Positions 1-57,797 of a stretch of 57,797 nt of DNA are shown here, in pieces; the stretch's first letter is position 1; each line of letters starts with the position of its first letter. Position numbers and translations under genes: made by a program. The notes beneath the pieces were generated by a model. The model had not been told where the DNA came from and did not search any database. It worked only from the letters and a program-made list of their open reading frames with translations. Source of the DNA: Neptuniibacter caesariensis. Its GTDB lineage: Bacteria > Pseudomonadota > Gammaproteobacteria > Pseudomonadales > Balneatricaceae. The DNA is taken from the NCBI RefSeq assembly GCF_000153345.1, contig NZ_CH724125.1, forward strand, positions 606,833 through 664,629, in the 5' to 3' direction.

Positions 1-198
1 CTTCATTGCCGTTTTGGGTAGCGCTTCTACTGATTCATAGCCGTTAAATAACGCCGGTATGCTTTGCATATCCGGAGCTGCTTGCTGCGGAAAAAGATAA
101 ACAACAGAGCGGTAGCGAATATCAGTTTCGCCACTTTCAGCGAAAGCCGGTAAAGCAGCCATTGAAAACAGGCAGACAATCCATCCCAGAAATTTCAT
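1..198 (-). CDS. Secreted protein, 3' part outside window
   Basis: The reading frame runs from an ATG at 198 to the left edge without a stop, giving the first 66 residues. The start is MKFLGWIVCLFSMAALPAFA, a clear signal peptide with an AFA-type cleavage site, so the product is exported. An AAGGA-type ribosome site lies a suitable distance upstream. The visible mature part contains a DIRYRSVVYLFPQQ stretch that I cannot place in a family. Function unknown; the C-terminal part is missing from the window. Confidence 0.6.
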   Translation of the reverse strand, partial: MKFLGWIVCLFSMAALPAFAESGETDIRYRSVVYLFPQQAAPDMQSIPALFNGYESVEALPKTAMK

Positions 199-228
199 TA
201 TTTGCATCCTTGATTTATAGCTCTACTT

Positions 229-1341
229 TCAGCGCTGTTTCTTAAATGGAAACACCTGCTGCTTTAACATCCCTACTGGAATGTAATCCCCTGCAACTCC
301 GTACTTCTCAGGCCATTCCTTCTGCCCTTTTACAGCGGTACCCAACAGATAATCCAGAAATGAAAAGTGAGCTGCATAATTTCGATCTATTGCGGCTTTA
401 TCTGAGGAATGGTGCCAGTGATGAAATTGCGGGGTGACAATAATGTATTTCAACCAACCAAATTTCACTTGAACATTTGCATGGTTAAAGACAGCCTGAA
501 TTCCCACAATAATCACATATAGATCGATAATCGCTTCGGAAAACCCTAATACAAAAATGGGGGTCAGCACCAGGCAGCGCGTAGCGATCAGTTCCAGAAT
601 ATGCTGTCTGGAACCCGCTAACCAATCCATATGTTTTGCACTATGGTGCACGGCGTGAAAACGCCAAAGCAATGGTATCTCGTGGTAGCCTCTGTGCGCC
701 GTATATTGCACCATATCCGCAACCAGGATAATCAGGAACAACTGCACCGCAAATGGCAGATCATTGATGAGCCTTTGAATATCATCCGATACAGCCCAAC
801 CGAAAGCACCATGGACAAATTTATTGGTCAGTAGAAGGACAAAACCAACAATCAAATGGTTGAGCAGGAAATGGTTCAGGTCACCCTGCCACTCAGGCCT
901 GAGTACTGGCTGTTCCCGACGATGGGGAATCAGTTTCTCGATTAAAACAAAGATCAATGTGGAGCCGAGCAGATCCAGGATAAACCAATCCAGCCCCAGG
1001 TAGTATGCACCTTGTTGCCACTCACCCACTTCAACCCGATTGCCACCGAGTGCGACCGTAACCGCTATAAATATCCAGGCAATGGTGCCAAGACGTTTCC
1101 GGCGGTTGCGAATGAAATTAAGTAAACCAAGACTCCCCGATATGACCAGGCTGATAAACATGACATGCCTTAACAGCTCTACATCATAAGCCTGGCGAAG
1201 TTCAGGCGTGGTGAGATATTGAGGGAAATGGAACGCTAAAACACCCAGAAAGCTAAGAACGGCTAGAAAGCAGGCAATATACCCACTGATATTCCCTTCA
1301 CCCAACTTAAGGTGCCCTTCCGGTAAATAAGCCTTAGTCAT
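229..1341 (-). CDS. Sterol desaturase / fatty acid hydroxylase family membrane protein
   Basis: The 370-residue protein has several hydrophobic segments and the histidine clusters of the non-haem di-iron fatty acid hydroxylase superfamily: HRGYH (216-220), HAVHH (229-233) and HHWHH (307-311). Members hydroxylate or desaturate lipid chains or sterol-like molecules at the inner membrane. The histidine half is preceded by about 130 residues with extra membrane spans, so it is longer than minimal members. The substrate cannot be read from sequence. It lies 78 bp downstream of another small membrane protein gene on the same strand and could be cotranscribed with it. Confidence 0.88.
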   Translation of the reverse strand: MTKAYLPEGHLKLGEGNISGYIACFLAVLSFLGVLAFHFPQYLTTPELRQAYDVELLRHVMFISLVISGSLGLLNFIRNRRKRLGTIAWIFIAVTVALGGNRVEVGEWQQGAYYLGLDWFILDLLGSTLIFVLIEKLIPHRREQPVLRPEWQGDLNHFLLNHLIVGFVLLLTNKFVHGAFGWAVSDDIQRLINDLPFAVQLFLIILVADMVQYTAHRGYHEIPLLWRFHAVHHSAKHMDWLAGSRQHILELIATRCLVLTPIFVLGFSEAIIDLYVIIVGIQAVFNHANVQVKFGWLKYIIVTPQFHHWHHSSDKAAIDRNYAAHFSFLDYLLGTAVKGQKEWPEKYGVAGDYIPVGMLKQQVFPFKKQR

Positions 1342-1419
1342 TGATATCCTTATCTAAATCAGCATATTGATCAGCAACTCTATCAGCTTGTCACCGGGGT
1401 TAAAACCAGTGCCTGGCAG

Positions 1420-1971
1420 TTAATCAATAAGCAAATGACCAAAATAGGCAAACACGCCCATCATAATCCCGGTAAACAACTGCGCATGTACAAGATAGGA
1501 GAACTTTCGTAGCTCCTTAGGTGAGTAGCGCCAGCTAATAAACATCCCAAAGGCCCCTTGCCACAAGAGCAAAGCCAATACAGCCGGGAAGAACAGAATA
1601 TGCATTGGCAGACCTACCATCACAACATGTAGCAAACTCACTGCGATAGCGGCAATACCGAAGTAGATATGTGTCCGATCAAGATAAGTAATCAGCGTCT
1701 TAAAGTATCTAGCATCAACCGGGCTGGAATACGACGGGAGCAGGCGTTTCGAAAACCCGCCTTTACCCAGGACCACCTTAAGGAGTGTTCGCAAATAGAT
1801 GAACACAACAAGCCACAAAGCAATCTCACCTAACCCTTCACCAATCTCAAACAGAATAGTTTCATGTTCTTCAATTGCGGGATATTTGACACTGATGAAT
1901 AGGTAATAACCGATCGAGATCAGAACGGTCGCAAGGGTAAAGAAAAGTATCTTTCTTAGTTCAGCCGACAT
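1420..1971 (-). CDS. Small polytopic membrane protein with paired histidines
   Basis: The product has 183 residues and about four or five transmembrane segments. Histidines sit in or near helices in THIYFG, LLHVVMVG, LVHAQLF and YFGHLL, a spacing reminiscent of b-type haem membrane proteins or ferric-reductase-like transmembrane domains; that resemblance is inference. There are no flavin or NAD domains. The gene precedes the fatty-acid-hydroxylase-like gene on the same strand, so an electron-transfer role for that oxygenase is conceivable but unproven. Reported as unknown function. Confidence 0.7.
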   Translation of the reverse strand: MSAELRKILFFTLATVLISIGYYLFISVKYPAIEEHETILFEIGEGLGEIALWLVVFIYLRTLLKVVLGKGGFSKRLLPSYSSPVDARYFKTLITYLDRTHIYFGIAAIAVSLLHVVMVGLPMHILFFPAVLALLLWQGAFGMFISWRYSPKELRKFSYLVHAQLFTGIMMGVFAYFGHLLID

Positions 1972-2056
1972 AAAAAAACCTTAAACCAGACGTTGTGTTA
2001 TCACTATCATACAAATCAGGCTTAAGGTTTTATTAAAAACATCCAATTAAATGGGT

Positions 2057-2818
2057 TTAGCTTCTGATGCGATAGCCCGTTCTAAATATCCAACTGATAA
2101 TTACCAGACATGTCACCATAAATAATGTTGTCATCCCCAGGCTGAGGACCACATTAACGTCGGCAACCCCATAGAAGGCCCAACGGAATCCGCTCACCAG
2201 ATAAACCACCGGATTAAATAAAGAGATGGTTTGCCATGGTTCTGGCAGCATATTGATCGAATAGAACGCCCCACCCAGAAAGGTCAGCGGGGTAATGACC
2301 ATCAAAGGGATCACCTGCAACTTCTGGAAGTCATCGGCCCAGATTCCGATAATGAAGCCGAACAGACTGAAGGTAACGGCGGTCATCACCAGAAAAGCCA
2401 GCATCCAGAACGGGTGTACGATCGTGTAATCCACAAACAGCTTGGCGGTCAGCAGAATCAACAATCCCAGCATCACCGATTTGGTCGCAGCCGCCCCAAC
2501 ATAGCCCGCCACGATCTCAAACGGTGAAACCGGCGCAGAGAGGACCTCATAGATCGTCCCTGAGAATTTTGGAAAAAAGATCCCAAACGACGCATTAGAA
2601 ATGCTCTCACTGAGAAGCGACAGCATCACCAGGCCCGGAATTATAAACGCGGCATAGCTTACCCCGTCGATCTCACCCATTCGCGAACCGATGGCCGTTC
2701 CAAACACAATAAAATAAAGAGAGGTCGATAATACCGGTGAAGCAATACTCTGCATCAGCGTTCGGAAGGTACGTGCCATTTCAAATTTGTAGATGGCCAT
2801 AATTCCATAAATGTTCAT
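2057..2818 (-). CDS. yadH: ABC-2 type transporter permease, YadH-like
   Basis: The 253-residue protein has six predicted membrane segments. It shows the ABC-2 permease pattern closely matching E. coli Yad[17 protein letters not shown] near the N-terminus, VPGL-type [11 protein letters not shown], and the [17 protein letters not shown] motif before the last helices. It forms the membrane channel of a YadG-YadH exporter whose substrate is unknown. Its ATG directly follows the stop of the ATPase gene (TAAATG), so the two are translationally coupled. Confidence 0.9.
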
Positions 2819-3739
2819 TTACTGCTCCTGTACCAACTCTACAAAGATATCTTCAAGTGAACTCTCACTAGAGTTCAGATCTTTAATCGCAATACCTGAT
2901 TCGTTCATTCGGCTCAGTAGCAACGCAACCTGATCACTCTGGGCACTTTCATATTCAAATCGCAGGTAATCACCACCCTCTTCGAGAAACAGATTAAATT
3001 CAGATAGGGTCGGTGGAATTTCTGACAATGGTTCGGTCAGATGCAGGCTTAAGCTCTTCTTGCCCAGCTTTGACATTAACGCCTGTTTCTCCTCAACCAG
3101 AATGATCTCACCTTTTCGGATCACCCCAATTCGATCGGCCATCTCCTCAGCTTCTTCGATATAGTGAGTCGTCAAAATAATGGTTACACCATTCTCACGG
3201 AGCTGACGAACCATCTCCCACATATCTTTACGCAGCTCAACATCAACACCGGCAGTTGGTTCATCAAGGAAGAGAATTTCTGGCTCATGGGACAGCGCTT
3301 TAGCGATCATAACCCTACGCTTCATCCCGCCTGATAGCTCACGCATCTTCGCGTGACGTTTATCCCATAAGGAGAGCTGCTTCAGAATCTGCTCGATATA
3401 AGCTTTGTCCGGCGCTTTGCCAAACAAGCCCCGACTGAAGTTAACCGTTGCCCAGACAGTTTCAAAAGCATCGGTGGTAAGTTCCTGAGGGACCAGACCG
3501 ATTTTAGTTCTTGCCATACGGTAGTCAGAAGCGATATCAAACCCGTCAGCACTAACAGACCCGGAACTGCCGCGGGCGATGCCACAAATAATACTGATTA
3601 GTGTTGTTTTGCCGGCACCGTTAGGCCCCAGCAGGGCAAAAATCTCTCCACGTCGAATATCCAGATTTACCCCTCTTAGGGCGGTAAAGCCAGAATCATA
3701 GGTTTTATTGAGATCCTTAACCTGAATAATATGCGGCAT
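2819..3739 (-). CDS. yadG: ABC transporter ATP-binding protein, YadG-like
   Basis: The 306-residue ATPase carries Walker [10 protein letters not shown], the signature LSGGMKRR, Walker [11 protein letters not shown] and switch histidine in [15 protein letters not shown]. The length and the [14 protein letters not shown] stretch match the YadG subgroup of ABC-2 exporters. The C-terminal 80 residues form the usual regulatory extension ending in [12 protein letters not shown]. It pairs with the permease encoded immediately downstream to energise export of an unknown molecule. It heads a two-gene operon. Confidence 0.92.
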
Positions 3740-3938
3740 AAAAAGCGCATCCTGCTGTAATTAGAAACAAGGAGTTATAGTAGAGATATTCGATAGCTGT
3801 CGCTAGGTGCATAAAAGTAAACTCACTGTTACCTAAAACGAAACAGCCAGGCTTTTAATGTGAAATAATGGGCCTCAAGCTCACTTAAAGAAATGAGAGT
3901 GAAGCCCTGTCGGATGGACTTTTTTGTTCTTAGGCTCC

Positions 3939-4184
3939 TTAGTTACGAGCAGCCTGAAGCTGTTCGAATAGAGAATCTTTTAGAATAGCCCGGTCATGTT
4001 TGAGTTGATGCATCGCTTGATCATCAATGGGTGAACTTCTTAGTTCCAGAGTACGGATCTCTTTGTCCAGTGAATGATATTTTTTGGACTCCGTAGCAAA
4101 CTTCAAATTAGTTTCTGTCAGATCTGCAATCACATCCAGATATTCGGGAAAGTCGTGAACCAGAGAGTGGTCTTCGCCTAACAT
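3939..4184 (-). CDS. YdcH-like DUF465 protein
   Basis: This is a small, charged, predicted helical protein of 81 residues. It has the HDFPEY motif near the N-terminus followed by HSLDKEIRTLE and LKHDRAILKD, typical of the DUF465/YdcH family, which form short coiled coils of unknown role. An earlier in-frame ATG exists at 4205, but a strong AAGGAGG ribosome site lies inside that extension, six bases before the ATG at 4184, so the shorter start is preferred. It stands alone with its own leader. Confidence 0.85.
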   Translation of the reverse strand: MLGEDHSLVHDFPEYLDVIADLTETNLKFATESKKYHSLDKEIRTLELRSSPIDDQAMHQLKHDRAILKDSLFEQLQAARN

Positions 4185-4297
4185 ATAGCCTCCTTCGTGC
4201 GCCATGTGACGGATAACTAAAAGTTAGTAATAAACACCCCTTCTCTCCAGCTAGCTAACATGAAAAAAACTACACAAGACCTCAGGTCAAAAACACC

Positions 4298-5254
4298 TTA
4301 CTCATCCCAGATATCTTCCAGGGTGTAAAAGCCCTCGTCTTTAATCCAGAACTCACCGGTAATATACCGACGCGCCAGATCTATTTCGGCGATTTTATTA
4401 ACCTGTTCTTCGCTCAGATTCAGATGCCTGGAATCCAGGTTCTGCTTCTGTCTGTCCAAGTGGGTTGATTTAGGTATCGTGCTAATCCCCTGGCTATTCA
4501 ACCAAGCGATTATCACTTGGGCCGCCGACGCTGAAAGTTCCTTTGCAATCTCACCAATTACGCTATTTTCAAGCAGTACGGGCTCACCTGCTTGTTTCAG
4601 GGGATCAGGTCGATCTGATGAACCCAGTGGAGAATAAGCGGTCAGGTGAATACCTGCCCCCTGACAGAAATTTACCAGATCGGCCTGCTGCAAGTAGGGA
4701 TGCAACTCCACCTGGTTTACAGCCGGTTTAAATGGGGTGTTTTCAAGGAGCACTTTAAGCTTCTTAACCGTGAAATTACTGACACCATAGTGCCTGACAA
4801 GCCCCTCCGCACTTAGCTGATTCATGTTTAGCCATGTATCAGGGTAAGGCAGTAAAACTGGATCAACAAAGTCATCCGCCGTTCGCATCCCATGCCCCTT
4901 TTTCAGCGGAATCGGCCAATGCATAAGGTAGAGGTCCAGATATTCCAACTGAAGATCATGAAGCGTGGATATAAGCGCAGGCTTGATATCTTCAGCCGCA
5001 AAACTATCACACCAAAGCTTAGAGGTGATCCAAAGCTCATCACGAGAGACCGTGCCAGCGTTTATTTGGTCCGCAATTGCCTGCCCTATCTCGGCTTCAT
5101 TACCATATACTGATGCGCAATCTATATGGCGGTAACCCACTTCAATTGCAGATTTTACCGCCTCATACACTTCTCCTGGCTTGGCTTTCCAGGTTCCCAA
5201 CCCGATCATCGGCAGAGAATCACCATTAGCACACTGTAATCGTATATTACTCAT
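4298..5254 (-). CDS. Aldo/keto reductase
   Basis: The 318-residue product is a single-domain TIM-barrel NADPH-dependent carbonyl reductase. Visible family marks are IGLGTWK at the start, the catalytic Asp/Tyr region HIDCASVYGNEAEIG, the Lys strand WITSKLW, the His strand LYLMHWPIP, the GVSNF loop, and the C-terminal cofactor motif IPKSTHLDR. The length and the long insert after MHWPIPLKK suit the aldehyde-reductase/xylose-reductase type rather than the short 2,5-diketogluconate reductases. The physiological aldehyde or ketone cannot be told. It is monocistronic as far as can be seen. Confidence 0.92.
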   Translation of the reverse strand: MSNIRLQCANGDSLPMIGLGTWKAKPGEVYEAVKSAIEVGYRHIDCASVYGNEAEIGQAIADQINAGTVSRDELWITSKLWCDSFAAEDIKPALISTLHDLQLEYLDLYLMHWPIPLKKGHGMRTADDFVDPVLLPYPDTWLNMNQLSAEGLVRHYGVSNFTVKKLKVLLENTPFKPAVNQVELHPYLQQADLVNFCQGAGIHLTAYSPLGSSDRPDPLKQAGEPVLLENSVIGEIAKELSASAAQVIIAWLNSQGISTIPKSTHLDRQKQNLDSRHLNLSEEQVNKIAEIDLARRYITGEFWIKDEGFYTLEDIWDE

Positions 5255-5393
5255 TACTTTTCGTCCTTATTTCCGCTCTGCTTATGATACAAAAATCTTA
5301 GCAAATATAATGCCTGTCATCTCTTAACATTATTCTGTCCCATAATTTAAATACGGTCTTCAATGACCCGACTTACCTTGTGAGGGAATGTAT

Positions 5394-5606
5394 ATGAGTA
5401 GCCCCCTGATACAGAAAACCGCGGATTGGATTCAGCATCAGTTCGATGCAACTGACCAGTTCCCTGAATGTGAAGCACCCGGTCAATTACACGCGTACAA
5501 AAGTTGGACTCATACCCCCGTGACGGATGATGCGGTTAACCAATGGGTTGAAGAATGGATGTCAGCCGATGAGATCTCAGCCTTAAAGCTGCATATTGAT
5601 GCCTAA
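5394..5606 (+). CDS. Small hypothetical protein
   Basis: The gene encodes 70 acidic residues without a signal peptide or membrane segment; several tryptophans are spread through it (ADWIQHQF, SWTH, QWVEEWM). I do not recognise a family. Two ATGs lie six bases apart. The GAGGG ribosome site at 5382-5386 is spaced properly only for the second (5394), so that start is used. It precedes a DMT permease gene on the same strand by about 57 bp. Confidence 0.6.
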   Translation: MSSPLIQKTADWIQHQFDATDQFPECEAPGQLHAYKSWTHTPVTDDAVNQWVEEWMSADEISALKLHIDA

Positions 5607-5663
5607 AAAACTTTTCTAGAGGCATTTTTCCTGTAGACTCACCCGCTTCTTAGACCAAGGCGG

Positions 5664-6563
5664 GTGATAACAGTGCTTTCTGGAGTAGTCTTTGGAGTAT
5701 TGGCAGCATTAATGCAGGCCATCTCCTATCTGTTTTCAGCTTCCTTTATACAGCGTCACAGATCCAGTCCAGTCATGCATCTGATTATGGTGCATATCGT
5801 GATCGGTCTTTTATCCGTGATCAGCCTGCCTCTAATTTGGCATCCTAAAGCCTTTGATATTTCAAATTATTTTATCACTTTGGTCAGTGCGGCAACGACC
5901 TACATGTTTGCCCAGTATGCGCTTTATCAGGCGATTCATAACTCCGTAGCCTCAAGAGTCAGTCCTCTCTTAGGGTTAAAAATCCTGGTTCTGGCTGTCA
6001 TGGGATATGCCCTTTTTGATGAAACCTACACATTCCTTCAGTGGGGAGCTGTAGGGCTTTGTATTGCAGGGGCACTTTGGCTAAGTGCCAGTGGCGGTAA
6101 GATCAGCCTCAAAGCTCTTACCTGGGTGATCATAGCCTGCATTGGTTACGCGCTGTCTGACATCTCGATTTTACACTTAATGAAGCATTTCCAATCACTT
6201 CCACTTTTTGAAGCCGCTCTACTCAGTGTTTCATTAAGTTTTTCACTCTGTGGTTTAACCTCACTTCTGTTTCTACCCAAAATAAAAAGTCTAAAGCTTG
6301 TTATAGCAAGCGCCCCCGCTGCGGTAAGCTGGTTTATAGCCATGCTCTTTCTTTTTGCCTGCTTTGCAGAAATTGGCGTCGTGTTTGGCGGTATAGTTCA
6401 GTCTAGCCGAGGGCTGATCTCTATTCTTCTGGCTTTATTCGTTGTGGCCATGAGCCTAAACTTTTCAGACCCTATTCCTCCCCGTAGTGTTTTAGTGCAG
6501 CGCATCCTTGCTGCAAGCCTGATGATGGTTGCTATCACCCTATTCTCCCTAGATAAGGTTTAA
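5664..6563 (+). CDS. EamA/DMT-family permease
   Basis: The 299-residue protein is almost entirely hydrophobic, with about ten membrane segments in two repeats of five. It has the layout of drug/metabolite transporters of the EamA type (FALDETYTFLQWGAVGLCIAGALWLS-like segment ending the first repeat). Such permeases export amino acids, nucleobases or other metabolites; the substrate is not predictable. The start used is GTG at 5664, with another GTG at 5673 possible. Confidence 0.75.
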   Translation: MITVLSGVVFGVLAALMQAISYLFSASFIQRHRSSPVMHLIMVHIVIGLLSVISLPLIWHPKAFDISNYFITLVSAATTYMFAQYALYQAIHNSVASRVSPLLGLKILVLAVMGYALFDETYTFLQWGAVGLCIAGALWLSASGGKISLKALTWVIIACIGYALSDISILHLMKHFQSLPLFEAALLSVSLSFSLCGLTSLLFLPKIKSLKLVIASAPAAVSWFIAMLFLFACFAEIGVVFGGIVQSSRGLISILLALFVVAMSLNFSDPIPPRSVLVQRILAASLMMVAITLFSLDKV

Positions 6564-6702
6564 TTCATCACTTTTCTCGAAAGAAAATTCATTCCTGGTC
6601 AAACCAATAACTTTTGCTTATATGGATCGTCGCAGATAAAACTTTTAATATTTTTGTAATGAAAATACACTCTAATAAAACGATTGTTTTAACTCCGACG
6701 CA

Positions 6703-7557
6703 GTGAAGTACGTGAGCAGATACCATTCTTTTCTTAACCAACGACTAAAACAGATCGTTAGGTTTATTTTATCCTTATTTTTCACTCAGTTAGCTACGCT
6801 AGCTAATGCCGATGATAAAAAGCTGTTAATCATCGCAGAAGAGTTTGCCCCGTATGAATTCGTTCAGAACGGAAAAGTCGTCGGGATCGATATCGATCTA
6901 TCCAATCGGATCTTTCGCAAAATGGGCTATGAACCCGAATATAAAATCATGCCCTGGAAACGGGCCTGGTATTATGTTCAGGAAGGCATGGCAGATATCA
7001 TTCTTACCACAAGCCGCAAGACACCTCGTGAACCCTATGTTTGGTACCCTGAAGAAGATATGTGGCAAGGCGACTTCGTGTTCTTTTACAAGAAAGGTCG
7101 TTTTAATCCAGAACAGCTTTCTTTGAACTTCGCCAAAAAACATGGCCTGAAAATCGGCATCATTCATGGCAACTCCTATCATAAGCAGTTGTGGGAGCAT
7201 TTCCCTTACCGTGATGGGAGCAGAGAGTTCATGGGAGATCTATCTCTAAACGTCGTTAATCCTCAGCTTGTTCCCGTAGAAACCCTAAAACAGAATATAC
7301 TCAAAGTTGCTGATGGCCGGGTTGATCTGACAATTGCGACAACTACCTATGGTCAATACACCGCTAAACTATTAGGCTTGAGTGATCAGATTGATAACAG
7401 CTCAACAGCGCTTTATTCAAAACGCTATCCTTTAGCTTTTATCAAAAAGTCTTCACATCCTGATATTGAAAAGATCTACCGCGCTTTCGACAGTGAGTTA
7501 AGAGCGTTAAAAGAGACAGGGGAATACGACAAGATTATCGCGAACTGGCTGCAATAG
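6703..7557 (+). CDS. Periplasmic solute-binding protein (SBP family 3 type), likely sensor partner
   Basis: The 284-residue product has an N-terminal signal peptide ending LATLANA and a family-3 solute-binding fold: FAPYEFVQNGKVVGIDIDLS, then KIMPWKRAWYYVQEGMADII, typical of amino-acid-type binders. No ABC permease or ATPase gene is nearby. Instead the stop lies only 32 bp before a membrane GGDEF-EAL gene, so the protein probably reports a periplasmic ligand to that protein, in the manner of the NspS-MbaA pair of Vibrio cholerae. NspS belongs to a different binding-protein family, so this is an analogy only. Start is GTG at 6703. Confidence 0.85.
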   Translation: MKYVSRYHSFLNQRLKQIVRFILSLFFTQLATLANADDKKLLIIAEEFAPYEFVQNGKVVGIDIDLSNRIFRKMGYEPEYKIMPWKRAWYYVQEGMADIILTTSRKTPREPYVWYPEEDMWQGDFVFFYKKGRFNPEQLSLNFAKKHGLKIGIIHGNSYHKQLWEHFPYRDGSREFMGDLSLNVVNPQLVPVETLKQNILKVADGRVDLTIATTTYGQYTAKLLGLSDQIDNSSTALYSKRYPLAFIKKSSHPDIEKIYRAFDSELRALKETGEYDKIIANWLQ

Positions 7558-7589
7558 AGTGAGATTATGTTCGAACACGGGTTTGCCCT

Positions 7590-9557
7590 ATGCAAACTAT
7601 AACCTTTAAGCTAATTATATCTTCCTTGCTGGTCGCTATCCTAACGACGACCGCCTACACCACGTTCGCCTTGCAAAAAACCTTGTCCGAAGTAAACGCT
7701 GAATTTGAAAGCAGTATTGAGCAGTTTAAAGAATCCTATCTCCCCTCTCTTGAAGAAGCGGTCTGGAACTTCAACGATACGCAGGCACAACAAATCATTA
7801 ATGGTGTAACCACATCGGTTTATATCAAACGTATCGAAGTTGAAGCACTACCCTATTTTGAAGTCGAGGCAGGTGAAATGCCTTCGATCACCGAGCCCTC
7901 ATCGTTCTCTCTCAACAGAGAAGGTAAGCGTATTGCAACCATCCGCATTTACCTTGATAAGGGAATTCGCGAGCAGAGAATAAAAGAAGAGATATTTGAA
8001 GCGCTCTACTTTCTTCTGGTGTTTTTTACCTTGCAAACCGCTGCAATATTCCTGGCCGTACGTATGAGTGTTCTTAAGGGTTTACAGGAAATCAGTAGCA
8101 GCGTTGAAAACTACTCTGTAAATCAGTTGGATTCAAAAATTGAGTTTCAATCATCGAAGACTTACGAAATTGAACTGATAAAGGACAGCATTAATCACCT
8201 GATTGAGAGACTTCAGGGAGAACAAACTAAAACCCTTCAATATCAGATGAAGCTCGAAGAAGAATCTAATTATGATTCACTCACTCACCTGCCCAACAGG
8301 AAAAACTGCCAGTTCTACCTTCAGCAGCGCATTGTCAAAGATCTGGCCCTTGGGGAAATTGTCTACGTCATTCATATCGACTTTCTAAACTTTAAGTCGA
8401 TCAATAGCCTGTATGGTAGTCATATGGGTGATCAGTTCCTGATCACCGCTAAGCATAAGCTAGAAACTATCCTTGAAGAGAACTTTTACATTTCAAGATA
8501 TGGAAGCGATCGCTTTGTCGTAGTGAACTACAACCCTTTCCATCGCCATGAAGTGGAACTGATTGTAGACCTGCTAAAAAAAGAGCTGGAGAGCCCTGTT
8601 GCCCTCTCACAGGATGTTTCAGATTTCTCACTGAACGTCTCAATCGGGATTGTTACGTTCCCCCACGATTTTTCTTCAGCAGAAGCGCTATTACTTGCCT
8701 CTGAGAGAATGGCCAAAGAATCCAGAAAGCTGTCGCGACCTGTTTACTATGAGAAGGCACTGGATATGGAGATTAATGAGCGTGATCAGATCAGGCAATC
8801 ATTGACCACAGCATTAAAGAAAGAAGAGTTCAGTCTCAATTATCAGCCTATCGTTAATCTCTCAGATGGGTCTATTCACGGATACGAAGCTCTCATTCGT
8901 TGGCATAGCCCTGAGCTGGGCTTCATTCCACCCGATCGTTTTATCGAGATTGCTGAAGATGAAAGCTTGATCATTCCTATTGAGGAATGGGTCATCAACA
9001 CGGCGTGTCGGGATATTTCGCAACTGTCCGTGTTGAATAATCTTAAAATTAAAATCGCAATCAACATCTCTTACCAGCATTTTATTTCGGATCGTTTTAT
9101 TCCAAATCTGCAACGGGCAATCAGCAAAGTCGACCTTCACCCAGAGCAGATCGAAATTGAACTAACTGAACGAGTACTGGCTGAAGATGCCTATCAGGTG
9201 GAAACCAAAATTCAGCGCTTGAAGCAGATGGGCATTAAAGTATCGATTGATGATTTCGGAACCGGATTCTCAGCACTCAACTATTTGAAAGATTTCTCTT
9301 TTGATACCCTGAAAATTGATAAATCATTCGTTCAGTCAATGCTATCGAATGAACGCAACCTGGCTCTCGTTAAGAATATTATTCGGCTAGCCCATGATCT
9401 GGATATTGAGGTAATCGCTGAAGGTATCGAGTTAGAGCACCAATACCAGAGCCTTGCTAAGATGAGATGCAACTTTGGACAAGGCTATCTGATGAGCCGA
9501 CCAGTCCCTTTCAAAGAGTTAAATCCCACAACCACTTTCAGCCCCTCTGACAAATAA
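7590..9557 (+). CDS. Membrane GGDEF-EAL protein, likely c-di-GMP phosphodiesterase
   Basis: The protein has 655 residues. An N-terminal helix and a second helix near residues 135-155 bracket a periplasmic sensor containing YLPSLEEAVWNFND, then a HAMP-like linker, a GGDEF domain (about 225-390) and an EAL domain (about 400-645). The GGDEF motif is degenerate (RYGSDRFVV), so cyclase activity is unlikely. The EAL domain keeps YEALIRW, the Asn of INISYQHF, LTERVL, DDFGTGFSALNYL, LKIDKSF and IAEGIE, so c-di-GMP hydrolysis is expected. The gene follows the solute-binding protein gene in an apparent two-gene operon, suggesting ligand control of c-di-GMP turnover. Confidence 0.92.
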   Translation: MQTITFKLIISSLLVAILTTTAYTTFALQKTLSEVNAEFESSIEQFKESYLPSLEEAVWNFNDTQAQQIINGVTTSVYIKRIEVEALPYFEVEAGEMPSITEPSSFSLNREGKRIATIRIYLDKGIREQRIKEEIFEALYFLLVFFTLQTAAIFLAVRMSVLKGLQEISSSVENYSVNQLDSKIEFQSSKTYEIELIKDSINHLIERLQGEQTKTLQYQMKLEEESNYDSLTHLPNRKNCQFYLQQRIVKDLALGEIVYVIHIDFLNFKSINSLYGSHMGDQFLITAKHKLETILEENFYISRYGSDRFVVVNYNPFHRHEVELIVDLLKKELESPVALSQDVSDFSLNVSIGIVTFPHDFSSAEALLLASERMAKESRKLSRPVYYEKALDMEINERDQIRQSLTTALKKEEFSLNYQPIVNLSDGSIHGYEALIRWHSPELGFIPPDRFIEIAEDESLIIPIEEWVINTACRDISQLSVLNNLKIKIAINISYQHFISDRFIPNLQRAISKVDLHPEQIEIELTERVLAEDAYQVETKIQRLKQMGIKVSIDDFGTGFSALNYLKDFSFDTLKIDKSFVQSMLSNERNLALVKNIIRLAHDLDIEVIAEGIELEHQYQSLAKMRCNFGQGYLMSRPVPFKELNPTTTFSPSDK

Positions 9558-9597
9558 GCTATAGTCCCTGGTCTGGTTTTCAAGCTGAAGCGGGCCT

Positions 9598-10374
9598 ATG
9601 TTGTTTGAGTTAATTATTCTATTTGTTGCAGGATTCTTTGGTGGCGTTCTTAATTCCATCGCGGGCGGCGGGAGTTTTATTACTTTTCCCGCTTTGCTGT
9701 TTGTGGGTGTTCCGCCCATCAGCGCCAATGCAACAAATACCTTTTCCGCATGTGCAGGTTATATCAGCGGTGCTTATGCCTTCCGTAAAGATATTCTCAA
9801 AGACAAGGCTAACTTACTAAAAATCACTTTAATCAGCCTAGCGGGGGGTATTAGCGGCGCCTGGCTATTGCTACAAACCCCTGAAGCCCTTTTCCTTGAA
9901 GCGGTTCCCTGGCTACTGCTTTTCGCGACAGTTCTGTTTATTTTTGGTGGGCAATTAAACACTCAGTTAAAAAAGCTCTCCTCTAAACACAAACATGCCT
10001 CCACATTAGGTGTGCTTCTGCTGCTTATCTTACTCTTTGGGGTTTGCGTCTACGGTGGCTTTTTTAATGCAGGGCTGGGCATCATTTCGTTGAGCTATCT
10101 GGCCCTCGCCGGCTATAAAGACATTAATATGATGAACGGCATCAAACTGCTTATCTCATCGTTTGTGTCTCTCATTGCGATCGTATTGTTTGTCTTTGAT
10201 GGCGTCATCGACTGGTATGCAGGAACTGTCGTTCTTCTTGGGACACTTGCTGGTGGATACTACGCAGCCCACTTTTCCCGAAAGCTACCGCAACAATGGG
10301 TTAGAAACTTTGTGATTGTTGCCAGCTGTGGAATCACTGTTTATTTTTTTTACGATGTTTACTGGTTAGCCTAA
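9598..10374 (+). CDS. TauE/SafE (TSUP) family permease
   Basis: This 258-residue protein has about eight membrane segments and the TSUP repeats: FFGGVLNSIAGGGSFITFPAL near the N-terminus and YGGFFNAGLGIISLSYLAL at the start of the second half. The family includes proposed exporters or importers of sulphite, sulphoacetate and related organic anions; the substrate here is unknown. The gene follows the GGDEF-EAL gene by 40 bp on the same strand and could be part of its transcript. Ribosome site and ATG at 9598 are well placed. Confidence 0.87.
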   Translation: MLFELIILFVAGFFGGVLNSIAGGGSFITFPALLFVGVPPISANATNTFSACAGYISGAYAFRKDILKDKANLLKITLISLAGGISGAWLLLQTPEALFLEAVPWLLLFATVLFIFGGQLNTQLKKLSSKHKHASTLGVLLLLILLFGVCVYGGFFNAGLGIISLSYLALAGYKDINMMNGIKLLISSFVSLIAIVLFVFDGVIDWYAGTVVLLGTLAGGYYAAHFSRKLPQQWVRNFVIVASCGITVYFFYDVYWLA

Positions 10375-10394
10375 GCGATTTCACGTTGCTTAGG
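10370..10394. terminator. Hairpin overlapping two convergent stop codons
   Basis: CCTAAGC at 10370-10376 pairs with GCTTAGG at 10388-10394 around a short loop. The stem contains the stop codons of both the TSUP permease gene and the BLUF gene. It could be a bidirectional terminator, but no strong T-tract follows on either strand. Confidence 0.4.
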
Positions 10395-10818
10395 ATGCCT
10401 CTTGTAAACGCCGCATACGCCAGGCTTTAGCATTGGTTGCACACTCTAACGACTGCTGGTCAGTGAATAGGTAAGGGTTAAACTCTCCGCCATAGGTTTC
10501 CTTAAAGAAATCATTGTTGGCATCTATGAGTTCCATACTCCATTTGGGAAATAGTCGTGAATCTATTGCTCGCCGGCTTAGTATGTCGATTTCCGCGTGT
10601 CTGTCATCACCATTAATCTTATCCAGCAGTTTATTAACAACGCCATTGTCACCTTCGAGAACCTGGAAAAAATAACGTCCATTAAAAAGTAAAATACCGG
10701 TGATATTCAGGTTTTTATTATTGATAACCGAAGCACGAACCAGCTCGATAAAATTGTCTTTTTTAAGGCTTGATGTGACGGTGCTACAGTAGATGACACG
10801 AACGTTCCCAACAGACAT
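10390..10818 (-). CDS. BLUF-domain blue-light photoreceptor
   Basis: The 142-residue product is essentially one BLUF domain, which binds FAD and senses blue light. The expected residues are present: Tyr in VRVIYCST, Asn in NLNITGILLF, Gln in YFFQVLEG, and a Trp in FPKWSMEL. The start is put at the ATG at 10818, behind an AGGGGA ribosome site, rather than an upstream TTG. There is no output domain, so it probably acts through a partner. The neighbouring EAL and HD-GYP genes make a c-di-GMP partner conceivable, but the genes are not cotranscribed. Confidence 0.9.
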   Translation of the reverse strand: MSVGNVRVIYCSTVTSSLKKDNFIELVRASVINNKNLNITGILLFNGRYFFQVLEGDNGVVNKLLDKINGDDRHAEIDILSRRAIDSRLFPKWSMELIDANNDFFKETYGGEFNPYLFTDQQSLECATNAKAWRMRRLQEAS

Positions 10819-10943
10819 TGATTCATTCCCCTTCAACAACTGGGCTATTCGAAGCCACTATTACACCAAGCTAAACACCGGCCTAACAGTATACAAATGT
10901 ATTACCAGCCGACTCACCGTAAGGTTAACAGTAAGGACAGTGG

Positions 10944-11429
10944 TCATTTACGACTTTTGATAACCGCGGTATTCGCTATTTTATCGTGCCAACCCTGTTT
11001 TTTCTTATCAAAGGCTACCCAGATTATTCCCAGCATAAAGACCATCATTGATGGGTAATAACCGACATATCGTAATGCGGATTTGCCGATCGACATATGC
11101 TCTGATTCACCGAGGCTTATCACTTTCAAGCCCATCACCATTTTACCCGGGGTGGCTGACTTGAAATGCCAGAACAGCACAACAGCAATGGCAGGCAGCA
11201 CGTAAGAGATAACAAAATCCCAGGAACCATTGATCATTGAATCAGATAGAAGAAATCCTGATCCGTAGACAGTAAAAACAAGCGGCACCGTGACCAGCAT
11301 GATTAGAATGGTGTCGATGATTGATGCAACCGCTCTCACCCAAAAACCGGCATAGACACGTTCAGATGCTGTGTCTTTTTCAACAGAAAGATCACTTTCA
11401 GGGGCTTTGTAAACATCAGGAGCCGTCAT
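10944..11429 (-). CDS. RDD family membrane protein
   Basis: The 161-residue protein has an acidic cytoplasmic N-terminus and three or four membrane segments. It shows the RDD pattern: the Arg of AGFWVRAVASIIDT, the Asp of the same segment, and PGKMVMGLKVISL in the middle. RDD proteins are small, poorly understood membrane proteins, some linked to ion or osmotic tolerance. The ATG at 11429 is preceded by a GAGG-type ribosome site. The gene appears monocistronic. Confidence 0.85.
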   Translation of the reverse strand: MTAPDVYKAPESDLSVEKDTASERVYAGFWVRAVASIIDTILIMLVTVPLVFTVYGSGFLLSDSMINGSWDFVISYVLPAIAVVLFWHFKSATPGKMVMGLKVISLGESEHMSIGKSALRYVGYYPSMMVFMLGIIWVAFDKKKQGWHDKIANTAVIKSRK

Positions 11430-11516
11430 TCCATTTATCCTCTCTAACTTATCCCTATGTGCTTAATATCTAACGATTTAAAGAAGTTAGCAATGAGAAA
11501 AGCAAGCATCTAACCT

Positions 11517-12380
11517 CTATAAACGACCATGTAACAGAGACAGCATTGCACTGACCACCTTACGGTGACGATCACTCCTTCGATATAACAGATAATCCGA
11601 TCGAATCTCTTCCGCGTGCTCCAGGGTCATGAAATGTAAGCGTGGATCAGCCCCGGCTTCTCCAGACATCACAAAACCAATACCCAAACCGGCAGCGACC
11701 GCCTCCTTCATCAGCTCGCGGCTGCCGAGTGTGAACTTAAAACTGAGATTAATCGCCAGCTTATCTGACAAGCTTTCTACTAATTTCTGGGTATTGGAAT
11801 TGGCTTCGCGGCGGATCAATGGTTGGTTCTTCAGATCCTTCAATGAGATTCGATTATGGGCTTTCCACTCAGGCGTAGCTGGAGCCGCAACCAACAAGTG
11901 GGTGTCATTCATCGCTATCCGTTCAACCCTAGAATCTTCAGGGGGCTCTGTGATAAGCGCCAAATCTACTCGCTCCTGCAGAAGATCCTGCCAAACCTGG
12001 CGGCTATTACCAGAAACCAATTCAATATCAACACAGGGAAAACGGTGTTGATATTCCGCAATCAGAGGCAAAGCGATAAAAGGATTATCAACCCCCATAA
12101 ACAACTGCCCCGTCAGCTCAGAACTGTTACTGTTTAAGGTATCCTTGATCTGACCTTCGAGGGAAAACAACTGCTGTGTCAGCTCAAAAACCGTGCGTCC
12201 TTGTTCGGTAAGTTCAACACTGTGAGCTTGACGATCAAACAGTCGAACACCGTATTCCTTCTCTAGATTTCTTACCTGCACAGTCAGCGCAGGCTGAGTA
12301 AGACAGAGGCGCTCGGCCGCTTTGGTAAAACTGCTTTCAACGGCTACGGTATGAAAAGCTCTTAACTGTTTATGACGCAT
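11517..12380 (-). CDS. LysR regulator resembling aminoethylphosphonate-locus regulators
   Basis: The 287-residue LysR protein has a standard winged helix (SFTKAAERLCLTQPALTVQ) and an effector-binding domain. The stretches LFDRQAHSVELTEQGR, LTQQLFSLE and LVSGNSRQVWQDLL recall the LysR subgroup that accompanies 2-aminoethylphosphonate catabolism genes. No phosphonate gene lies in this window, so the regulator is either an orphan acting elsewhere or a member of the same subfamily with another role. The divergent flank is a 460-bp gap and then an HD-GYP gene. Confidence 0.85.
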   Translation of the reverse strand: MRHKQLRAFHTVAVESSFTKAAERLCLTQPALTVQVRNLEKEYGVRLFDRQAHSVELTEQGRTVFELTQQLFSLEGQIKDTLNSNSSELTGQLFMGVDNPFIALPLIAEYQHRFPCVDIELVSGNSRQVWQDLLQERVDLALITEPPEDSRVERIAMNDTHLLVAAPATPEWKAHNRISLKDLKNQPLIRREANSNTQKLVESLSDKLAINLSFKFTLGSRELMKEAVAAGLGIGFVMSGEAGADPRLHFMTLEHAEEIRSDYLLYRRSDRHRKVVSAMLSLLHGRL

Positions 12381-12840
12381 GGTCTCGTCCTTTTATCGCA
12401 AGAGTATTAATTAAAGCCCAAGCAATCTTGCTTATATTTCTATTCGAGCTGATTTCAGCATAACTTCATACAGCACTTTTAAGAGAATGAACCTTGCCAA
12501 GGTTACTCCGGTTTTATTAATCAAATGAGACAATTAAAAGGTATTAATTTCCGCGCCGCTTGGGCAAGTTCGATCCATTATCAGAAATATTAATTTCAAA
12601 GCATGGCGCTTCAATATGGTCATGTTCAACGCGGTGGACGCAAAACTCGCTCAAAAAATAGAATTTAATAATAGATACTAAAAACTGCGCAAAACTGGCC
12701 TACTCATCAACAATTATTCTTGCTCTAGATCATAATCATCACTTCAATTTAAAGTGAAAGTCGTAAGACAGCAGGCTAGAATGAATTGTAGTCTCCAATA
12801 ATGATTTACGTGCCTGTTCGGGCGCTAAGGTCTGCCATTC
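12381..12840. other. 460-bp intergenic region between LysR and HD-GYP genes
   Basis: This divergent, AT-rich gap carries the promoters of the LysR gene and the HD-GYP gene. I see no credible open reading frame or RNA gene. ATTAATTTC occurs twice (near 12545 and 12590), and GCCCAAGC near 12417 has an inverted partner GCTTGGGC near 12558. These may be chance. No clear operator could be assigned. Confidence 0.4.
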
Positions 12841-13992
12841 ATGAGTCATGTTAAAGGTTCGGATCGACTGAAAGTTGATCTCAGCAAAGCATTAGATGGA
12901 CTGAGCCTTAAAAGTTCACTGAATGATAACCTGAGAGTTATCGCAGAGGCCCTTGAAATTCGCTATGAAGATATCACCCGCATATCGGTAGGAATCTATG
13001 ACGAGCAGACCAAAACTCTAAAAGCATTTCTCAGTAACAAAGGGGCCAATGAGCCCCTCGCTCATATTGAAGCTAACATCAGCGCCCTTTCTGAAGTCAC
13101 GAGCCTGTTAGACAGTAGTAATAACCGTGTCATTCGACACCTAGAAGACCATCCTGAGAGTTTCACTGCAAAAGAACTACTTAACCAGGGGTACAAAAGC
13201 AGTTACCTGGCACCTATCTTCGAAGAAAATCAGTTCATTGGTGTCGTCGCCCTATCCTCACTGAAAAAAGACCGATTTGATAAAGCTTATATCAGGGTAC
13301 AACTGGACGTTGTCATCAAGTTGATTGCCATACTAGTAATCGGTGAGATCTATGCGCTAAAAGGCCTAAAGGGTACAGCGAAAACGCTTAAAGAGGTGGC
13401 GACCCTCAGAGATAATGAGACAGGCGAACATCTCGAAAGGATGAGCCGTTATAGCCGCCTTATAGCACTAGAACTCGCTGATCAATTCAATTTTGATGAT
13501 GAGTTTATCGAAGAACTTTTCCAGTGCGCTCCCCTTCATGATATCGGCAAAATCGGCATCCCGGACCGAGTGCTATTGAAACCAGGCAAACTCACCGATG
13601 ATGAATTCGATGAGATGAAAGACCATACCAGTGTGGGTAAAGAGATCATCGCTAAGGCGCTGAAAAACCTGCATATGGAAGATAAAAGTTTTAGTCGGTT
13701 GCTGATCAATATTGTTTATAGCCACCATGAGAACTGGGACGGAACAGGCTATCCGCTTGGCTCAAAAGCTAAAGAGATTCCGATCGAAGCAAGAATTGTC
13801 AGAGTTGCCGATGTTTATGATGCACTAACCTGCGCAAGGCCCTACAAAACAGCCTGGTCCCCTGAAGAAACTTTCCAATACTTAGAAGAGAATTCCGGCA
13901 GCCTCTTTGACCCTGATTGCGTCAATGCTGCCATTAAGCTTAAAAATAAGTTTATAAGTATTGCTGAGCAGTTTCGTGAGTCTACGCTTTAG
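12841..13992 (+). CDS. GAF-HD-GYP c-di-GMP phosphodiesterase
   Basis: This is a 383-residue cytoplasmic protein. Residues 20-165 look like a GAF sensor domain (VIAEALEIRYEDI, SSYLAPIFEENQFIGVVALSS). Residues 185-375 are an HD-GYP domain with LRDNETGEHLERMSRYS, the metal-binding HD at 233-234 (LHDIGKIGIPDRVLLKPGKL), HHENWDGTGYP at 295-305 and VADVYDALTCARPYK. The key HD and GYP residues are intact, so hydrolysis of c-di-GMP to GMP/pGpG is expected. The GAF ligand is unknown. It has no receiver domain. Confidence 0.92.
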   Translation: MSHVKGSDRLKVDLSKALDGLSLKSSLNDNLRVIAEALEIRYEDITRISVGIYDEQTKTLKAFLSNKGANEPLAHIEANISALSEVTSLLDSSNNRVIRHLEDHPESFTAKELLNQGYKSSYLAPIFEENQFIGVVALSSLKKDRFDKAYIRVQLDVVIKLIAILVIGEIYALKGLKGTAKTLKEVATLRDNETGEHLERMSRYSRLIALELADQFNFDDEFIEELFQCAPLHDIGKIGIPDRVLLKPGKLTDDEFDEMKDHTSVGKEIIAKALKNLHMEDKSFSRLLINIVYSHHENWDGTGYPLGSKAKEIPIEARIVRVADVYDALTCARPYKTAWSPEETFQYLEENSGSLFDPDCVNAAIKLKNKFISIAEQFRESTL

Positions 13993-14031
13993 TGGCGGGA
14001 AGTAACCTTATACTCAATCAGGCTCACACGA

Positions 14032-14748
14032 TTACTCACTACTCATGAACTTTCCCGGTGTAGTTGCAGCGATCGATTTAAATTCCCGCGTCATATGCGC
14101 CTGGTCACTGAATCCAAATTCAACAGCCAGTTCTGCGAGGTCTATATCACCTCTTTCTCTTACAGTCTGTATTACCTGACGGACTCTTTGTATACGCTGG
14201 TAGTGTTTTGGGGTCATACCGAGCCAGGTATTGAATAGCCGTTCAATCTGCCGCTGGCTAAGCTTTGTTTCTTCACTCAACTGACCTGGCGCGGCTCCGC
14301 ACAAAATAGCGGAAAAGGCCTTTTCCAAAGGCGTTGGTATTAAAGACTCAGTAGCAAGATTAGCTATACACCAATCAAATATCAGTTTTATTTGTTGTTC
14401 CGATTGAGTCTGATGTTTTAACTCATCAAATAAGTGATACAGGCCTGAAGCAAAAGTATCGTCTCGCTCCAGCAGGATAGGCTTAGAGGGCTTATCACCC
14501 AATACACCATAACCCGCAGCCGGGTGAAATCTGATCCCCGCTATCTTGGCGCTTGCAGGTAGAGAGATAGACTGGGCAACCTTTTTCACTGGCAGAAGAA
14601 AAACCCCGCTAGGAAGATTCTCATCTCCAATTGAGATGTTACAACCAAGATTAAAGATAATCCCGCTACCCGCATCGGAGTACAAAGGTTTAACGACCGT
14701 TCTTCCCTTTTCGTCAGGTACCTGAGCGGTCCAGATCCCCTGAACCAA
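14032..14748 (-). CDS. AraC-family transcriptional regulator
   Basis: At least 238 residues. The C-terminus holds the AraC DNA-binding domain (LSQRQIERLFNTWLGMTPKHYQRIQRV and LAELAVEFGFSDQAHMTREFK). The N-terminal half is a sensor of the kind starting with a VQGIW strand. The TTG at 14748 is the first canonical start available, but upstream codons without a stop read as ordinary protein (PDFEFQISRPEDELSN). Translation may therefore begin further upstream at a rare codon, overlapping the end of the AhpD-like gene with which it forms an operon. Confidence 0.85.
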   Translation of the reverse strand: MVQGIWTAQVPDEKGRTVVKPLYSDAGSGIIFNLGCNISIGDENLPSGVFLLPVKKVAQSISLPASAKIAGIRFHPAAGYGVLGDKPSKPILLERDDTFASGLYHLFDELKHQTQSEQQIKLIFDWCIANLATESLIPTPLEKAFSAILCGAAPGQLSEETKLSQRQIERLFNTWLGMTPKHYQRIQRVRQVIQTVRERGDIDLAELAVEFGFSDQAHMTREFKSIAATTPGKFMSSE

Positions 14749-14803
14749 GTTGGATAGCTCGTCCTCTGGTCTGGAGATCTGGAACTCAAAATCTGGTTCA
14801 GGT

Positions 14804-15268
14804 TTAACTTTCGGGTTTATAACTGCCTACCTCAGGTTTAAATGTCTTAGCGATGCGGTTCCAGCTGTTAATAGCGTTAATGGCCAGGGTAAGGTCGACG
14901 ATCCCCTGCTCCCCTAAAACACTAACCACATCCATATAGCTCTGATTATCTACAGCATTGCCTGCTGTTACAAACTCAGCCCAGTGCAACGCTGAACGCT
15001 CAGCTTCACTGTATAGCGGCATATCCCGCCATGCTGACAAACCAATAATCCGTTCAGCACTTTCACCTTGTGACTGAGCTTCAGTGCTATGCATATCGAT
15101 ACAGAAGGCACACTGGTTGATCTGAGAGACGCGCAGTTTCACAAGCTCCCAAATGGTTAGGGTTAAGGTATCGGAGCTGGAAAACTGATTCCGTAAATAG
15201 CTCTCCTGCTCCATCAGCAGCTGCATCGCATTGGCGGCTAATCCAAAATAGTTAGCTCGTTGAGTCAT
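14804..15268 (-). CDS. AhpD/carboxymuconolactone decarboxylase-like protein
   Basis: This 154-residue all-helical protein carries the AhpD-type redox motif: QINQCAFCIDMHSTEA has the CxxC pair and following His, and ELVKLRVSQ supplies the upstream Glu. Proteins of this set act as peroxidase-type thiol enzymes or as carboxymuconolactone-decarboxylase-like enzymes. The CxxC-H pattern favours the peroxidase side. It precedes the AraC gene in an apparent operon and may be its regulated target or partner in a stress response. Confidence 0.87.
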   Translation of the reverse strand: MTQRANYFGLAANAMQLLMEQESYLRNQFSSSDTLTLTIWELVKLRVSQINQCAFCIDMHSTEAQSQGESAERIIGLSAWRDMPLYSEAERSALHWAEFVTAGNAVDNQSYMDVVSVLGEQGIVDLTLAINAINSWNRIAKTFKPEVGSYKPES

Positions 15269-15350
15269 CCTCTTGATCTCCTATATAAGTTTTCAGATCA
15301 AGATAGAGACATTAAGTATGACTGTATTGAAGAAATACGACATGAAACGC

Positions 15351-15376
15351 AGGACGTCACTTTGCAACTAAAGAGC
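15351..15376. repeat. Dispersed short repeat, copy 1
   Basis: AGGACGTCACTTTGCAACTA and the AAAGAGC that follows resemble the sequences at 15390 and 18045. All three lie in intergenic DNA. See the corresponding finding. Confidence 0.4.
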
Positions 15377-15389
15377 GGCTTCGCCTTTG

Positions 15390-15415
15390 AGGACGCCACT
15401 TTGTGGCTAGAGAAA
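15390..15415. repeat. Dispersed short repeat, copy 2
   Basis: AGGACGCCACTTTGTGGCTA followed by GAGAAA matches copy 1, 39 bp upstream, at most positions, and copy 3 at 18045. GCCAC/GTGGC inside it can form a small hairpin. Confidence 0.4.
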
Positions 15416-15431
15416 AAGAAGTAGCTAGAAT

Positions 15432-15680
15432 CTAGCTCTTAGCATTACCCCAAGGGGATTTCTTAGTGAATGTTGAAATATATAATTGCTCGACTTTGTC
15501 CCTCGCCCATTGAGTCTTGCGTAAGAACTTCAATGAAGACTTAATCGATGGATCACTCTTAAAACAGTTTATGTTGATTCTCCGAGCTAATCCATCCCAG
15601 CCATAGTGTTCAACTAACCTTGTTACGACCTTCTCAAGCGTCACACCGTGTAATGGATTGTTTAGCTGCTTTTCACTCAT
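15432..15680 (-). CDS. VF530 family (DUF2132) protein
   Basis: The 82-residue product matches the VF530/DUF2132 family: [21 protein letters not shown] at the N-terminus, then [20 protein letters not shown] and [12 protein letters not shown]. The fold is a small helical bundle with proposed DNA binding; the biological role is unknown. The ATG at 15680 lies close to the usual family start. Short intergenic repeats lie just downstream of the gene. Confidence 0.9.
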
Positions 15681-15910
15681 ACCCGTAAAGCTCCGGTAAT
15701 AGTCTCGGTATTTATTGTATGTAACGCTATCAAAAGGTGCAATTTGACAGCTGCGGTCCTAGCCCGTTGGGCAAGTGTTGATGCTATGTCTTTTATTTAC
15801 TAAAACATCTTTATAGATACATAAAGTATTTACGAAGGCCCAAAAACTGCAAAGTCGCTGGCTTGCGTTTAGCTCCTTTGAAGACAGCTTACGGATAGAG
15901 ATATAAATAA

Positions 15911-15943
15911 AAAAGCCCGCTGGTGATAACCTAGCGGGCTTTT
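15911..15943. terminator. Bidirectional intrinsic terminator
   Basis: AAAAGCCCGCT at 15911-15921 pairs perfectly with AGCGGGCTTTT at 15933-15943 around an 11-nt loop, with A- and T-tracts at the outer ends. It lies about 30 bp beyond the stop of the flavin hydroxylase gene (minus strand) and would terminate that transcript. Confidence 0.85.
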
Positions 15944-15972
15944 AAGTTTTGTCGCTTTTATTTAATAAGCTA

Positions 15973-17907
15973 TTACTTCTGCTCGATCATAAACACATCA
16001 AAGAACTTGGTTAGTTCTTCGTGAGCGGTAACCGGCAAGATGGACGCGATATGCTGATCAGGTCTTACCACAACGATACAGCCTTCATCACGGTTAACCC
16101 CACGCAGGTCAAAGATGTCGTTACCTTCTTGCGCCTGGAAAACCTTTTCATAGTCACGTAGACCGTACTTACCTTTTGCCGGCCACAGGTAATCGTGCAG
16201 ATCATGCATCGACAGATCCTGCTGCTGGAACACTGCATAAGTATCGAAGACGGAATCGATATCCGTGCCCTTCGGCGTATATTTCTGCACCGGAGACGAC
16301 GCATCATTCGCCATGAAATCGATAAACTTGTAAGCATCGGAAGTGCTATCCGTTGGATTCTGCTTATTGCCAAACAGGAAGATTCTCCAACGACCATCGG
16401 CTTTAACCAGGTGACCCAGGTGCTGGCTTCGGCCATCAGCAACACGTACTGCTTCAGCAGAGTGGAAACGCTGACCGATATGATAACCCGTAGCCAGGCC
16501 CTGATTTTCTTGTCCGGTACAAATATAAGACGGATAGTATTCGATCGAGGTACCTGAAACGAAACCGCTCTGACGCTTCATAAACGCTTCGATCTTTGCG
16601 GTATCTACTTTCGCCTGCTCTGAGTTATCACCCGCCGTTGGGCGAGTCGCAACTAGCTTGGAAAGTTCACGGTCAGCATCGATCAACTGCTGGGCTACTT
16701 TGCGGCGCTCTGTACCATATGTGCTTAGCAGCTTAGGCTCACTGCGACCCTGCAGTACTGAAGCCATTTTCCAGCCCAGGTTAAAGGTATCAGGCAGAGA
16801 GGTATTCAGACCCCAACCACCTTTCGGGCTGTGGGTATGACAAGCATCACCGGCAACAAATGCACGTGGAATAACATCTTCCGGGCTGCCTGCTGGACGG
16901 TTATCAAAGCGTTCAGCAATACGCTGACCCACTTCATAGATAGACCACCAAGCCACCTCTTTAACATCCAGTGTATAAGGATTGAAAATCTTCTGTGCCT
17001 TAGCGATAAGATCCTGCTCAGTCAGCTTCACATCCGCTGCACGTTTGTCTTTACCCAGTAGATCCAATTCAACATAAAAACGGCAAAGGTAGCCGCCCTC
17101 ACGAGGAATCGTCATAACCGCACCGTGGTCTTTAGACTGGATGAAGCTCTTCACACGGATATCTGGGAAATCCGTGTTCAGCAGGATATCCATTACACCC
17201 CAGGCCTTGTTTGCAGAATCACCTTCTAAACGGATATCCATGCCCTTACGCACTTTACTTCTGGCACCATCACAGCCAACGATAAAGCGCGCTTTTACTG
17301 TTTCAATTTTACCTTCGCCGGCTTCATCAGAACGCTTGAATGTCGCCGTGATCGGATGTGCATTAATATCCTGAGTCTGCGCGTCATCAATTTTTACTTC
17401 AAGCAGTTCGCGGCTGTAATGAGGGCTCAGATGAGTAATCGACCTTTCCATGCCATCAACCAGTAGCTCATGCAAACGCGCCTGGTTAACGATGCCGTGG
17501 GTAAATTCAGACAATCCCGCACGTGCATCAGCGATCTTGTGAGTACGCTTAATGTTGGCTGGGTTTTCCTGATCCGGTTCCCAGAACGTATTCTGCTTAA
17601 GCTGGTAGGTCTCTTTGACCACCATCTCGCTGCTGTTAAACGCTTCCATGATCTCCATAGTACGGCAGGAGATACCATCTGCACGGCCAAACAATAACGG
17701 ACCTGGCTCCATATCTACGATGCAGGTTTTGATATCTGAAAACTCAGACATCTGCCTAGCCATAGTTAAACCCGCAGGGCCGGTACCAATGATCAGTACA
17801 TCCACTTCTGTTGGCAGATCCACGATCGGTGGTTCAGGGTAAGGCTCTCTCGCCTCATCAGGAACTTGGTAGTTGCCGGGCTTAAACCCATTCAGATGGT
17901 ATTGCAT
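15973..17907 (-). CDS. FAD-dependent aromatic monooxygenase, MobA / phenol 2-monooxygenase-like
   Basis: The protein has 644 residues. It carries the FAD dinucleotide motif VLIIGTGPAGLTMARQM near residue 40, the DG motif FIVGCDGARSKVRK, the GD motif AFVAGDACHTHSPKGGWGLN, and the C-terminal thioredoxin-like domain of long aromatic hydroxylases. Length, N-terminus (MQYHLNGFKPG) and motifs fit 3-hydroxybenzoate 4-monooxygenase (MobA) or phenol 2-monooxygenase; both hydroxylate a phenolic ring using NADPH. No ring-cleavage genes adjoin it. ATG at 17907 is chosen over GTG at 17910 because of the AGAGGA ribosome site. A perfect 12-bp palindrome lies 56-67 bp upstream. Confidence 0.88.
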   Translation of the reverse strand: MQYHLNGFKPGNYQVPDEAREPYPEPPIVDLPTEVDVLIIGTGPAGLTMARQMSEFSDIKTCIVDMEPGPLLFGRADGISCRTMEIMEAFNSSEMVVKETYQLKQNTFWEPDQENPANIKRTHKIADARAGLSEFTHGIVNQARLHELLVDGMERSITHLSPHYSRELLEVKIDDAQTQDINAHPITATFKRSDEAGEGKIETVKARFIVGCDGARSKVRKGMDIRLEGDSANKAWGVMDILLNTDFPDIRVKSFIQSKDHGAVMTIPREGGYLCRFYVELDLLGKDKRAADVKLTEQDLIAKAQKIFNPYTLDVKEVAWWSIYEVGQRIAERFDNRPAGSPEDVIPRAFVAGDACHTHSPKGGWGLNTSLPDTFNLGWKMASVLQGRSEPKLLSTYGTERRKVAQQLIDADRELSKLVATRPTAGDNSEQAKVDTAKIEAFMKRQSGFVSGTSIEYYPSYICTGQENQGLATGYHIGQRFHSAEAVRVADGRSQHLGHLVKADGRWRIFLFGNKQNPTDSTSDAYKFIDFMANDASSPVQKYTPKGTDIDSVFDTYAVFQQQDLSMHDLHDYLWPAKGKYGLRDYEKVFQAQEGNDIFDLRGVNRDEGCIVVVRPDQHIASILPVTAHEELTKFFDVFMIEQK

Positions 17908-17962
17908 CACGCGATCCTCTTAGCTCATAGAACTGCTGTAGTAACATCATTCATTATAGTAG

Positions 17963-17974
17963 TTAACATGTTAA
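17963..17974. promoter_or_regulatory. Perfect 12-bp palindrome in hydroxylase promoter region
   Basis: TTAACATGTTAA is identical to its reverse complement and lies 56-67 bp upstream of the flavin hydroxylase start. It has the size of a MarR- or TetR-type operator. Which protein binds it is unknown. Confidence 0.45.
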
Positions 17975-18010
17975 TAATATTAAGAGACCCCTACCGAATG
18001 CAAGTGCTAT

Positions 18011-18029
18011 TTTAGGGATTACCCTTAAA
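18011..18029. promoter_or_regulatory. AGGG-ATTA-CCCT inverted repeat upstream of hydroxylase
   Basis: TTTAGGGATTACCCTTAAA is an imperfect inverted repeat about 105 bp upstream of the hydroxylase start. Its core TAGGGATTACCC recurs at 35417-35428 upstream of the NosR-like gene. It may be an operator shared by the two promoters. Confidence 0.35.
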
Positions 18030-18044
18030 TTATAGATTAAGAAC

Positions 18045-18070
18045 AGGACGCTGCTTTGTAGCCAGAGGAA
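18045..18070. repeat. Dispersed short repeat, copy 3
   Basis: AGGACGCTGCTTTGTAGCCA followed by GAGGAA resembles the two copies at 15351 and 15390. It is intergenic, between the hydroxylase and LysR genes. Confidence 0.35.
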
Positions 18071-18152
18071 AGACAGAAGCCTGGATCAAGTGATTAGATG
18101 CTGTTTTACTTTTCATAGAATATAAAAAATGAATCTGAAGCGATCATCCCTT

Positions 18153-19034
18153 CTAAACAGAATCTTCACGCTGAAGAGCGCTAATAATCTCATCATGCAT
18201 AGCCTCAATTGACGTTATATCCTGGGTTCCTTTTCTTCTAATTAACTCAACTCTCATTGAAGGTAGACTCGGAAGCCCTTCATCTTCTCCTAACACGATG
18301 AGTTCAGGTGCAAGGCTACATTGAGTCAAAACCGCGACACCAATACCACTGGTAGCCGCAATAATTTGTCCCGCCGTACTTGGGCTCTGATACACAATAT
18401 TGTATCGCTTGTTGCACTGATCCAGCTTTTCTAAGACGACTTTACGAATATGGCTGCCTTCATCATGAGCGGCAATGGGCAACGGGTCTTTATTCCAGGT
18501 TCCATAAGACTCTGACGCCACCCAGTGCACTTCCTCATTGAACAGAAAGGTTCCACGGTCTAACCCATGGACTGTCGTTATAGCTAAATCAAGCACTCCA
18601 GATTCGACTTGGTCAATCAATGCAGCGGATGGTTCGCAAGTCAGCATAATCTCAACATTAGGATACCTCTGGGCGAAAGCTCTGATAACAGGTGATAGAT
18701 ACGCCTGGGCATAATCTTCAGGAGCTCCTATCCGGATGATCCCCCGGACTTCTGTACCTCTGGTGATCTCCAGTGCTTCTGAATGCAGCTTTAGAATCTG
18801 ACGAGCATAAATGAGCAGATCATTTCCTATAGGGGTTAAGGAAATTCGCCTAGAATCCCGAATAAGAACTGGCGCCCCAATAGCAGATTCTAGTTTCTGT
18901 ATCTGTAGACTAATAGCCCCCTGAGATCGGCAGACTACGCGTGTAGCACCAGATATAGATCCCGCATCAACTGTCGCGACAAAAGATTTTAGCCAATCGA
19001 ACTGAAGGTCTTTCGCTCTCATAATCTCAAGCAT
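18153..19034 (-). CDS. LysR-family transcriptional regulator
   Basis: The 293-residue LysR protein has its helix-turn-helix at DAGSISGATRVVCRSQGAIS and a typical co-inducer domain (IIRIGAPEDYAQAYLSPVI, ATSGIGVAVLTQCSL). It is divergent from a DMT permease gene that starts 97 bp away, the usual arrangement of a LysR regulator with its target transporter. The first Met (19034) or the Met five codons later could be the start; neither has a strong ribosome site. The effector is unknown. Confidence 0.88.
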   Translation of the reverse strand: MLEIMRAKDLQFDWLKSFVATVDAGSISGATRVVCRSQGAISLQIQKLESAIGAPVLIRDSRRISLTPIGNDLLIYARQILKLHSEALEITRGTEVRGIIRIGAPEDYAQAYLSPVIRAFAQRYPNVEIMLTCEPSAALIDQVESGVLDLAITTVHGLDRGTFLFNEEVHWVASESYGTWNKDPLPIAAHDEGSHIRKVVLEKLDQCNKRYNIVYQSPSTAGQIIAATSGIGVAVLTQCSLAPELIVLGEDEGLPSLPSMRVELIRRKGTQDITSIEAMHDEIISALQREDSV

Positions 19035-19130
19035 TAAATAATCGAATAATAAGAATTTAAATTATTAGATTAATTAATTCAACGTAACTCCCTAAGGTAC
19101 CACCCGCTAATCAACGCATGAGCTGCCATC

Positions 19131-20006
19131 ATGATTTTAATTACTACGGACAGACGCCAAAGCACTCATACACTTCAAATGGTAAGTGGCGGGCTATTAC
19201 TGGGTACTATTGGTATATTTGTTATTAATGCCGAACAAGACCCAGCTACAACGGTGTTCTTTAGATGCCTTTTCGGATGCATTTCGCTAGGTCTATGGAT
19301 AGCTATTAAAGGCAAACTATCTCAATTAAAGCTTTCATCAAAAAGCCTACTCGCTGTTTTTGCTTCTGGAACCCTAATAGCCAGCATCTGGTGGCTATAC
19401 TTTGTATCTCTTGACTATATCTCTGTCGGTTTATCAACGCTGGTTTATCACCTTCAGCCTTTCTGGCTGGTTCTATTGGGATCTTTTCTATTCAAGGAAA
19501 GAATTACAAGAAGCACTATCGTGTTCTTGCTGATAGCCATTCTCGGGCTGGCATTAGCCAGCGGTGCATTCAATAAGATAGAAACCGTCGATGGTAGAGG
19601 CTTTATTATTGGGATAGGTCTTTGCCTGTTTGGGTCTTTTTTATATGCCATTACAACCCTGATAGCCAAAACAAACTCGGATATTTCGCCATTGGCTTTT
19701 GCTTGGTGGCAATGCCTGGTCGGAGCAGGAGTTACGAGCTGGAGCGTTTCCAATCACGTCTCTGTGTCTATAGGTTCTGGTTGGATTTGGCTAATTGGAC
19801 TTGGTGTTATACATACAGGGATTGCCTTCACACTTCTTTATGAGGGGATTAGAGGGCTGGATACCAGCCGCATTGCAATGCTTCAGTTTGTGTATCCGGG
19901 AACAGCATTAATCGTGGATTGGATCTATTTCAATCATTCATTAACACTCACTCAATGGGCAGGAGCATACTTACTTGGCATGGCACTGTGGTCGTTAAAA
20001 AAATGA
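19131..20006 (+). CDS. EamA/DMT-family permease
   Basis: The 291-residue protein has ten predicted membrane segments in two EamA repeats; the first ends VFLLIAILGLALASGAF and the second contains the usual glycine-rich last helices (WAGAYLLGMALWSL). It is a probable metabolite exporter controlled by the divergent LysR gene. The substrate cannot be read from sequence. Its 3' end faces the ectoine operon terminus. Confidence 0.82.
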   Translation: MILITTDRRQSTHTLQMVSGGLLLGTIGIFVINAEQDPATTVFFRCLFGCISLGLWIAIKGKLSQLKLSSKSLLAVFASGTLIASIWWLYFVSLDYISVGLSTLVYHLQPFWLVLLGSFLFKERITRSTIVFLLIAILGLALASGAFNKIETVDGRGFIIGIGLCLFGSFLYAITTLIAKTNSDISPLAFAWWQCLVGAGVTSWSVSNHVSVSIGSGWIWLIGLGVIHTGIAFTLLYEGIRGLDTSRIAMLQFVYPGTALIVDWIYFNHSLTLTQWAGAYLLGMALWSLKK

Positions 20007-20032
20007 CTTTACCGGATTAAAAAAGTGATGTT

Positions 20033-20049
20033 GGGGGATTAACTCCCCC
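20033..20049. terminator. Hairpin between DMT permease and ectD ends
   Basis: GGGGGA at 20033-20038 pairs with TCCCCC at 20044-20049 around a 5-nt loop. It lies a few bases beyond the ectD stop on the minus strand, and a T-run follows some ten bases later. It is a plausible but not ideal intrinsic terminator for ectABCD. Confidence 0.5.
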
Positions 20050-20054
20050 AGCTC

Positions 20055-20948
20055 TTAGATAGTTTTGATAGTTTCGCGAGAGCAAATAAATTCGGGGCGC
20101 GGGGGTTTACCGCAGAACGGGTCGAAAACCATATTATCAACATGGTTGTAGACGAAGAAAAGATTGCTGCGCGGATCAGGGGTGATGTTACTGTTAGAAC
20201 CGTGCATTACATTACAGTCGAAAACTAACACCGAGCCGGCCTTAGCCTCTGCGCAATCGATTCCATACTTTTCACTTAGATACTTCAAACTCTCATCACT
20301 AGGAACACCATATTCCTGCTTTTTCAAAGAGGATAGGTAATGATTATCCGGTGTTTCGCCTACACAGGTTACATACTCTTTATGTGACCCGGGCATGAGC
20401 ATCAATGCACCATTTTTTGCATCATTATCTGTAAGTAAGATCGAACAACTAACAGCACGCATCCGCGGCATTCCATCTTCTACATGCCAGGTCTCAAAGT
20501 CGGAGTGCCAATAAAACTCTCTTCCCCGGTAACCCGGTTTGAAGTTGAGGCGAGACTGATGAATATAAACATCTCCGCCCAGAATGAAGCGTGCGATGTC
20601 AGCAATTCGGGGATCTTTTGCAACATTTGAAAAGACCGGGTGATCTTTATGAATCTGAAAAACAGAACGCAACTCGCCATTATCAGGCTCTGTTATAGCT
20701 TCTGGAGAACCCAGTAACGATATGTCATTCTGCATTCGTTCTAATTCTGCCCTGAACATTTCAACTTCAGTCGCTGTAAACGTATTAGGCAGTAACAAAT
20801 ACCCCTTTTCATTGAAGCTCTCAATGTCAGCCTCACCCAGTAGTTCAGAACCGTCAATACCAGACGGATGGATGACTGGATCAACACGAGGCAACACTTC
20901 AGCAGAATCTTTAATTCTCGAAGGGTAAACATCTTCAGGCTGTAACAT
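20055..20948 (-). CDS. ectD: Ectoine hydroxylase
   Basis: The 297-residue enzyme is an Fe(II)/2-oxoglutarate dioxygenase that converts ectoine to 5-hydroxyectoine. The diagnostic EctD segment is present as FYWHSDFETWHVEDGMPRMR, giving iron ligands His148 and Asp150. The distal His249 lies in DCNVMHGSNSN. The length is normal for EctD. It is the last gene of ectABCD and begins ten bases after ectC, so both compatible solutes are made from one transcript. A hairpin lies just past its stop. Confidence 0.97.
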   Translation of the reverse strand: MLQPEDVYPSRIKDSAEVLPRVDPVIHPSGIDGSELLGEADIESFNEKGYLLLPNTFTATEVEMFRAELERMQNDISLLGSPEAITEPDNGELRSVFQIHKDHPVFSNVAKDPRIADIARFILGGDVYIHQSRLNFKPGYRGREFYWHSDFETWHVEDGMPRMRAVSCSILLTDNDAKNGALMLMPGSHKEYVTCVGETPDNHYLSSLKKQEYGVPSDESLKYLSEKYGIDCAEAKAGSVLVFDCNVMHGSNSNITPDPRSNLFFVYNHVDNMVFDPFCGKPPRPEFICSRETIKTI

Positions 20949-20958
20949 TTTAAGATCC

Positions 20959-21351
20959 TTAATCCCCTTCTAATGGATAAACTCCATTTTCGTCATGCAC
21001 CTCTTTACCATTAAGAGCAGGGTTAAAAACACAGGCCAGCTTTAGCTCAGTATGTGCACGTAAGAGGTGTTCATCATTCTTATCTAGAATGTAAATAGAG
21101 CCCGGTTTGATCGGGTGGATTTCCGCATCATCTAATGTTTCAACTTCACCCTCACCACTGATGCAATAAACCGATTCAAGGTGATTTTGATACCATATAT
21201 GGCTCTCAGTACCTGCATAGATGGTCGTAATATGGAAAGAGAATCCCATATTATCGTCTTTAAGTAGTAATCGAGTGCTCTCCCAGTTTCCATCGGGGGA
21301 TACAACACGGCGCTCTGATTTTTCAGCTTCTTGTAATGTACGTAAAATCAT
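20959..21351 (-). CDS. ectC: L-ectoine synthase
   Basis: The 130-residue cupin cyclises N-gamma-acetyl-L-2,4-diaminobutyrate to ectoine with loss of water. Family marks include [29 protein letters not shown]-like [20 protein letters not shown], and [20 protein letters not shown], which carry the metal-binding and substrate residues. The length is normal. The gene lies 11 bp after ectB. Confidence 0.97.
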
Positions 21352-21362
21352 CAGGTTTTTCC

Positions 21363-22673
21363 TTATGCTGACTGGTGGTATACCGCGTCGAAGTAATCGT
21401 TATCTTCCGGAATGGTATTTTCTGCGTCACAAACATCTTTAATTGCCTGCTCAACAATATCGATCCCTTTTGCCAGGTTCTCTTGTTTGATCACAAGAGG
21501 ACAAAGGAACTTAACAACCTGATCGTCGGCACCACTGGTCTCAATAATCAAACCATTCTGGAAGCACTTTTTAGTGATTTTGGATGCAAGCTCACCGCTG
21601 ACACAGTTAATACCCTGAAACATGCCGCGGCCGCGCGTCGTAAAATTCCCCTCTCCGTATTTTTCTACGATTTTTTCAAGACGTTCCGATACATAGCGGC
21701 CTTTCTGTTTGATCTCTTTTGAGAACTGATCATCAGACCAGTAGTGATCAATTGCGGCCTTTGCTGTAACAAACGCAAAATTGTTACCGCGGAATGTGCC
21801 GTTATGCTCGCCCGGTTTCCATTGGTCAAGTTCAGGTTTAAACAAAACAACCGCGAATGGTAAACCGTAACCACCCAATGATTTGGAAAGAGTGACAATA
21901 TCTGGAGTGACCCCTGCTTCTTCAAAGCTGAAGTAAGTTCCCGTACGCCCGCAACCTGCCTGAATATCATCAATAATCAGTAGAATTTCATGCTTACGGC
22001 AAATCACTTCCAGATTTTGAAGCCATTTGAAATTGGCCGCGTTAATGCCACCCTCACCCTGAACAGTTTCAACAATTACTGCTGCCGGAAGATCAACACC
22101 GCTACTAGTATCTGACAGGACCTTTTCCAGATACTCAGTTGTATCTATTTCATCCCCTAGGTAGCCATCGTAAGGTACTCGTGTAACACCGCTAAGACTT
22201 ACACCTGCCGCACCACGATGATGGGAATTACCAGTAGCAGCCAAAGAACCAAGACTCACGCCGTGAAAACCATTAGTGAACGCAATGATATTTTCACGTC
22301 CGGTCACATTACGAGCCAGTTTCATTGCGGCTTCAACCGCATTGGTTCCTGTTGGACCGGTAAACTGCATTACGTAATCGAGCTGACGGGGTTTTAGGAT
22401 CTTTTCGTTAAAAGATTCCATGAACTCACCTTTCGCCTTGGTATGCATATCAAGGCCATGGGTGATGCCATCCTCTTCGATATACTTGATGAGTGCGGGT
22501 TTAAAAATGTCGTTGTTATGACCGTAGTTCAGTGTCCCTGCTCCCGCCAAAAAATCTAAATACTCACTACCTTCTTCATCGTATAGGAACTCACCTTTTG
22601 CCCGGTTAAAAATACGGGGAAAGGAGCGTGCATAAGACTGAACTTCAGATTCAATCTCTTCAAAAATTTTCAT
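21363..22673 (-). CDS. ectB: L-2,4-diaminobutyrate:2-oxoglutarate transaminase
   Basis: The 436-residue PLP enzyme converts aspartate semialdehyde plus glutamate to 2,4-diaminobutyrate. Class III aminotransferase marks are [15 protein letters not shown], with the cofactor-contacting Asp, and the PLP lysine at about 264 in [31 protein letters not shown] is typical of EctB. The C-terminus ([19 protein letters not shown]) is slightly longer than usual. A strong GGAGG ribosome site precedes the ATG but can fold into a small hairpin (see findings). Confidence 0.97.
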
Positions 22674-22677
22674 TATT

Positions 22678-22692
22678 AGCCTCCAAAAGGCT
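22678..22692 (-). promoter_or_regulatory. Small hairpin overlapping the ectB ribosome site
   Basis: On the transcribed strand AGCCT and AGGCT enclose a 5-nt loop. The GGAGG ribosome site of ectB lies partly in the loop and partly in the stem, so folding would mask it. Confidence 0.3.
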
Positions 22693-22724
22693 TATTGAGA
22701 TTTCAAAATTAATAGAGGGAAAAG

Positions 22725-23234
22725 CTAAACTGCATGAATGGGAGCAAACTGCTTGGCTGGGCCTGCCCGGTATAGAACTTCATCCTCATGATCATCTGAG
22801 AAGTGAATACCGCTTTCGAAAAGAGTATGGGTCTCAAGCGCCATATGATGTGTAGTAAAAAAGTTTTTAAACAACTTTTGAGACGCTGTATTACTTGGGG
22901 AAATAGTGGTTTCGATGTATTTCAGGTCATTATCTCGACTAAACAACCTAGCTAACATTTCGGATGCTATTCCTTGCCCACGGTACTCTGAGTCAAGCGC
23001 TACTTGCCAAATAAACAAGGTTCTTTGCCGCTTAGGAGGGACATAGCCTGATATGAAGCCCACGATCTCTCCCTGCTCGTTCTGAGCAACAATCGATGTT
23101 TCAGCAAAATCTTGGCATTGAAGCAGATTGCAATAAACAGAATTCGTATCAAGTGGAGGGCAACGTTCAATTAAAGCATGTACCTGAGCGCCATCCATAT
23201 CCTCAGGCTTTCTATAAGTTATTTCGTTAGACAT
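22725..23234 (-). CDS. ectA: L-2,4-diaminobutyrate N-gamma-acetyltransferase
   Basis: This GNAT-fold enzyme acetylates 2,4-diaminobutyrate with acetyl-CoA. Visible marks are TYRKPEDMDGAQVHALIERC, LDTNSVYCNLLQCQDFAETS, the acetyl-CoA loop DSEYRGQGIASEMLARL and the EctA-type TISPSNTASQKLF. The ATG at 23234 gives 169 residues and is preferred to the TTG five codons upstream. No strong ribosome site is visible. It is the first gene of ectABCD, and its promoter region holds a palindrome probably bound by the divergent MarR regulator. Confidence 0.96.
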   Translation of the reverse strand: MSNEITYRKPEDMDGAQVHALIERCPPLDTNSVYCNLLQCQDFAETSIVAQNEQGEIVGFISGYVPPKRQRTLFIWQVALDSEYRGQGIASEMLARLFSRDNDLKYIETTISPSNTASQKLFKNFFTTHHMALETHTLFESGIHFSDDHEDEVLYRAGPAKQFAPIHAV

Positions 23235-23258
23235 TCTAATATTTAGCAATGCAATTAT

Positions 23259-23279
23259 TTAGTAATACTATACATTATA
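23259..23279 (-). promoter_or_regulatory. Candidate ectA promoter -10 and overlapping operator
   Basis: On the minus strand a perfect TATAAT (23279-23274) is followed at once by TAGTATTACTAA (23270-23259), an almost perfect palindrome (TAGTA, one base, TACTA). Transcription would start inside the palindrome, a classic repressor position. TTGAAA lies 19 bp upstream of the TATAAT as a possible -35 box. Confidence 0.5.
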
Positions 23280-23366
23280 AAACACCAAGCTGGATCAATT
23301 TCAACCAGATATTTACCAAATCGCTTTAAAACGGTGCAAAAAAGCTCAAAAAAGCCAAAGTATTAA

Positions 23367-23378
23367 TTAGCATTACTA
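23367..23378 (+). promoter_or_regulatory. Second copy of the ect-region palindrome, before the MarR gene
   Basis: TTAGCATTACTA matches the ectA-proximal site at ten of twelve positions. It overlaps TACTAT, a possible -10 box for the MarR gene starting at 23451. This fits autoregulation. Confidence 0.4.
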
Positions 23379-23450
23379 TGTTTTTTTCTAAATTATGACA
23401 AGAGATGCAAGCTCGGATAAAATGCGCGCTTAATTAAAGTCAGGTTAGAA

Positions 23451-23945
23451 ATGATGGATAAAAGCCAAGACGCACTTGTACTTCTACGTCAGATCATCAG
23501 ATCTACAGATATGCAGGAAAAAGAGATTAGTCGGTTAACCGGGCTAACTCTGGCGCAACTGATGACAATGCAAGCATTAAGGCAGATTGCACCTGTGACT
23601 ACCGGTGAATTAGCTAAAGAGGTTACGCTGACGCAAGCCACCGTTACCAGTATTCTTGACCGCCTAGAAAAAAAAGAACTGATCACACGAGAACGTGGCC
23701 TAAATGACAAGCGCAAAGTGTGGATTTCACTGAGTACTAATGGGCTCGAACTAATGAAAGGCGCCCCTACGACTCAACAGGATATGTTTACCCGCCGCTT
23801 TGACGATATGCAAGACTGGGAACAGTCCATGATTATCTCTGCTCTGGAGAGGGTTTCCTTTATGCTGGATGCTCAGCACCTTGATGCTGCACCAATGCTG
23901 GATATCGGTCAAATTGACCGCCCCTCAGTTGACGTTGATAACTAG
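23451..23945 (+). CDS. ectR: MarR-family regulator, probable EctR
   Basis: The 164-residue MarR-type winged-helix protein has LTQATVTSILDRLEKKELITRERGLNDKR as recognition helix and wing, shown here as TQATVTSILDRLEKK and RERGLNDKRK. It is divergent from ectA with 216 bp between the starts, the arrangement of EctR1, a repressor of ectoine genes in halotolerant methylotrophs. The same short palindrome lies at the ectA start region, before this gene and just after it. I infer repression of ectABCD and itself. ATG at 23454 is an alternative start. Confidence 0.88.
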   Translation: MMDKSQDALVLLRQIIRSTDMQEKEISRLTGLTLAQLMTMQALRQIAPVTTGELAKEVTLTQATVTSILDRLEKKELITRERGLNDKRKVWISLSTNGLELMKGAPTTQQDMFTRRFDDMQDWEQSMIISALERVSFMLDAQHLDAAPMLDIGQIDRPSVDVDN

Positions 23946-23949
23946 TTAT

Positions 23950-23961
23950 TTAGCATTACTA
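23950..23961 (+). promoter_or_regulatory. Third copy of the ect-region palindrome, after ectR
   Basis: TTAGCATTACTA, identical to the copy before ectR, starts five bases beyond the ectR stop. No promoter needing it is evident here, so it may be an auxiliary site or chance. Confidence 0.35.
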
Positions 23962-24075
23962 AGAAATATATTCAAAAACATCACAATTAACTATTTGCTA
24001 ATTTCGATTAGATAGTGTTTCTAATTGTTCGCTTCTGGTACACAGCTGCCGTCGCTGATCACTTAAACAAACACT

Positions 24076-24136
24076 GTAGCGAGACACGTCCCGTGCCGAT
24101 AATGAGTCATTTCGGCATGAGGGCGTGCCTCGCTAC
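24076..24136. repeat. REP-like 61-bp imperfect palindrome
   Basis: The element begins GTAGCGAGACACGTCCCGTG and ends with the near-complement GAGGGCGTGCCTCGCTAC, so about 27 bases on each side pair with few mismatches. The GTAG end plus GC-rich palindrome is typical of bacterial REP sequences. It lies between convergent ectR and the GlxA-type gene and could also stop transcription both ways. Only one copy was noticed in the window. Confidence 0.6.
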
Positions 24137-24186
24137 GTAAGTGCCTTTCACCATACGAACGAGTCGCGTGGTGACGTCCAGTACGT

Positions 24187-25146
24187 CTAACCTAACCCCT
24201 TGCGGTATCGACTCGGCGTGCCCTCTCTCCACTGCTCCCAAGCTCTGCGCAAACTCCTCTCCGCTGCAAAGCCGCAGCGTTCTGCGATCGCATCTAATGA
24301 GAAGCTGGTTTGCTCAAGGAGCTGTCTAGCTAACTCTACCCGCGCTTGTTGCAGATATTGTTGGACACTAAAACCGGTCGCTTCGGTAAACAAACGCCGC
24401 AGGTGGCGCTCACTAAGAAACACCTCTTCTGCCAGCTGTGCAATTTTCCAATCTTGCCCGGGTGCTTGCATAATCAGGTCCTGAACTTTGTGGATGCGTG
24501 ACTGGGTATGGTTTCGGTGCTGTAGCCAGAAGCTAAGCTGGGGCTCATTTCCTGAACGGCGCTGATAAAGCACCATCTCCCGAGCAATCTCCAGAGCACT
24601 GTCCTGCCCCCAGTGTTCGGCCACCAGTTGCAAGCACAGGTCCAGGCCAGTGGTAATCCCTGCGCTGGTCCAGATATTTTCATCGGCGACGAAGATACAG
24701 TCTTCCTGAACCTGAGCGCGAGGTGCTATCTGCCCAAGCGAATGAGTCAGATCATGATGTGTGGTACAACGGCGTCCATCCAACAACCCCGCCTTTCCGG
24801 CCAAAATTGTTCCGGAACAGATCCCGGCCAGCAAGGCAAAATCAGCCCCCACAGTACTCAGCCAGTTTATTGACTGTTGATAGGCTGCTTCATGAAGATG
24901 GCGGTCCAGGCGACTGGTGCCAATTAATAACAACCAGTCATCCGGCTCGATGTTGTGCGGCAGCGGTTCTAACTGCGCCAGGTGTAACCCCTGTTTCGAA
25001 GAGACCTCAGGGCACGGTGATATATAGTGCAGTTCAAGCTCATCCTCTAATTTCGGATGAGCAAAGATCTGGGCAGGTGCTGCCAGATCCAGAATATGTA
25101 CTCTGGGTAGCACCAGCATATAGATTCGACGTCGCTTAGCCTGCAT
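24187..25146 (-). CDS. GlxA-type transcriptional regulator (DJ-1/PfpI + AraC)
   Basis: The 319-residue regulator has an N-terminal DJ-1/PfpI-like domain (IYMLVLPRVHILDLAAPAQIF; nucleophile-elbow region LLAGICSGTILAGKAGLLDG) and a C-terminal AraC domain (IAQLAEEVFLSERHLRRLF, DAIAERCGFAAERSLRRAW). Homologues control uptake or breakdown of small amines and amides. The start is put at the ATG at 25146, which overlaps the stop of the upstream isochorismatase-family gene, so the two form an operon. The region appears richer in G+C than its neighbours. Confidence 0.88.
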   Translation of the reverse strand: MQAKRRRIYMLVLPRVHILDLAAPAQIFAHPKLEDELELHYISPCPEVSSKQGLHLAQLEPLPHNIEPDDWLLLIGTSRLDRHLHEAAYQQSINWLSTVGADFALLAGICSGTILAGKAGLLDGRRCTTHHDLTHSLGQIAPRAQVQEDCIFVADENIWTSAGITTGLDLCLQLVAEHWGQDSALEIAREMVLYQRRSGNEPQLSFWLQHRNHTQSRIHKVQDLIMQAPGQDWKIAQLAEEVFLSERHLRRLFTEATGFSVQQYLQQARVELARQLLEQTSFSLDAIAERCGFAAERSLRRAWEQWREGTPSRYRKGLG

Positions 25147-25681
25147 ATTCCTCAGTCCAGCAAATCTTGGCAAAACGTTGATTCAATACCAGGCAGGTTC
25201 GCTGCTGAATCTCTTCAACGCTTACCAGCTTATCGGTAAAAGGGTCGTGCATTGGAAAAGTTAAAGTCGCGTCCACCACAAAATCTACCTCGTATCCCAG
25301 ATCACTACCGACACGGGTTGTTGTCTCACAGCATTGCTCGGTACGAATTCCACTGACAACCAGCTTGGTAATCCCTTTGGCCTGCAAATGTTCATGCAAG
25401 CCGCTTTCAAGCAGCGCATTATGAACATGCTTATTGAAAACCTGATCATCCGCCTGTTTATCAAGAAAGTCCATTAAACGGACATAACCGGACTCTGGAG
25501 AGAAGACTCCGCTTTTCTCATTATGCAGAACAAATACAACCTCCCACCCTTGCTGGCGGGCATGATGAATCAGTTGGTTTTGTTTTTTCTGATAGGGGAC
25601 AAACAGTTCATCTGTCCAGTAATCTCTGTGTTTAAATGAGTCCTGTACATCAATTACAAGCAGCGCTGTATCCGTCATCAT
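25136..25681 (-). CDS. Cysteine hydrolase, isochorismatase family
   Basis: The 181-residue protein has the catalytic triad pattern of the family: Asp in ALLVIDVQDSF, Lys in VFNKHVHNALLES, and Cys in VVSGIRTEQCCETTTR. Such enzymes hydrolyse amides such as nicotinamide, carbamoylsarcosine or maleamate, or vinyl ethers as in isochorismate. It lies upstream of and overlaps the GlxA-type gene, so that regulator likely controls it. Two adjacent ATGs (25681, 25678) compete as start. Two direct TATCGGAC repeats lie upstream. Confidence 0.9.
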   Translation of the reverse strand: MMTDTALLVIDVQDSFKHRDYWTDELFVPYQKKQNQLIHHARQQGWEVVFVLHNEKSGVFSPESGYVRLMDFLDKQADDQVFNKHVHNALLESGLHEHLQAKGITKLVVSGIRTEQCCETTTRVGSDLGYEVDFVVDATLTFPMHDPFTDKLVSVEEIQQRTCLVLNQRFAKICWTEEYAG

Positions 25682-26021
25682 TCTATCCTTTTCTGTTTTG
25701 TTAAACGTTGAATCTATTGTGCAAAACAGGGGCCTGAATAATCAGATAACTATCGGACCAATATCGGACAGAATTGGCCATTTGAAATTTCAAAATAAAT
25801 CTATGTTAGTCTGGAAAACAGCCTCAATTCACCGGGTATCAAAACGCTGTCTTATGACCGGGGTAATTTAAAAATACTTATAGCCTCTTTATATCTTATT
25901 AATCATCAAGTTACCTTGACTTTTAAAACATCCATGCTTGGTTTCAAAACATTCAAACCCCGTCTATTATTAGACGGCAATTCAATAACCAAATAGCAAG
26001 ATTCAGACGGAACGCAGTAAC
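25682..26021. other. 340-bp divergent intergenic region
   Basis: This AT-rich gap separates the isochorismatase-family operon from the solute-binding-GGDEF gene. It holds the direct repeats at 25751-25769. No open reading frame or RNA gene is convincing. Confidence 0.4.
25751..25769 (-). promoter_or_regulatory. Direct repeats TATCGGAC spaced one helical turn
   Basis: TATCGGAC occurs at 25751-25758 and again at 25762-25769, an 11-bp period. They lie 70-88 bp upstream of the isochorismatase-family gene. AraC-type regulators often bind such direct half-sites, so autoregulation by the GlxA-type protein is plausible. Confidence 0.4.
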
Positions 26022-27446
26022 GTGGAAGTCAGTAGACGTATTTTCGTAACCTTTCTCATCTCATTCTTTTTGTTTAGCGGGGCTAATGCAGAAACCCACG
26101 TTCTGCTTTTGAGTGACCAGGAAAAGACCTACCTTGAAAGAAAGAAGCAGTTAAAGCTTTGTATCGATCCGAACTGGATGCCCTATGAAAAGATATCAGA
26201 GCGTGGACGCCATTTTGGGATAACGGCCGATTATTTCGATCTCTTTCAGGAACGGTTGGGTATCCCCATCGTTCTCTACCCCACTACAACATGGAACGAA
26301 ACACTTGAAGCGGTGCGTACCAGGAAATGCGATCTCATTTCAGCCGCCAAACGCACAAAGCAGCGTGAGGTTTACCTTAATTTCACTACGCCCTATTTAA
26401 ACTTCCCATTAGCAGTAGCCGTGAATAGCTCTGCAGAACCTAACCCTGATTTCACCCGAGAAATGCACAAAACCTTTGCCATTCCTAAAGGGTATGCCGC
26501 TATTGAAAACCTTCCTAATGCTTTCCCCAAAATACAAATAGCAGAGGTAAAAAATCGCGCCGAAGGCTTCGATAAAGTAAAAAATGGTGAAGCCTACGGT
26601 TTCATAGACAGCTGGCCGGTTATTGCCTATGCCCTGAAAACAGACGGAGTAACGGGATTAAAAATTGGTGGTGAGCTGCCAGGTTATGGCGGACTTGGCG
26701 CAGCTACTCGTAACGATGAACCCGAGCTACTAAGCATTTTTGAAAAACTAACCAATAGCCTATCTCCTGAAGATTTTGAGCGCATCAATAAAAAGTGGTT
26801 GGCCGTCGATGTAAAAACTGAACTCGACTATCAATTACTCGGCTTAATTATTGCGGCGGTTATCTGCCTTATCGCAATTTTTTCCTACTTATACTGGCGA
26901 CTTAATGCTGCCAAGGAAAAAACCCAGGAAGCCCTGGAAAACCTCAAAAAAGCTCAGATAAAGCTCGAACTAATGGCCACAACGGATAAGCTCACAGGCC
27001 TTTACAACCGCACGAAAATCGATGAGCTACTTCAAAACGAGCTCAATCGAACCGAACGATATAACCACGATTTCGGTGTTGTTATGATCGACGTTGATTT
27101 CTTTAAAGAGGTCAATGATCACTATGGACACCATGTCGGTGACGAGGTTCTTAAAGAGTATGCTGACATTCTCAGTAATGAGATCAGAAGAACTGATTAT
27201 GCCGGTCGCTGGGGTGGCGATGAGTTTATTGTTATCTGCCCTGAAACAGATATTGAAGGGCTGAAATTGATTGCCAGTAAGTTATGTGACGCTATCGCAA
27301 ATCATGAATTTGTCGTGATCGGTGATGGAACCGCCAGCCTTGGTATTTCAACCCCTCAGGACGGCGACACGATAACCACACTTTTAAACAGGGCCGATAA
27401 GGCTCTGTACCAAGCGAAAAATGATGGTAGGAATACCGTGAGATAA
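26022..27446 (+). CDS. Solute-binding-domain diguanylate cyclase
   Basis: This 474-residue protein has a signal sequence, a periplasmic family-3 solute-binding domain (residues 25-260: LKLCIDPNWMPYEKISERGR, AAKRTKQREVYLNFTTPYL), one membrane helix (270-290), a short coiled coil and a GGDEF domain (310-474). The active motif is intact (GRWGGDEFIVI), and the RxxD inhibitory site RRTD sits five residues before it. It should make c-di-GMP in response to a periplasmic ligand. The GTG at 26022 is the start giving a complete signal peptide. Confidence 0.92.
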   Translation: MEVSRRIFVTFLISFFLFSGANAETHVLLLSDQEKTYLERKKQLKLCIDPNWMPYEKISERGRHFGITADYFDLFQERLGIPIVLYPTTTWNETLEAVRTRKCDLISAAKRTKQREVYLNFTTPYLNFPLAVAVNSSAEPNPDFTREMHKTFAIPKGYAAIENLPNAFPKIQIAEVKNRAEGFDKVKNGEAYGFIDSWPVIAYALKTDGVTGLKIGGELPGYGGLGAATRNDEPELLSIFEKLTNSLSPEDFERINKKWLAVDVKTELDYQLLGLIIAAVICLIAIFSYLYWRLNAAKEKTQEALENLKKAQIKLELMATTDKLTGLYNRTKIDELLQNELNRTERYNHDFGVVMIDVDFFKEVNDHYGHHVGDEVLKEYADILSNEIRRTDYAGRWGGDEFIVICPETDIEGLKLIASKLCDAIANHEFVVIGDGTASLGISTPQDGDTITTLLNRADKALYQAKNDGRNTVR

Positions 27447-27531
27447 GTTGGGTAGTTGTCTTCTAAAACAACGACAACAAAAGGAAAGTGCGCTAGAAAA
27501 ATTCAACAGCCGAAACGCTTTACCGAGAAAA

Positions 27532-28629
27532 TCAGTTCGTCCGATCCACCTGGGGCATCGTCGTGTTTCTGCCGGCATCCTTCGCCTGATATAAGGCTTC
27601 ATCGGCTTTTCGTAGCGATTCTTTGATTGAGGTGCCTGGATCCAGCTGGCACATACCAATGCTGGTGGTGCATTGTATAACCTGCCCCTGATAGAAGGCT
27701 GTATTTAGTCGAATCGCCCTATGCAGCTTTTCAGCAAAGATACTCGCATTGATCAAATCTGTTTGCGGCAGTACAAACAGGAACTCCTCACCACCCCAGC
27801 GAGAGACAGTATCTTGCGCCCTAATCTGCAGCTCAAAGAGCCTTGATAAAGACACGAGAACAAGATCACCTGCATCGTGGCCATAATTGTCATTTATGGC
27901 TTTAAAGTGATCGATATCGCAGAGTAAAACGGTAACGGGCTCCTGAGTGCGCTCCATTCGATGGAACTCGTACTCAATTTTCTCTAAGGCATCACGTCGG
28001 TTAGACAATTTGGTCAAAGGATCAACTTTTGCCAACTGCTCAAATTCCTGACTGATTTCCAACGCTCTTTGGTATGACTCTTCTCGAGAGTATTCGTAAA
28101 ATGAGGACAGGAATGTGACCGTCAAAAACGACAAAATCAGCCTTATTTTAAAATCAGTATCATATGTTGCCGCAAGTAATGTCTCGTCGAGAAAGAAGAG
28201 CAGCCCACTGATGCCAAATAGGAATATACCTATATCGATAAGCCCACGTTTCAAACCATGTAGGAACAGAGCAACCGGAGCGACCATAAAGATCCAAAGC
28301 GGCCCGGTATTATTGGCCCCACCGGCATAAACCAGATAGATCATCAATAAAATCAGGGAATACAGGACAATATTCGATGAGGCTTTTACGTTGCCGGTCT
28401 GTTTCTGGTAGAAGAAACCAAAAAGGTAAGTAGAACTTGCGATGTAAAGGATCGCTGAAAGTAACCAGTTTTGTGCGAACAACGCTGCGGTTGCCATAAC
28501 AAAAGTGATGGACATTCCGACAAACGAAAACAGATTGACCACGTATTTACGACGATACGTTTCATCGATTTTGTCTTCGTCCAGACCGGCTTTGAAGTAA
28601 GCTGTAAGTAACCGCTTTAATCCATTCAT
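27532..28629 (-). CDS. Membrane-bound diguanylate cyclase
   Basis: The protein has about 365 residues. Five or six membrane segments (residues 30-190) form an unclassified MASE-like sensor, followed by a GGDEF domain with intact SRWGGEEFLFVLP and an RxxD inhibitory site (RAQD). Synthesis of c-di-GMP with product inhibition is expected. It is convergent with the solute-binding GGDEF gene, with only 85 bp between the ends. The start is set at ATG 28629; an upstream TTG (28638) is possible, and neither has a clear ribosome site. Confidence 0.9.
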   Translation of the reverse strand: MNGLKRLLTAYFKAGLDEDKIDETYRRKYVVNLFSFVGMSITFVMATAALFAQNWLLSAILYIASSTYLFGFFYQKQTGNVKASSNIVLYSLILLMIYLVYAGGANNTGPLWIFMVAPVALFLHGLKRGLIDIGIFLFGISGLLFFLDETLLAATYDTDFKIRLILSFLTVTFLSSFYEYSREESYQRALEISQEFEQLAKVDPLTKLSNRRDALEKIEYEFHRMERTQEPVTVLLCDIDHFKAINDNYGHDAGDLVLVSLSRLFELQIRAQDTVSRWGGEEFLFVLPQTDLINASIFAEKLHRAIRLNTAFYQGQVIQCTTSIGMCQLDPGTSIKESLRKADEALYQAKDAGRNTTMPQVDRTN

Positions 28630-28728
28630 TAAAGCCAATATAGCTAATTTAGAGCATTATTCATATCGAATAATTATTTAACAGCTGTTCACTTCTTTTA
28701 TCTAAGTAGATACGAGCTTCTATATTGC

Positions 28729-30396
28729 TTAAAAGCTCGCGTCTCGATAAACCCACTCGCCATCAACCATAGTCGCCAGAGATCGTATTTTGGAGATCTG
28801 GCTGGCTTCAATTTTCATATAGTCTTGATCGATAACAACCAGATCAGCACGCTTACCGATCTCCAGTGATCCCAAATTAGACTCTTCATTGGCTAAACGC
28901 GCGTTATTAATTGTATGCGCGATTAAAGCCTGTTTACGGTCTACGTTTTGCTCCGAAACCTTGGTGCCATCCACCATACGGCCATTGATAGCCCACCATA
29001 ACGTACGGAACGGGTTATAGATTGAGACTGTAGGGCTGTCAGAACCCAACCCCCACAGCGCGCCCTTTTCGGTCAGGGTTTTCATCGGTGTCATCTGATT
29101 CGCTTTTGGACCAAACCGGGACTGGAACCGATAACCAATCAGAACCGGGCGGCTATGAATTGCAAATAAGATCCCTAAATCATTAGCACGATCAATAGTT
29201 TCCGGCTGGATTCCGTCAACGTGGGCAAGTGTCCAGCGCAGCGGGGCCAACGGGTAGGTTTTATTTATTTCAGCAAAGGCATCCAGATGCTGATTTATTG
29301 ATTGATCATTAACCGCATGGAGATGCAGTTGCACACCTCTTTTCGCCAGTTCGGCAGCCTTTTCCAGGAACTCGGCTTTTACTGCATCACCTGAATTAGC
29401 CGGACTACCTGCCGTATCCTGAACAGAGAGCAATAGCTGTTCACCTACCGCGACAGGTTTGAAAAAGTCACTTCCCTCGCCAAAACGCACACCATCCAGA
29501 CGCTGTAAGTTTGTGGCTCTATTACCCTGCTGCCAATCAACCACCTGCTTCATATAATAAAGCCGGATCGGTAGCTCCCCCTGCTCATCCAAAGACTGAA
29601 AAGGCGCATAAAGACTGTCAACGGTGTTAAATCCACCCGCATCAACGACTGTGGTTAGTCCTGTCTTAGCCAGGTCTGATAATGCCTGATGTGCATTCGC
29701 TAGCTGGTCAGCTTGTTTATCCTGAGCAACCTGCTGCTCAATCAACCATTGAGCTCGTTTGGTCACCGGTCCTTCGGGAAGGCCCTGATTGTCCAGCAAC
29801 AGACCCGCCATTCCTTCAGGGTTTTCAGGGTTAACGCCAATACGCTCCAATGCTGCGCTGTTTGCATAGCCCCAATCGAATAAGTGCTGAAGATAAACGG
29901 GGTTTTCAGGGGCTACCCGGTCTAAATCCTTACGCAGGAAACCTGCACCCGGCCTGCCATCGAACTGCCTTTCGACAAAGCCGCCCGGAGCGGTAAGCCA
30001 CTCGCCAGGCTTAGCACGTTTGGCTGCCTTCTCTATCTGCGAGAGCGCCTCCTGATAATCCAAGACCCCTTCAAGGCGGATCTGACGCTGCCAGTTCTGA
30101 GCGCCACGAACCAGGTGCATATGGTTGTCTATTAGCCCCGGAATAACCGTCTTGCCATTCAGGTCGATTAGCTTGGTATCTGCCTTGATATGTTTTGCGA
30201 CCGAGGCATTACTGCCGATGGCGACAATCCTGCCGCCATCAATAGCAATGGCCTGTGCCTCACTAAACAGGGAGTCAACCGTGAGAATTTTACCGTTGGT
30301 TAATACGAGGTCAGAAGCACCAACAGCGCCACTGATTAACAGCGTCGCAAATAACGTGGTCGTTAGTTGCGCAAAGGATTGATTATTCTTTTTCAC
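28729..30396 (-). CDS. Secreted amidohydrolase, YtcJ-like
   Basis: This 555-residue metal-dependent hydrolase has a signal peptide (LFATLLISGAVGA). The amidohydrolase features are GKTVIPGLIDNHMHL with the HxH pair, a mid-domain His in LHLHAVNDQS, TLAHVDG, and the catalytic Asp region WGLGSDSPTVS. The C-terminal IGKRADLVVIDQD strand is typical. Substrates of the YtcJ group are mostly unknown amides or cyclic compounds. A GTG start at 30396 is preferred over ATG 30426 because a strong AGGGGGAG ribosome site precedes it and the signal peptide then starts correctly. Confidence 0.88.
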   Translation of the reverse strand: MKKNNQSFAQLTTTLFATLLISGAVGASDLVLTNGKILTVDSLFSEAQAIAIDGGRIVAIGSNASVAKHIKADTKLIDLNGKTVIPGLIDNHMHLVRGAQNWQRQIRLEGVLDYQEALSQIEKAAKRAKPGEWLTAPGGFVERQFDGRPGAGFLRKDLDRVAPENPVYLQHLFDWGYANSAALERIGVNPENPEGMAGLLLDNQGLPEGPVTKRAQWLIEQQVAQDKQADQLANAHQALSDLAKTGLTTVVDAGGFNTVDSLYAPFQSLDEQGELPIRLYYMKQVVDWQQGNRATNLQRLDGVRFGEGSDFFKPVAVGEQLLLSVQDTAGSPANSGDAVKAEFLEKAAELAKRGVQLHLHAVNDQSINQHLDAFAEINKTYPLAPLRWTLAHVDGIQPETIDRANDLGILFAIHSRPVLIGYRFQSRFGPKANQMTPMKTLTEKGALWGLGSDSPTVSIYNPFRTLWWAINGRMVDGTKVSEQNVDRKQALIAHTINNARLANEESNLGSLEIGKRADLVVIDQDYMKIEASQISKIRSLATMVDGEWVYRDASF

Positions 30397-30509
30397 AGCT
30401 CCCCCTAACCGGATCGGCTTAACCATGACATGAAAGTTGATGGTTCTCTGATCCAGTTTAGGAGGAAACGTTCAAAAAGTTATAAATTAAAAGTTCAAAG
30501 ACTAAAATA

Positions 30510-31472
30510 TTAATTAGCTACGGGTACTACACGATAGTCATTTAATAATATATCTCCCGAGTCATTCAGGCCGATCTGCCACACTTCATTCACCAGTAGA
30601 TTCAGCGACTCACCCTTAAAGACTGATGTTTCATAGGTTTCAGCTCGCAGTCGAATGCGCAGATCGGCCTGGAAGCCATTTTCAGTCGCTTTGATCTCCA
30701 GTTGCTCCACATCATGATCACAACCGGGCTTAAAACTTTCCCGGGCCTGCGCATACCAAGACCGGAAACCCTCATGACCACTAAATGCACCTTCAGGCAT
30801 GACCCAGTTAATATCTTCGGCTAGGGAGTTGGTAAAGAATTCACTCTCCTGAGGTAACTGATCAAATTGTTCAAACCATTCAGAAACAAATTTCTGAATA
30901 CGGACCTCTGCAGAGTTGGTTAGCTTTTCAATCTGACTAATCAAACGAGTAGCATGCTCTTTAGCCCGCCCTTGCACATCCTCTAGCTCGTTATAAACAC
31001 CTGGGATATAAACCATTCTATGGGTATAAACTGGCTTTATGTAATTCATAGCAGCCAGATACGCGGTCTGCTGGAGTGGCTTTACCAGTTCTTCAATACT
31101 GAAATGATTGTTGCCCAGAGGGCCATAAGCCTCTTCTGGTCCCCCAATGGTGAAAGACAGAAGGAAATCCTTCCCTTTCAACTTGTCACCTTCCGCACCA
31201 TAAGCAAAGTTGTAGCTGAACACATCATCAATCCACTGTTTTAATAATCCCGGTACGGAATACCAGTAAAACGGAAACTGCAGAACGACCAAATCCGCTT
31301 TAACCAACGCAGCCTGTTCAGCAGCAACATCAATTTTGAAATCTGGATACAGAGCGTCCAGACGGCGAATTTCAACATCACTTAATGCGGAATTCAGCTC
31401 TTCAAGGATGACGGTATTGGTAAAAGATTTTTGCAGATCAGGATGACCTGAAATAACCAGAACTTTGCTCAT
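30510..31472 (-). CDS. Flavodoxin-like NAD(P)H oxidoreductase fused to NTF2/SnoaL-like domain
   Basis: This 320-residue protein has two parts. Residues 1-185 are a flavodoxin-2/NAD(P)H-quinone-reductase domain (KVLVISGHPDLQKSFTNT, VLQFPFYWYSVPGLLKQWID, SFTIGGPEEAYGPLG). Residues 195-320 look like an NTF2/SnoaL fold (FVSEWFEQFDQLPQESEFF, EDINWVMPEGAFSGHEGFRS, EVWQIGLNDSGDILLNDYRV). Family members with only the first domain reduce quinones or activate Kef channels. The added domain suggests a specialised substrate. It is divergent from a LysR gene with an inverted repeat between them. Confidence 0.87.
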   Translation of the reverse strand: MSKVLVISGHPDLQKSFTNTVILEELNSALSDVEIRRLDALYPDFKIDVAAEQAALVKADLVVLQFPFYWYSVPGLLKQWIDDVFSYNFAYGAEGDKLKGKDFLLSFTIGGPEEAYGPLGNNHFSIEELVKPLQQTAYLAAMNYIKPVYTHRMVYIPGVYNELEDVQGRAKEHATRLISQIEKLTNSAEVRIQKFVSEWFEQFDQLPQESEFFTNSLAEDINWVMPEGAFSGHEGFRSWYAQARESFKPGCDHDVEQLEIKATENGFQADLRIRLRAETYETSVFKGESLNLLVNEVWQIGLNDSGDILLNDYRVVPVAN

Positions 31473-31505
31473 GGGGGGGAAACTCCAAACGATTTAACTT
31501 GGATC

Positions 31506-31525
31506 TAGTTTAGAACTGGAAACTA
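31506..31525. promoter_or_regulatory. Candidate LysR operator TAGTTT-N8-AAACTA
   Basis: TAGTTT (31506-31511) and AAACTA (31520-31525) form a perfect inverted repeat in the 118-bp gap between the oxidoreductase fusion gene and the divergent LysR gene, where a LysR protein would bind both promoters. Confidence 0.5.
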
Positions 31526-31590
31526 TTAATTTTTAGACTCATAATGCCTAATGAATTATTAGCTACTGCCTAACAAACAACATACTGATT

Positions 31591-32502
31591 ATGAAAGGCG
31601 CTACCTTTAACCAACTCACCATCTTCCATGCCATCGTTCAGGAAGGCAGTATTCGAGGTGCTGCGAGAAAGCTAGAAATTGCCCCACCGTCCGTGAGCCA
31701 GGCGCTTAAGCAATTAGAAAACCATCTGGGTTTACCGCTCTTTACCCGCAGCACACGAAGTATTGAGCTAACTGAAGCCGGTGAACAATTGCATGAAGAA
31801 ACCCGAAGCGCCCTAAGCACGCTGGATTTTGCATTGGAGTCCGTGCAGGACCTGAGTGAAAAAGCCTCAGGCCGCGTCAGTATTACGCTGCCTCACTTCG
31901 TGTTTGAGATATTCCTTAAGCCGATTTACGCTGAGTTTTGTGATCTATATCCAGATATCCAATTAGAGATCTCTTTAACCGATAAAACGGTCAACATACT
32001 TGATGAGGGTATCGATTTAGGTATTCGTTTTGGTGAAAGACTAGAAGCAGGTATGGTTGCACGTCAGCTAACCCCCGACCTTGAAGCGGCTCTGTTTGCT
32101 TCACCTGAATATGTTGCTAAGTACGGCGTTCCTAAACAACCTGAAGATCTACAACATCACCGCCTGATTCGTTATAGATTTAGCGCGTCTAACCAGCTTG
32201 CCCCTCTCCTACTTGAGCACAAAGGTGAAGTTCTTAATATCGAGATGCCCAGCTCTATTATTGTTAATGATACAAATGCAATGACTGATGCGGCGAGTAA
32301 AGGGTTAGGGATTGGCTGCCTTGTTACACCGATCGTTAGCGAGCAGTTCAAGCGTGGCGAGCTCGTCCCTTTAATGAAAGACTACTGGCACCCCTTTTCA
32401 GGCCTGTACCTTTTCTTCGTGCAAAACAGCCAGAAAGCTCGTCGAGTCCGCGTATTGGTAGACTTTTTACTCGAGAAGGCTAAACAACTAGAATACAATT
32501 AA
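31591..32502 (+). CDS. LysR-family transcriptional regulator
   Basis: The 303-residue LysR protein has the helix-turn-helix GSIRGAARKLEIAPPSVSQA and the CrgA/DmlR-like effector domain pattern (LDEGIDLGIRFGERLEAGM, ASKGLGIGCLVTP). It is divergent from the flavodoxin-NTF2 fusion gene and probably regulates it in response to a redox-active or electrophilic compound. That assignment rests on gene arrangement and the inverted repeat in the gap. Confidence 0.9.
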   Translation: MKGATFNQLTIFHAIVQEGSIRGAARKLEIAPPSVSQALKQLENHLGLPLFTRSTRSIELTEAGEQLHEETRSALSTLDFALESVQDLSEKASGRVSITLPHFVFEIFLKPIYAEFCDLYPDIQLEISLTDKTVNILDEGIDLGIRFGERLEAGMVARQLTPDLEAALFASPEYVAKYGVPKQPEDLQHHRLIRYRFSASNQLAPLLLEHKGEVLNIEMPSSIIVNDTNAMTDAASKGLGIGCLVTPIVSEQFKRGELVPLMKDYWHPFSGLYLFFVQNSQKARRVRVLVDFLLEKAKQLEYN

Positions 32503-32513
32503 TGACGCTTAAC

Positions 32514-33146
32514 CTAGTTAAACTGCCATTCCGAAGATAAACCTGGAATATCTGTATTAAACGCCTCGGGGGGCATTCGCGATTTGAGTTTTTCTAAGAA
32601 GATTTTCCAGATTTCAGCGACCGGCACACTATCTTCAAGACGATCAATCAGGTCAATCCGATCCCCCTGCCGAATCAGTCCCTCTTCGACAACCCGGTAG
32701 TACCAACCACTCACCGCTTGAGACATCAATATGGGTGCAATATGCCCGTTGCCATATTTATGGTTAACCTTCCAACAAGGCCGCCGCGGCTGGGATACCT
32801 GCACTATCGCATCACCGATCTGGAGAATATCACCGATATGGATCTGCTGATCGTCCATGCCTATACTGGAAATATTCTCGCCTATGGAGCCGGGAATAAA
32901 CTTAGGATCGAGGTGCGCCAGCGCCTGCTTCAAAACGCTATAATTCTCTTCGGGAAACTGATACAAGGCTTTCTCTGGGCCGCCATGAACTCGCCGATCC
33001 ACCTGAACATCACCTTCGAGTCCCATCCTGGTCAATAGCGCCTCCGGCACTGCCGATTTGTAGATACCACTGGGGGCGTCTTCAGGCCCTATAGGTGAAG
33101 GCTGGCCAATATAAACGCCGCTGACGATACCCTGAATGCTGTCCAT
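32514..33146 (-). CDS. MOSC-domain protein, YiiM-like
   Basis: The 210-residue protein carries a MOSC domain with RRVHGGPEKALYQFP, GSIGENISSIG, VSQPRRPCWKVNHKYG with the molybdenum-cofactor-type cysteine, and WYYRVVEEG. This closely follows E. coli YiiM, which reduces N-hydroxylated bases using molybdenum cofactor. The C-terminal tail is shortened. It is convergent with the upstream LysR gene and appears monocistronic. Confidence 0.9.
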   Translation of the reverse strand: MDSIQGIVSGVYIGQPSPIGPEDAPSGIYKSAVPEALLTRMGLEGDVQVDRRVHGGPEKALYQFPEENYSVLKQALAHLDPKFIPGSIGENISSIGMDDQQIHIGDILQIGDAIVQVSQPRRPCWKVNHKYGNGHIAPILMSQAVSGWYYRVVEEGLIRQGDRIDLIDRLEDSVPVAEIWKIFLEKLKSRMPPEAFNTDIPGLSSEWQFN

Positions 33147-33238
33147 TTGAACACCTCAATCTTTAATCATCTGATTGAGCATAGTTCAGAGTCACCGGAA
33201 TAAAATCGTAAACTAGTACCACTACGATAGTATCGTTA

Positions 33239-35377
33239 TTAAGCCACCTGTTTTACTTTAAGTTTGCGCCCTCTTTTCGCCACCACTAAAGGTACACATT
33301 GTTTGTCATCATCATAGATCACAACGCAGTCTAAACACTGGAAACATTCGTTGTAATCAATCTTGCCACTTCGCTCTATCGACTGGTATTCACAACGCTT
33401 ATTACACAACTGACAAGGCGAACCGCACTCGTCTCTACGCGGCAACCAGTTATAGATTCGCAACTTGCCAAAAATAGCCATCCCCGCGCCCAACGGGCAG
33501 ATATAGCGGCAGTAGCCTTTATAGACAAACAAGCTAAGTGAAAGTAGCACAACAGCCCACAACACAAATGGCCACGAGCGATCAAAGATCAGCGTTATAC
33601 TGGTTTTAAAAGGTTCAATCTCAACTACAGAACCTGTAAGCGGTACCGAAACCACCGCAACCGCAAGAATCCCAATCAAAACGAGATATTTGATCCATTT
33701 CAGTCTGGCATCCAGCTGATCAGACACCTTCACCTGCGGCAGTTTGAGAAAAGCCAGTAACTTACCGATGAGCTCCTGCAATGCTCCAAAGGGACATAAC
33801 CATCCGCAGAACGTTCCGCGCCCCCACACAAAGAAGGTTAATCCGATATAAGCCCAGATAATGACCGTCATAGGGTCATAGAGGAAGAACTCGAGACTTC
33901 TTCCCGCTAACCAGGCCTGCAGAACCCCGGTGATATTGACGATTGAAAGCTGTCCCTGCGCATACCAGCCGATAAACACCAACGTATACAGCAGATAGAG
34001 AGGTCGGAACCAACGCAGATGCTGCTGACTTTTGGTGAGCAGTTGGTAACGTATCAATACAATGGTCAGTACTGATAAACCCACCAGCAAGATGACGATA
34101 TCCGTTGTGCGACCCGCCCACAGGCTATGCCAGGTTTTGTTATCCGACTCAGCGGCAACATAATAATCAGCGCTTAACTCGGTTTTCAGATCAAGATCTT
34201 TAACCACGGTTTCTGGGTAAAGCCAGCCTTTCTGGCGCGGTACGTGCAGCTTAAATTCATACGGATAAGCCGGATCCAGCCCCGCTTGCCCTATGATATG
34301 AAACGCTTTCCACTCGTGATCGTCCAATGGCTCAGGCAACTTGATCTGGTAATCCAGCTCAAAAAGATCAAGCCGGTCACTCAGATCGAAATCCCTTATC
34401 TCAACAGGCAGTTCGCTCTGATGCAGACTAATCCGTTCAGGCACTTTTCCCCTGACAAAGTCCTCTCCAACAAATGAAAAGCGACCATTACCGATAACCA
34501 GAATCACCTGATCATTTTGCGCGGTACTCTCCTGCAAATAAGCCCAGGCCTCAGGTAATAACAGGTTGCGCCCGACCATCGGTACAGACAGGTTGGCAAT
34601 AAATAACTCGATGAACTCCTCTTCAGGCGCAGCCAAGCCCTCTTCATCCTGCCCTTCCCCGATCGTACCGACAAACATCTCCTCTACTTGTTTATTGGTA
34701 AACGTAAACCGGGTGATCAAGCCTTCATCCACAAGCTGTTGCCAGCTCATCGGCTCATAGAGGTCTGATTTTATTCGTGCAATAAGATCCGGGTCCCGCC
34801 CTTTGGCAAATCCCATCTTTTCCCGAGCGACGGTTAATGATGATGAAAGTACTGACTGGTTAAAAATACGTACTGAGGCTGTGGCTTTCGTTACCCCATC
34901 AATATAGGCATTGGCTTTGTTTTCACGCTGCGCCAGAGTAGGTTTCGCATCAATCTTAATATTCTGCATCAGGGAGATGCCGGAATACTGTTTAGCAAAA
35001 TCAATCAGTGGTTTCTCACCGAGGCCTTCCAGAAAAACAGGTTCGTGATGAGACAAAACCCTGATACTGATAAAAGTACCTTCAGGATCCATGGCGACCA
35101 GCAGATTGTACGGAATCCCGGCAAAACCAGGCACCGCTGCCATATCGATTGACTCAAAGGCGTAACCTACCAACGGCGTATCTGTAGATATCTGCTGATA
35201 TAAAGGCCAGACCGGCAAGGCTTCATCTTTATCACCCACGATATAAGGTGAGGGAAAAGCTGCGATGACATCCTCTTTTTTGAGCACACCCGAGTGCGAT
35301 GGCAAAGTAAGCAGAAACAGAAAAATCATCACAATCAGCTTACGCAGATTGAGGCTACAGATTTTGAGATGGCACAT
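33239..35377 (-). CDS. NosR/NirI-like membrane flavo-iron-sulphur protein
   Basis: About 712 residues. It has a signal sequence, a periplasmic FMN-binding domain (DGVTKATASV carries the threonine that usually binds FMN), membrane segments from about 425 onward, two CxxxCP motifs facing the cytoplasm (CGWLCPFGAL, CRYICPLGAG), and a ferredoxin-like cysteine cluster (CGSPCQLCNKRC, CFQCLDC). This is the complete NosR architecture, which feeds electrons to nitrous oxide reductase. No nosZ, nosDFYL or nir gene is nearby. ATG 35377 is used; GTG 35392 is possible. Confidence 0.88.
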   Translation of the reverse strand: MCHLKICSLNLRKLIVMIFLFLLTLPSHSGVLKKEDVIAAFPSPYIVGDKDEALPVWPLYQQISTDTPLVGYAFESIDMAAVPGFAGIPYNLLVAMDPEGTFISIRVLSHHEPVFLEGLGEKPLIDFAKQYSGISLMQNIKIDAKPTLAQRENKANAYIDGVTKATASVRIFNQSVLSSSLTVAREKMGFAKGRDPDLIARIKSDLYEPMSWQQLVDEGLITRFTFTNKQVEEMFVGTIGEGQDEEGLAAPEEEFIELFIANLSVPMVGRNLLLPEAWAYLQESTAQNDQVILVIGNGRFSFVGEDFVRGKVPERISLHQSELPVEIRDFDLSDRLDLFELDYQIKLPEPLDDHEWKAFHIIGQAGLDPAYPYEFKLHVPRQKGWLYPETVVKDLDLKTELSADYYVAAESDNKTWHSLWAGRTTDIVILLVGLSVLTIVLIRYQLLTKSQQHLRWFRPLYLLYTLVFIGWYAQGQLSIVNITGVLQAWLAGRSLEFFLYDPMTVIIWAYIGLTFFVWGRGTFCGWLCPFGALQELIGKLLAFLKLPQVKVSDQLDARLKWIKYLVLIGILAVAVVSVPLTGSVVEIEPFKTSITLIFDRSWPFVLWAVVLLSLSLFVYKGYCRYICPLGAGMAIFGKLRIYNWLPRRDECGSPCQLCNKRCEYQSIERSGKIDYNECFQCLDCVVIYDDDKQCVPLVVAKRGRKLKVKQVA

Positions 35378-35416
35378 GGTCTTTATTAGCACTTTCTTAT
35401 TTTTATCTAATGCTAA

Positions 35417-35431
35417 TAGGGATTACCCCTA
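35417..35431. promoter_or_regulatory. TAGGGATTACCCCTA inverted repeat upstream of NosR-like gene
   Basis: The 15-bp near-palindrome is about 40 bp before the NosR-like start. It shares TAGGGATTACCC with the element at 18013-18024 upstream of the flavin hydroxylase. Confidence 0.4.
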
Positions 35432-35491
35432 ACCATAATTGCTATAAAGATCTAAATGGGAGCGACTAAAGTACTGTATTTAACAGATAGA

Positions 35492-37177
35492 TCAGTTGTC
35501 TGGGGTAGCCCAAACAACATGGCAGACTTCGACATCAATGCCCTTCTGGTGCAAATACTCCAGCCATAATCGCTGGTGATCCTGAAGACGATCACCTGGC
35601 CCTTTTACTTCAATCATTCGATAAGTGTTTGCCTGTTTATCGAAACAGATCAAATCAGGTAGGCCTCGACGATGATTTCTCAGATCCAGAAACATATATT
35701 CGAAGAGAGCCCGAAGGTCTGCGGGCGGTATCAGCGCCAGGCTTAACTGAAGCAAATCTTCAGTGACTGAAGGCCAATGAATTAAACGACACGCTGTATA
35801 CTGCTTTTCCTTAAAGCGCTGCAGAATCAGATCCTTGTAGGAGTTGTCTTCTAACAACCCAAAACCCGCGTTAATTTCATCTTCTCGTAACGCTTTAAAG
35901 CCAGACCTGTAGAGATCCGCAGGCTTATCCTGAAATGGATTGAAGTATGCCCCAGGTACCGGTTTATAGATTGCGGGCCAGAAGAACAGCGCAAACAGTG
36001 TATTCATTAAGCGACTTTCAACATGAAAGCTGTGAACACCTTCAGCGTCTATATGATGACTAACCATCGTTTCCACTGAGCAATCGGCCTGCTGTGCTAG
36101 TGTCAGTTGCGTCTTAGGTAGCGTTATGGATGGATTAGCGGGAAGATCCAATCCAGACTTGCGGGCAGCTCTTTTCATTACCCGGTTAATTCCAAGGTGC
36201 AGCTCAGGTTGCTTTACGGTTTCAAGCAACGCTCGCGACTTTTCCAACACCTCACCGGGGCAAGCCACTTTTTCCATCACCCTTAATTGACGCAGCTTGG
36301 CCTGAGAATTTCCACTGTATTCATAGAGGTGTAAGGCCAGCTCAGTATTTTTTTCTCGTTCGGCTTGATGGCCCAGTTCAAATAGAAGTTTGTGCATCTT
36401 CTCGGATAGCCATGGAGATAGCTCAGCAACATCCAACCGCTCAAGCACCTGCTCTGCCAGGACTTCAATAGATTCCCCTTGCTTCAACCCGTTTTGAACG
36501 TCTGCCAGATAGAGGTAATGATTGACTTCAGCCCTAGACCTGAAAGCCCTCGAATCTGAACTTAGCTCTACTGACTCATACTTCAGGTAACCCAGCTCAG
36601 TGGCGACAAACTCAGACCAATCCTGATACAGGTTGCCGAAAAACATCAAACGGATACGATCGAAAAGATCACGGCAGTTAAAACGAATGACATTGAATGG
36701 GCATTCCTGCCACCAGTCAGCTAATGGTTTGGATAAAGTGCCACAGTGCTCTTCAAGTAGATTGACAAGTTCCGCTTTACTCAGGCTCTTCTTGATTTCA
36801 ATTTCTGGTAACAGCTCCAAGGCTAATTCGAGGCACTCTGCTTTGCGGCACAAACCTGTTAATTCTGTGATAGAAAGGCAAGGATCAGCTCCCACCATAA
36901 GATAACGGTATAAATGAGTAAGCGATTCAGATATAGGCTCAGCTTCTTTATAGCTCAACGCACCTAGCCTAAAAAGCTCACCTCGCCGCATCATCAGACG
37001 AAACAGTAAAGCCTTGGGTGCGGTTTCTAACTGCAATAGCTGTTTGAGAAGTGCCAATTCATCATCAAGCAACAGATCTGCGTGGTGGTTTAGGCTCCAC
37101 TCAATCACCATTTCGGCGTTATGCAGATAATAAAGTGGCTCAGTCACCGGGGCTGATTTGAACGTGATCGCTGGCAT
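35492..37177 (-). CDS. FAN1-type structure-specific nuclease with VRR-NUC domain
   Basis: The 561-residue product ends in a VRR-NUC nuclease domain (about 440-555): RGLPDLICFD supplies the catalytic Asp, and MIEVKGPGDRLQDHQRLW supplies the Glu/Lys pair. The preceding 430 residues are mostly helical, as in bacterial FAN1 homologues, which lack the eukaryotic ubiquitin-binding zinc finger. FAN1 enzymes cut flap and branched DNA and help remove interstrand crosslinks. Length is typical. It is divergent from a small secreted-protein gene. Confidence 0.9.
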   Translation of the reverse strand: MPAITFKSAPVTEPLYYLHNAEMVIEWSLNHHADLLLDDELALLKQLLQLETAPKALLFRLMMRRGELFRLGALSYKEAEPISESLTHLYRYLMVGADPCLSITELTGLCRKAECLELALELLPEIEIKKSLSKAELVNLLEEHCGTLSKPLADWWQECPFNVIRFNCRDLFDRIRLMFFGNLYQDWSEFVATELGYLKYESVELSSDSRAFRSRAEVNHYLYLADVQNGLKQGESIEVLAEQVLERLDVAELSPWLSEKMHKLLFELGHQAEREKNTELALHLYEYSGNSQAKLRQLRVMEKVACPGEVLEKSRALLETVKQPELHLGINRVMKRAARKSGLDLPANPSITLPKTQLTLAQQADCSVETMVSHHIDAEGVHSFHVESRLMNTLFALFFWPAIYKPVPGAYFNPFQDKPADLYRSGFKALREDEINAGFGLLEDNSYKDLILQRFKEKQYTACRLIHWPSVTEDLLQLSLALIPPADLRALFEYMFLDLRNHRRGLPDLICFDKQANTYRMIEVKGPGDRLQDHQRLWLEYLHQKGIDVEVCHVVWATPDN

Positions 37178-37289
37178 TGAAACCCGTCAGAAACTAGGAA
37201 AAAAACAGTTAAAATTTTAATAAACTTTGGTTTTTAATATCAAAACAGATGCGATATTTTTTAATTAATTAAAATTGAGCATCGTACCT

Positions 37290-37748
37290 ATGGCTAGATT
37301 TAACGGACTTAAATTTGCACCACAAAGCCTGACTTTCATTCTGCTATCACTACTATTAAGTACTCAGGCAAGCGCGACTGCATTTTTCATTGATGAGCCA
37401 AAGAAACCTTCCGGCTACTATAGCAATGATGACGTACGCTCAGAAAAAATAGACAACAGTAAACAACAGCCAGGCAAAAACTATAGCCGTAAACACAGCA
37501 AAGTTGCGGGCTATCTTAACAGCAACCAGGATCCGGTTGCTGCCGAAGCCAAGTGGGAATCAGAGAAGATCCTTCGCGTTGGCGTAATCCGCCGCTCCCT
37601 GGCTGATGAAGCGTACGCGAATCGAGTATGCGATCTTATGTCAGCCTACCAGATGCCCAACCAAGGCATGACCGTCAGAATTATCTACCTACCCAACCTG
37701 GTCGCATTTCACCGACTGGAAACACTGGTTGAGCATCAGTGTGCTTAA
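37290..37748 (+). CDS. Small secreted protein of unknown function
   Basis: The 152-residue product has a clear signal peptide (FILLSLLLSTQASATAFF). The mature protein has a polar, probably unstructured stretch rich in Asn, Lys and Ser (residues 40-75), then a compact C-terminal region with two cysteines (NRVCDLMSAY, LVEHQCA) that could form a disulphide. I recognise no family. The ATG at 37290 is preferred to TTG 37275. It ends at a hairpin shared with the PcaC-like gene. Confidence 0.75.
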   Translation: MARFNGLKFAPQSLTFILLSLLLSTQASATAFFIDEPKKPSGYYSNDDVRSEKIDNSKQQPGKNYSRKHSKVAGYLNSNQDPVAAEAKWESEKILRVGVIRRSLADEAYANRVCDLMSAYQMPNQGMTVRIIYLPNLVAFHRLETLVEHQCA

Positions 37749-37770
37749 GAAGGGAACACTACTTCCCTTC
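37749..37770. terminator. Hairpin between convergent genes
   Basis: GAAGGGAA (37749-37756) and TTCCCTTC (37763-37770) are perfect complements around a 6-nt loop. The hairpin starts just after the secreted-protein stop and includes the PcaC-like stop codon. It is a likely bidirectional transcription end, though without a long T-tract. Confidence 0.5.
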
Positions 37771-38139
37771 GTACTCTTCCAGCACTTCTTTAGCCGCACG
37801 AAACGCTTCCTGTGCAGCAGGTGCACCACAATAAACAATCGAATGCAGAAGGACTTCTTTGATCTCTTCCGGCGTACAGCCATTGTTTAACGCGCCACGG
37901 ACATGCCCCTTTAATTCGGTTGGTGCTTTCAAAGCAGCCAGCATGGCAATCGTTACTAGGGAGCGAGTACTACGCGGAAGCCCCTCACGTTGCCAGGTAC
38001 TACCCCAGGCGTGTTCATTGATCCAGTCCTGAAGATCCTGTGTGGTCTCATTGGTGTTGTCGATCGCCTTCTGGACGAACGCTTCGCCCATTACCTCTGT
38101 ACGCACTTTTAAGCCGTTATCGTAATCTTCTCTAGCCAT
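37759..38139 (-). CDS. Carboxymuconolactone decarboxylase family protein, PcaC-like
   Basis: The 126-residue protein follows the PcaC pattern: NGLKVRTEVMGEAFVQKA, EHAWGSTWQREGLPRSTRSL and GCTPEEIKEVLLHSIVYCG. In the protocatechuate branch PcaC decarboxylates 4-carboxymuconolactone. It lacks the CxxC of AhpD. No other pca gene lies in the window, although a MobA-like hydroxylase, which could make protocatechuate, lies 20 kb away. The reaction is therefore likely but not certain. Confidence 0.85.
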   Translation of the reverse strand: MAREDYDNGLKVRTEVMGEAFVQKAIDNTNETTQDLQDWINEHAWGSTWQREGLPRSTRSLVTIAMLAALKAPTELKGHVRGALNNGCTPEEIKEVLLHSIVYCGAPAAQEAFRAAKEVLEEYEGK

Positions 38140-38336
38140 GTTTCATTCCTTTAACTGATCAGCAGATGATAACAAAACATTAACCCAGCCGAGCAAAGTA
38201 AAAGGTATGAGATTACTTAACTCGATATCGCAATAAACTCACTTTTCACCGCCTTTTTCTGGTAGAGTACGCGCCTCTGTCACAGCACTGAAAAAGCGGC
38301 TGTAGATCTTCTATTTTTTACCCTCAGGACACTCCC

Positions 38337-39941
38337 TTGATATCCTCTGCGAACATCACAATGCAGTTTGGCGCTGAGCCATTGTTTGAAAATATTTCGG
38401 CTAAATTCGGTAACGGTAATCGTTATGGTTTGATTGGCGCTAACGGCTGCGGTAAATCCACTTTCATGAAGATTCTCAGTGGTGATCTGGTGCCGACTTC
38501 TGGCAACGTGTCTATCACACCGGGTGAGAAGATGGGGGTACTCAGCCAGGATCAGTTCGCTTTTGAGGAATACACCGTTATTGATGCGGTCATCATGGGT
38601 GATACTGAACTTTGGAAAGTGAAGCAGGAACGTGATCGTATCTACTCACTACCGGAAATGTCCGAAGAAGACGGCATGAAGGTTGCCCACCTGGAAAGCG
38701 AATTTGCTGAGATGGATGGTTACACCGCTGAAAGCCGTGCGGGTGATATCCTGTTAGAAGCGGGTATTGCCGAAGAATACCATTTTGGTTTGATGAGTCA
38801 GGTAGCCCCTGGTTGGAAATTGCGCGTGCTGTTAGCTCAGGCGCTGTTTGCCAACCCTGATATTCTGTTACTGGACGAGCCGACCAACAACCTGGATATC
38901 CATACGATCAGCTGGCTTGAGTCCGTTCTGAACCAGCGAAAATGCACCATGATTATTATCTCCCATGATCGCCACTTCCTGAATGCGGTTTGCAACCATA
39001 TGGCGGATATCGACTATGGCGAGTTAAGAATCTACCCGGGGAATTATGACTTTTTCCTGGAAGCGTCTGCCCTGATCCGTGAACAGTTATTAACGGACAA
39101 CGCGAAAAAGAGCGCCGAACTCGATGAACTCCAATCCTTTGTAAACCGTTTTTCTGCTAACGCATCTAAAGCAAAACAGGCAAGCTCTCGTGCTAAAAAG
39201 ATGGAAAAAATCGAGTTAGCTGAAGTTAAAGCCTCGAGCCGTCAGATTCCCTATATCACGTTCAAGCAGGATAAAAAGTTACATCGCCAAGCGCTTATTC
39301 TGGAAGATGTCGGCCATGGTTTTGAAGATAATCCCCTGTTTGCAGATGGAAACCTTATATTAGAAGCCGGTGCAAAACTTGCGGTTATTGGTGAAAACGG
39401 TGCGGGTAAAACCACCTTCTTACGCTGCCTTATGGACGAACTTCAAGCCAATGAAGGCACGATCAAATGGTCAGAAAATGCCGTGATTGGCTACTGCCCA
39501 CAAGATAGCAGTGCTGATTTTGATTGCGACCTGACACTCTTCGAATGGATGTCCCAGTGGCGTACACCAAAACATGACGATCTGAAAGTAAGAGCGATGT
39601 TAGGCCGCCTGCTTTTTACTGCTGATGACTTTAATAAGAAAGTTAACGTCTGTTCCGGTGGAGAGAAAAACCGTCTGCTGTTTGGCAAAATGATGATGAT
39701 GGATCTGAACGTCCTGATTATGGATGAGCCAACCAACCACATGGATATGGAAGCAATCGAAGCCTTGAACAATGCCCTCCTCGGCTTTGACGGAACACTG
39801 ATCTTTGTCAGCCATGACCGTGCTTTTGTCTCTTCGTTGGCCACTCATATTATCGAGATAAAAGATCAGAAGATGATCAATTTCCACGGTACCTTTGATG
39901 AGTACATGGATAGCCAGAAAATCGCAGCGGAAGTTGCTTAA
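38337..39941 (+). CDS. ybiT: ABC-F ATPase YbiT
   Basis: The 534-residue soluble protein has two ABC ATPase domains with Walker [10 protein letters not shown] and GENGAGKTT, Walker [14 protein letters not shown] and [13 protein letters not shown], and the linker [20 protein letters not shown]. It matches E. coli YbiT nearly end to end. ABC-F proteins act on ribosomes. The second-domain signature reads VCSGGEKNR rather than LSGGE. The start is TTG at 38337, supported by a CAGGA ribosome site seven bases upstream. Confidence 0.95.
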
Positions 39942-39963
39942 AAACCGCGATGGATACCCACTA

Positions 39964-39992
39964 AAAAGGGCCTGATAAAATCAGGCCCTTTT
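39964..39992. terminator. Intrinsic terminator after ybiT
   Basis: AAAAGGGCCTGA at 39964-39975 and TCAGGCCCTTTT at 39981-39992 are perfect complements around a 5-nt loop and end in a T-run. It lies about 22 bp after the ybiT stop. Confidence 0.92.
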
Positions 39993-40129
39993 AAAATAGC
40001 TACTCCATCTGCAGCACAACTAAACCAATTAAGCCCATCTAAAAAAGTCCTTATTAATCAATAAGATTTTCAAATAACTAAGAGAGAAAAATACATTTAA
40101 AATAATACTTTTTACGATCCTGTCTCAGC

Positions 40130-40858
40130 ATGCCGTTACCCTACGATTTATACATTTTTGCTTTTATCATTGTTGCTTTCGCCTCTTTCATACAAAGCCT
40201 GGCAGGGATTGGGCTGGCATTAGTTGCTGCACCAATTCTCGTCATAATTGACGCAAGATTTCTCCCCGGTCCGATACTCACCCTCGGATGCTGTCTTTCA
40301 CTCTTAATGTCACTACGTCATCGAAAGTCCATTCAGCTGGGAAGAACTGCTATAGCGCTTTACGGCCGTATTCCTGGATCCCTTCTAGGGATAGTACTGT
40401 TGAGCCTTATACCGCAAAGCCTGATTTCATTAGGCTTTGCATTATTGATAATCTTATCGGTAGCAATCAGTTATCATCATATTAAGGTAGCGCCAACCAA
40501 TGAGAACTTACTTATTGCAGGTTTCTTTTCTGGCTTGATGGGGACGACAACATCTATAGGGGGCCCACCCATCGCTTTGGTCTATCAGAACAGTCGGGAG
40601 GAAATTGTTCGGGCGCAGTTAGGCTTTTATTTTTTGATAGGTACAAGCTTGTCCATCATTATGCTGTTGATCTCCGGAAACTATTCTTTAAAACAGATAG
40701 AGCTTACCCTGCCTTTAATTCCAGCAACACTAGTAGGGTTCAAGCTTTCAGAAATATTCTGTAATAGTATGAACAGCGCTCAAATAAAACTATATATAGC
40801 GTTTATTTCTATCAGTTCATGTTTGGTTATTATTTATCGGGAGATCCTCTCCTTTTAA
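40130..40858 (+). CDS. TauE/SafE (TSUP) family permease
   Basis: The 242-residue protein has seven or eight membrane segments and the TSUP repeats (FASFIQSLAGIGLALVAAPI; AGFFSGLMGTTTSIGGPPIA). It may move sulphite or a small organic anion. It is convergent with the MFS gene, whose stop lies eight bases past its own. It differs clearly from the TSUP permease at 9598. Whether it belongs to the neighbouring catabolic region is unknown. Confidence 0.85.
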   Translation: MPLPYDLYIFAFIIVAFASFIQSLAGIGLALVAAPILVIIDARFLPGPILTLGCCLSLLMSLRHRKSIQLGRTAIALYGRIPGSLLGIVLLSLIPQSLISLGFALLIILSVAISYHHIKVAPTNENLLIAGFFSGLMGTTTSIGGPPIALVYQNSREEIVRAQLGFYFLIGTSLSIIMLLISGNYSLKQIELTLPLIPATLVGFKLSEIFCNSMNSAQIKLYIAFISISSCLVIIYREILSF

Positions 40859-40866
40859 TCCATACC

Positions 40867-42114
40867 CTAACTGTCACTTGTTATCCTTGATTCTTCAGGC
40901 GCCATCTCTACCACCGCTCCGGTAACAGCCCCTCCCTGCATCACAAAATGAGTCTGCTCTTCAACAGGAAGCGCAGGTCGCATCTTGATTCTATAAATAA
41001 CAAAAACAGCCAAGAGAAGTTGAGTTACTGCCAGACAATAGAACAGGCCTGCACTGCCCACCCATTCCATAACCAGTGAAGCGCTATAAGGACCGACAAC
41101 CCCTCCGAAAGCAAAAGCCAACACCATGCATCCCATTGCGGCAACTAATTGATCTTTTTCCAACTTATCAAAGGTTTCACTGAGGCTAAGAGGATAGGTA
41201 CAGGCAATAATTCCACAACTTAACGCTGTAGTTATGAATAACCCAGTAAGGTTCTCCATTTCAGCAAACCAGGTAGCCGCAACACAACTTACTGCAGACA
41301 CTGACAACAGAGAAAATAATACCGTTCGCCGATCATATTTATCTGATAAAAACCCTACCGGGAATTGCAATAAGAAAGCCCCGAGAATTGCCACACCCAT
41401 ATACAATGAAAGTTGAAAATCAACAATACTGTTTTCATTGGCAAACACTGGCAATAAATTAAAAATGGCCGCGTAAATACTACCTGCGACCAAACAACTC
41501 ACAACGCCCAGAGGGGAGATCCGATACAGAGCCAACAGTGAAATAGATTTTGCCTCTTCAATACGCGGGCCTTTATGTTTACTCAGGGCGATGGGGATAA
41601 CAGCCAAGCATAGTAAAATACCTCCGATAACAAATAGCTTAGATTCTTCTGGTTCGGCCAGATTCATAAAGAATTGCCCGGCGAACAACCCTGCAAGCAT
41701 AGTTGCATTGTAGACAGCCAGTACACGGCCACGGTTCGAAGGCGTTGTGCGATCACTTAGCCAGCTTTCCATTGCAGAAAATGCGCTGGCATTACAAAAG
41801 CCCAACACCATCCGCATGCAACCCCAGAGATAAATATCCTCATGCAAACTGCATATCAGAATACTGACTGCACCTATAGAGACACAACCTGCGAACATAC
41901 GAATGTGTCCAGCGCGGATGATCAGTTTTTTACTGTATATTGCGCCTACTAACACCCCGACAAAATACAGAGACTGCACAAAACCTATACTGTCGGTATC
42001 AAACTCTTCTAGCGCCATCCGCACAGGCATCAGAACGTTAATTAAGCCGTTAGCTGTCAACAAAATAAAGCAGCTTATAAACAACGAGATCAACGAAAAC
42101 AGTGTTGCGCGCAT
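40867..42114 (-). CDS. MFS transporter, YcaD-like
   Basis: The protein has about 415 residues with twelve predicted membrane segments. MFS features include the loop after helix 2 (SKKLIIRAGHIRMFAG) and its repeat in the second half (GFLSDKYDRRTVLFS). The overall pattern resembles the YcaD group of efflux permeases. The start is set at ATG 42114; TTG 42126 is an upstream alternative. An intrinsic terminator separates it from the ridA operon, so it probably has its own promoter even though it lies just downstream. Confidence 0.85.
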   Translation of the reverse strand: MRATLFSLISLFISCFILLTANGLINVLMPVRMALEEFDTDSIGFVQSLYFVGVLVGAIYSKKLIIRAGHIRMFAGCVSIGAVSILICSLHEDIYLWGCMRMVLGFCNASAFSAMESWLSDRTTPSNRGRVLAVYNATMLAGLFAGQFFMNLAEPEESKLFVIGGILLCLAVIPIALSKHKGPRIEEAKSISLLALYRISPLGVVSCLVAGSIYAAIFNLLPVFANENSIVDFQLSLYMGVAILGAFLLQFPVGFLSDKYDRRTVLFSLLSVSAVSCVAATWFAEMENLTGLFITTALSCGIIACTYPLSLSETFDKLEKDQLVAAMGCMVLAFAFGGVVGPYSASLVMEWVGSAGLFYCLAVTQLLLAVFVIYRIKMRPALPVEEQTHFVMQGGAVTGAVVEMAPEESRITSDS

Positions 42115-42150
42115 AATAAGCACCAATCGTTCAGGGGTAGTAATTGCAAA

Positions 42151-42176
42151 GAAAAAGCCAACAGATCCTGTTGGCT
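42151..42176 (-). terminator. Intrinsic terminator after ridA
   Basis: On the minus strand AGCCAACAG pairs with CTGTTGGCT across a 3-nt loop and is followed by TTTTTC. It lies 25 bp past the ridA stop and marks the end of the aldehyde dehydrogenase-dipeptidase-BCCT-RidA transcript. Confidence 0.85.
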
Positions 42177-42201
42177 ATCAGATAGAAAAGGGTAAGTTCG
42201 G

Positions 42202-42582
42202 TTAGCTGTTAGGAACTACAGCGTAAGCAACAATCTCACATAGCATCTCTTCACGCGCCAGACCTGCAACAACCATAGCTGCACGATTTGGATAAGGCGC
42301 GTCAAAATACTCGGCGTACACCTTGTTGAATACCGGCAGTTGATCACGATCCGTCACATAGATGAGTACTTGGGTAACTGCATCCATAGTAAGCTCGGCA
42401 GATTCGATGGTATGTTTAAAATTCTCCATAGTCTGACGGGCCTGAGCTTCAATTCCACCCTCTACTACCTTTCCTTCTGCATCAATTGGTATCTGAGCTG
42501 TAGACAGCTGGCCATTGGCAACAACAGCCCATTCTAGTGGTGCTTTAGAGGCAAAAAGATCAGTTTTAATCGCTTTTTTCAT
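42202..42582 (-). CDS. RidA family enamine/imine deaminase
   Basis: The 126-residue trimeric-type RidA protein has the substrate-binding Arg100 in YPNRAAMVV and Glu116 in MLCEIVAYA, matching the active RidA subgroup. RidA enzymes hydrolyse reactive enamine/imine intermediates to keto acids and ammonia. It is the last gene of the ALDH-dipeptidase-BCCT operon, 71 bp after the BCCT stop, suggesting the pathway yields an imine or enamine. Confidence 0.92.
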   Translation of the reverse strand: MKKAIKTDLFASKAPLEWAVVANGQLSTAQIPIDAEGKVVEGGIEAQARQTMENFKHTIESAELTMDAVTQVLIYVTDRDQLPVFNKVYAEYFDAPYPNRAAMVVAGLAREEMLCEIVAYAVVPNS

Positions 42583-42609
42583 AACAGTTCACTTTTGTAA
42601 CAGAGAAAG

Positions 42610-42627
42610 GAGCGGCCGAGGCCGCTC
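42610..42627 (-). terminator. GC-rich intercistronic hairpin between BCCT and ridA
   Basis: GAGCGGCC and GGCCGCTC form a perfect 8-bp stem with a 2-nt spacer. On the minus strand it is followed by CTTTCTC rather than a pure T-run. It may attenuate transcription into ridA or protect the upstream mRNA. Confidence 0.45.
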
Positions 42628-42653
42628 AGTTGAATGGGAAGTAGATACCAGGA

Positions 42654-44237
42654 TTACAGCCCTTGATCGTCAGCCATCTTTCTGGCGATCTGTGGTGCGG
42701 TCCAAAGAGATGGCAGCAATACCAGAGATACAGGAACAGCGGTTACCACAATGAAAGATTGCAGCGCAGAGATACCCCCGGAGCCAATCGATATCAGTAG
42801 TGCCGCAACGACCCCCATCATTACACCCCAGAACACGCGCACTGAGCTTTTTGGATGATCAGTACCCGTCATTACCATGGACACTGCATAGGTCATGGAG
42901 TCACCGGTAGTGGCTACAAAGATCGTTGTCAAAATCAGGAACAGCACTGAAATTACAAACCCTAAAGGCAGCTGTTCAGTGATAGCCAGTAGTGCAGCAG
43001 GCAGATTGAAACCAGTGAAAGGCTCAGAGATCACTCCTGGATTCGCCAGTTCAAATGCCAGTCCACTACCGCCAACAATGGTGAACCAGAAGCAGGTGAT
43101 AATGGGTGCAACAATGGAGATCAGCAGAACCATTTCACGGATCGTACGTCCTTTAGAGATTCGCGCTACAAACATTGCCATCAGCGGGCCATAGCCCAGG
43201 AACCAGCCCCAGAAGAATACAGTCCACCAATCCAACCAGCCTGGATTAGCGCGGAATGTTGCCATTGGAATAAACTGGTCGAGGTAGATACCAAAGCCAT
43301 GCAGGTAACCATCAATAATGAACCCGGTTGGACCGAAGAACAGAATGAATGCCATTAAACAAAAAGCCAGGAAAACATTGGCACGGCTAAGAATCTGAAT
43401 ACCCTTTGTTACACCACTCACCGCAGAAATAGTGTAGATGCCAATAAGGACACCGAGGATCGCTAACTGGGTAGTATAGGTGTTGGCAATACCGAACAAT
43501 TTCTCAAGGCCAAAGCTTACCTGCAGGCCAAGAAACCCGATCGGTCCTACAGTACCCGCTACCACTGCCAGCACACAGCTCGCGTCAACTATAGCGCCTA
43601 ACGGGCCGGTCATCACCTTATCGCCAAACACCGGATAAAGCAGAGTGCGTGGTTTCAGTGGCAAACCTTTTTCATAGTGCAGGTACATAAATACAATACC
43701 TGTCAGGCTCCCCAAGATCGCCCATGCCAGAAACCCCCAGTGCATAAAGCTTTGCGCCAGCGCGTTATATGCCGCTTCAGGGGTGCCTGCTTCGGTTCCC
43801 GCAAACAGAGGGGGAGACGATGTAAAGTGAGCCATTGGCTCTGCAGCAGCCCAGAACACGCCACCACCTGCAAGCAGTGTACACATGATGACTGAGATCC
43901 ACTGGAAGGTAGGCATTTCTGGGGTTTTGATTCCACCAAGGACAACCGAACCAGTACGCCCCACGGTAAGGAAAAGGCCAATGACAAACGTAAGTAGCAA
44001 CAGTACCTGCCAATAGGCACCGAAGTATTTTGTCGAAGTTGCAAAGGCGGTATTAACCCAGCCCGAAACCATTTCAATGTCATACAAGGCGAAAATAGCA
44101 AACAGCAAAAGTGCACCACCGCTGATAAACAGCACCGGCAAATCAACTCCTGCCAAGTATTTGCTATCTGACATGTTCGCCTCTTCTTGATTTTTAAGCT
44201 GCGTTTCAGGAACTGCAGCTTGCAGAGTATCACTCAT
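42654..44237 (-). CDS. BCCT-family transporter with altered aromatic box
   Basis: The 527-residue protein has twelve predicted membrane segments and the BCCT landmarks GGGVFWAAAEPMAHF (about 124-138) and FVARISKGRTIREM. BCCT carriers import betaine, choline, carnitine or related zwitterions. In the substrate box the usual paired Trp (W-W-x-x-W) is WGWFLGYGP (343-351): Trp345 remains, but the next Trp is Phe346 and the later one Tyr349. The ligand may therefore not be a classic trimethylammonium compound. An AGGAG site supports ATG 44237. Third gene of its operon. Confidence 0.92.
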   Translation of the reverse strand: MSDTLQAAVPETQLKNQEEANMSDSKYLAGVDLPVLFISGGALLLFAIFALYDIEMVSGWVNTAFATSTKYFGAYWQVLLLLTFVIGLFLTVGRTGSVVLGGIKTPEMPTFQWISVIMCTLLAGGGVFWAAAEPMAHFTSSPPLFAGTEAGTPEAAYNALAQSFMHWGFLAWAILGSLTGIVFMYLHYEKGLPLKPRTLLYPVFGDKVMTGPLGAIVDASCVLAVVAGTVGPIGFLGLQVSFGLEKLFGIANTYTTQLAILGVLIGIYTISAVSGVTKGIQILSRANVFLAFCLMAFILFFGPTGFIIDGYLHGFGIYLDQFIPMATFRANPGWLDWWTVFFWGWFLGYGPLMAMFVARISKGRTIREMVLLISIVAPIITCFWFTIVGGSGLAFELANPGVISEPFTGFNLPAALLAITEQLPLGFVISVLFLILTTIFVATTGDSMTYAVSMVMTGTDHPKSSVRVFWGVMMGVVAALLISIGSGGISALQSFIVVTAVPVSLVLLPSLWTAPQIARKMADDQGL

Positions 44238-44335
44238 TTTAGTTCTCCTGACGGGTCTTTATATTTATTTGTTATCAGGCAAATCAGTAGAACTGACTAA
44301 TCCTAGTTAATCAGTTCTACAAACATTGTCATTGC

Positions 44336-45343
44336 TTAAGACTCTTGCTTTGGCTTCAGCCCCTCATCAAGGAAATTAAGCCAGTTCAACCCCATGATTT
44401 TGGCTACATCTTCATTACTGAAGCCTCGCTCGACTAAACCACGGGTTAAATTTGGGAAATCTCGGCTATCGCGGAACCAGCTCAGGGGACGTGGCCAGTC
44501 AGCATTCGACTTAGAGCCTTCACCGTAATCCATGTCCTTAGACCAGCGACCGTTACGCATCCATTCGAGTACAGATAGAGGTTGCTCCTGACAAAGATCG
44601 GTACCTATTCCGATCCGATCGATGCCCATCATGTCGGCAGTGCCGGCAACCATGTCGCAGAAATCTTCTAAAGTGCAATCCGGGCCGTTTTTCAAATGAA
44701 ACGGATAAAGGCTGAAACCTAACAAACCACCGGATTCACCCAGAGCTTTTAATACCTTGTCAGACTTATTACGCTTTGCTGCATGGAAGCTCAAAGGGTT
44801 TGCGTGAGAGATAACAATTGGGCGTTCCGATATCTCGATCGCTTCAAGCGTGCTGCGCTCACCACTGTGGCTCATATCCACAATCATGCCGACTCGGTTC
44901 ATCTCTTTAATGGCCTGGCGACCAAAACGGGTCACACCACTGTCTTCCGCCTCATAACAACCACAAGCTAATAAGCTTTGATTGTTATAAGTCAGTTGCA
45001 TAATCATCAGATTCAGCTCACGCATCACCTCGACCATGCCAATATCGTCCTCAATGGGTGAACAGTTCTGAGCACCAAACATGATGCCAACCTTGCCCAG
45101 CTGTTTTGCCAGCCTAATATCCGCAGCACTTTTTACCGGCATAATCAAATCACTGTTCATTTCAAAGTGACGATTCCATTCGGCAATGCGCATTAGCGTT
45201 TCACGGATCTGCTCGTGGTAAACAATGGTGGCATGCACCATCGTTACGCCCCCCTCCCGGAGCTGCTCGAAGATCTTCCGGTTCCAGTTCGAATACTGGA
45301 GGCCGTCGACTACGATCATCTCGTTATGTAATTCGTTATGCAT
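44336..45343 (-). CDS. M19 membrane-dipeptidase-like protein with missing metal ligands
   Basis: The 335-residue TIM-barrel amidohydrolase resembles the M19 dipeptidase-like protein encoded beside dimethylglycine catabolism genes in Pseudomonas. The expected HxD zinc motif is replaced: VVDGLQYSNW has Leu15 and Tyr17. The bridging Glu is Gln92 in GAQNC. His159 (DMSHSGERS), His180 (VISHANP) and the distal Asp (GIGTDLC) remain. A binuclear dipeptidase is therefore unlikely; one metal or a changed reaction is possible. It lies between the ALDH and BCCT genes in one operon. Confidence 0.88.
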   Translation of the reverse strand: MHNELHNEMIVVDGLQYSNWNRKIFEQLREGGVTMVHATIVYHEQIRETLMRIAEWNRHFEMNSDLIMPVKSAADIRLAKQLGKVGIMFGAQNCSPIEDDIGMVEVMRELNLMIMQLTYNNQSLLACGCYEAEDSGVTRFGRQAIKEMNRVGMIVDMSHSGERSTLEAIEISERPIVISHANPLSFHAAKRNKSDKVLKALGESGGLLGFSLYPFHLKNGPDCTLEDFCDMVAGTADMMGIDRIGIGTDLCQEQPLSVLEWMRNGRWSKDMDYGEGSKSNADWPRPLSWFRDSRDFPNLTRGLVERGFSNEDVAKIMGLNWLNFLDEGLKPKQES

Positions 45344-45378
45344 GACAATCTCTCCGTCTCAGCATTACAAAATTGTTG

Positions 45379-46824
45379 TTAGGCGCTGATATAGGTTGTC
45401 TTCACAACGGTGTAGAACTCTTTGGCATACGTACCCTGTTCTCGCGGGCCGAAGCTAGAATCTTTACGGCCACCAAAAGGAACGTGGTAGTCAGTCCCTG
45501 CTGTTGGCAGGTTAACCATCACACAACCAGTTTTGGCATTTCGTTTAAAGTCAGATGCGTGTTTCAGGGATTGCGTGCAGATACCACCAGTCAGACCAAA
45601 GTTAGTATCGTTCAGTGTTGCCAACGCTTCGTCGTAATCCTTTACCTTGATGACACACGCAATCGGCGCAAACGCTTCATCACGGTTAATCGTCATTGCA
45701 TTTGTAGTTTCGGTGAACAGTGCCGGTTGCATGAAGTAGCCCTCAGTCTCTTCATTAAGAACTTCACCGCCATATACCAGATTGCCACCTTCTTTCTTGG
45801 CCAGTTCCAGGTATTCCAGGTTCTGTTCCATCTGACGTGCATCAGCCACTGCACCGATATGAACCCCGGCTTTAAGTGGGTGCCCAACAACCAGCTTCTT
45901 CATACGCTCGACCATTGCTTCTACAAAACGATCGTGAATACCTTCTGTAACAATCAGTCGTGAGGACGCCGTACATTTCTGACCTGTACCGCCGTAAGCA
46001 CCGCCTACAGCACATTCAACAGCATTTTCAAGATCCGCATCATCCAGAACTACCAGAGCATTCTTACTGCCCATCTCAAGCTGGCATTTAACTAGGTTAA
46101 CCGCCGTTGCAGCAGCAACCTTGCGGCCAGTTTCCAACGAACCGGTAAAGGTCAGCGCATTAATATCACGGGAGTTAATCAGCACATCACCTACTTCTGC
46201 ACCAGGCCCCATAACCAGGTTAAAGGTACCCGCAGGCAGGTTTTGGCGAGATATAATTTCCGTTAGAGCCCAGGCTGATGCAGGGACCTGATTGGCAGGT
46301 TTCCAAACAATTGCATTACCAAAAGCCAGTGCAGGCGCGATCTTCCATGCACCTGTTGCAGTCGGAAAGTTCCAAGGTGTGATAATGCCCACAACACCAA
46401 CTGGCTCACGGCGAGTTTCAATCTCTATACCGGGACGAACAGAGTCAGCTGTTTCGCCCATCTGACGCAGAACTTCTGCTGCGTAGTAGTGAAAGAACTG
46501 ACCGGAGCGATATGTTTCACCCACTCCCTCTGCGAGAGTTTTGCCTTCTTCACGGGCCAGAATTTCACCTAATTCATCTTTACGTGCGATCAGCTCATCA
46601 CCAATCGCCATCAAAACAGAGTAACGTTGCTCCAGGCCACTCTTCTGCCATTCTTTCTGGCCCTCCTGCGCTGCAGCGATCGCAGCCTCAGTTTGCACCT
46701 TATCCGCCTGAGCATAATGACCGATCACATCGCTGGTATCGGCAGGGCTGATGTTTGCCACGCTGCCTTTACTACCTTCTACCCACTCACCTGCAATGTA
46801 ATTACGAAAAACTGAATCAGACAT
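45379..46824 (-). CDS. NAD(P)-dependent aldehyde dehydrogenase
   Basis: This 481-residue enzyme has the standard ALDH order: PWNFPTATGAWK with the active-site Asn, LEMGSKNALVVLDDADL with the general-base Glu, and GGTGQKCTASSRLIV with the catalytic Cys. The MGSKN variant resembles the 2-oxoglutarate-semialdehyde dehydrogenase branch (YcbD-like). That specificity is inference. It heads the operon, has a strong TAGGAGGT ribosome site, and is divergent from LysR. It should oxidise an aldehyde released from the imported substrate. Confidence 0.92.
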   Translation of the reverse strand: MSDSVFRNYIAGEWVEGSKGSVANISPADTSDVIGHYAQADKVQTEAAIAAAQEGQKEWQKSGLEQRYSVLMAIGDELIARKDELGEILAREEGKTLAEGVGETYRSGQFFHYYAAEVLRQMGETADSVRPGIEIETRREPVGVVGIITPWNFPTATGAWKIAPALAFGNAIVWKPANQVPASAWALTEIISRQNLPAGTFNLVMGPGAEVGDVLINSRDINALTFTGSLETGRKVAAATAVNLVKCQLEMGSKNALVVLDDADLENAVECAVGGAYGGTGQKCTASSRLIVTEGIHDRFVEAMVERMKKLVVGHPLKAGVHIGAVADARQMEQNLEYLELAKKEGGNLVYGGEVLNEETEGYFMQPALFTETTNAMTINRDEAFAPIACVIKVKDYDEALATLNDTNFGLTGGICTQSLKHASDFKRNAKTGCVMVNLPTAGTDYHVPFGGRKDSSFGPREQGTYAKEFYTVVKTTYISA

Positions 46825-46899
46825 ATCGACCTCCTAAAGTTGTTAATCACATCTTAGGGGGGAAGTTTGGATAATAAAAATTAATAATTAATATTTGAC

Positions 46900-46916
46900 G
46901 ATAAGGTTTTCTTATC
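46900..46916. promoter_or_regulatory. LysR operator GATAAG-N5-CTTATC, copy 1
   Basis: GATAAG at 46900-46905 and CTTATC at 46911-46916 are perfect complements, and the site contains the T-N11-A core expected for LysR proteins. It lies midway between the ALDH start (about 84 bp) and the LysR start (about 83 bp). An identical pair of half-sites occurs at 48000. Confidence 0.7.
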
Positions 46917-46990
46917 ACTATATTGGTACAGCGCTCAAACAACACCTTTGACCCCAATTCTGAAGATAAATAGAGCCATAGGAGATAATT

Positions 46991-47887
46991 ATGTTGCCTG
47001 AATTAAAGATCACTCAGTTGAGACATTTTGTTTGGGTAGCAGAACTGAAAGGCTTCCACCTTGCTGCAGAGAAAGCGCACCGCACACAACCGGCGATATC
47101 ACTTTCTATCAAGGATCTGGAAAATAAGCTGGGAGAGTCGCTGTTTGAAAAGCGAAACACCAAAACTACTAAAACTGAACTAACTCCTTTTGGTAAATCC
47201 TTTCTGCCCAAAGCCAAAGAACTAATCGAACACCACGATCGCATCGCTCAAGATATGACCTTACTGGCAGAACATAAAACAGGTCATCTGCGTCTAGCTT
47301 CCGTGCCCTCGATTGCAAGCAGAATGCTACCGGAGATCTTATCTAAGTTTGTTGAAAACGCCCCTAATCTTCATATCAGTTTCTTTGATGATAATGCCGG
47401 GGCAGTTTTAAAGATGGTGGAAAACAAGCAAGTGGACTTCGGGATAGCTAGCATGTGGGAAGCGGATGAACATAGTGATAAAACATTCACCCCGATATGG
47501 GAAGACCAGATTGGGGTAGTTTGCCGTAGCGACCACCCTTTAGCAGATAAATCTGAACTGCATTGGAAAGAGTTACGTGATCACCGCTTAATAAGTAACG
47601 GCACCTCTCGCCTGCTTCAGGAAACCGATGCTGCTCCCCTTCTGACATCATCACAGTTCTATATCTCTAATATGATTTCACTCATAGCTATGCTTGAACA
47701 GGGATTAGGCATCAGCACACTGCCCGGCTTTGCTTTCCCACAAGGCAACCCCAATTTGAGGTTCATCCCTTTAAAAGAACCGGATATTGTCCGCCAAATA
47801 GGGATTATCCAGATGAGCAATAAAAGCCTGACCCCCGCAGCAGAGTCCTTAATCCAGTTTATTCTAGACTCAACGGGTAAAGGCTAG
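46991..47887 (+). CDS. LysR-family regulator of the catabolic region
   Basis: The 298-residue LysR protein has the helix-turn-helix GFHLAAEKAHRTQPAISLSI and a typical effector domain (HLRLASVPSIASRMLPEIL, MLEQGLGISTLPGF). It is divergent from the ALDH-dipeptidase-BCCT-RidA operon and upstream of the 573-residue gene. The same inverted repeat lies in both promoter regions, so it is the obvious candidate activator of both. AGGAG before ATG 46991 fixes the start. Confidence 0.92.
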   Translation: MLPELKITQLRHFVWVAELKGFHLAAEKAHRTQPAISLSIKDLENKLGESLFEKRNTKTTKTELTPFGKSFLPKAKELIEHHDRIAQDMTLLAEHKTGHLRLASVPSIASRMLPEILSKFVENAPNLHISFFDDNAGAVLKMVENKQVDFGIASMWEADEHSDKTFTPIWEDQIGVVCRSDHPLADKSELHWKELRDHRLISNGTSRLLQETDAAPLLTSSQFYISNMISLIAMLEQGLGISTLPGFAFPQGNPNLRFIPLKEPDIVRQIGIIQMSNKSLTPAAESLIQFILDSTGKG

Positions 47888-48307
47888 CTGTCACCATTTC
47901 TAATAGAAGGCAAAAATGGACTATTTATTTTTTTAAAGCGATAGGTCCTGTAAACCCAGCGCCTCAAACCATAGAAAAAATAATACCTTCAGCACTATTG
48001 ATAAGTTTATCTTATCGAGCGATATAACCTTTTGATTTGTACGTTCTTAACTATTTTCCCATGATAAACGAGTCACTACGGTCGCTGACGTACTGTAGTT
48101 GATCATCAGGCTTCAGAAGCAGTCTGATTTGTTTACACCGGGTAACGGGTTAATACTTTAACCATACAGGTGTGGCTCTCTCTGTAGAAAACAACTAATG
48201 CGAAACCCGCAGAGAATCAGAGTTCGTTGGTTTCCACACATCTATGCTGTATCCGGGTTTCATACCGGCCATTTAAAAAAGATGTGTTGCAATAGAGGAT
48301 TATAATA
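47888..48307 (+). promoter_or_regulatory. 420-bp leader with LysR operator copy 2
   Basis: GATAAG-TTTAT-CTTATC at 48000-48016 repeats the operator at 46900. About 290 bp separate it from the ATG at 48308, so the transcript probably has a leader of roughly 200 nt or more. GAAACCCG (48202-48209) and CGGGTTTC (48254-48261) could fold into a long-looped stem in that leader. No open reading frame stands out. Confidence 0.55.
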
Positions 48308-50029
48308 ATGACAACACCTGCTGCTATCCTTACCTCACTCAGAGGTGATAATGCATTGCCACTCCGCCCTGCCAACCAAGTCATGGACCTGGAGCGCTTA
48401 GGTTCGTTGCACCAAAGCCGCTTAAGTTTTATGCGCACGCTGGTCCGTCGGATTATGAAAGAACGCTGGCAGATCACCCCAGCCGTGTTCCAACTGGATA
48501 AAGACGGCTACGGCACTGTTATCTATAAAATCAACGCCCCTCACGGGGTATTCAGCTTCGTACTTTTCTCAGATTATCTCTCTTCAGAAGAACGTAACGA
48601 CCGCGTTATCGCCACCAAGTGGGACCTGACCATGGCGCTTGTCGAAGGTGAAGTTGATGATGTCTACCTGGAAAAACTACGTCAGAACGTACCTAAACAA
48701 GAAGCAGGTCGAGTTGATTCGCGGGTGTTTGTTCTCTCAAGGGCCAACCGTAGTGCACGTAATTTTGATTATGTAGTCGAGCAGTTAGCACAGGGCAAAC
48801 AGCCGGATGCCGAACGAATTGCCAAAGTTGGCTATTTGTACCGTACTACTGCAGTTTACGGCAGCGGGAAATTAGGTATGGCTGACTGGGAAAAAGTACG
48901 CAGCAAATTCCCTGATTTTGCCCGCCCTTTTGCAGGTGAGATGTTTGTCTGCCTGATGTTACGCAATTTCAGCCTACTCCAGGCTGAGCATATTGCCAAA
49001 CACAAGTCCCCCGAGAACTTTGCCCCATTTGAGCCAGAGATCAAACGTTATTTTGGCATTGGCAACTCAACAGGGCTGGGCATGGCTCCTTATCTGGTTA
49101 ACCATCCATTGCTGATCAATCAGTGGGTAGAGATGCGAGAGCTGGCCCTGGCACGTGTCCGCGCTTTAGGACATATTGATGACAGTATCAAACAAGAATT
49201 CAATTGCTTAATTGATCGCAGCTACATACACACGGCTGAAACTGAAACTGAAGATGAGTGGCAGACGGATAATAACCAGAAGGTATTGCAGGACTTAACA
49301 TCATTGAAACAACACACGAATAATGGTTTCAGTGGCTGGGATGAGCTATTGCAATGGAGTGAGACTAACTGCTCCCTTCAAGGTCAGGAGATGCTAGTTT
49401 CTATCATGCTGGAACTCTACCCGGAACTGGTCGATGAACTTGAAGAGTTTCACAATGCTGACGAAGTCCTCGAACTGGATCCTCTGATGCCCCTTCAGGT
49501 ATTGAAACAAGTGATTGAAAGCCGTTATGACTGGGCGCTTGCTATTGATTTTACAGCTGAAGGCACACGTGAAACATGCTGGTATCGCTCCGAAGAGAAG
49601 ATGGAACCTCGTCTGGGTAGCGTCGCTGACCTGGAAGCGAAAGATAAGCAAATGGCACTCGGTGTCGGATACGCGGTACGTAAATGCTACAACCATCTCT
49701 GCGAGTATATGGACGAGCACGCCGATCACACCACCGCCCGCTTTATGGTTGCCCACCCTAAAATGCGTGGCATAGTACGACGTATTCAAAGCATGAACCG
49801 CTGCATCTATGGTGATATTCAAGCTAACTTGCTAGATAGAAACATCCTGCCGATGCACCTGCTGCGCTGTAAACTGGCCTTCTTTGGGGTAAGTAAGTTT
49901 GACCCGCGTTCTCGACTATGGGTACGTAATACCATGTTCCAGGGGGCCCCTTTACTCGAAGATATTGGCAAACCCTTTAACGATGACTGGTTCATGCCAC
50001 TGGCACCAAAACAGCAGGGAGTAAACTAA
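48308..50029 (+). CDS. 573-residue protein of unknown family
   Basis: I do not recognise this protein. It is soluble, with no signal peptide or membrane segment. The N-terminal 200 residues contain AGRVDSRVFVLSRANRSARN and a basic helix RLSFMRTLVRRIMKERWQ. The middle (320-400) is acidic and helical. The C-terminus has MRGIVRRIQSMNRCIYGDIQ and FGVSKFDPRSRLWVRNTMFQ. An AGAGGA ribosome site supports ATG 48308. It is translationally coupled (TAATG) to the DUF3726 gene, so the two products probably act together. The LysR operator upstream ties it to the ALDH-BCCT operon. Confidence 0.85.
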   Translation: MTTPAAILTSLRGDNALPLRPANQVMDLERLGSLHQSRLSFMRTLVRRIMKERWQITPAVFQLDKDGYGTVIYKINAPHGVFSFVLFSDYLSSEERNDRVIATKWDLTMALVEGEVDDVYLEKLRQNVPKQEAGRVDSRVFVLSRANRSARNFDYVVEQLAQGKQPDAERIAKVGYLYRTTAVYGSGKLGMADWEKVRSKFPDFARPFAGEMFVCLMLRNFSLLQAEHIAKHKSPENFAPFEPEIKRYFGIGNSTGLGMAPYLVNHPLLINQWVEMRELALARVRALGHIDDSIKQEFNCLIDRSYIHTAETETEDEWQTDNNQKVLQDLTSLKQHTNNGFSGWDELLQWSETNCSLQGQEMLVSIMLELYPELVDELEEFHNADEVLELDPLMPLQVLKQVIESRYDWALAIDFTAEGTRETCWYRSEEKMEPRLGSVADLEAKDKQMALGVGYAVRKCYNHLCEYMDEHADHTTARFMVAHPKMRGIVRRIQSMNRCIYGDIQANLLDRNILPMHLLRCKLAFFGVSKFDPRSRLWVRNTMFQGAPLLEDIGKPFNDDWFMPLAPKQQGVN

Positions 50030-50778
50030 TGAAAATATCCATGAATGAATTGAGTGCAGCCCTACGCCGCTGTTTTGAAGCTACCGGCTACTTCGTAGGT
50101 AATTACGAAGACGCTGCCAACATGATCCTTTGGCTGGAAAAGCATGGTTTAAAAGGGCTGGATGAATTAACCCGTGCTTTGCCCTTCATCAATACAGACA
50201 GTGATAAGCCACTGAGTAGCGTAGTTTATGAAGACAAGACCTCTGCCATCATTGATAGCCATGGCCGCAGCGCTCTCAACTGTATCGCAGCCTCAGTCGA
50301 TCTTGCTCATGCCAAGGCGCTGGAAAATGGCATAGCAACCGTTACCGTACATAACTGCCATAATCGTAAATTTATCCTTAAAGCTCTCACGGATTGTGGC
50401 CGCAGAGGAATTAGCGCTGCAGCATATTGGCAAAACGGCAGCCATGTTATTACAGAACATACTGCGGCGATAAAAGCCGGTGATCGCTACCCAAGTTACA
50501 GTGAAGCAACAACAGCCCTTGAGGTTAACGATTTAGATGCTCAGGCATTGACCATTATCTGTAGTTCACGGGTAGACCTGACCTCTTCATTGCAACATTC
50601 GAGAGGAAACTCCAATACCCTTGATGTATCTGCTGAAAAGGTAGCATCAAATAAAGAAGAAGCGGTTGCTAACGGTATCAACATTGATGATGAACTCTGG
50701 GGCGAGATAAACCGCCTAGGTACAGGCATTTTGGTCAGTTCCAGTGAGCAGTCCCGTTTAGGCGCAGGAGGGCGCTAA
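50029..50778 (+). CDS. DUF3726 protein, reduced Ldh2-like fold
   Basis: The 249-residue protein fits DUF3726. Its N-terminus (LSAALRRCFEATGYFVGNYEDAAN), middle (SALNCIAASVDLAHAKALENGIATVTVHNCH) and C-terminal GINIDDELWGEINRL ... SSEQSRLGAGGR resemble the malate/L-lactate/piperideine-2-carboxylate reductase (Ldh2) superfamily. It is about 100 residues shorter, and the usual SNH motif is replaced by NCHNRK. It may be a catalytically altered subunit. It overlaps the 573-residue gene by one base and is followed by an intrinsic terminator. Confidence 0.8.
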   Translation: MKISMNELSAALRRCFEATGYFVGNYEDAANMILWLEKHGLKGLDELTRALPFINTDSDKPLSSVVYEDKTSAIIDSHGRSALNCIAASVDLAHAKALENGIATVTVHNCHNRKFILKALTDCGRRGISAAAYWQNGSHVITEHTAAIKAGDRYPSYSEATTALEVNDLDAQALTIICSSRVDLTSSLQHSRGNSNTLDVSAEKVASNKEEAVANGINIDDELWGEINRLGTGILVSSSEQSRLGAGGR

Positions 50779-50834
50779 TCTATATCCACTAAACTTTGCG
50801 TCGACCTGCTAGCTTGCTTATTAGCTAGTTTATT

Positions 50835-50857
50835 GCCCCCGTCCCGGGGGCTTTTTT
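50835..50857 (+). terminator. Intrinsic terminator after the DUF3726 gene
   Basis: GCCCCC (50835-50840) and GGGGGC (50846-50851) form a GC stem followed by TTTTTT. It ends the two-gene transcript and separates it from fdhD. Confidence 0.92.
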
Positions 50858-50952
50858 AGAAAGGGTATATGGAGCGAAACTTCAGTTAACGGTTCAGCCA
50901 ACACCCGCTAGCCAGCTATTAAGGGTAGACTTTAACTAGTTATCATAAATTC

Positions 50953-51729
50953 ATGCAAAAAATGTGTAGCCAATCTAAATCTCACGCAATCGAAACACCT
51001 GTCAGCATTGCTATTAATGGGATAGCTCATGCAGTGATGATGGTTACCCCGACTAATCTGAAATACTATGCTGCCGGGTTTGCCTTCGCTGAAGGAATCG
51101 TTGATCACATTGAACAGATACGGGATATTACTATTCGTGAAGATTCCCACCAGATTAATAGCGCTGAACAAGACCTCAAGGTAAAAAGCCTGATCGTGGA
51201 TCTGCGCATTAGCCCCCGGCAATTTCATGAATACAAGAAAAGACAAAGTTTCAGGCGAGGGTTAACCAGTTGCGGGCTCTGTGGCAGTGCAGCGATAAGC
51301 GAAGCATTACCCGGCATTAACCCTCTTCACGAAACAAAGATTCCAACCTCTGACCTATTAATAAATGCCCATAAGAATATTAAATCATCTGCAGGCCTAC
51401 ACACTGCACAATTAATAGACCCTTCCGGCACCATATTAACTACGCAGGAAGATATCGGGCGGCATAATGCGTTAGATAAAGTGCTCGGCTTTGCGTTGTT
51501 TGAACAGCTCAAGCTAAGCCAGCACTTCGTAATATTAACCAGCCGCTGCAGCGTCGAGTTGGTACAAAAAGCAGCCAGAGCAGGACTCTCTACTCTGGTT
51601 AATCTCTCCAGCCCCAGCAATCTTGCGATAGATATGGCACAGCACTATAAATTAAACCTTATTCAGGTCACCCGCTCAGGGGAGATCAGGGTCTACACAC
51701 ATTCGAATTCTCTCGGGGGTGAACTATGA
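50953..51729 (+). CDS. fdhD: FdhD, sulphurtransferase for molybdoenzyme maturation
   Basis: The 258-residue protein has the FdhD motif SCGLCGSAAI (Cys107 and Cys110), the N-terminal ETPVSIAINGIAH and QEDIGRHNALDKVLG. FdhD transfers sulphur from IscS to the molybdenum cofactor of formate dehydrogenases. It overlaps the FdhF/YdeP gene by four bases (ATGA), so it is dedicated to that enzyme. No strong promoter was identified in the 95 bp after the preceding terminator. Confidence 0.95.
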   Translation: MQKMCSQSKSHAIETPVSIAINGIAHAVMMVTPTNLKYYAAGFAFAEGIVDHIEQIRDITIREDSHQINSAEQDLKVKSLIVDLRISPRQFHEYKKRQSFRRGLTSCGLCGSAAISEALPGINPLHETKIPTSDLLINAHKNIKSSAGLHTAQLIDPSGTILTTQEDIGRHNALDKVLGFALFEQLKLSQHFVILTSRCSVELVQKAARAGLSTLVNLSSPSNLAIDMAQHYKLNLIQVTRSGEIRVYTHSNSLGGEL

Positions 51730-54038
51730 AAAAGCAAAAGTCATCGAACAGCGACAGAGCAGAGATCCAGAAACCCTCTGATGATAAACCAGCTGGCGGT
51801 TGGGGCGCACTGCAAAGTACAACGACGCACCTCCTGCAAAGCAAGAATGCCGCGAAAAATATCAAAACCCTGCTTAATACCAACCAACACGATGGCTTTG
51901 ACTGCCCCGGATGCGCTTGGGGTGAAGAGAAAAACCCGAGCAGAATCCGTTTTTGTGAAAACGGGGCTAAAGCTGTTAACTGGGAAGCAACATCTAAGAA
52001 AGTTGATCGGACATTCTTCGCCAAGTACCAAGTGAGCTGGTTAAAACAACAAACCAACTACTATCTTGAATATCAGGGGCGGCTTTGTGAGCCCATGCGT
52101 TATGATGCTGACTCTGATAAATACTTACCGATCACATGGGATCAGGCATACAATTTAATTGCAGATCACCTTCACAACCTTCAACACCCTGATCAACTTG
52201 AACTCTATACCTCTGGCAGGGCCAGCAATGAAGCGGCTTACCTATACCAGCTGTTTGGCAGGATGTTTGGTACGAACAATTTCCCTGATTGCTCCAACAT
52301 GTGTCATGAAGCCAGTGGCGTCGCTCTTAGCAGTAGCATAGGAATCGGCAAAGGCACAGTAACTCTGGAAGACTTCGAACACGCTGATGCAATTTTTGTT
52401 TTCGGTCAGAACCCGGGCACTAATCATCCCCGCATGTTAGACACCTTGCGAGGAGCCATTAAGCGTGGTGCAAGCGTAGTCATATTTAACACCCTGAAAG
52501 AGCGTGGTCTTGAAAAATTTCAGCACCCACAAGATCCGATTGAAATGCTATCGAATAGTTCAACGACCATGAACTCGTTGTACTTTACCCCGCACCTTGG
52601 TGGAGATATGGCCATTATCCGCGGGATGGTAAAGGCTCTTTTGGAAAGAAGTGACTTTACACCCGACTCCGGCTTTCTATCCGAACACGCAACCGGTGTT
52701 GCCGATTACCTGAATACAGTTAAAGAAACAGACTGGAGCCAGATATGCGAGCAATCCGGTCTGGAGCAATCAGAGATAGAAACAGCGGCAGAGGTCTATG
52801 CAAAATCAAACCGGGTTATCAGCACCTGGGCTATGGGGCTAACGCAACATTTCCACTCTGTGGCCACGTTGCATGAACTGGTTAACTGGATGGCGCTCAA
52901 TGGGAATATAGGAAAAAAAGGGGCGGGGCTCTGCCCTGTCCGAGGTCACAGTAATGTTCAAGGTGACCGGACGATGGGAATTAATGAACGCCCTTCTGCA
53001 GACTTTCTTGATAGCCTTGAAGAGAGATTCGATTTTGATGCTCCGCGTAACCACGGCCATTCCACAGTAGAGGCCATAGAGGCGATGCGATCGGGTGAAA
53101 GTAAAGTATTTATTGGCCTTGGCGGTAATTTTGCTGCAGCCACACCAGATACCCCGGTAACAGAAAGCGCTTTGGCTAACTGTGATCTTACTGTACATAT
53201 CAGCACTAAACTCAATCGTTCTCATCTGATTACAGGTAAAGATGCGCTAATTCTGCCTTGCCTTGGCAGAACAGATATAGACCTTCAACAAAGTGGAGAG
53301 CAAAAAGTAACTGTAGAAGACTCTTTTAGCATGGTGCATGCATCTAAAGGAATTTTAGAGCCATTATCCAAGGAAATGCGTTCTGAACCAGATATTATCT
53401 GTGGAATCGCAGCCGCTTCTCTTGGCGAAGCCAAGGTGCCCTGGACAAGATTAGCAGAAGACTATTCGCTGGTACGTGATCTTATCGAAGATACTGTTTC
53501 AGGCTTCAATAACTTCAATCGTAAAATTGATCAGCCTGGTGGATTTTATCTGGGCAACAGTGCCCGTGAACGTATTTGGAAAACAGCTTCGGAAAAGCTG
53601 GCCTTCCACACTCATCAATTACCCACTGAAATTATTCCATTTTTGCCAGGTAGCAAACGCAGTAAAACCACATTAATACTGCAAACTATGCGATCCCACG
53701 ACCAATACAACACCACAATATACGGAATGAATGACCGTTATCGGGGTATCAAAAATGAACGGAAGGTAGTTTTTATAAACCCGGAAGATATCACCCGTCT
53801 AGGTTATGAAGCGGACCAGCGGGTTAGCTTGCGAGCACTATGGCACGACGAAAAGGTTAGAGAAATTCACGGTTTCAGACTTGTTCCCTACGATATCCCT
53901 ATCGGCAACATAGCGGCGTATTATCCGGAAACAAATCCGCTGATACCGCTAGATAGTTATGGGGAACAAAGTCGCACCCCTACGTCTAAAAGTATTGCTG
54001 TTGAACTATTTCCCTATCAATCCAACAAAATAGTCTGA
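51726..54038 (+). CDS. FdhF/YdeP-type molybdopterin oxidoreductase
   Basis: The 770-residue protein matches the FdhF/YdeP family: FDCPGCAWGE (Cys60, Cys63) with FCENGAKAVNWE (Cys77), DCSNMCHEASGVAL (Cys193-His194), GIGKGTVTLEDFEHAD and FGQNPGTNHPRM, then the C-terminal molybdopterin-guanine-dinucleotide domain with MRSHDQYNTTIYGMNDRYRG. Cys193 sits where formate dehydrogenases carry Cys or Sec. Formate oxidation is possible but not shown for YdeP-type proteins. The dedicated fdhD supports a sulphurated cofactor. No separate iron-sulphur or diaphorase subunit is encoded nearby. Confidence 0.92.
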   Translation: MKKQKSSNSDRAEIQKPSDDKPAGGWGALQSTTTHLLQSKNAAKNIKTLLNTNQHDGFDCPGCAWGEEKNPSRIRFCENGAKAVNWEATSKKVDRTFFAKYQVSWLKQQTNYYLEYQGRLCEPMRYDADSDKYLPITWDQAYNLIADHLHNLQHPDQLELYTSGRASNEAAYLYQLFGRMFGTNNFPDCSNMCHEASGVALSSSIGIGKGTVTLEDFEHADAIFVFGQNPGTNHPRMLDTLRGAIKRGASVVIFNTLKERGLEKFQHPQDPIEMLSNSSTTMNSLYFTPHLGGDMAIIRGMVKALLERSDFTPDSGFLSEHATGVADYLNTVKETDWSQICEQSGLEQSEIETAAEVYAKSNRVISTWAMGLTQHFHSVATLHELVNWMALNGNIGKKGAGLCPVRGHSNVQGDRTMGINERPSADFLDSLEERFDFDAPRNHGHSTVEAIEAMRSGESKVFIGLGGNFAAATPDTPVTESALANCDLTVHISTKLNRSHLITGKDALILPCLGRTDIDLQQSGEQKVTVEDSFSMVHASKGILEPLSKEMRSEPDIICGIAAASLGEAKVPWTRLAEDYSLVRDLIEDTVSGFNNFNRKIDQPGGFYLGNSARERIWKTASEKLAFHTHQLPTEIIPFLPGSKRSKTTLILQTMRSHDQYNTTIYGMNDRYRGIKNERKVVFINPEDITRLGYEADQRVSLRALWHDEKVREIHGFRLVPYDIPIGNIAAYYPETNPLIPLDSYGEQSRTPTSKSIAVELFPYQSNKIV

Positions 54039-54056
54039 AATAAGGAACAATTTTAG

Positions 54057-54084
54057 CCCCCTTTTTTCTATAAAAGAAAGGGGG
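54057..54084. terminator. Bidirectional terminator between molybdoenzyme and flavoprotein genes
   Basis: CCCCC at 54057-54061 followed by TTTTTTCT pairs with AGAAAGGGGG ending at 54084. The stem lies between the two convergent stops (54038 and 54118). The U-tract on either strand is inside the stem, so strength is uncertain. Confidence 0.6.
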
Positions 54085-54117
54085 AAGAGCTATCCTCGTT
54101 ATAATTGTTTCCTGAAA

Positions 54118-55296
54118 TTAAACCACCTGCCCCGCAGCAAATCCTGACGCCCAGGCCCACTGGAAGTTATGCCCTCCAAGATGACCGGTTACATCGAGGC
54201 ATTCACCTATAAAATACAATCCCGGCGCTTTCTTGGCTTCCATAGTTTTCTGGTTAATCTCATTGGTATCGATACCGCCGATCGTAACTTCCGCTGTACG
54301 GTAGCCTTCGGTACCTGAAGGTTTCACTTTCCACTCGCGAAAGGCCTTATTGATTGCCTCCAGATCTTTGTTGGAGTGGTTGCCCATGATGCCGCTGAAA
54401 CCAAACATCTGACACAGAACTTGCGCCACGCGTTTGCTCATCTGTTGCGCCATGATAGTTGTAATTTCCGCTTTAGGCCGCGCTTCACGTTGCTCCTTCA
54501 ACCAGCTCAACAGATCAAATTCGGGGAACAGATCTATCTCGACCTCTCCACCTGGTTGCCAGTAAGAGGAGATCTGTAAAATCGCTGGTCCGCTCAAGCC
54601 ACGGTGGGTAAAAAGCATATTCTCGACAAAGCTGGTTTTACCAATTGTCGCTTTAATCCGATGGGATACACCTGACAGCTCTTTAAGCACCTCTTTATCC
54701 TTAGGCTGAAGGGTGAAAGGCACCAGTGCCGCCGCACAAGGTAACACCTGCAATCCGTATTGCGCTGCGACATCATAGGCAAAGCTGGTTGCTCCACCAT
54801 TGGGAATGGACAGACCACCGGTGGCAATTACGACTGATTCCGCCTGGATATCACCGCTACTGGTTTTGAGTAAGTAACCAGAGGCTTGCTTGTCGATTTT
54901 CTCTACTGAAGTTTCAGTGCGAATCTCGTTACCTGCCCATTCTGATTCAGTCAGCAGGACGCGGAGAATCTCTTTACTTGTCTCGTTACAGAACAGTTGG
55001 CCGAGGGTCTTTTCGTGATATTCAACACCGTGACGGTCAACCAGATCGATAAAATCCTGAGCCTTGTAGCGACTTAATGCTGATTTACAGAAGTGAGGGT
55101 TTTCCGAAAGGAAATTAGCCGGTGAGTTATGAATATTGGTGAAGTTACAACGTCCACCACCCGCCATGAGGATTTTACGACCGATTTTATTGCTGTGTTC
55201 CAGCACCAGAACTGAGCGCCCGCGATAACCCGCCGTTGCCGCACACATAAGGCCTGAAGCCCCTGCTCCGATTATTACAACATCGTACTGTGACAC
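54118..55296 (-). CDS. HI0933/YhiN-type flavoprotein
   Basis: The 392-residue FAD-binding protein has the dinucleotide motif VVIIGAGASGLMCA at the N-terminus, then KIGRKILMAGGGRCNFTN, FTHRGLSGPAILQISS and the C-terminal GLYFIGECLDVTGHLGGHNFQWAWASG. These are hallmarks of the HI0933 family of putative oxidoreductases of unknown substrate. Length is typical. It is convergent with the molybdoenzyme gene and about 60 bp downstream of the CDGSH gene, so it may be cotranscribed with the latter. Confidence 0.93.
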   Translation of the reverse strand: MSQYDVVIIGAGASGLMCAATAGYRGRSVLVLEHSNKIGRKILMAGGGRCNFTNIHNSPANFLSENPHFCKSALSRYKAQDFIDLVDRHGVEYHEKTLGQLFCNETSKEILRVLLTESEWAGNEIRTETSVEKIDKQASGYLLKTSSGDIQAESVVIATGGLSIPNGGATSFAYDVAAQYGLQVLPCAAALVPFTLQPKDKEVLKELSGVSHRIKATIGKTSFVENMLFTHRGLSGPAILQISSYWQPGGEVEIDLFPEFDLLSWLKEQREARPKAEITTIMAQQMSKRVAQVLCQMFGFSGIMGNHSNKDLEAINKAFREWKVKPSGTEGYRTAEVTIGGIDTNEINQKTMEAKKAPGLYFIGECLDVTGHLGGHNFQWAWASGFAAGQVV

Positions 55297-55356
55297 TGGC
55301 TTTCCTCACCGCCATTAGAAAGCGCGCTATCTTACCACAGCAATCACATGCCCCCA

Positions 55357-55599
55357 TTAGTTTTTGTGGCTGCCATCGCACAGAGGAGGCCCTGAGGTTT
55401 GTTTACACATGCATAACCAGACATCGCCATCTTTTTCGGCAGTAAACACGATAGGATCCAGACCGGTTCCCTGATGTGATCCATCACAAAAAGGCTGACT
55501 TGCAGAACGACCACATGCGCACCAGGCGTATGTCTGGCCTGCTTCCAGGTGTACTTTAACCGGCGCATCCCCTGCCCGGTGTACGGGTGAATGAGACAT
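55357..55599 (-). CDS. Double CDGSH iron-sulphur protein
   Basis: This 80-residue protein has two CDGSH motifs: CACGRSASQPFCDGSH and CMCKQTSGPPLCDGSH. Each provides three Cys and one His for a redox-active [2Fe-2S] cluster, as in mitoNEET-like bacterial proteins. There is no membrane anchor. Bacterial members are linked to iron, sulphur or redox balance. ATG 55599 follows an AGGAG-type site. It may share a transcript with the flavoprotein gene downstream. Confidence 0.93.
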   Translation of the reverse strand: MSHSPVHRAGDAPVKVHLEAGQTYAWCACGRSASQPFCDGSHQGTGLDPIVFTAEKDGDVWLCMCKQTSGPPLCDGSHKN

Positions 55600-55716
55600 G
55601 AGAGGGCTCTCCTCTTATGAAATTTAGCAATCAATTTTAGTCCTCAAACCCTGGACTAAATGGGGCTATCTTTCAGTAAACGTAGAAGAGAGCTTTAAAA
55701 TGAGCAAATTTTCGCT

Positions 55717-56529
55717 CTACAGAGCCTGCTCCAATCGCTGCAGATTTACACTCAACCAATCATGCAGATTACCCTTAATCGGCTTATTCAAGCTATCAAC
55801 CTGCCACTGCCCTTTGTGCATAAGTTGCTTCTTACTAAAAGCTATTATTTTCAGGCTTTCAGTTGCACAGTTGCTGGTTTCAACCGGTAAATAAGTCGCC
55901 TGCGCTAAAGGCATCAGCCGGTCTGATTCCAGACAGATCTCCGCTATATCATGCTCGAGAAGCAGTTGGTCCAGTTTAAGTGCATAGCCACGAATCGCTT
56001 GCTGAAGTGATTGCTGATTTTCTTTAATCTGTGCGGCATAGCGAGGCCAAACACGCAGCATATCGCGTGCAATAATCTGACTCATTACGATCAGGTTATC
56101 GGGTGCCATCCAGAACGCTGTCTGACCTTCCAGATCAGCTTCGGATAAGCGGATCTGTGCGCCGCCAGCCAGGATTTCAGTCGCGGCATCAATCTCTATC
56201 ACAGCAATATTGTTACTGCGCATATGTTTTAGTAATGCGTATTCAGGCCAGACAGATTCCACCGTAATCAGGGCGGTGACCGGTTCTAATTTAGCAATAG
56301 CGGGTTGGCTTTTATGCTTTAACCAATTACTTATTCGGCTAACTGGTAGCCGCTTGGCCGGAAGGTATTTGACCGCAACCGGCGTGCTTTCCAGCAAGCT
56401 TTGATTAAGTGCATGCAAAACCGGCAACGCGCTGACAATAACAGGTTTGGGCTGCGTTTTTTTATGTGCTAACGCCCATGAACTTGTCATAAATAATGAC
56501 GTAGAAAGTAACAGAAGCAGTGCTTTCAT
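55717..56529 (-). CDS. Metal ABC transporter substrate-binding protein (ZnuA-like, divergent)
   Basis: The 270-residue product has a signal peptide (LLLLLSTSLFMTSSWALA) and the gross layout of cluster A-I metal-binding proteins (VIVSALPVLHALNQSLLEST; WMAPDNLIVMSQIIARDML, where other members carry a WLDP-like strand). The histidine positions that bind zinc in ZnuA are only partly recognisable, and there is no His-rich loop. It follows the permease gene by 26 bp in an ABC operon and should deliver zinc, manganese or a related metal. Confidence 0.78.
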   Translation of the reverse strand: MKALLLLLSTSLFMTSSWALAHKKTQPKPVIVSALPVLHALNQSLLESTPVAVKYLPAKRLPVSRISNWLKHKSQPAIAKLEPVTALITVESVWPEYALLKHMRSNNIAVIEIDAATEILAGGAQIRLSEADLEGQTAFWMAPDNLIVMSQIIARDMLRVWPRYAAQIKENQQSLQQAIRGYALKLDQLLLEHDIAEICLESDRLMPLAQATYLPVETSNCATESLKIIAFSKKQLMHKGQWQVDSLNKPIKGNLHDWLSVNLQRLEQAL

Positions 56530-56555
56530 CGATATTCCTTAGAAGATACAACTCG

Positions 56556-57434
56556 CTAAGCGATAGCTTTTAAACGATTGAATATGACTGCCAGAACGAA
56601 CCCTAAGCTGGCAAGAAGCACAATCGCGGCACCTGATGGGATCGGCAGATCCAGTGCCATCGGCATGATGATTCCGACAACACAACACAGCGTAGACAAC
56701 AGGATGTTACTCCAGAAGAATTGCCTGATATTGCGTGTGACCAGACGCGCAGTCGTTGCAGGAATAAGCAACATGGCTCCGACCAGGATTGCCCCAGCAA
56801 TTTTCACCGCCGCCACGGTGATTAGCGCGATCATCACCACGAATATGTAATCGAATAACCGGGTATTGATACCGTTGACTCTGGCCAATTCAGGATTAAG
56901 TGAAGCCAGCAGAGCTTGATTACCAAACATGATAGCAAGTAGCAAACAGATGGCACCGATCACTGCGAGAATAAACAAATCACGATCCTGTACGGTAAGG
57001 ATCGAGCCAAAAAGCACATTCTCAATAATATGAATGTTTACCTTACGCGCCACATACAATAACAAGGCCGCGCCCATTGCAATGGCGACGGCAAGAAACA
57101 CCCCAACCAGCGCATCATAAGGCACCTGGGTCCTGCTTTTAATCCAGTGCAACAGCAATGCGAAAATCAGGCAAAAACTAAACAGTGAAGCGTAAGGATG
57201 AGCCGCAGGCTCACCCAGCAAAATACCGATGGCGATCCCCGTGAGTGCCGCATGGCCCACCGCTTCAGAAAAGAAGGCCAATCGTTTAATAACGACCAGG
57301 CTCCCCATGCCCCCTAATAAAGGGCCGATAATCAATGCCGCCACCAATGCATTAATCAGAAAGCCATATTCAAAGATACCCGGCAATACCCCTTCAGCCT
57401 GCAACTGAAATGCCCAATTACGTAGTGATTCCAT
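56556..57434 (-). CDS. Metal ABC transporter permease (ZnuB-like)
   Basis: The 292-residue protein has eight or nine membrane segments and the ABC-3 permease pattern: GPLLGGMGSLVVIKRLAFFSEAVGHAALTGIAIG near the N-terminus, quoted here as LVVIKRLAFFSEAVGHAALT, and VAAVKIAGAILVGAMLLIPA. It should form the channel for zinc or manganese. Its ATG overlaps the TGA of the ATPase gene (TGATG), showing tight coupling. Confidence 0.92.
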   Translation of the reverse strand: MESLRNWAFQLQAEGVLPGIFEYGFLINALVAALIIGPLLGGMGSLVVIKRLAFFSEAVGHAALTGIAIGILLGEPAAHPYASLFSFCLIFALLLHWIKSRTQVPYDALVGVFLAVAIAMGAALLLYVARKVNIHIIENVLFGSILTVQDRDLFILAVIGAICLLLAIMFGNQALLASLNPELARVNGINTRLFDYIFVVMIALITVAAVKIAGAILVGAMLLIPATTARLVTRNIRQFFWSNILLSTLCCVVGIIMPMALDLPIPSGAAIVLLASLGFVLAVIFNRLKAIA

Positions 57435-57797
57435 CAGGCAACTTCCCCTAATGATGCAGCACTTTGGCCCTGAATAGCCTGGTTAAGGTTCAACTGCTCC
57501 GGTGCGCCTTGCGATTGCAATCCACCATCGATAATTAAGACATTGTCAGCATGCTCGGCTACAAAGCTCATATCATGATGCACCATCACCAAGGTTTTAC
57601 CTGATTGGCGAAGCGATAGAATTAGATCAGTAATCAATTGCTGACCATCCATATCAAGGCCTGTCATAGGTTCATCTAAAAACCATAAGGAGGCTGGGCG
57701 ACTCAGCGCCTGCGCAAACATCAGCCGTTGTCGCTCACCACCCGAGAGCTGTCCTAACTGAAGCAGCCCCTTCCCTTGAAGCCCAACCTGTTCAAGC
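57434..57797 (-). CDS. Metal ABC transporter ATPase, 5' part outside window
   Basis: The frame is open to the right edge, so only the C-terminal 120 residues are seen. They include the ABC signature LSGGERQRLMFAQAL, Walker B SLWFLDEPMTGLDMDG and the switch His in TLVMVHHDMSFVAEHAD, the order found in ZnuC/MntB-type ATPases. The Walker A part is missing from the window. Internal Met at 57721 is not the start, because the signature motif continues upstream of it. Confidence 0.92.
   Translation of the reverse strand, partial: LEQVGLQGKGLLQLGQLSGGERQRLMFAQALSRPASLWFLDEPMTGLDMDGQQLITDLILSLRQSGKTLVMVHHDMSFVAEHADNVLIIDGGLQSQGAPEQLNLNQAIQGQSAASLGEVA

Follow-up and report, generated by a model that had tools for sequence, protein, structure and literature searches.

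A putative LysR regulon with two like operators and a candidate role in N-methylated zwitterion breakdown in Neptuniibacter caesariensis

A stretch of 57,797 nucleotides from Neptuniibacter caesariensis (the window) contains the word GATAAG-N5-CTTATC on either side of a gene for a LysR-type regulator, which raises the question whether the two gene units next to these sites form one regulon and, if so, which compound it might degrade. Ten window proteins were scanned against Pfam and NCBIfam, and the gene content around the sites matches that described in an earlier note on this DNA. An Rfam scan of the whole window gave no match, and one BKACE-family gene is present elsewhere in the genome. 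The features are:

40130–40858, forward strand: TauE/SafE-family permease, a linked component (Pfam TauE, 4.2e-21)
40867–42126, reverse strand: MFS transporter, peripheral (Pfam MFS_1)
42202–42582, reverse strand: RidA-type enamine/imine deaminase (Pfam Ribonuc_L-PSP)
42654–44237, reverse strand: predicted BCCT importer (Pfam BCCT, 1.9e-151)
44336–45343, reverse strand: M19-family hydrolase from a clade that lacks the first metal motif typical of the family (Pfam Peptidase_M19, 2.8e-81)
45379–46824, reverse strand: aldehyde dehydrogenase, ALDH (best NCBIfam model, below its cut-off)
46900–46916: predicted operator 1, GATAAG-N5-CTTATC, between the LysR gene and the ALDH gene
46991–47887, forward strand: LysR-type regulator with helix-turn-helix and substrate-binding domains (Pfam HTH_1 and LysR_substrate)
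48000–48016: predicted operator 2, GATAAG-N5-CTTATC, before the split-off ORF573–DUF3726 unit
48308–50029, forward strand: ORF573, 573 residues, no known family (no Pfam or NCBIfam match)
50029–50778, forward strand: DUF3726 protein with a predicted shortened Ldh_2 (YiaK/AllD/DpkA) fold
50953–51729, forward strand: FdhD, optional neighbour (TIGR00129)
51726–54038, forward strand: FdhF/YdeP molybdoenzyme, optional neighbour (TIGR01701)

Both sites and their T-N11-A core had already been pointed out, and we recovered them as the only two exact matches in the 3.92 Mb genome, with T3 and A15 of the dyad forming the core between the regulator and its divergent target. Ten further places in the genome match with one mismatch, and a control pattern read backwards occurs at five places with up to one mismatch. 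Allowing two mismatches gives three sites in the window, a number not above that of shuffled sequences as 49 of 100 shuffles also reach three, and at least one exact match, counted irrespective of the cassette, occurs in 27 of 57 genomes including the window's (control pattern, 3 of 57). These last two observations speak for two independent units with operators alike through chance or local duplication. What speaks for the operators is that the pair is exact, where it lies and that it is conserved, rather than the word by itself.

Conservation in relatives, which the earlier note had named as one of the points on which its reading could fall, is high. At site 1 (43 loci and the window) zero, one and two mismatches were found in 20, 20 and 4 of 44 rows, so that all 44 lie within two, and the site is 75–79 bases from the ALDH start in 40 of them. 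At site 2 (45 loci and the window) zero, one, two and three mismatches occur in 16, 26, 3 and 1 of 46 rows, i.e. at most two in 45. When stretches as long as those searched are drawn at random from these loci, two mismatches or fewer are reached in 37 of 2200 cases for site 1 and 127 of 2300 for site 2, the real sites being counted in. The arms are nearly invariant and the spacers diverse, comprising 25 distinct words at site 1 and 31 at site 2; that the pair is kept in nearly all loci despite such variable spacers argues against independent units.

The layouts found elsewhere point in the same direction. The same gene set recurs as a syntenic cassette in relatives and other lineages, and in SAR92, Phaeobacter, Rhodobacterales, Mesorhizobium and others ALDH, M19, ORF573 and DUF3726 follow each other on a single strand. 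In four one-strand loci (L100–L103) the 450 bases before ORF573 showed no site 2, and L101, L102 and L103 have a site before ALDH with 0, 2 and 1 mismatches, respectively. Split layouts keep site 2, a Pseudomonas plasmid (L058) included, and in L007, L018 and L052 it stays near ORF573 despite lying 1.8–3.2 kb from LysR. On conservation and layout we reject chance or duplication as the origin of the two sites, and we regard two independent units as highly improbable. The GATAAG operator itself is lineage-bound, because among 27 LysR–ALDH gaps outside close relatives, all of up to 600 bases (a length exceeded in, among others, Vibrio-type loci), the site is absent from 23, SAR92 among them, and present with at most two mismatches in four (L058 and L101–L103).

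As synteny, operator conservation and the one-strand layouts agree, the genes are best read as a single functional system under one LysR regulon. A joint regulon for both units is well supported, and we infer that LysR binds both sites. The earlier interpretation is thereby partly upheld, namely for one LysR regulon and a single system with a zwitterion importer, an aldehyde, probably an imine and two uncharacterised proteins. What is weakened is the place of FdhD and FdhF in the core. FdhD is found in only 4 of 48 loci, FdhF in 3 and the MFS gene in 7, a distribution that rules them out as core genes and makes them peripheral; the FdhF/YdeP molybdoenzyme might oxidise formate. A TauE/SafE homologue, on either flank, is commoner than all three (36 of 48 loci); the gene at 40130–40858 was absent from the earlier reading.

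Of 398 Pseudomonadota genomes, 29 (counting the window's) encode an ORF573-family protein, as do 53 of 385 from the class to which a Phaeobacter-like genome belongs. From the former sample all 28 other genomes were examined (32 regions); from the latter 37 were newly examined, 6 were already included and 10, mostly partial matches, were left out. Eleven neighbourhoods, two without annotation, came from 168 plasmid records. Loci were classed by genes within 9 kb of ORF573, with thresholds of 50% identity for ALDH, 30% and 40 bits for RidA, and 35% and 90 bits for Ldh_2. ALDH-type loci number 84, and 44 of 128 loci have ORF573 without ALDH, which suggests that the M19–ORF573–DUF3726 core is not bound to a single substrate.

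The ALDH-type loci differ in the enzyme that accompanies the core. RidA is encoded in 53 of the 84 and a DpkA-like (Ldh_2) reductase in 20, 11 have neither within 9 kb (3 of these sit on cut contigs), and none has both. On the ORF573 tree the RidA/reductase label changes at least six times, five changes being forced by starred branches. The window protein carries both the RidA-family domain and the catalytic Arg, Arg100; of 56 sequences compared, 50 have Arg100 and all have Glu116. On the other side of the exchange, where 17 proteins were aligned, the Ldh_2 of a Roseateles locus (L063) has delta1-piperideine-2-carboxylate reductase as its nearest solved relative (PDB 1wtj, 6e-51; next, 2.5e-35). 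We interpret this mutual exclusion as a branching of the pathway at an imine. RidA proteins often detoxify reactive by-products, and the window protein could be such a general detoxifier with no step in the pathway; as a detoxifier would hardly be expected to alternate with an imine reductase across 84 loci and at least five to six changes, we consider this unlikely.

All 11 reductase-type genomes encode full-length SoxA/MgdC-type proteins (above the cut-off in 10), as against 4 of 11 RidA-type genomes (three of the Phaeobacter-like group and G046), and in 5 of 7 with neither gene, an association that is confounded with class. The Roseateles operon is flanked by Sox-type genes, a betaine-type ABC transporter, purU and folD. 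The window genome contains no Ldh_2 other than DUF3726 itself and, with a Phaeobacter Sox/MgdC-type protein as query, gave partial matches of 27–29% only; RidA may bypass the need for an Mgd-type dehydrogenase, which need not belong to the operon. A methylamine route via a TIGR03105-type protein, presumably the family closest to GmaS (methylamine use), was rejected for the own genome, as none of four matches is above the cut-off.

The explanation we favour, and consider reasonably probable, is that one LysR regulon serves the import and breakdown of an N-methylated zwitterion, most likely homarine. LysR would sense the imported compound, or something formed from it early on, and, acting from the two like operators, switch on the divergent ALDH–M19–BCCT–RidA and ORF573–DUF3726 units. 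BCCT would bring the zwitterion into the cell, ORF573 and the Ldh_2-like DUF3726 protein would carry out the first step, a ring opening or dearomatisation, ALDH would oxidise the semialdehyde formed, and the M19-type enzyme would hydrolyse a C–N or amide bond. RidA would then hydrolyse the resulting imine, releasing a keto acid and an amine, and in relatives the DpkA-like reductase in its place would reduce the imine to an N-methyl amino acid, on which a Sox/Mgd-type oxidase would act. With homarine (N-methylpicolinate), our best guess for the substrate, the window's version would end in 2-oxoglutarate and methylamine and the reductase version in N-methylglutamate.

The best NCBIfam model for the ALDH is alpha-ketoglutaric semialdehyde dehydrogenase, matched with 485.5 bits against a cut-off of 770, and the nearest solved structure does not discriminate between substrates. 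The protein also matches muconate-semialdehyde dehydrogenases (TIGR03216, PDB 4i1w), and 2-aminomuconate deaminase belongs to the RidA superfamily; both facts would fit a route without loss of C6 as formate, in which hydrolytic opening to 2-(methylamino)muconate semialdehyde is followed by oxidation by ALDH and by deamination by RidA, on the model of the 2-aminomuconate route. However, neither muconate model is the best match, M19 would be left without a clear role and N-methylglutamate would not be produced, rendering this route improbable.

The M19 domain has DGLQY where renal dipeptidase has His-x-Asp, the first metal ligands; of 122 sequences, 121 share the Leu and 117 the Tyr. His159, His180 and Asp249 are present in 121 of 121. 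ORF573 has no PDB sequence match, and its AlphaFold model (pLDDT 76) found no convincing structural match, nor any in a viral fold library, which is no proof of a new fold; fold and motifs name no chemistry. We propose that it is the main subunit of the first catabolic step with DUF3726 as partner, and an ORF573–DUF3726 fusion protein was observed. The alignments for the structures comprised 34 of 47 ORF573 and 35 of 47 DUF3726 locus proteins, with the window's added. DUF3726 aligned over 191–223 residues with Ldh_2 chains of 313–361, in line with the predicted shortened fold; a complete fold was not found, and no His aligns with the catalytic Ser-His of that family (probability 25%). Tentatively, ORF573, DUF3726 and the remodelled M19 could work together as an unnamed machine of three proteins that opens N-alkylated rings, in which ORF573 would be a new enzyme family and DUF3726 a dehydrogenase shell, minus part of its fold, serving the first step. 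This core would be plugged into several pathways, with or without ALDH and with different transporters and regulators, and the imine exit of the ALDH type would be interchangeably hydrolytic (RidA) or reductive (DpkA-like).

The same regulon might handle another zwitterion, i.e. a different N-methyl heterocycle or a cyclic betaine. BCCT and glycine-betaine-type ABC transporters, both encoded in the loci, carry many betaines, and the M19–ORF573–DUF3726 trio occurs minus ALDH in other clusters and also in soil isolates. Against this, an N-methyl-iminoglutarate node agrees with the best ALDH model, with the DpkA-like reductase and with the neighbours of Sox type, and Mgd has a part in homarine catabolism according to the available part of PMC13390433, neither being specific proof. 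We therefore see a non-homarine substrate as possible and homarine as the preferred one.

Homarine is a sea-water alkaloid and a common nitrogen-containing osmolyte of plankton. Ruegeria pomeroyi draws it down rapidly (PMC12817926, available part), and according to the available part of PMC9723723 no confirmed homarine transporter is known in it. The literature searched contained no mention of DUF3726; among the matches listed none was useful for trigonelline, and none described a homarine operon apart from a citation in the available part of PMC13390433. As the paper cited there deals with a conserved homarine pathway (Ferrer-Gonzalez et al. 2026, Nat Microbiol 11:1531), a homarine-type pathway may be already published, and the description of the system as undescribed is doubtful. 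If the favoured explanation is true, a function can be assigned to the ORF573 family, and a way is suggested in which marine gammaproteobacteria consume a plankton nitrogen osmolyte. The RidA/reductase swap, which is directly testable, would then clearly exemplify RidA as an enzyme of the main route, on which it depends whether the nitrogen ends up in methylamine or in N-methylglutamate.

Several known systems share parts of this proposal. Rieske-type demethylation of glycine betaine or stachydrine has BCCT import in common with it, and two loci, Phaeobacter L055 and Pseudomonas L058, have ring-hydroxylating dioxygenase genes close by; in agreement with the earlier note, no Rieske oxygenase alpha subunit is among the ten window proteins scanned. 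M19 membrane dipeptidases share the domain but have the His-x-Asp motif. The DpkA-type reductase 1wtj is nearest to the Ldh_2 that occupies the place of RidA and has the fold predicted for DUF3726, which is shorter and has no His matching Ser-His. The trigonelline pathway TgnABCDE of Acinetobacter baylyi acts on an N-methylpyridinium carboxylate through ring opening and aldehyde oxidation under a LysR-type regulator, all as proposed here; in place of its flavin reductase/monooxygenase pair (TgnA/TgnB), not seen among the ten window proteins, the window has ORF573 and DUF3726. The homarine operon of the 2026 paper, known to us by citation only, is reportedly homABCDER, with one regulator gene and five structural genes; it is said to occur in Rhodobacterales and streamlined marine lineages and to yield N-methylglutamate. 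By that description it may resemble the cassette found here in Phaeobacter and small genomes of the same class sample (LysR with ALDH, M19, ORF573, DUF3726 and Ldh_2 and/or a transporter gene). The window version differs in being divided between two units, each with an operator, and in having RidA in place of the reductase, and its genome gave the partial matches only to a Sox/Mgd-type protein; this two-operator wiring, the RidA/reductase swap and the ORF573–DUF3726–M19 core are what is new here.

The earlier note had placed two exact GATAAG-N5-CTTATC dyads on either side of lysR, and both were reproduced. The sites and neighbouring genes are:

45379-46824, minus strand: aldehyde dehydrogenase (ALDH) gene
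46900-46916: operator site 1, GATAAG-N5-CTTATC, 0 mismatches, between the ALDH gene and lysR
46991-47887, plus strand: lysR
48000-48016: operator site 2, GATAAG-N5-CTTATC, 0 mismatches, between lysR and ORF573
48308-50029, plus strand: ORF573, encoding a 573-residue protein

These are the only exact matches in the whole genome (3,924,755 bases), a result limited as operator evidence by single exact matches turning up in many genomes. At one mismatch the genome holds 10 places, and 5 for the pattern read backward. A sigma-70-like match at 46895-46924 overlaps site 1, such matches numbering 4 in the stretch versus 3.3 expected. Pfam and NCBIfam provided names for the cassette genes (RidA-type, BCCT, M19, ALDH, LysR, DUF3726, FdhD, FdhF/YdeP), and neither contained a family matching ORF573.

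Relatives of ORF573 were found at 48 loci of a genome collection, in Gammaproteobacteria with marine genera predominating. DUF3726 accompanies ORF573 in 48/48 loci, ALDH and M19 in 46 each, BCCT in 43, LysR at 60% identity or higher also in 43, RidA in 38 and a TauE/SafE permease, identified by Pfam, in 36; MFS (7/48), FdhD (4/48) and FdhF (3/48) are rarer. The layout is divergent and split in 43 of the 48 loci, and in L044, L045 and L051 (SAR92/Porticoccaceae) the genes lie on one strand; the left unit (ALDH-M19-BCCT-RidA in the window) is absent from L019 and from L020, a short contig. Just beyond the region of interest lies a carboxymuconolactone-decarboxylase-family gene (37759-38139), which has no counterpart in the 48 loci at 1e-10.

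Allowing up to two mismatches, site 1 was recovered in 44/44 cases (the 43 split loci and the window), 40 of which place it 75-79 bases away from the start of ALDH, and site 2 in 45/46 (the window and the 45 loci of other than one-strand layout), the sole miss being L019, a locus without the cassette. The same threshold was reached in 37 of 2200 draws for site 1 and 127 of 2300 for site 2 when length-matched random stretches were taken from these loci. The operator arms are almost invariant across loci and the spacers vary. In L007, L018 and L052 lysR and ORF573 are 1.8-3.2 kb apart, yet site 2 still lies 244-376 bases ahead of ORF573. The single regulon across both units proposed in the earlier note is correct as far as sequence can tell. 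Both sites, with one mismatch each, are also present in the split locus of a Pseudomonas plasmid (L058), whereas the one-strand loci L101, L102 and L103 carry a site ahead of ALDH (0, 2 and 1 mismatches, respectively) and none within 450 bases ahead of ORF573; operator 2 thus accompanies splitting of the unit. L100 has no site ahead of ALDH or in the 450 bases before ORF573, and the site is absent from SAR92 and from the alpha- and betaproteobacterial operons scanned.

Plasmids carry ORF573 relatives as well, on 168 records, and so do 29 of 398 Pseudomonadota genomes, a count that includes the window's own. G115 is a genome with operon proteins 88-98% identical to their Phaeobacter counterparts, and in its class 53 of 385 genomes have an ORF573 relative. 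Four carriers in this class have genomes of 1.2-1.4 Mb and 28-36% GC at the locus; the small-genome loci L177 and L179 combine an ALDH-type operon (ALDH near ORF573) with a betaine-type ABC transporter and an Ldh_2 gene, and L191 and L195 contain only M19, ORF573 and DUF3726. Operons of LysR and ALDH-M19-BCCT-ORF573-DUF3726 are found in Phaeobacter, Sulfitobacter and, in split form, Pseudomonas; in Aminobacter, Roseateles and Pararhizobium an Ldh_2 gene and a glycine-betaine-type ABC transporter follow DUF3726. Among the ALDH-type loci not taken from the first scan, ALDH and ORF573 share a strand in 36 of 38. Of the full set of 128 loci, 121 have M19 close to ORF573 and 122 have DUF3726 there. 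In Mesorhizobium sp. 131-2-1 (L056:9962-12406) ORF573 and DUF3726 form one fused 814-residue protein, pointing to a stable complex of the two. The wider family includes members without ALDH, for example in Sinorhizobium and Variovorax. Sinorhizobium meliloti and Variovorax (L061:9944-13390, L065:9941-13437) carry a paralogous trio of ORF573-like, DUF3726-like and M19 genes beside an IclR-type regulator, followed in S. meliloti by an ABC transporter, an aminotransferase, SSADH and two RidA genes.

In the Oceanisphaera/Oceanimonas-type loci L033, L034, L041, L047 and L048 the cassette sits near genes that we take to be cinA and alaS, and presumably recA in four of them and in L028. The neighbours differ in other genera, which suggests that the cassette spread as a block. 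In the ORF573 tree the cassettes of L010, L018, L023 and L027 (Thalassotalea, Colwellia, Pseudoalteromonas and one further gammaproteobacterium) nest beside that of the window. They have the same TauE-MFS-RidA flank as the window, and three of the four also possess FdhF, so that horizontal movement of the whole block is likely.

RidA and an Ldh_2 reductase exclude each other in the loci analysed. There are 84 ALDH-type loci, of which the first scan supplied 46, plasmids 9 and two genome samples 18 and 11. They comprise 53 with RidA alone, 20 with the reductase alone, 11 with neither, three of these on cut-short stretches (L005, L107, L185), and none with both (Fisher p 8e-12, kinship not corrected for). 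The 44 loci lacking ALDH divide into 3, 13, 28 and 0, respectively. An ORF573 tree of 85 rows, built by a quick method and with its long branches flagged, requires a minimum of six label changes, five of them forced by starred branches; Aliamphritea L050 is a reductase-bearing gammaproteobacterial case, and L057 (Sulfitobacter), L110, L114 and L121 carry RidA amid reductase-type kin. For the one reductase tested, from L063, the closest solved relative is a delta1-piperideine-2-carboxylate reductase, by name an imine reductase. The simplest reading is that both proteins share one imine substrate, which RidA would hydrolyse and the reductase reduce. Full-length SoxA/MgdC-type proteins were found in 11/11 reductase-type genomes (10 above the family cut-off), 4/11 RidA-type genomes and 5/7 with neither, an association that also follows class and is therefore weak by itself. 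The window genome has only partial matches (27-29%) to such a protein and no Ldh_2 other than DUF3726, as expected of the RidA version. In Phaeobacter inhibens DSM 17395 (L055:14402-15375) the Ldh_2 after DUF3726 matches as two overlapping pieces in a stretch where the incomplete plasmid gene table lists no CDS; its relative L122 has an intact copy. The LysR, ORF573 and Ldh_2 matches of Aliamphritea spongicola (L050:8655-13637) are each in two pieces, which is gene decay or sequencing error.

With homarine (N-methylpicolinate) as the best-guess substrate, conversion to N-methylglutamate would retain the carboxyl carbon and ring C2-C5, whereas C6 would be lost. Breaking the C5-C6 bond would yield an N-formyl-N-methyl semialdehyde, which ALDH, whose best model is a sub-cut-off alpha-ketoglutaric semialdehyde dehydrogenase, would convert to the acid. 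The M19 enzyme would take off the formyl group, leaving an imine for RidA or the reductase. FdhF (the window and 3/48 loci) and Roseateles purU/folD are compatible with C1 disposal, in an optional role.

Ferrer-Gonzalez and colleagues reportedly describe, in 2026, a homABCDER operon that yields N-methylglutamate and occurs in Rhodobacterales, SAR11 and SAR116. According to a paper citing Ferrer-Gonzalez et al. 2026 (PMC13390433), Mgd has a part in homarine catabolism. Given this cited work, the word undescribed in the earlier note's "possible undescribed catabolic system" is uncertain, while its regulon stands at the level of sequence. If the homABCDER genes are those studied here, the pathway is already known, and our additions would be the two-operator split regulon, the alternation of RidA and reductase, the ORF573-DUF3726 fusion and fold, and the wider family lacking ALDH.
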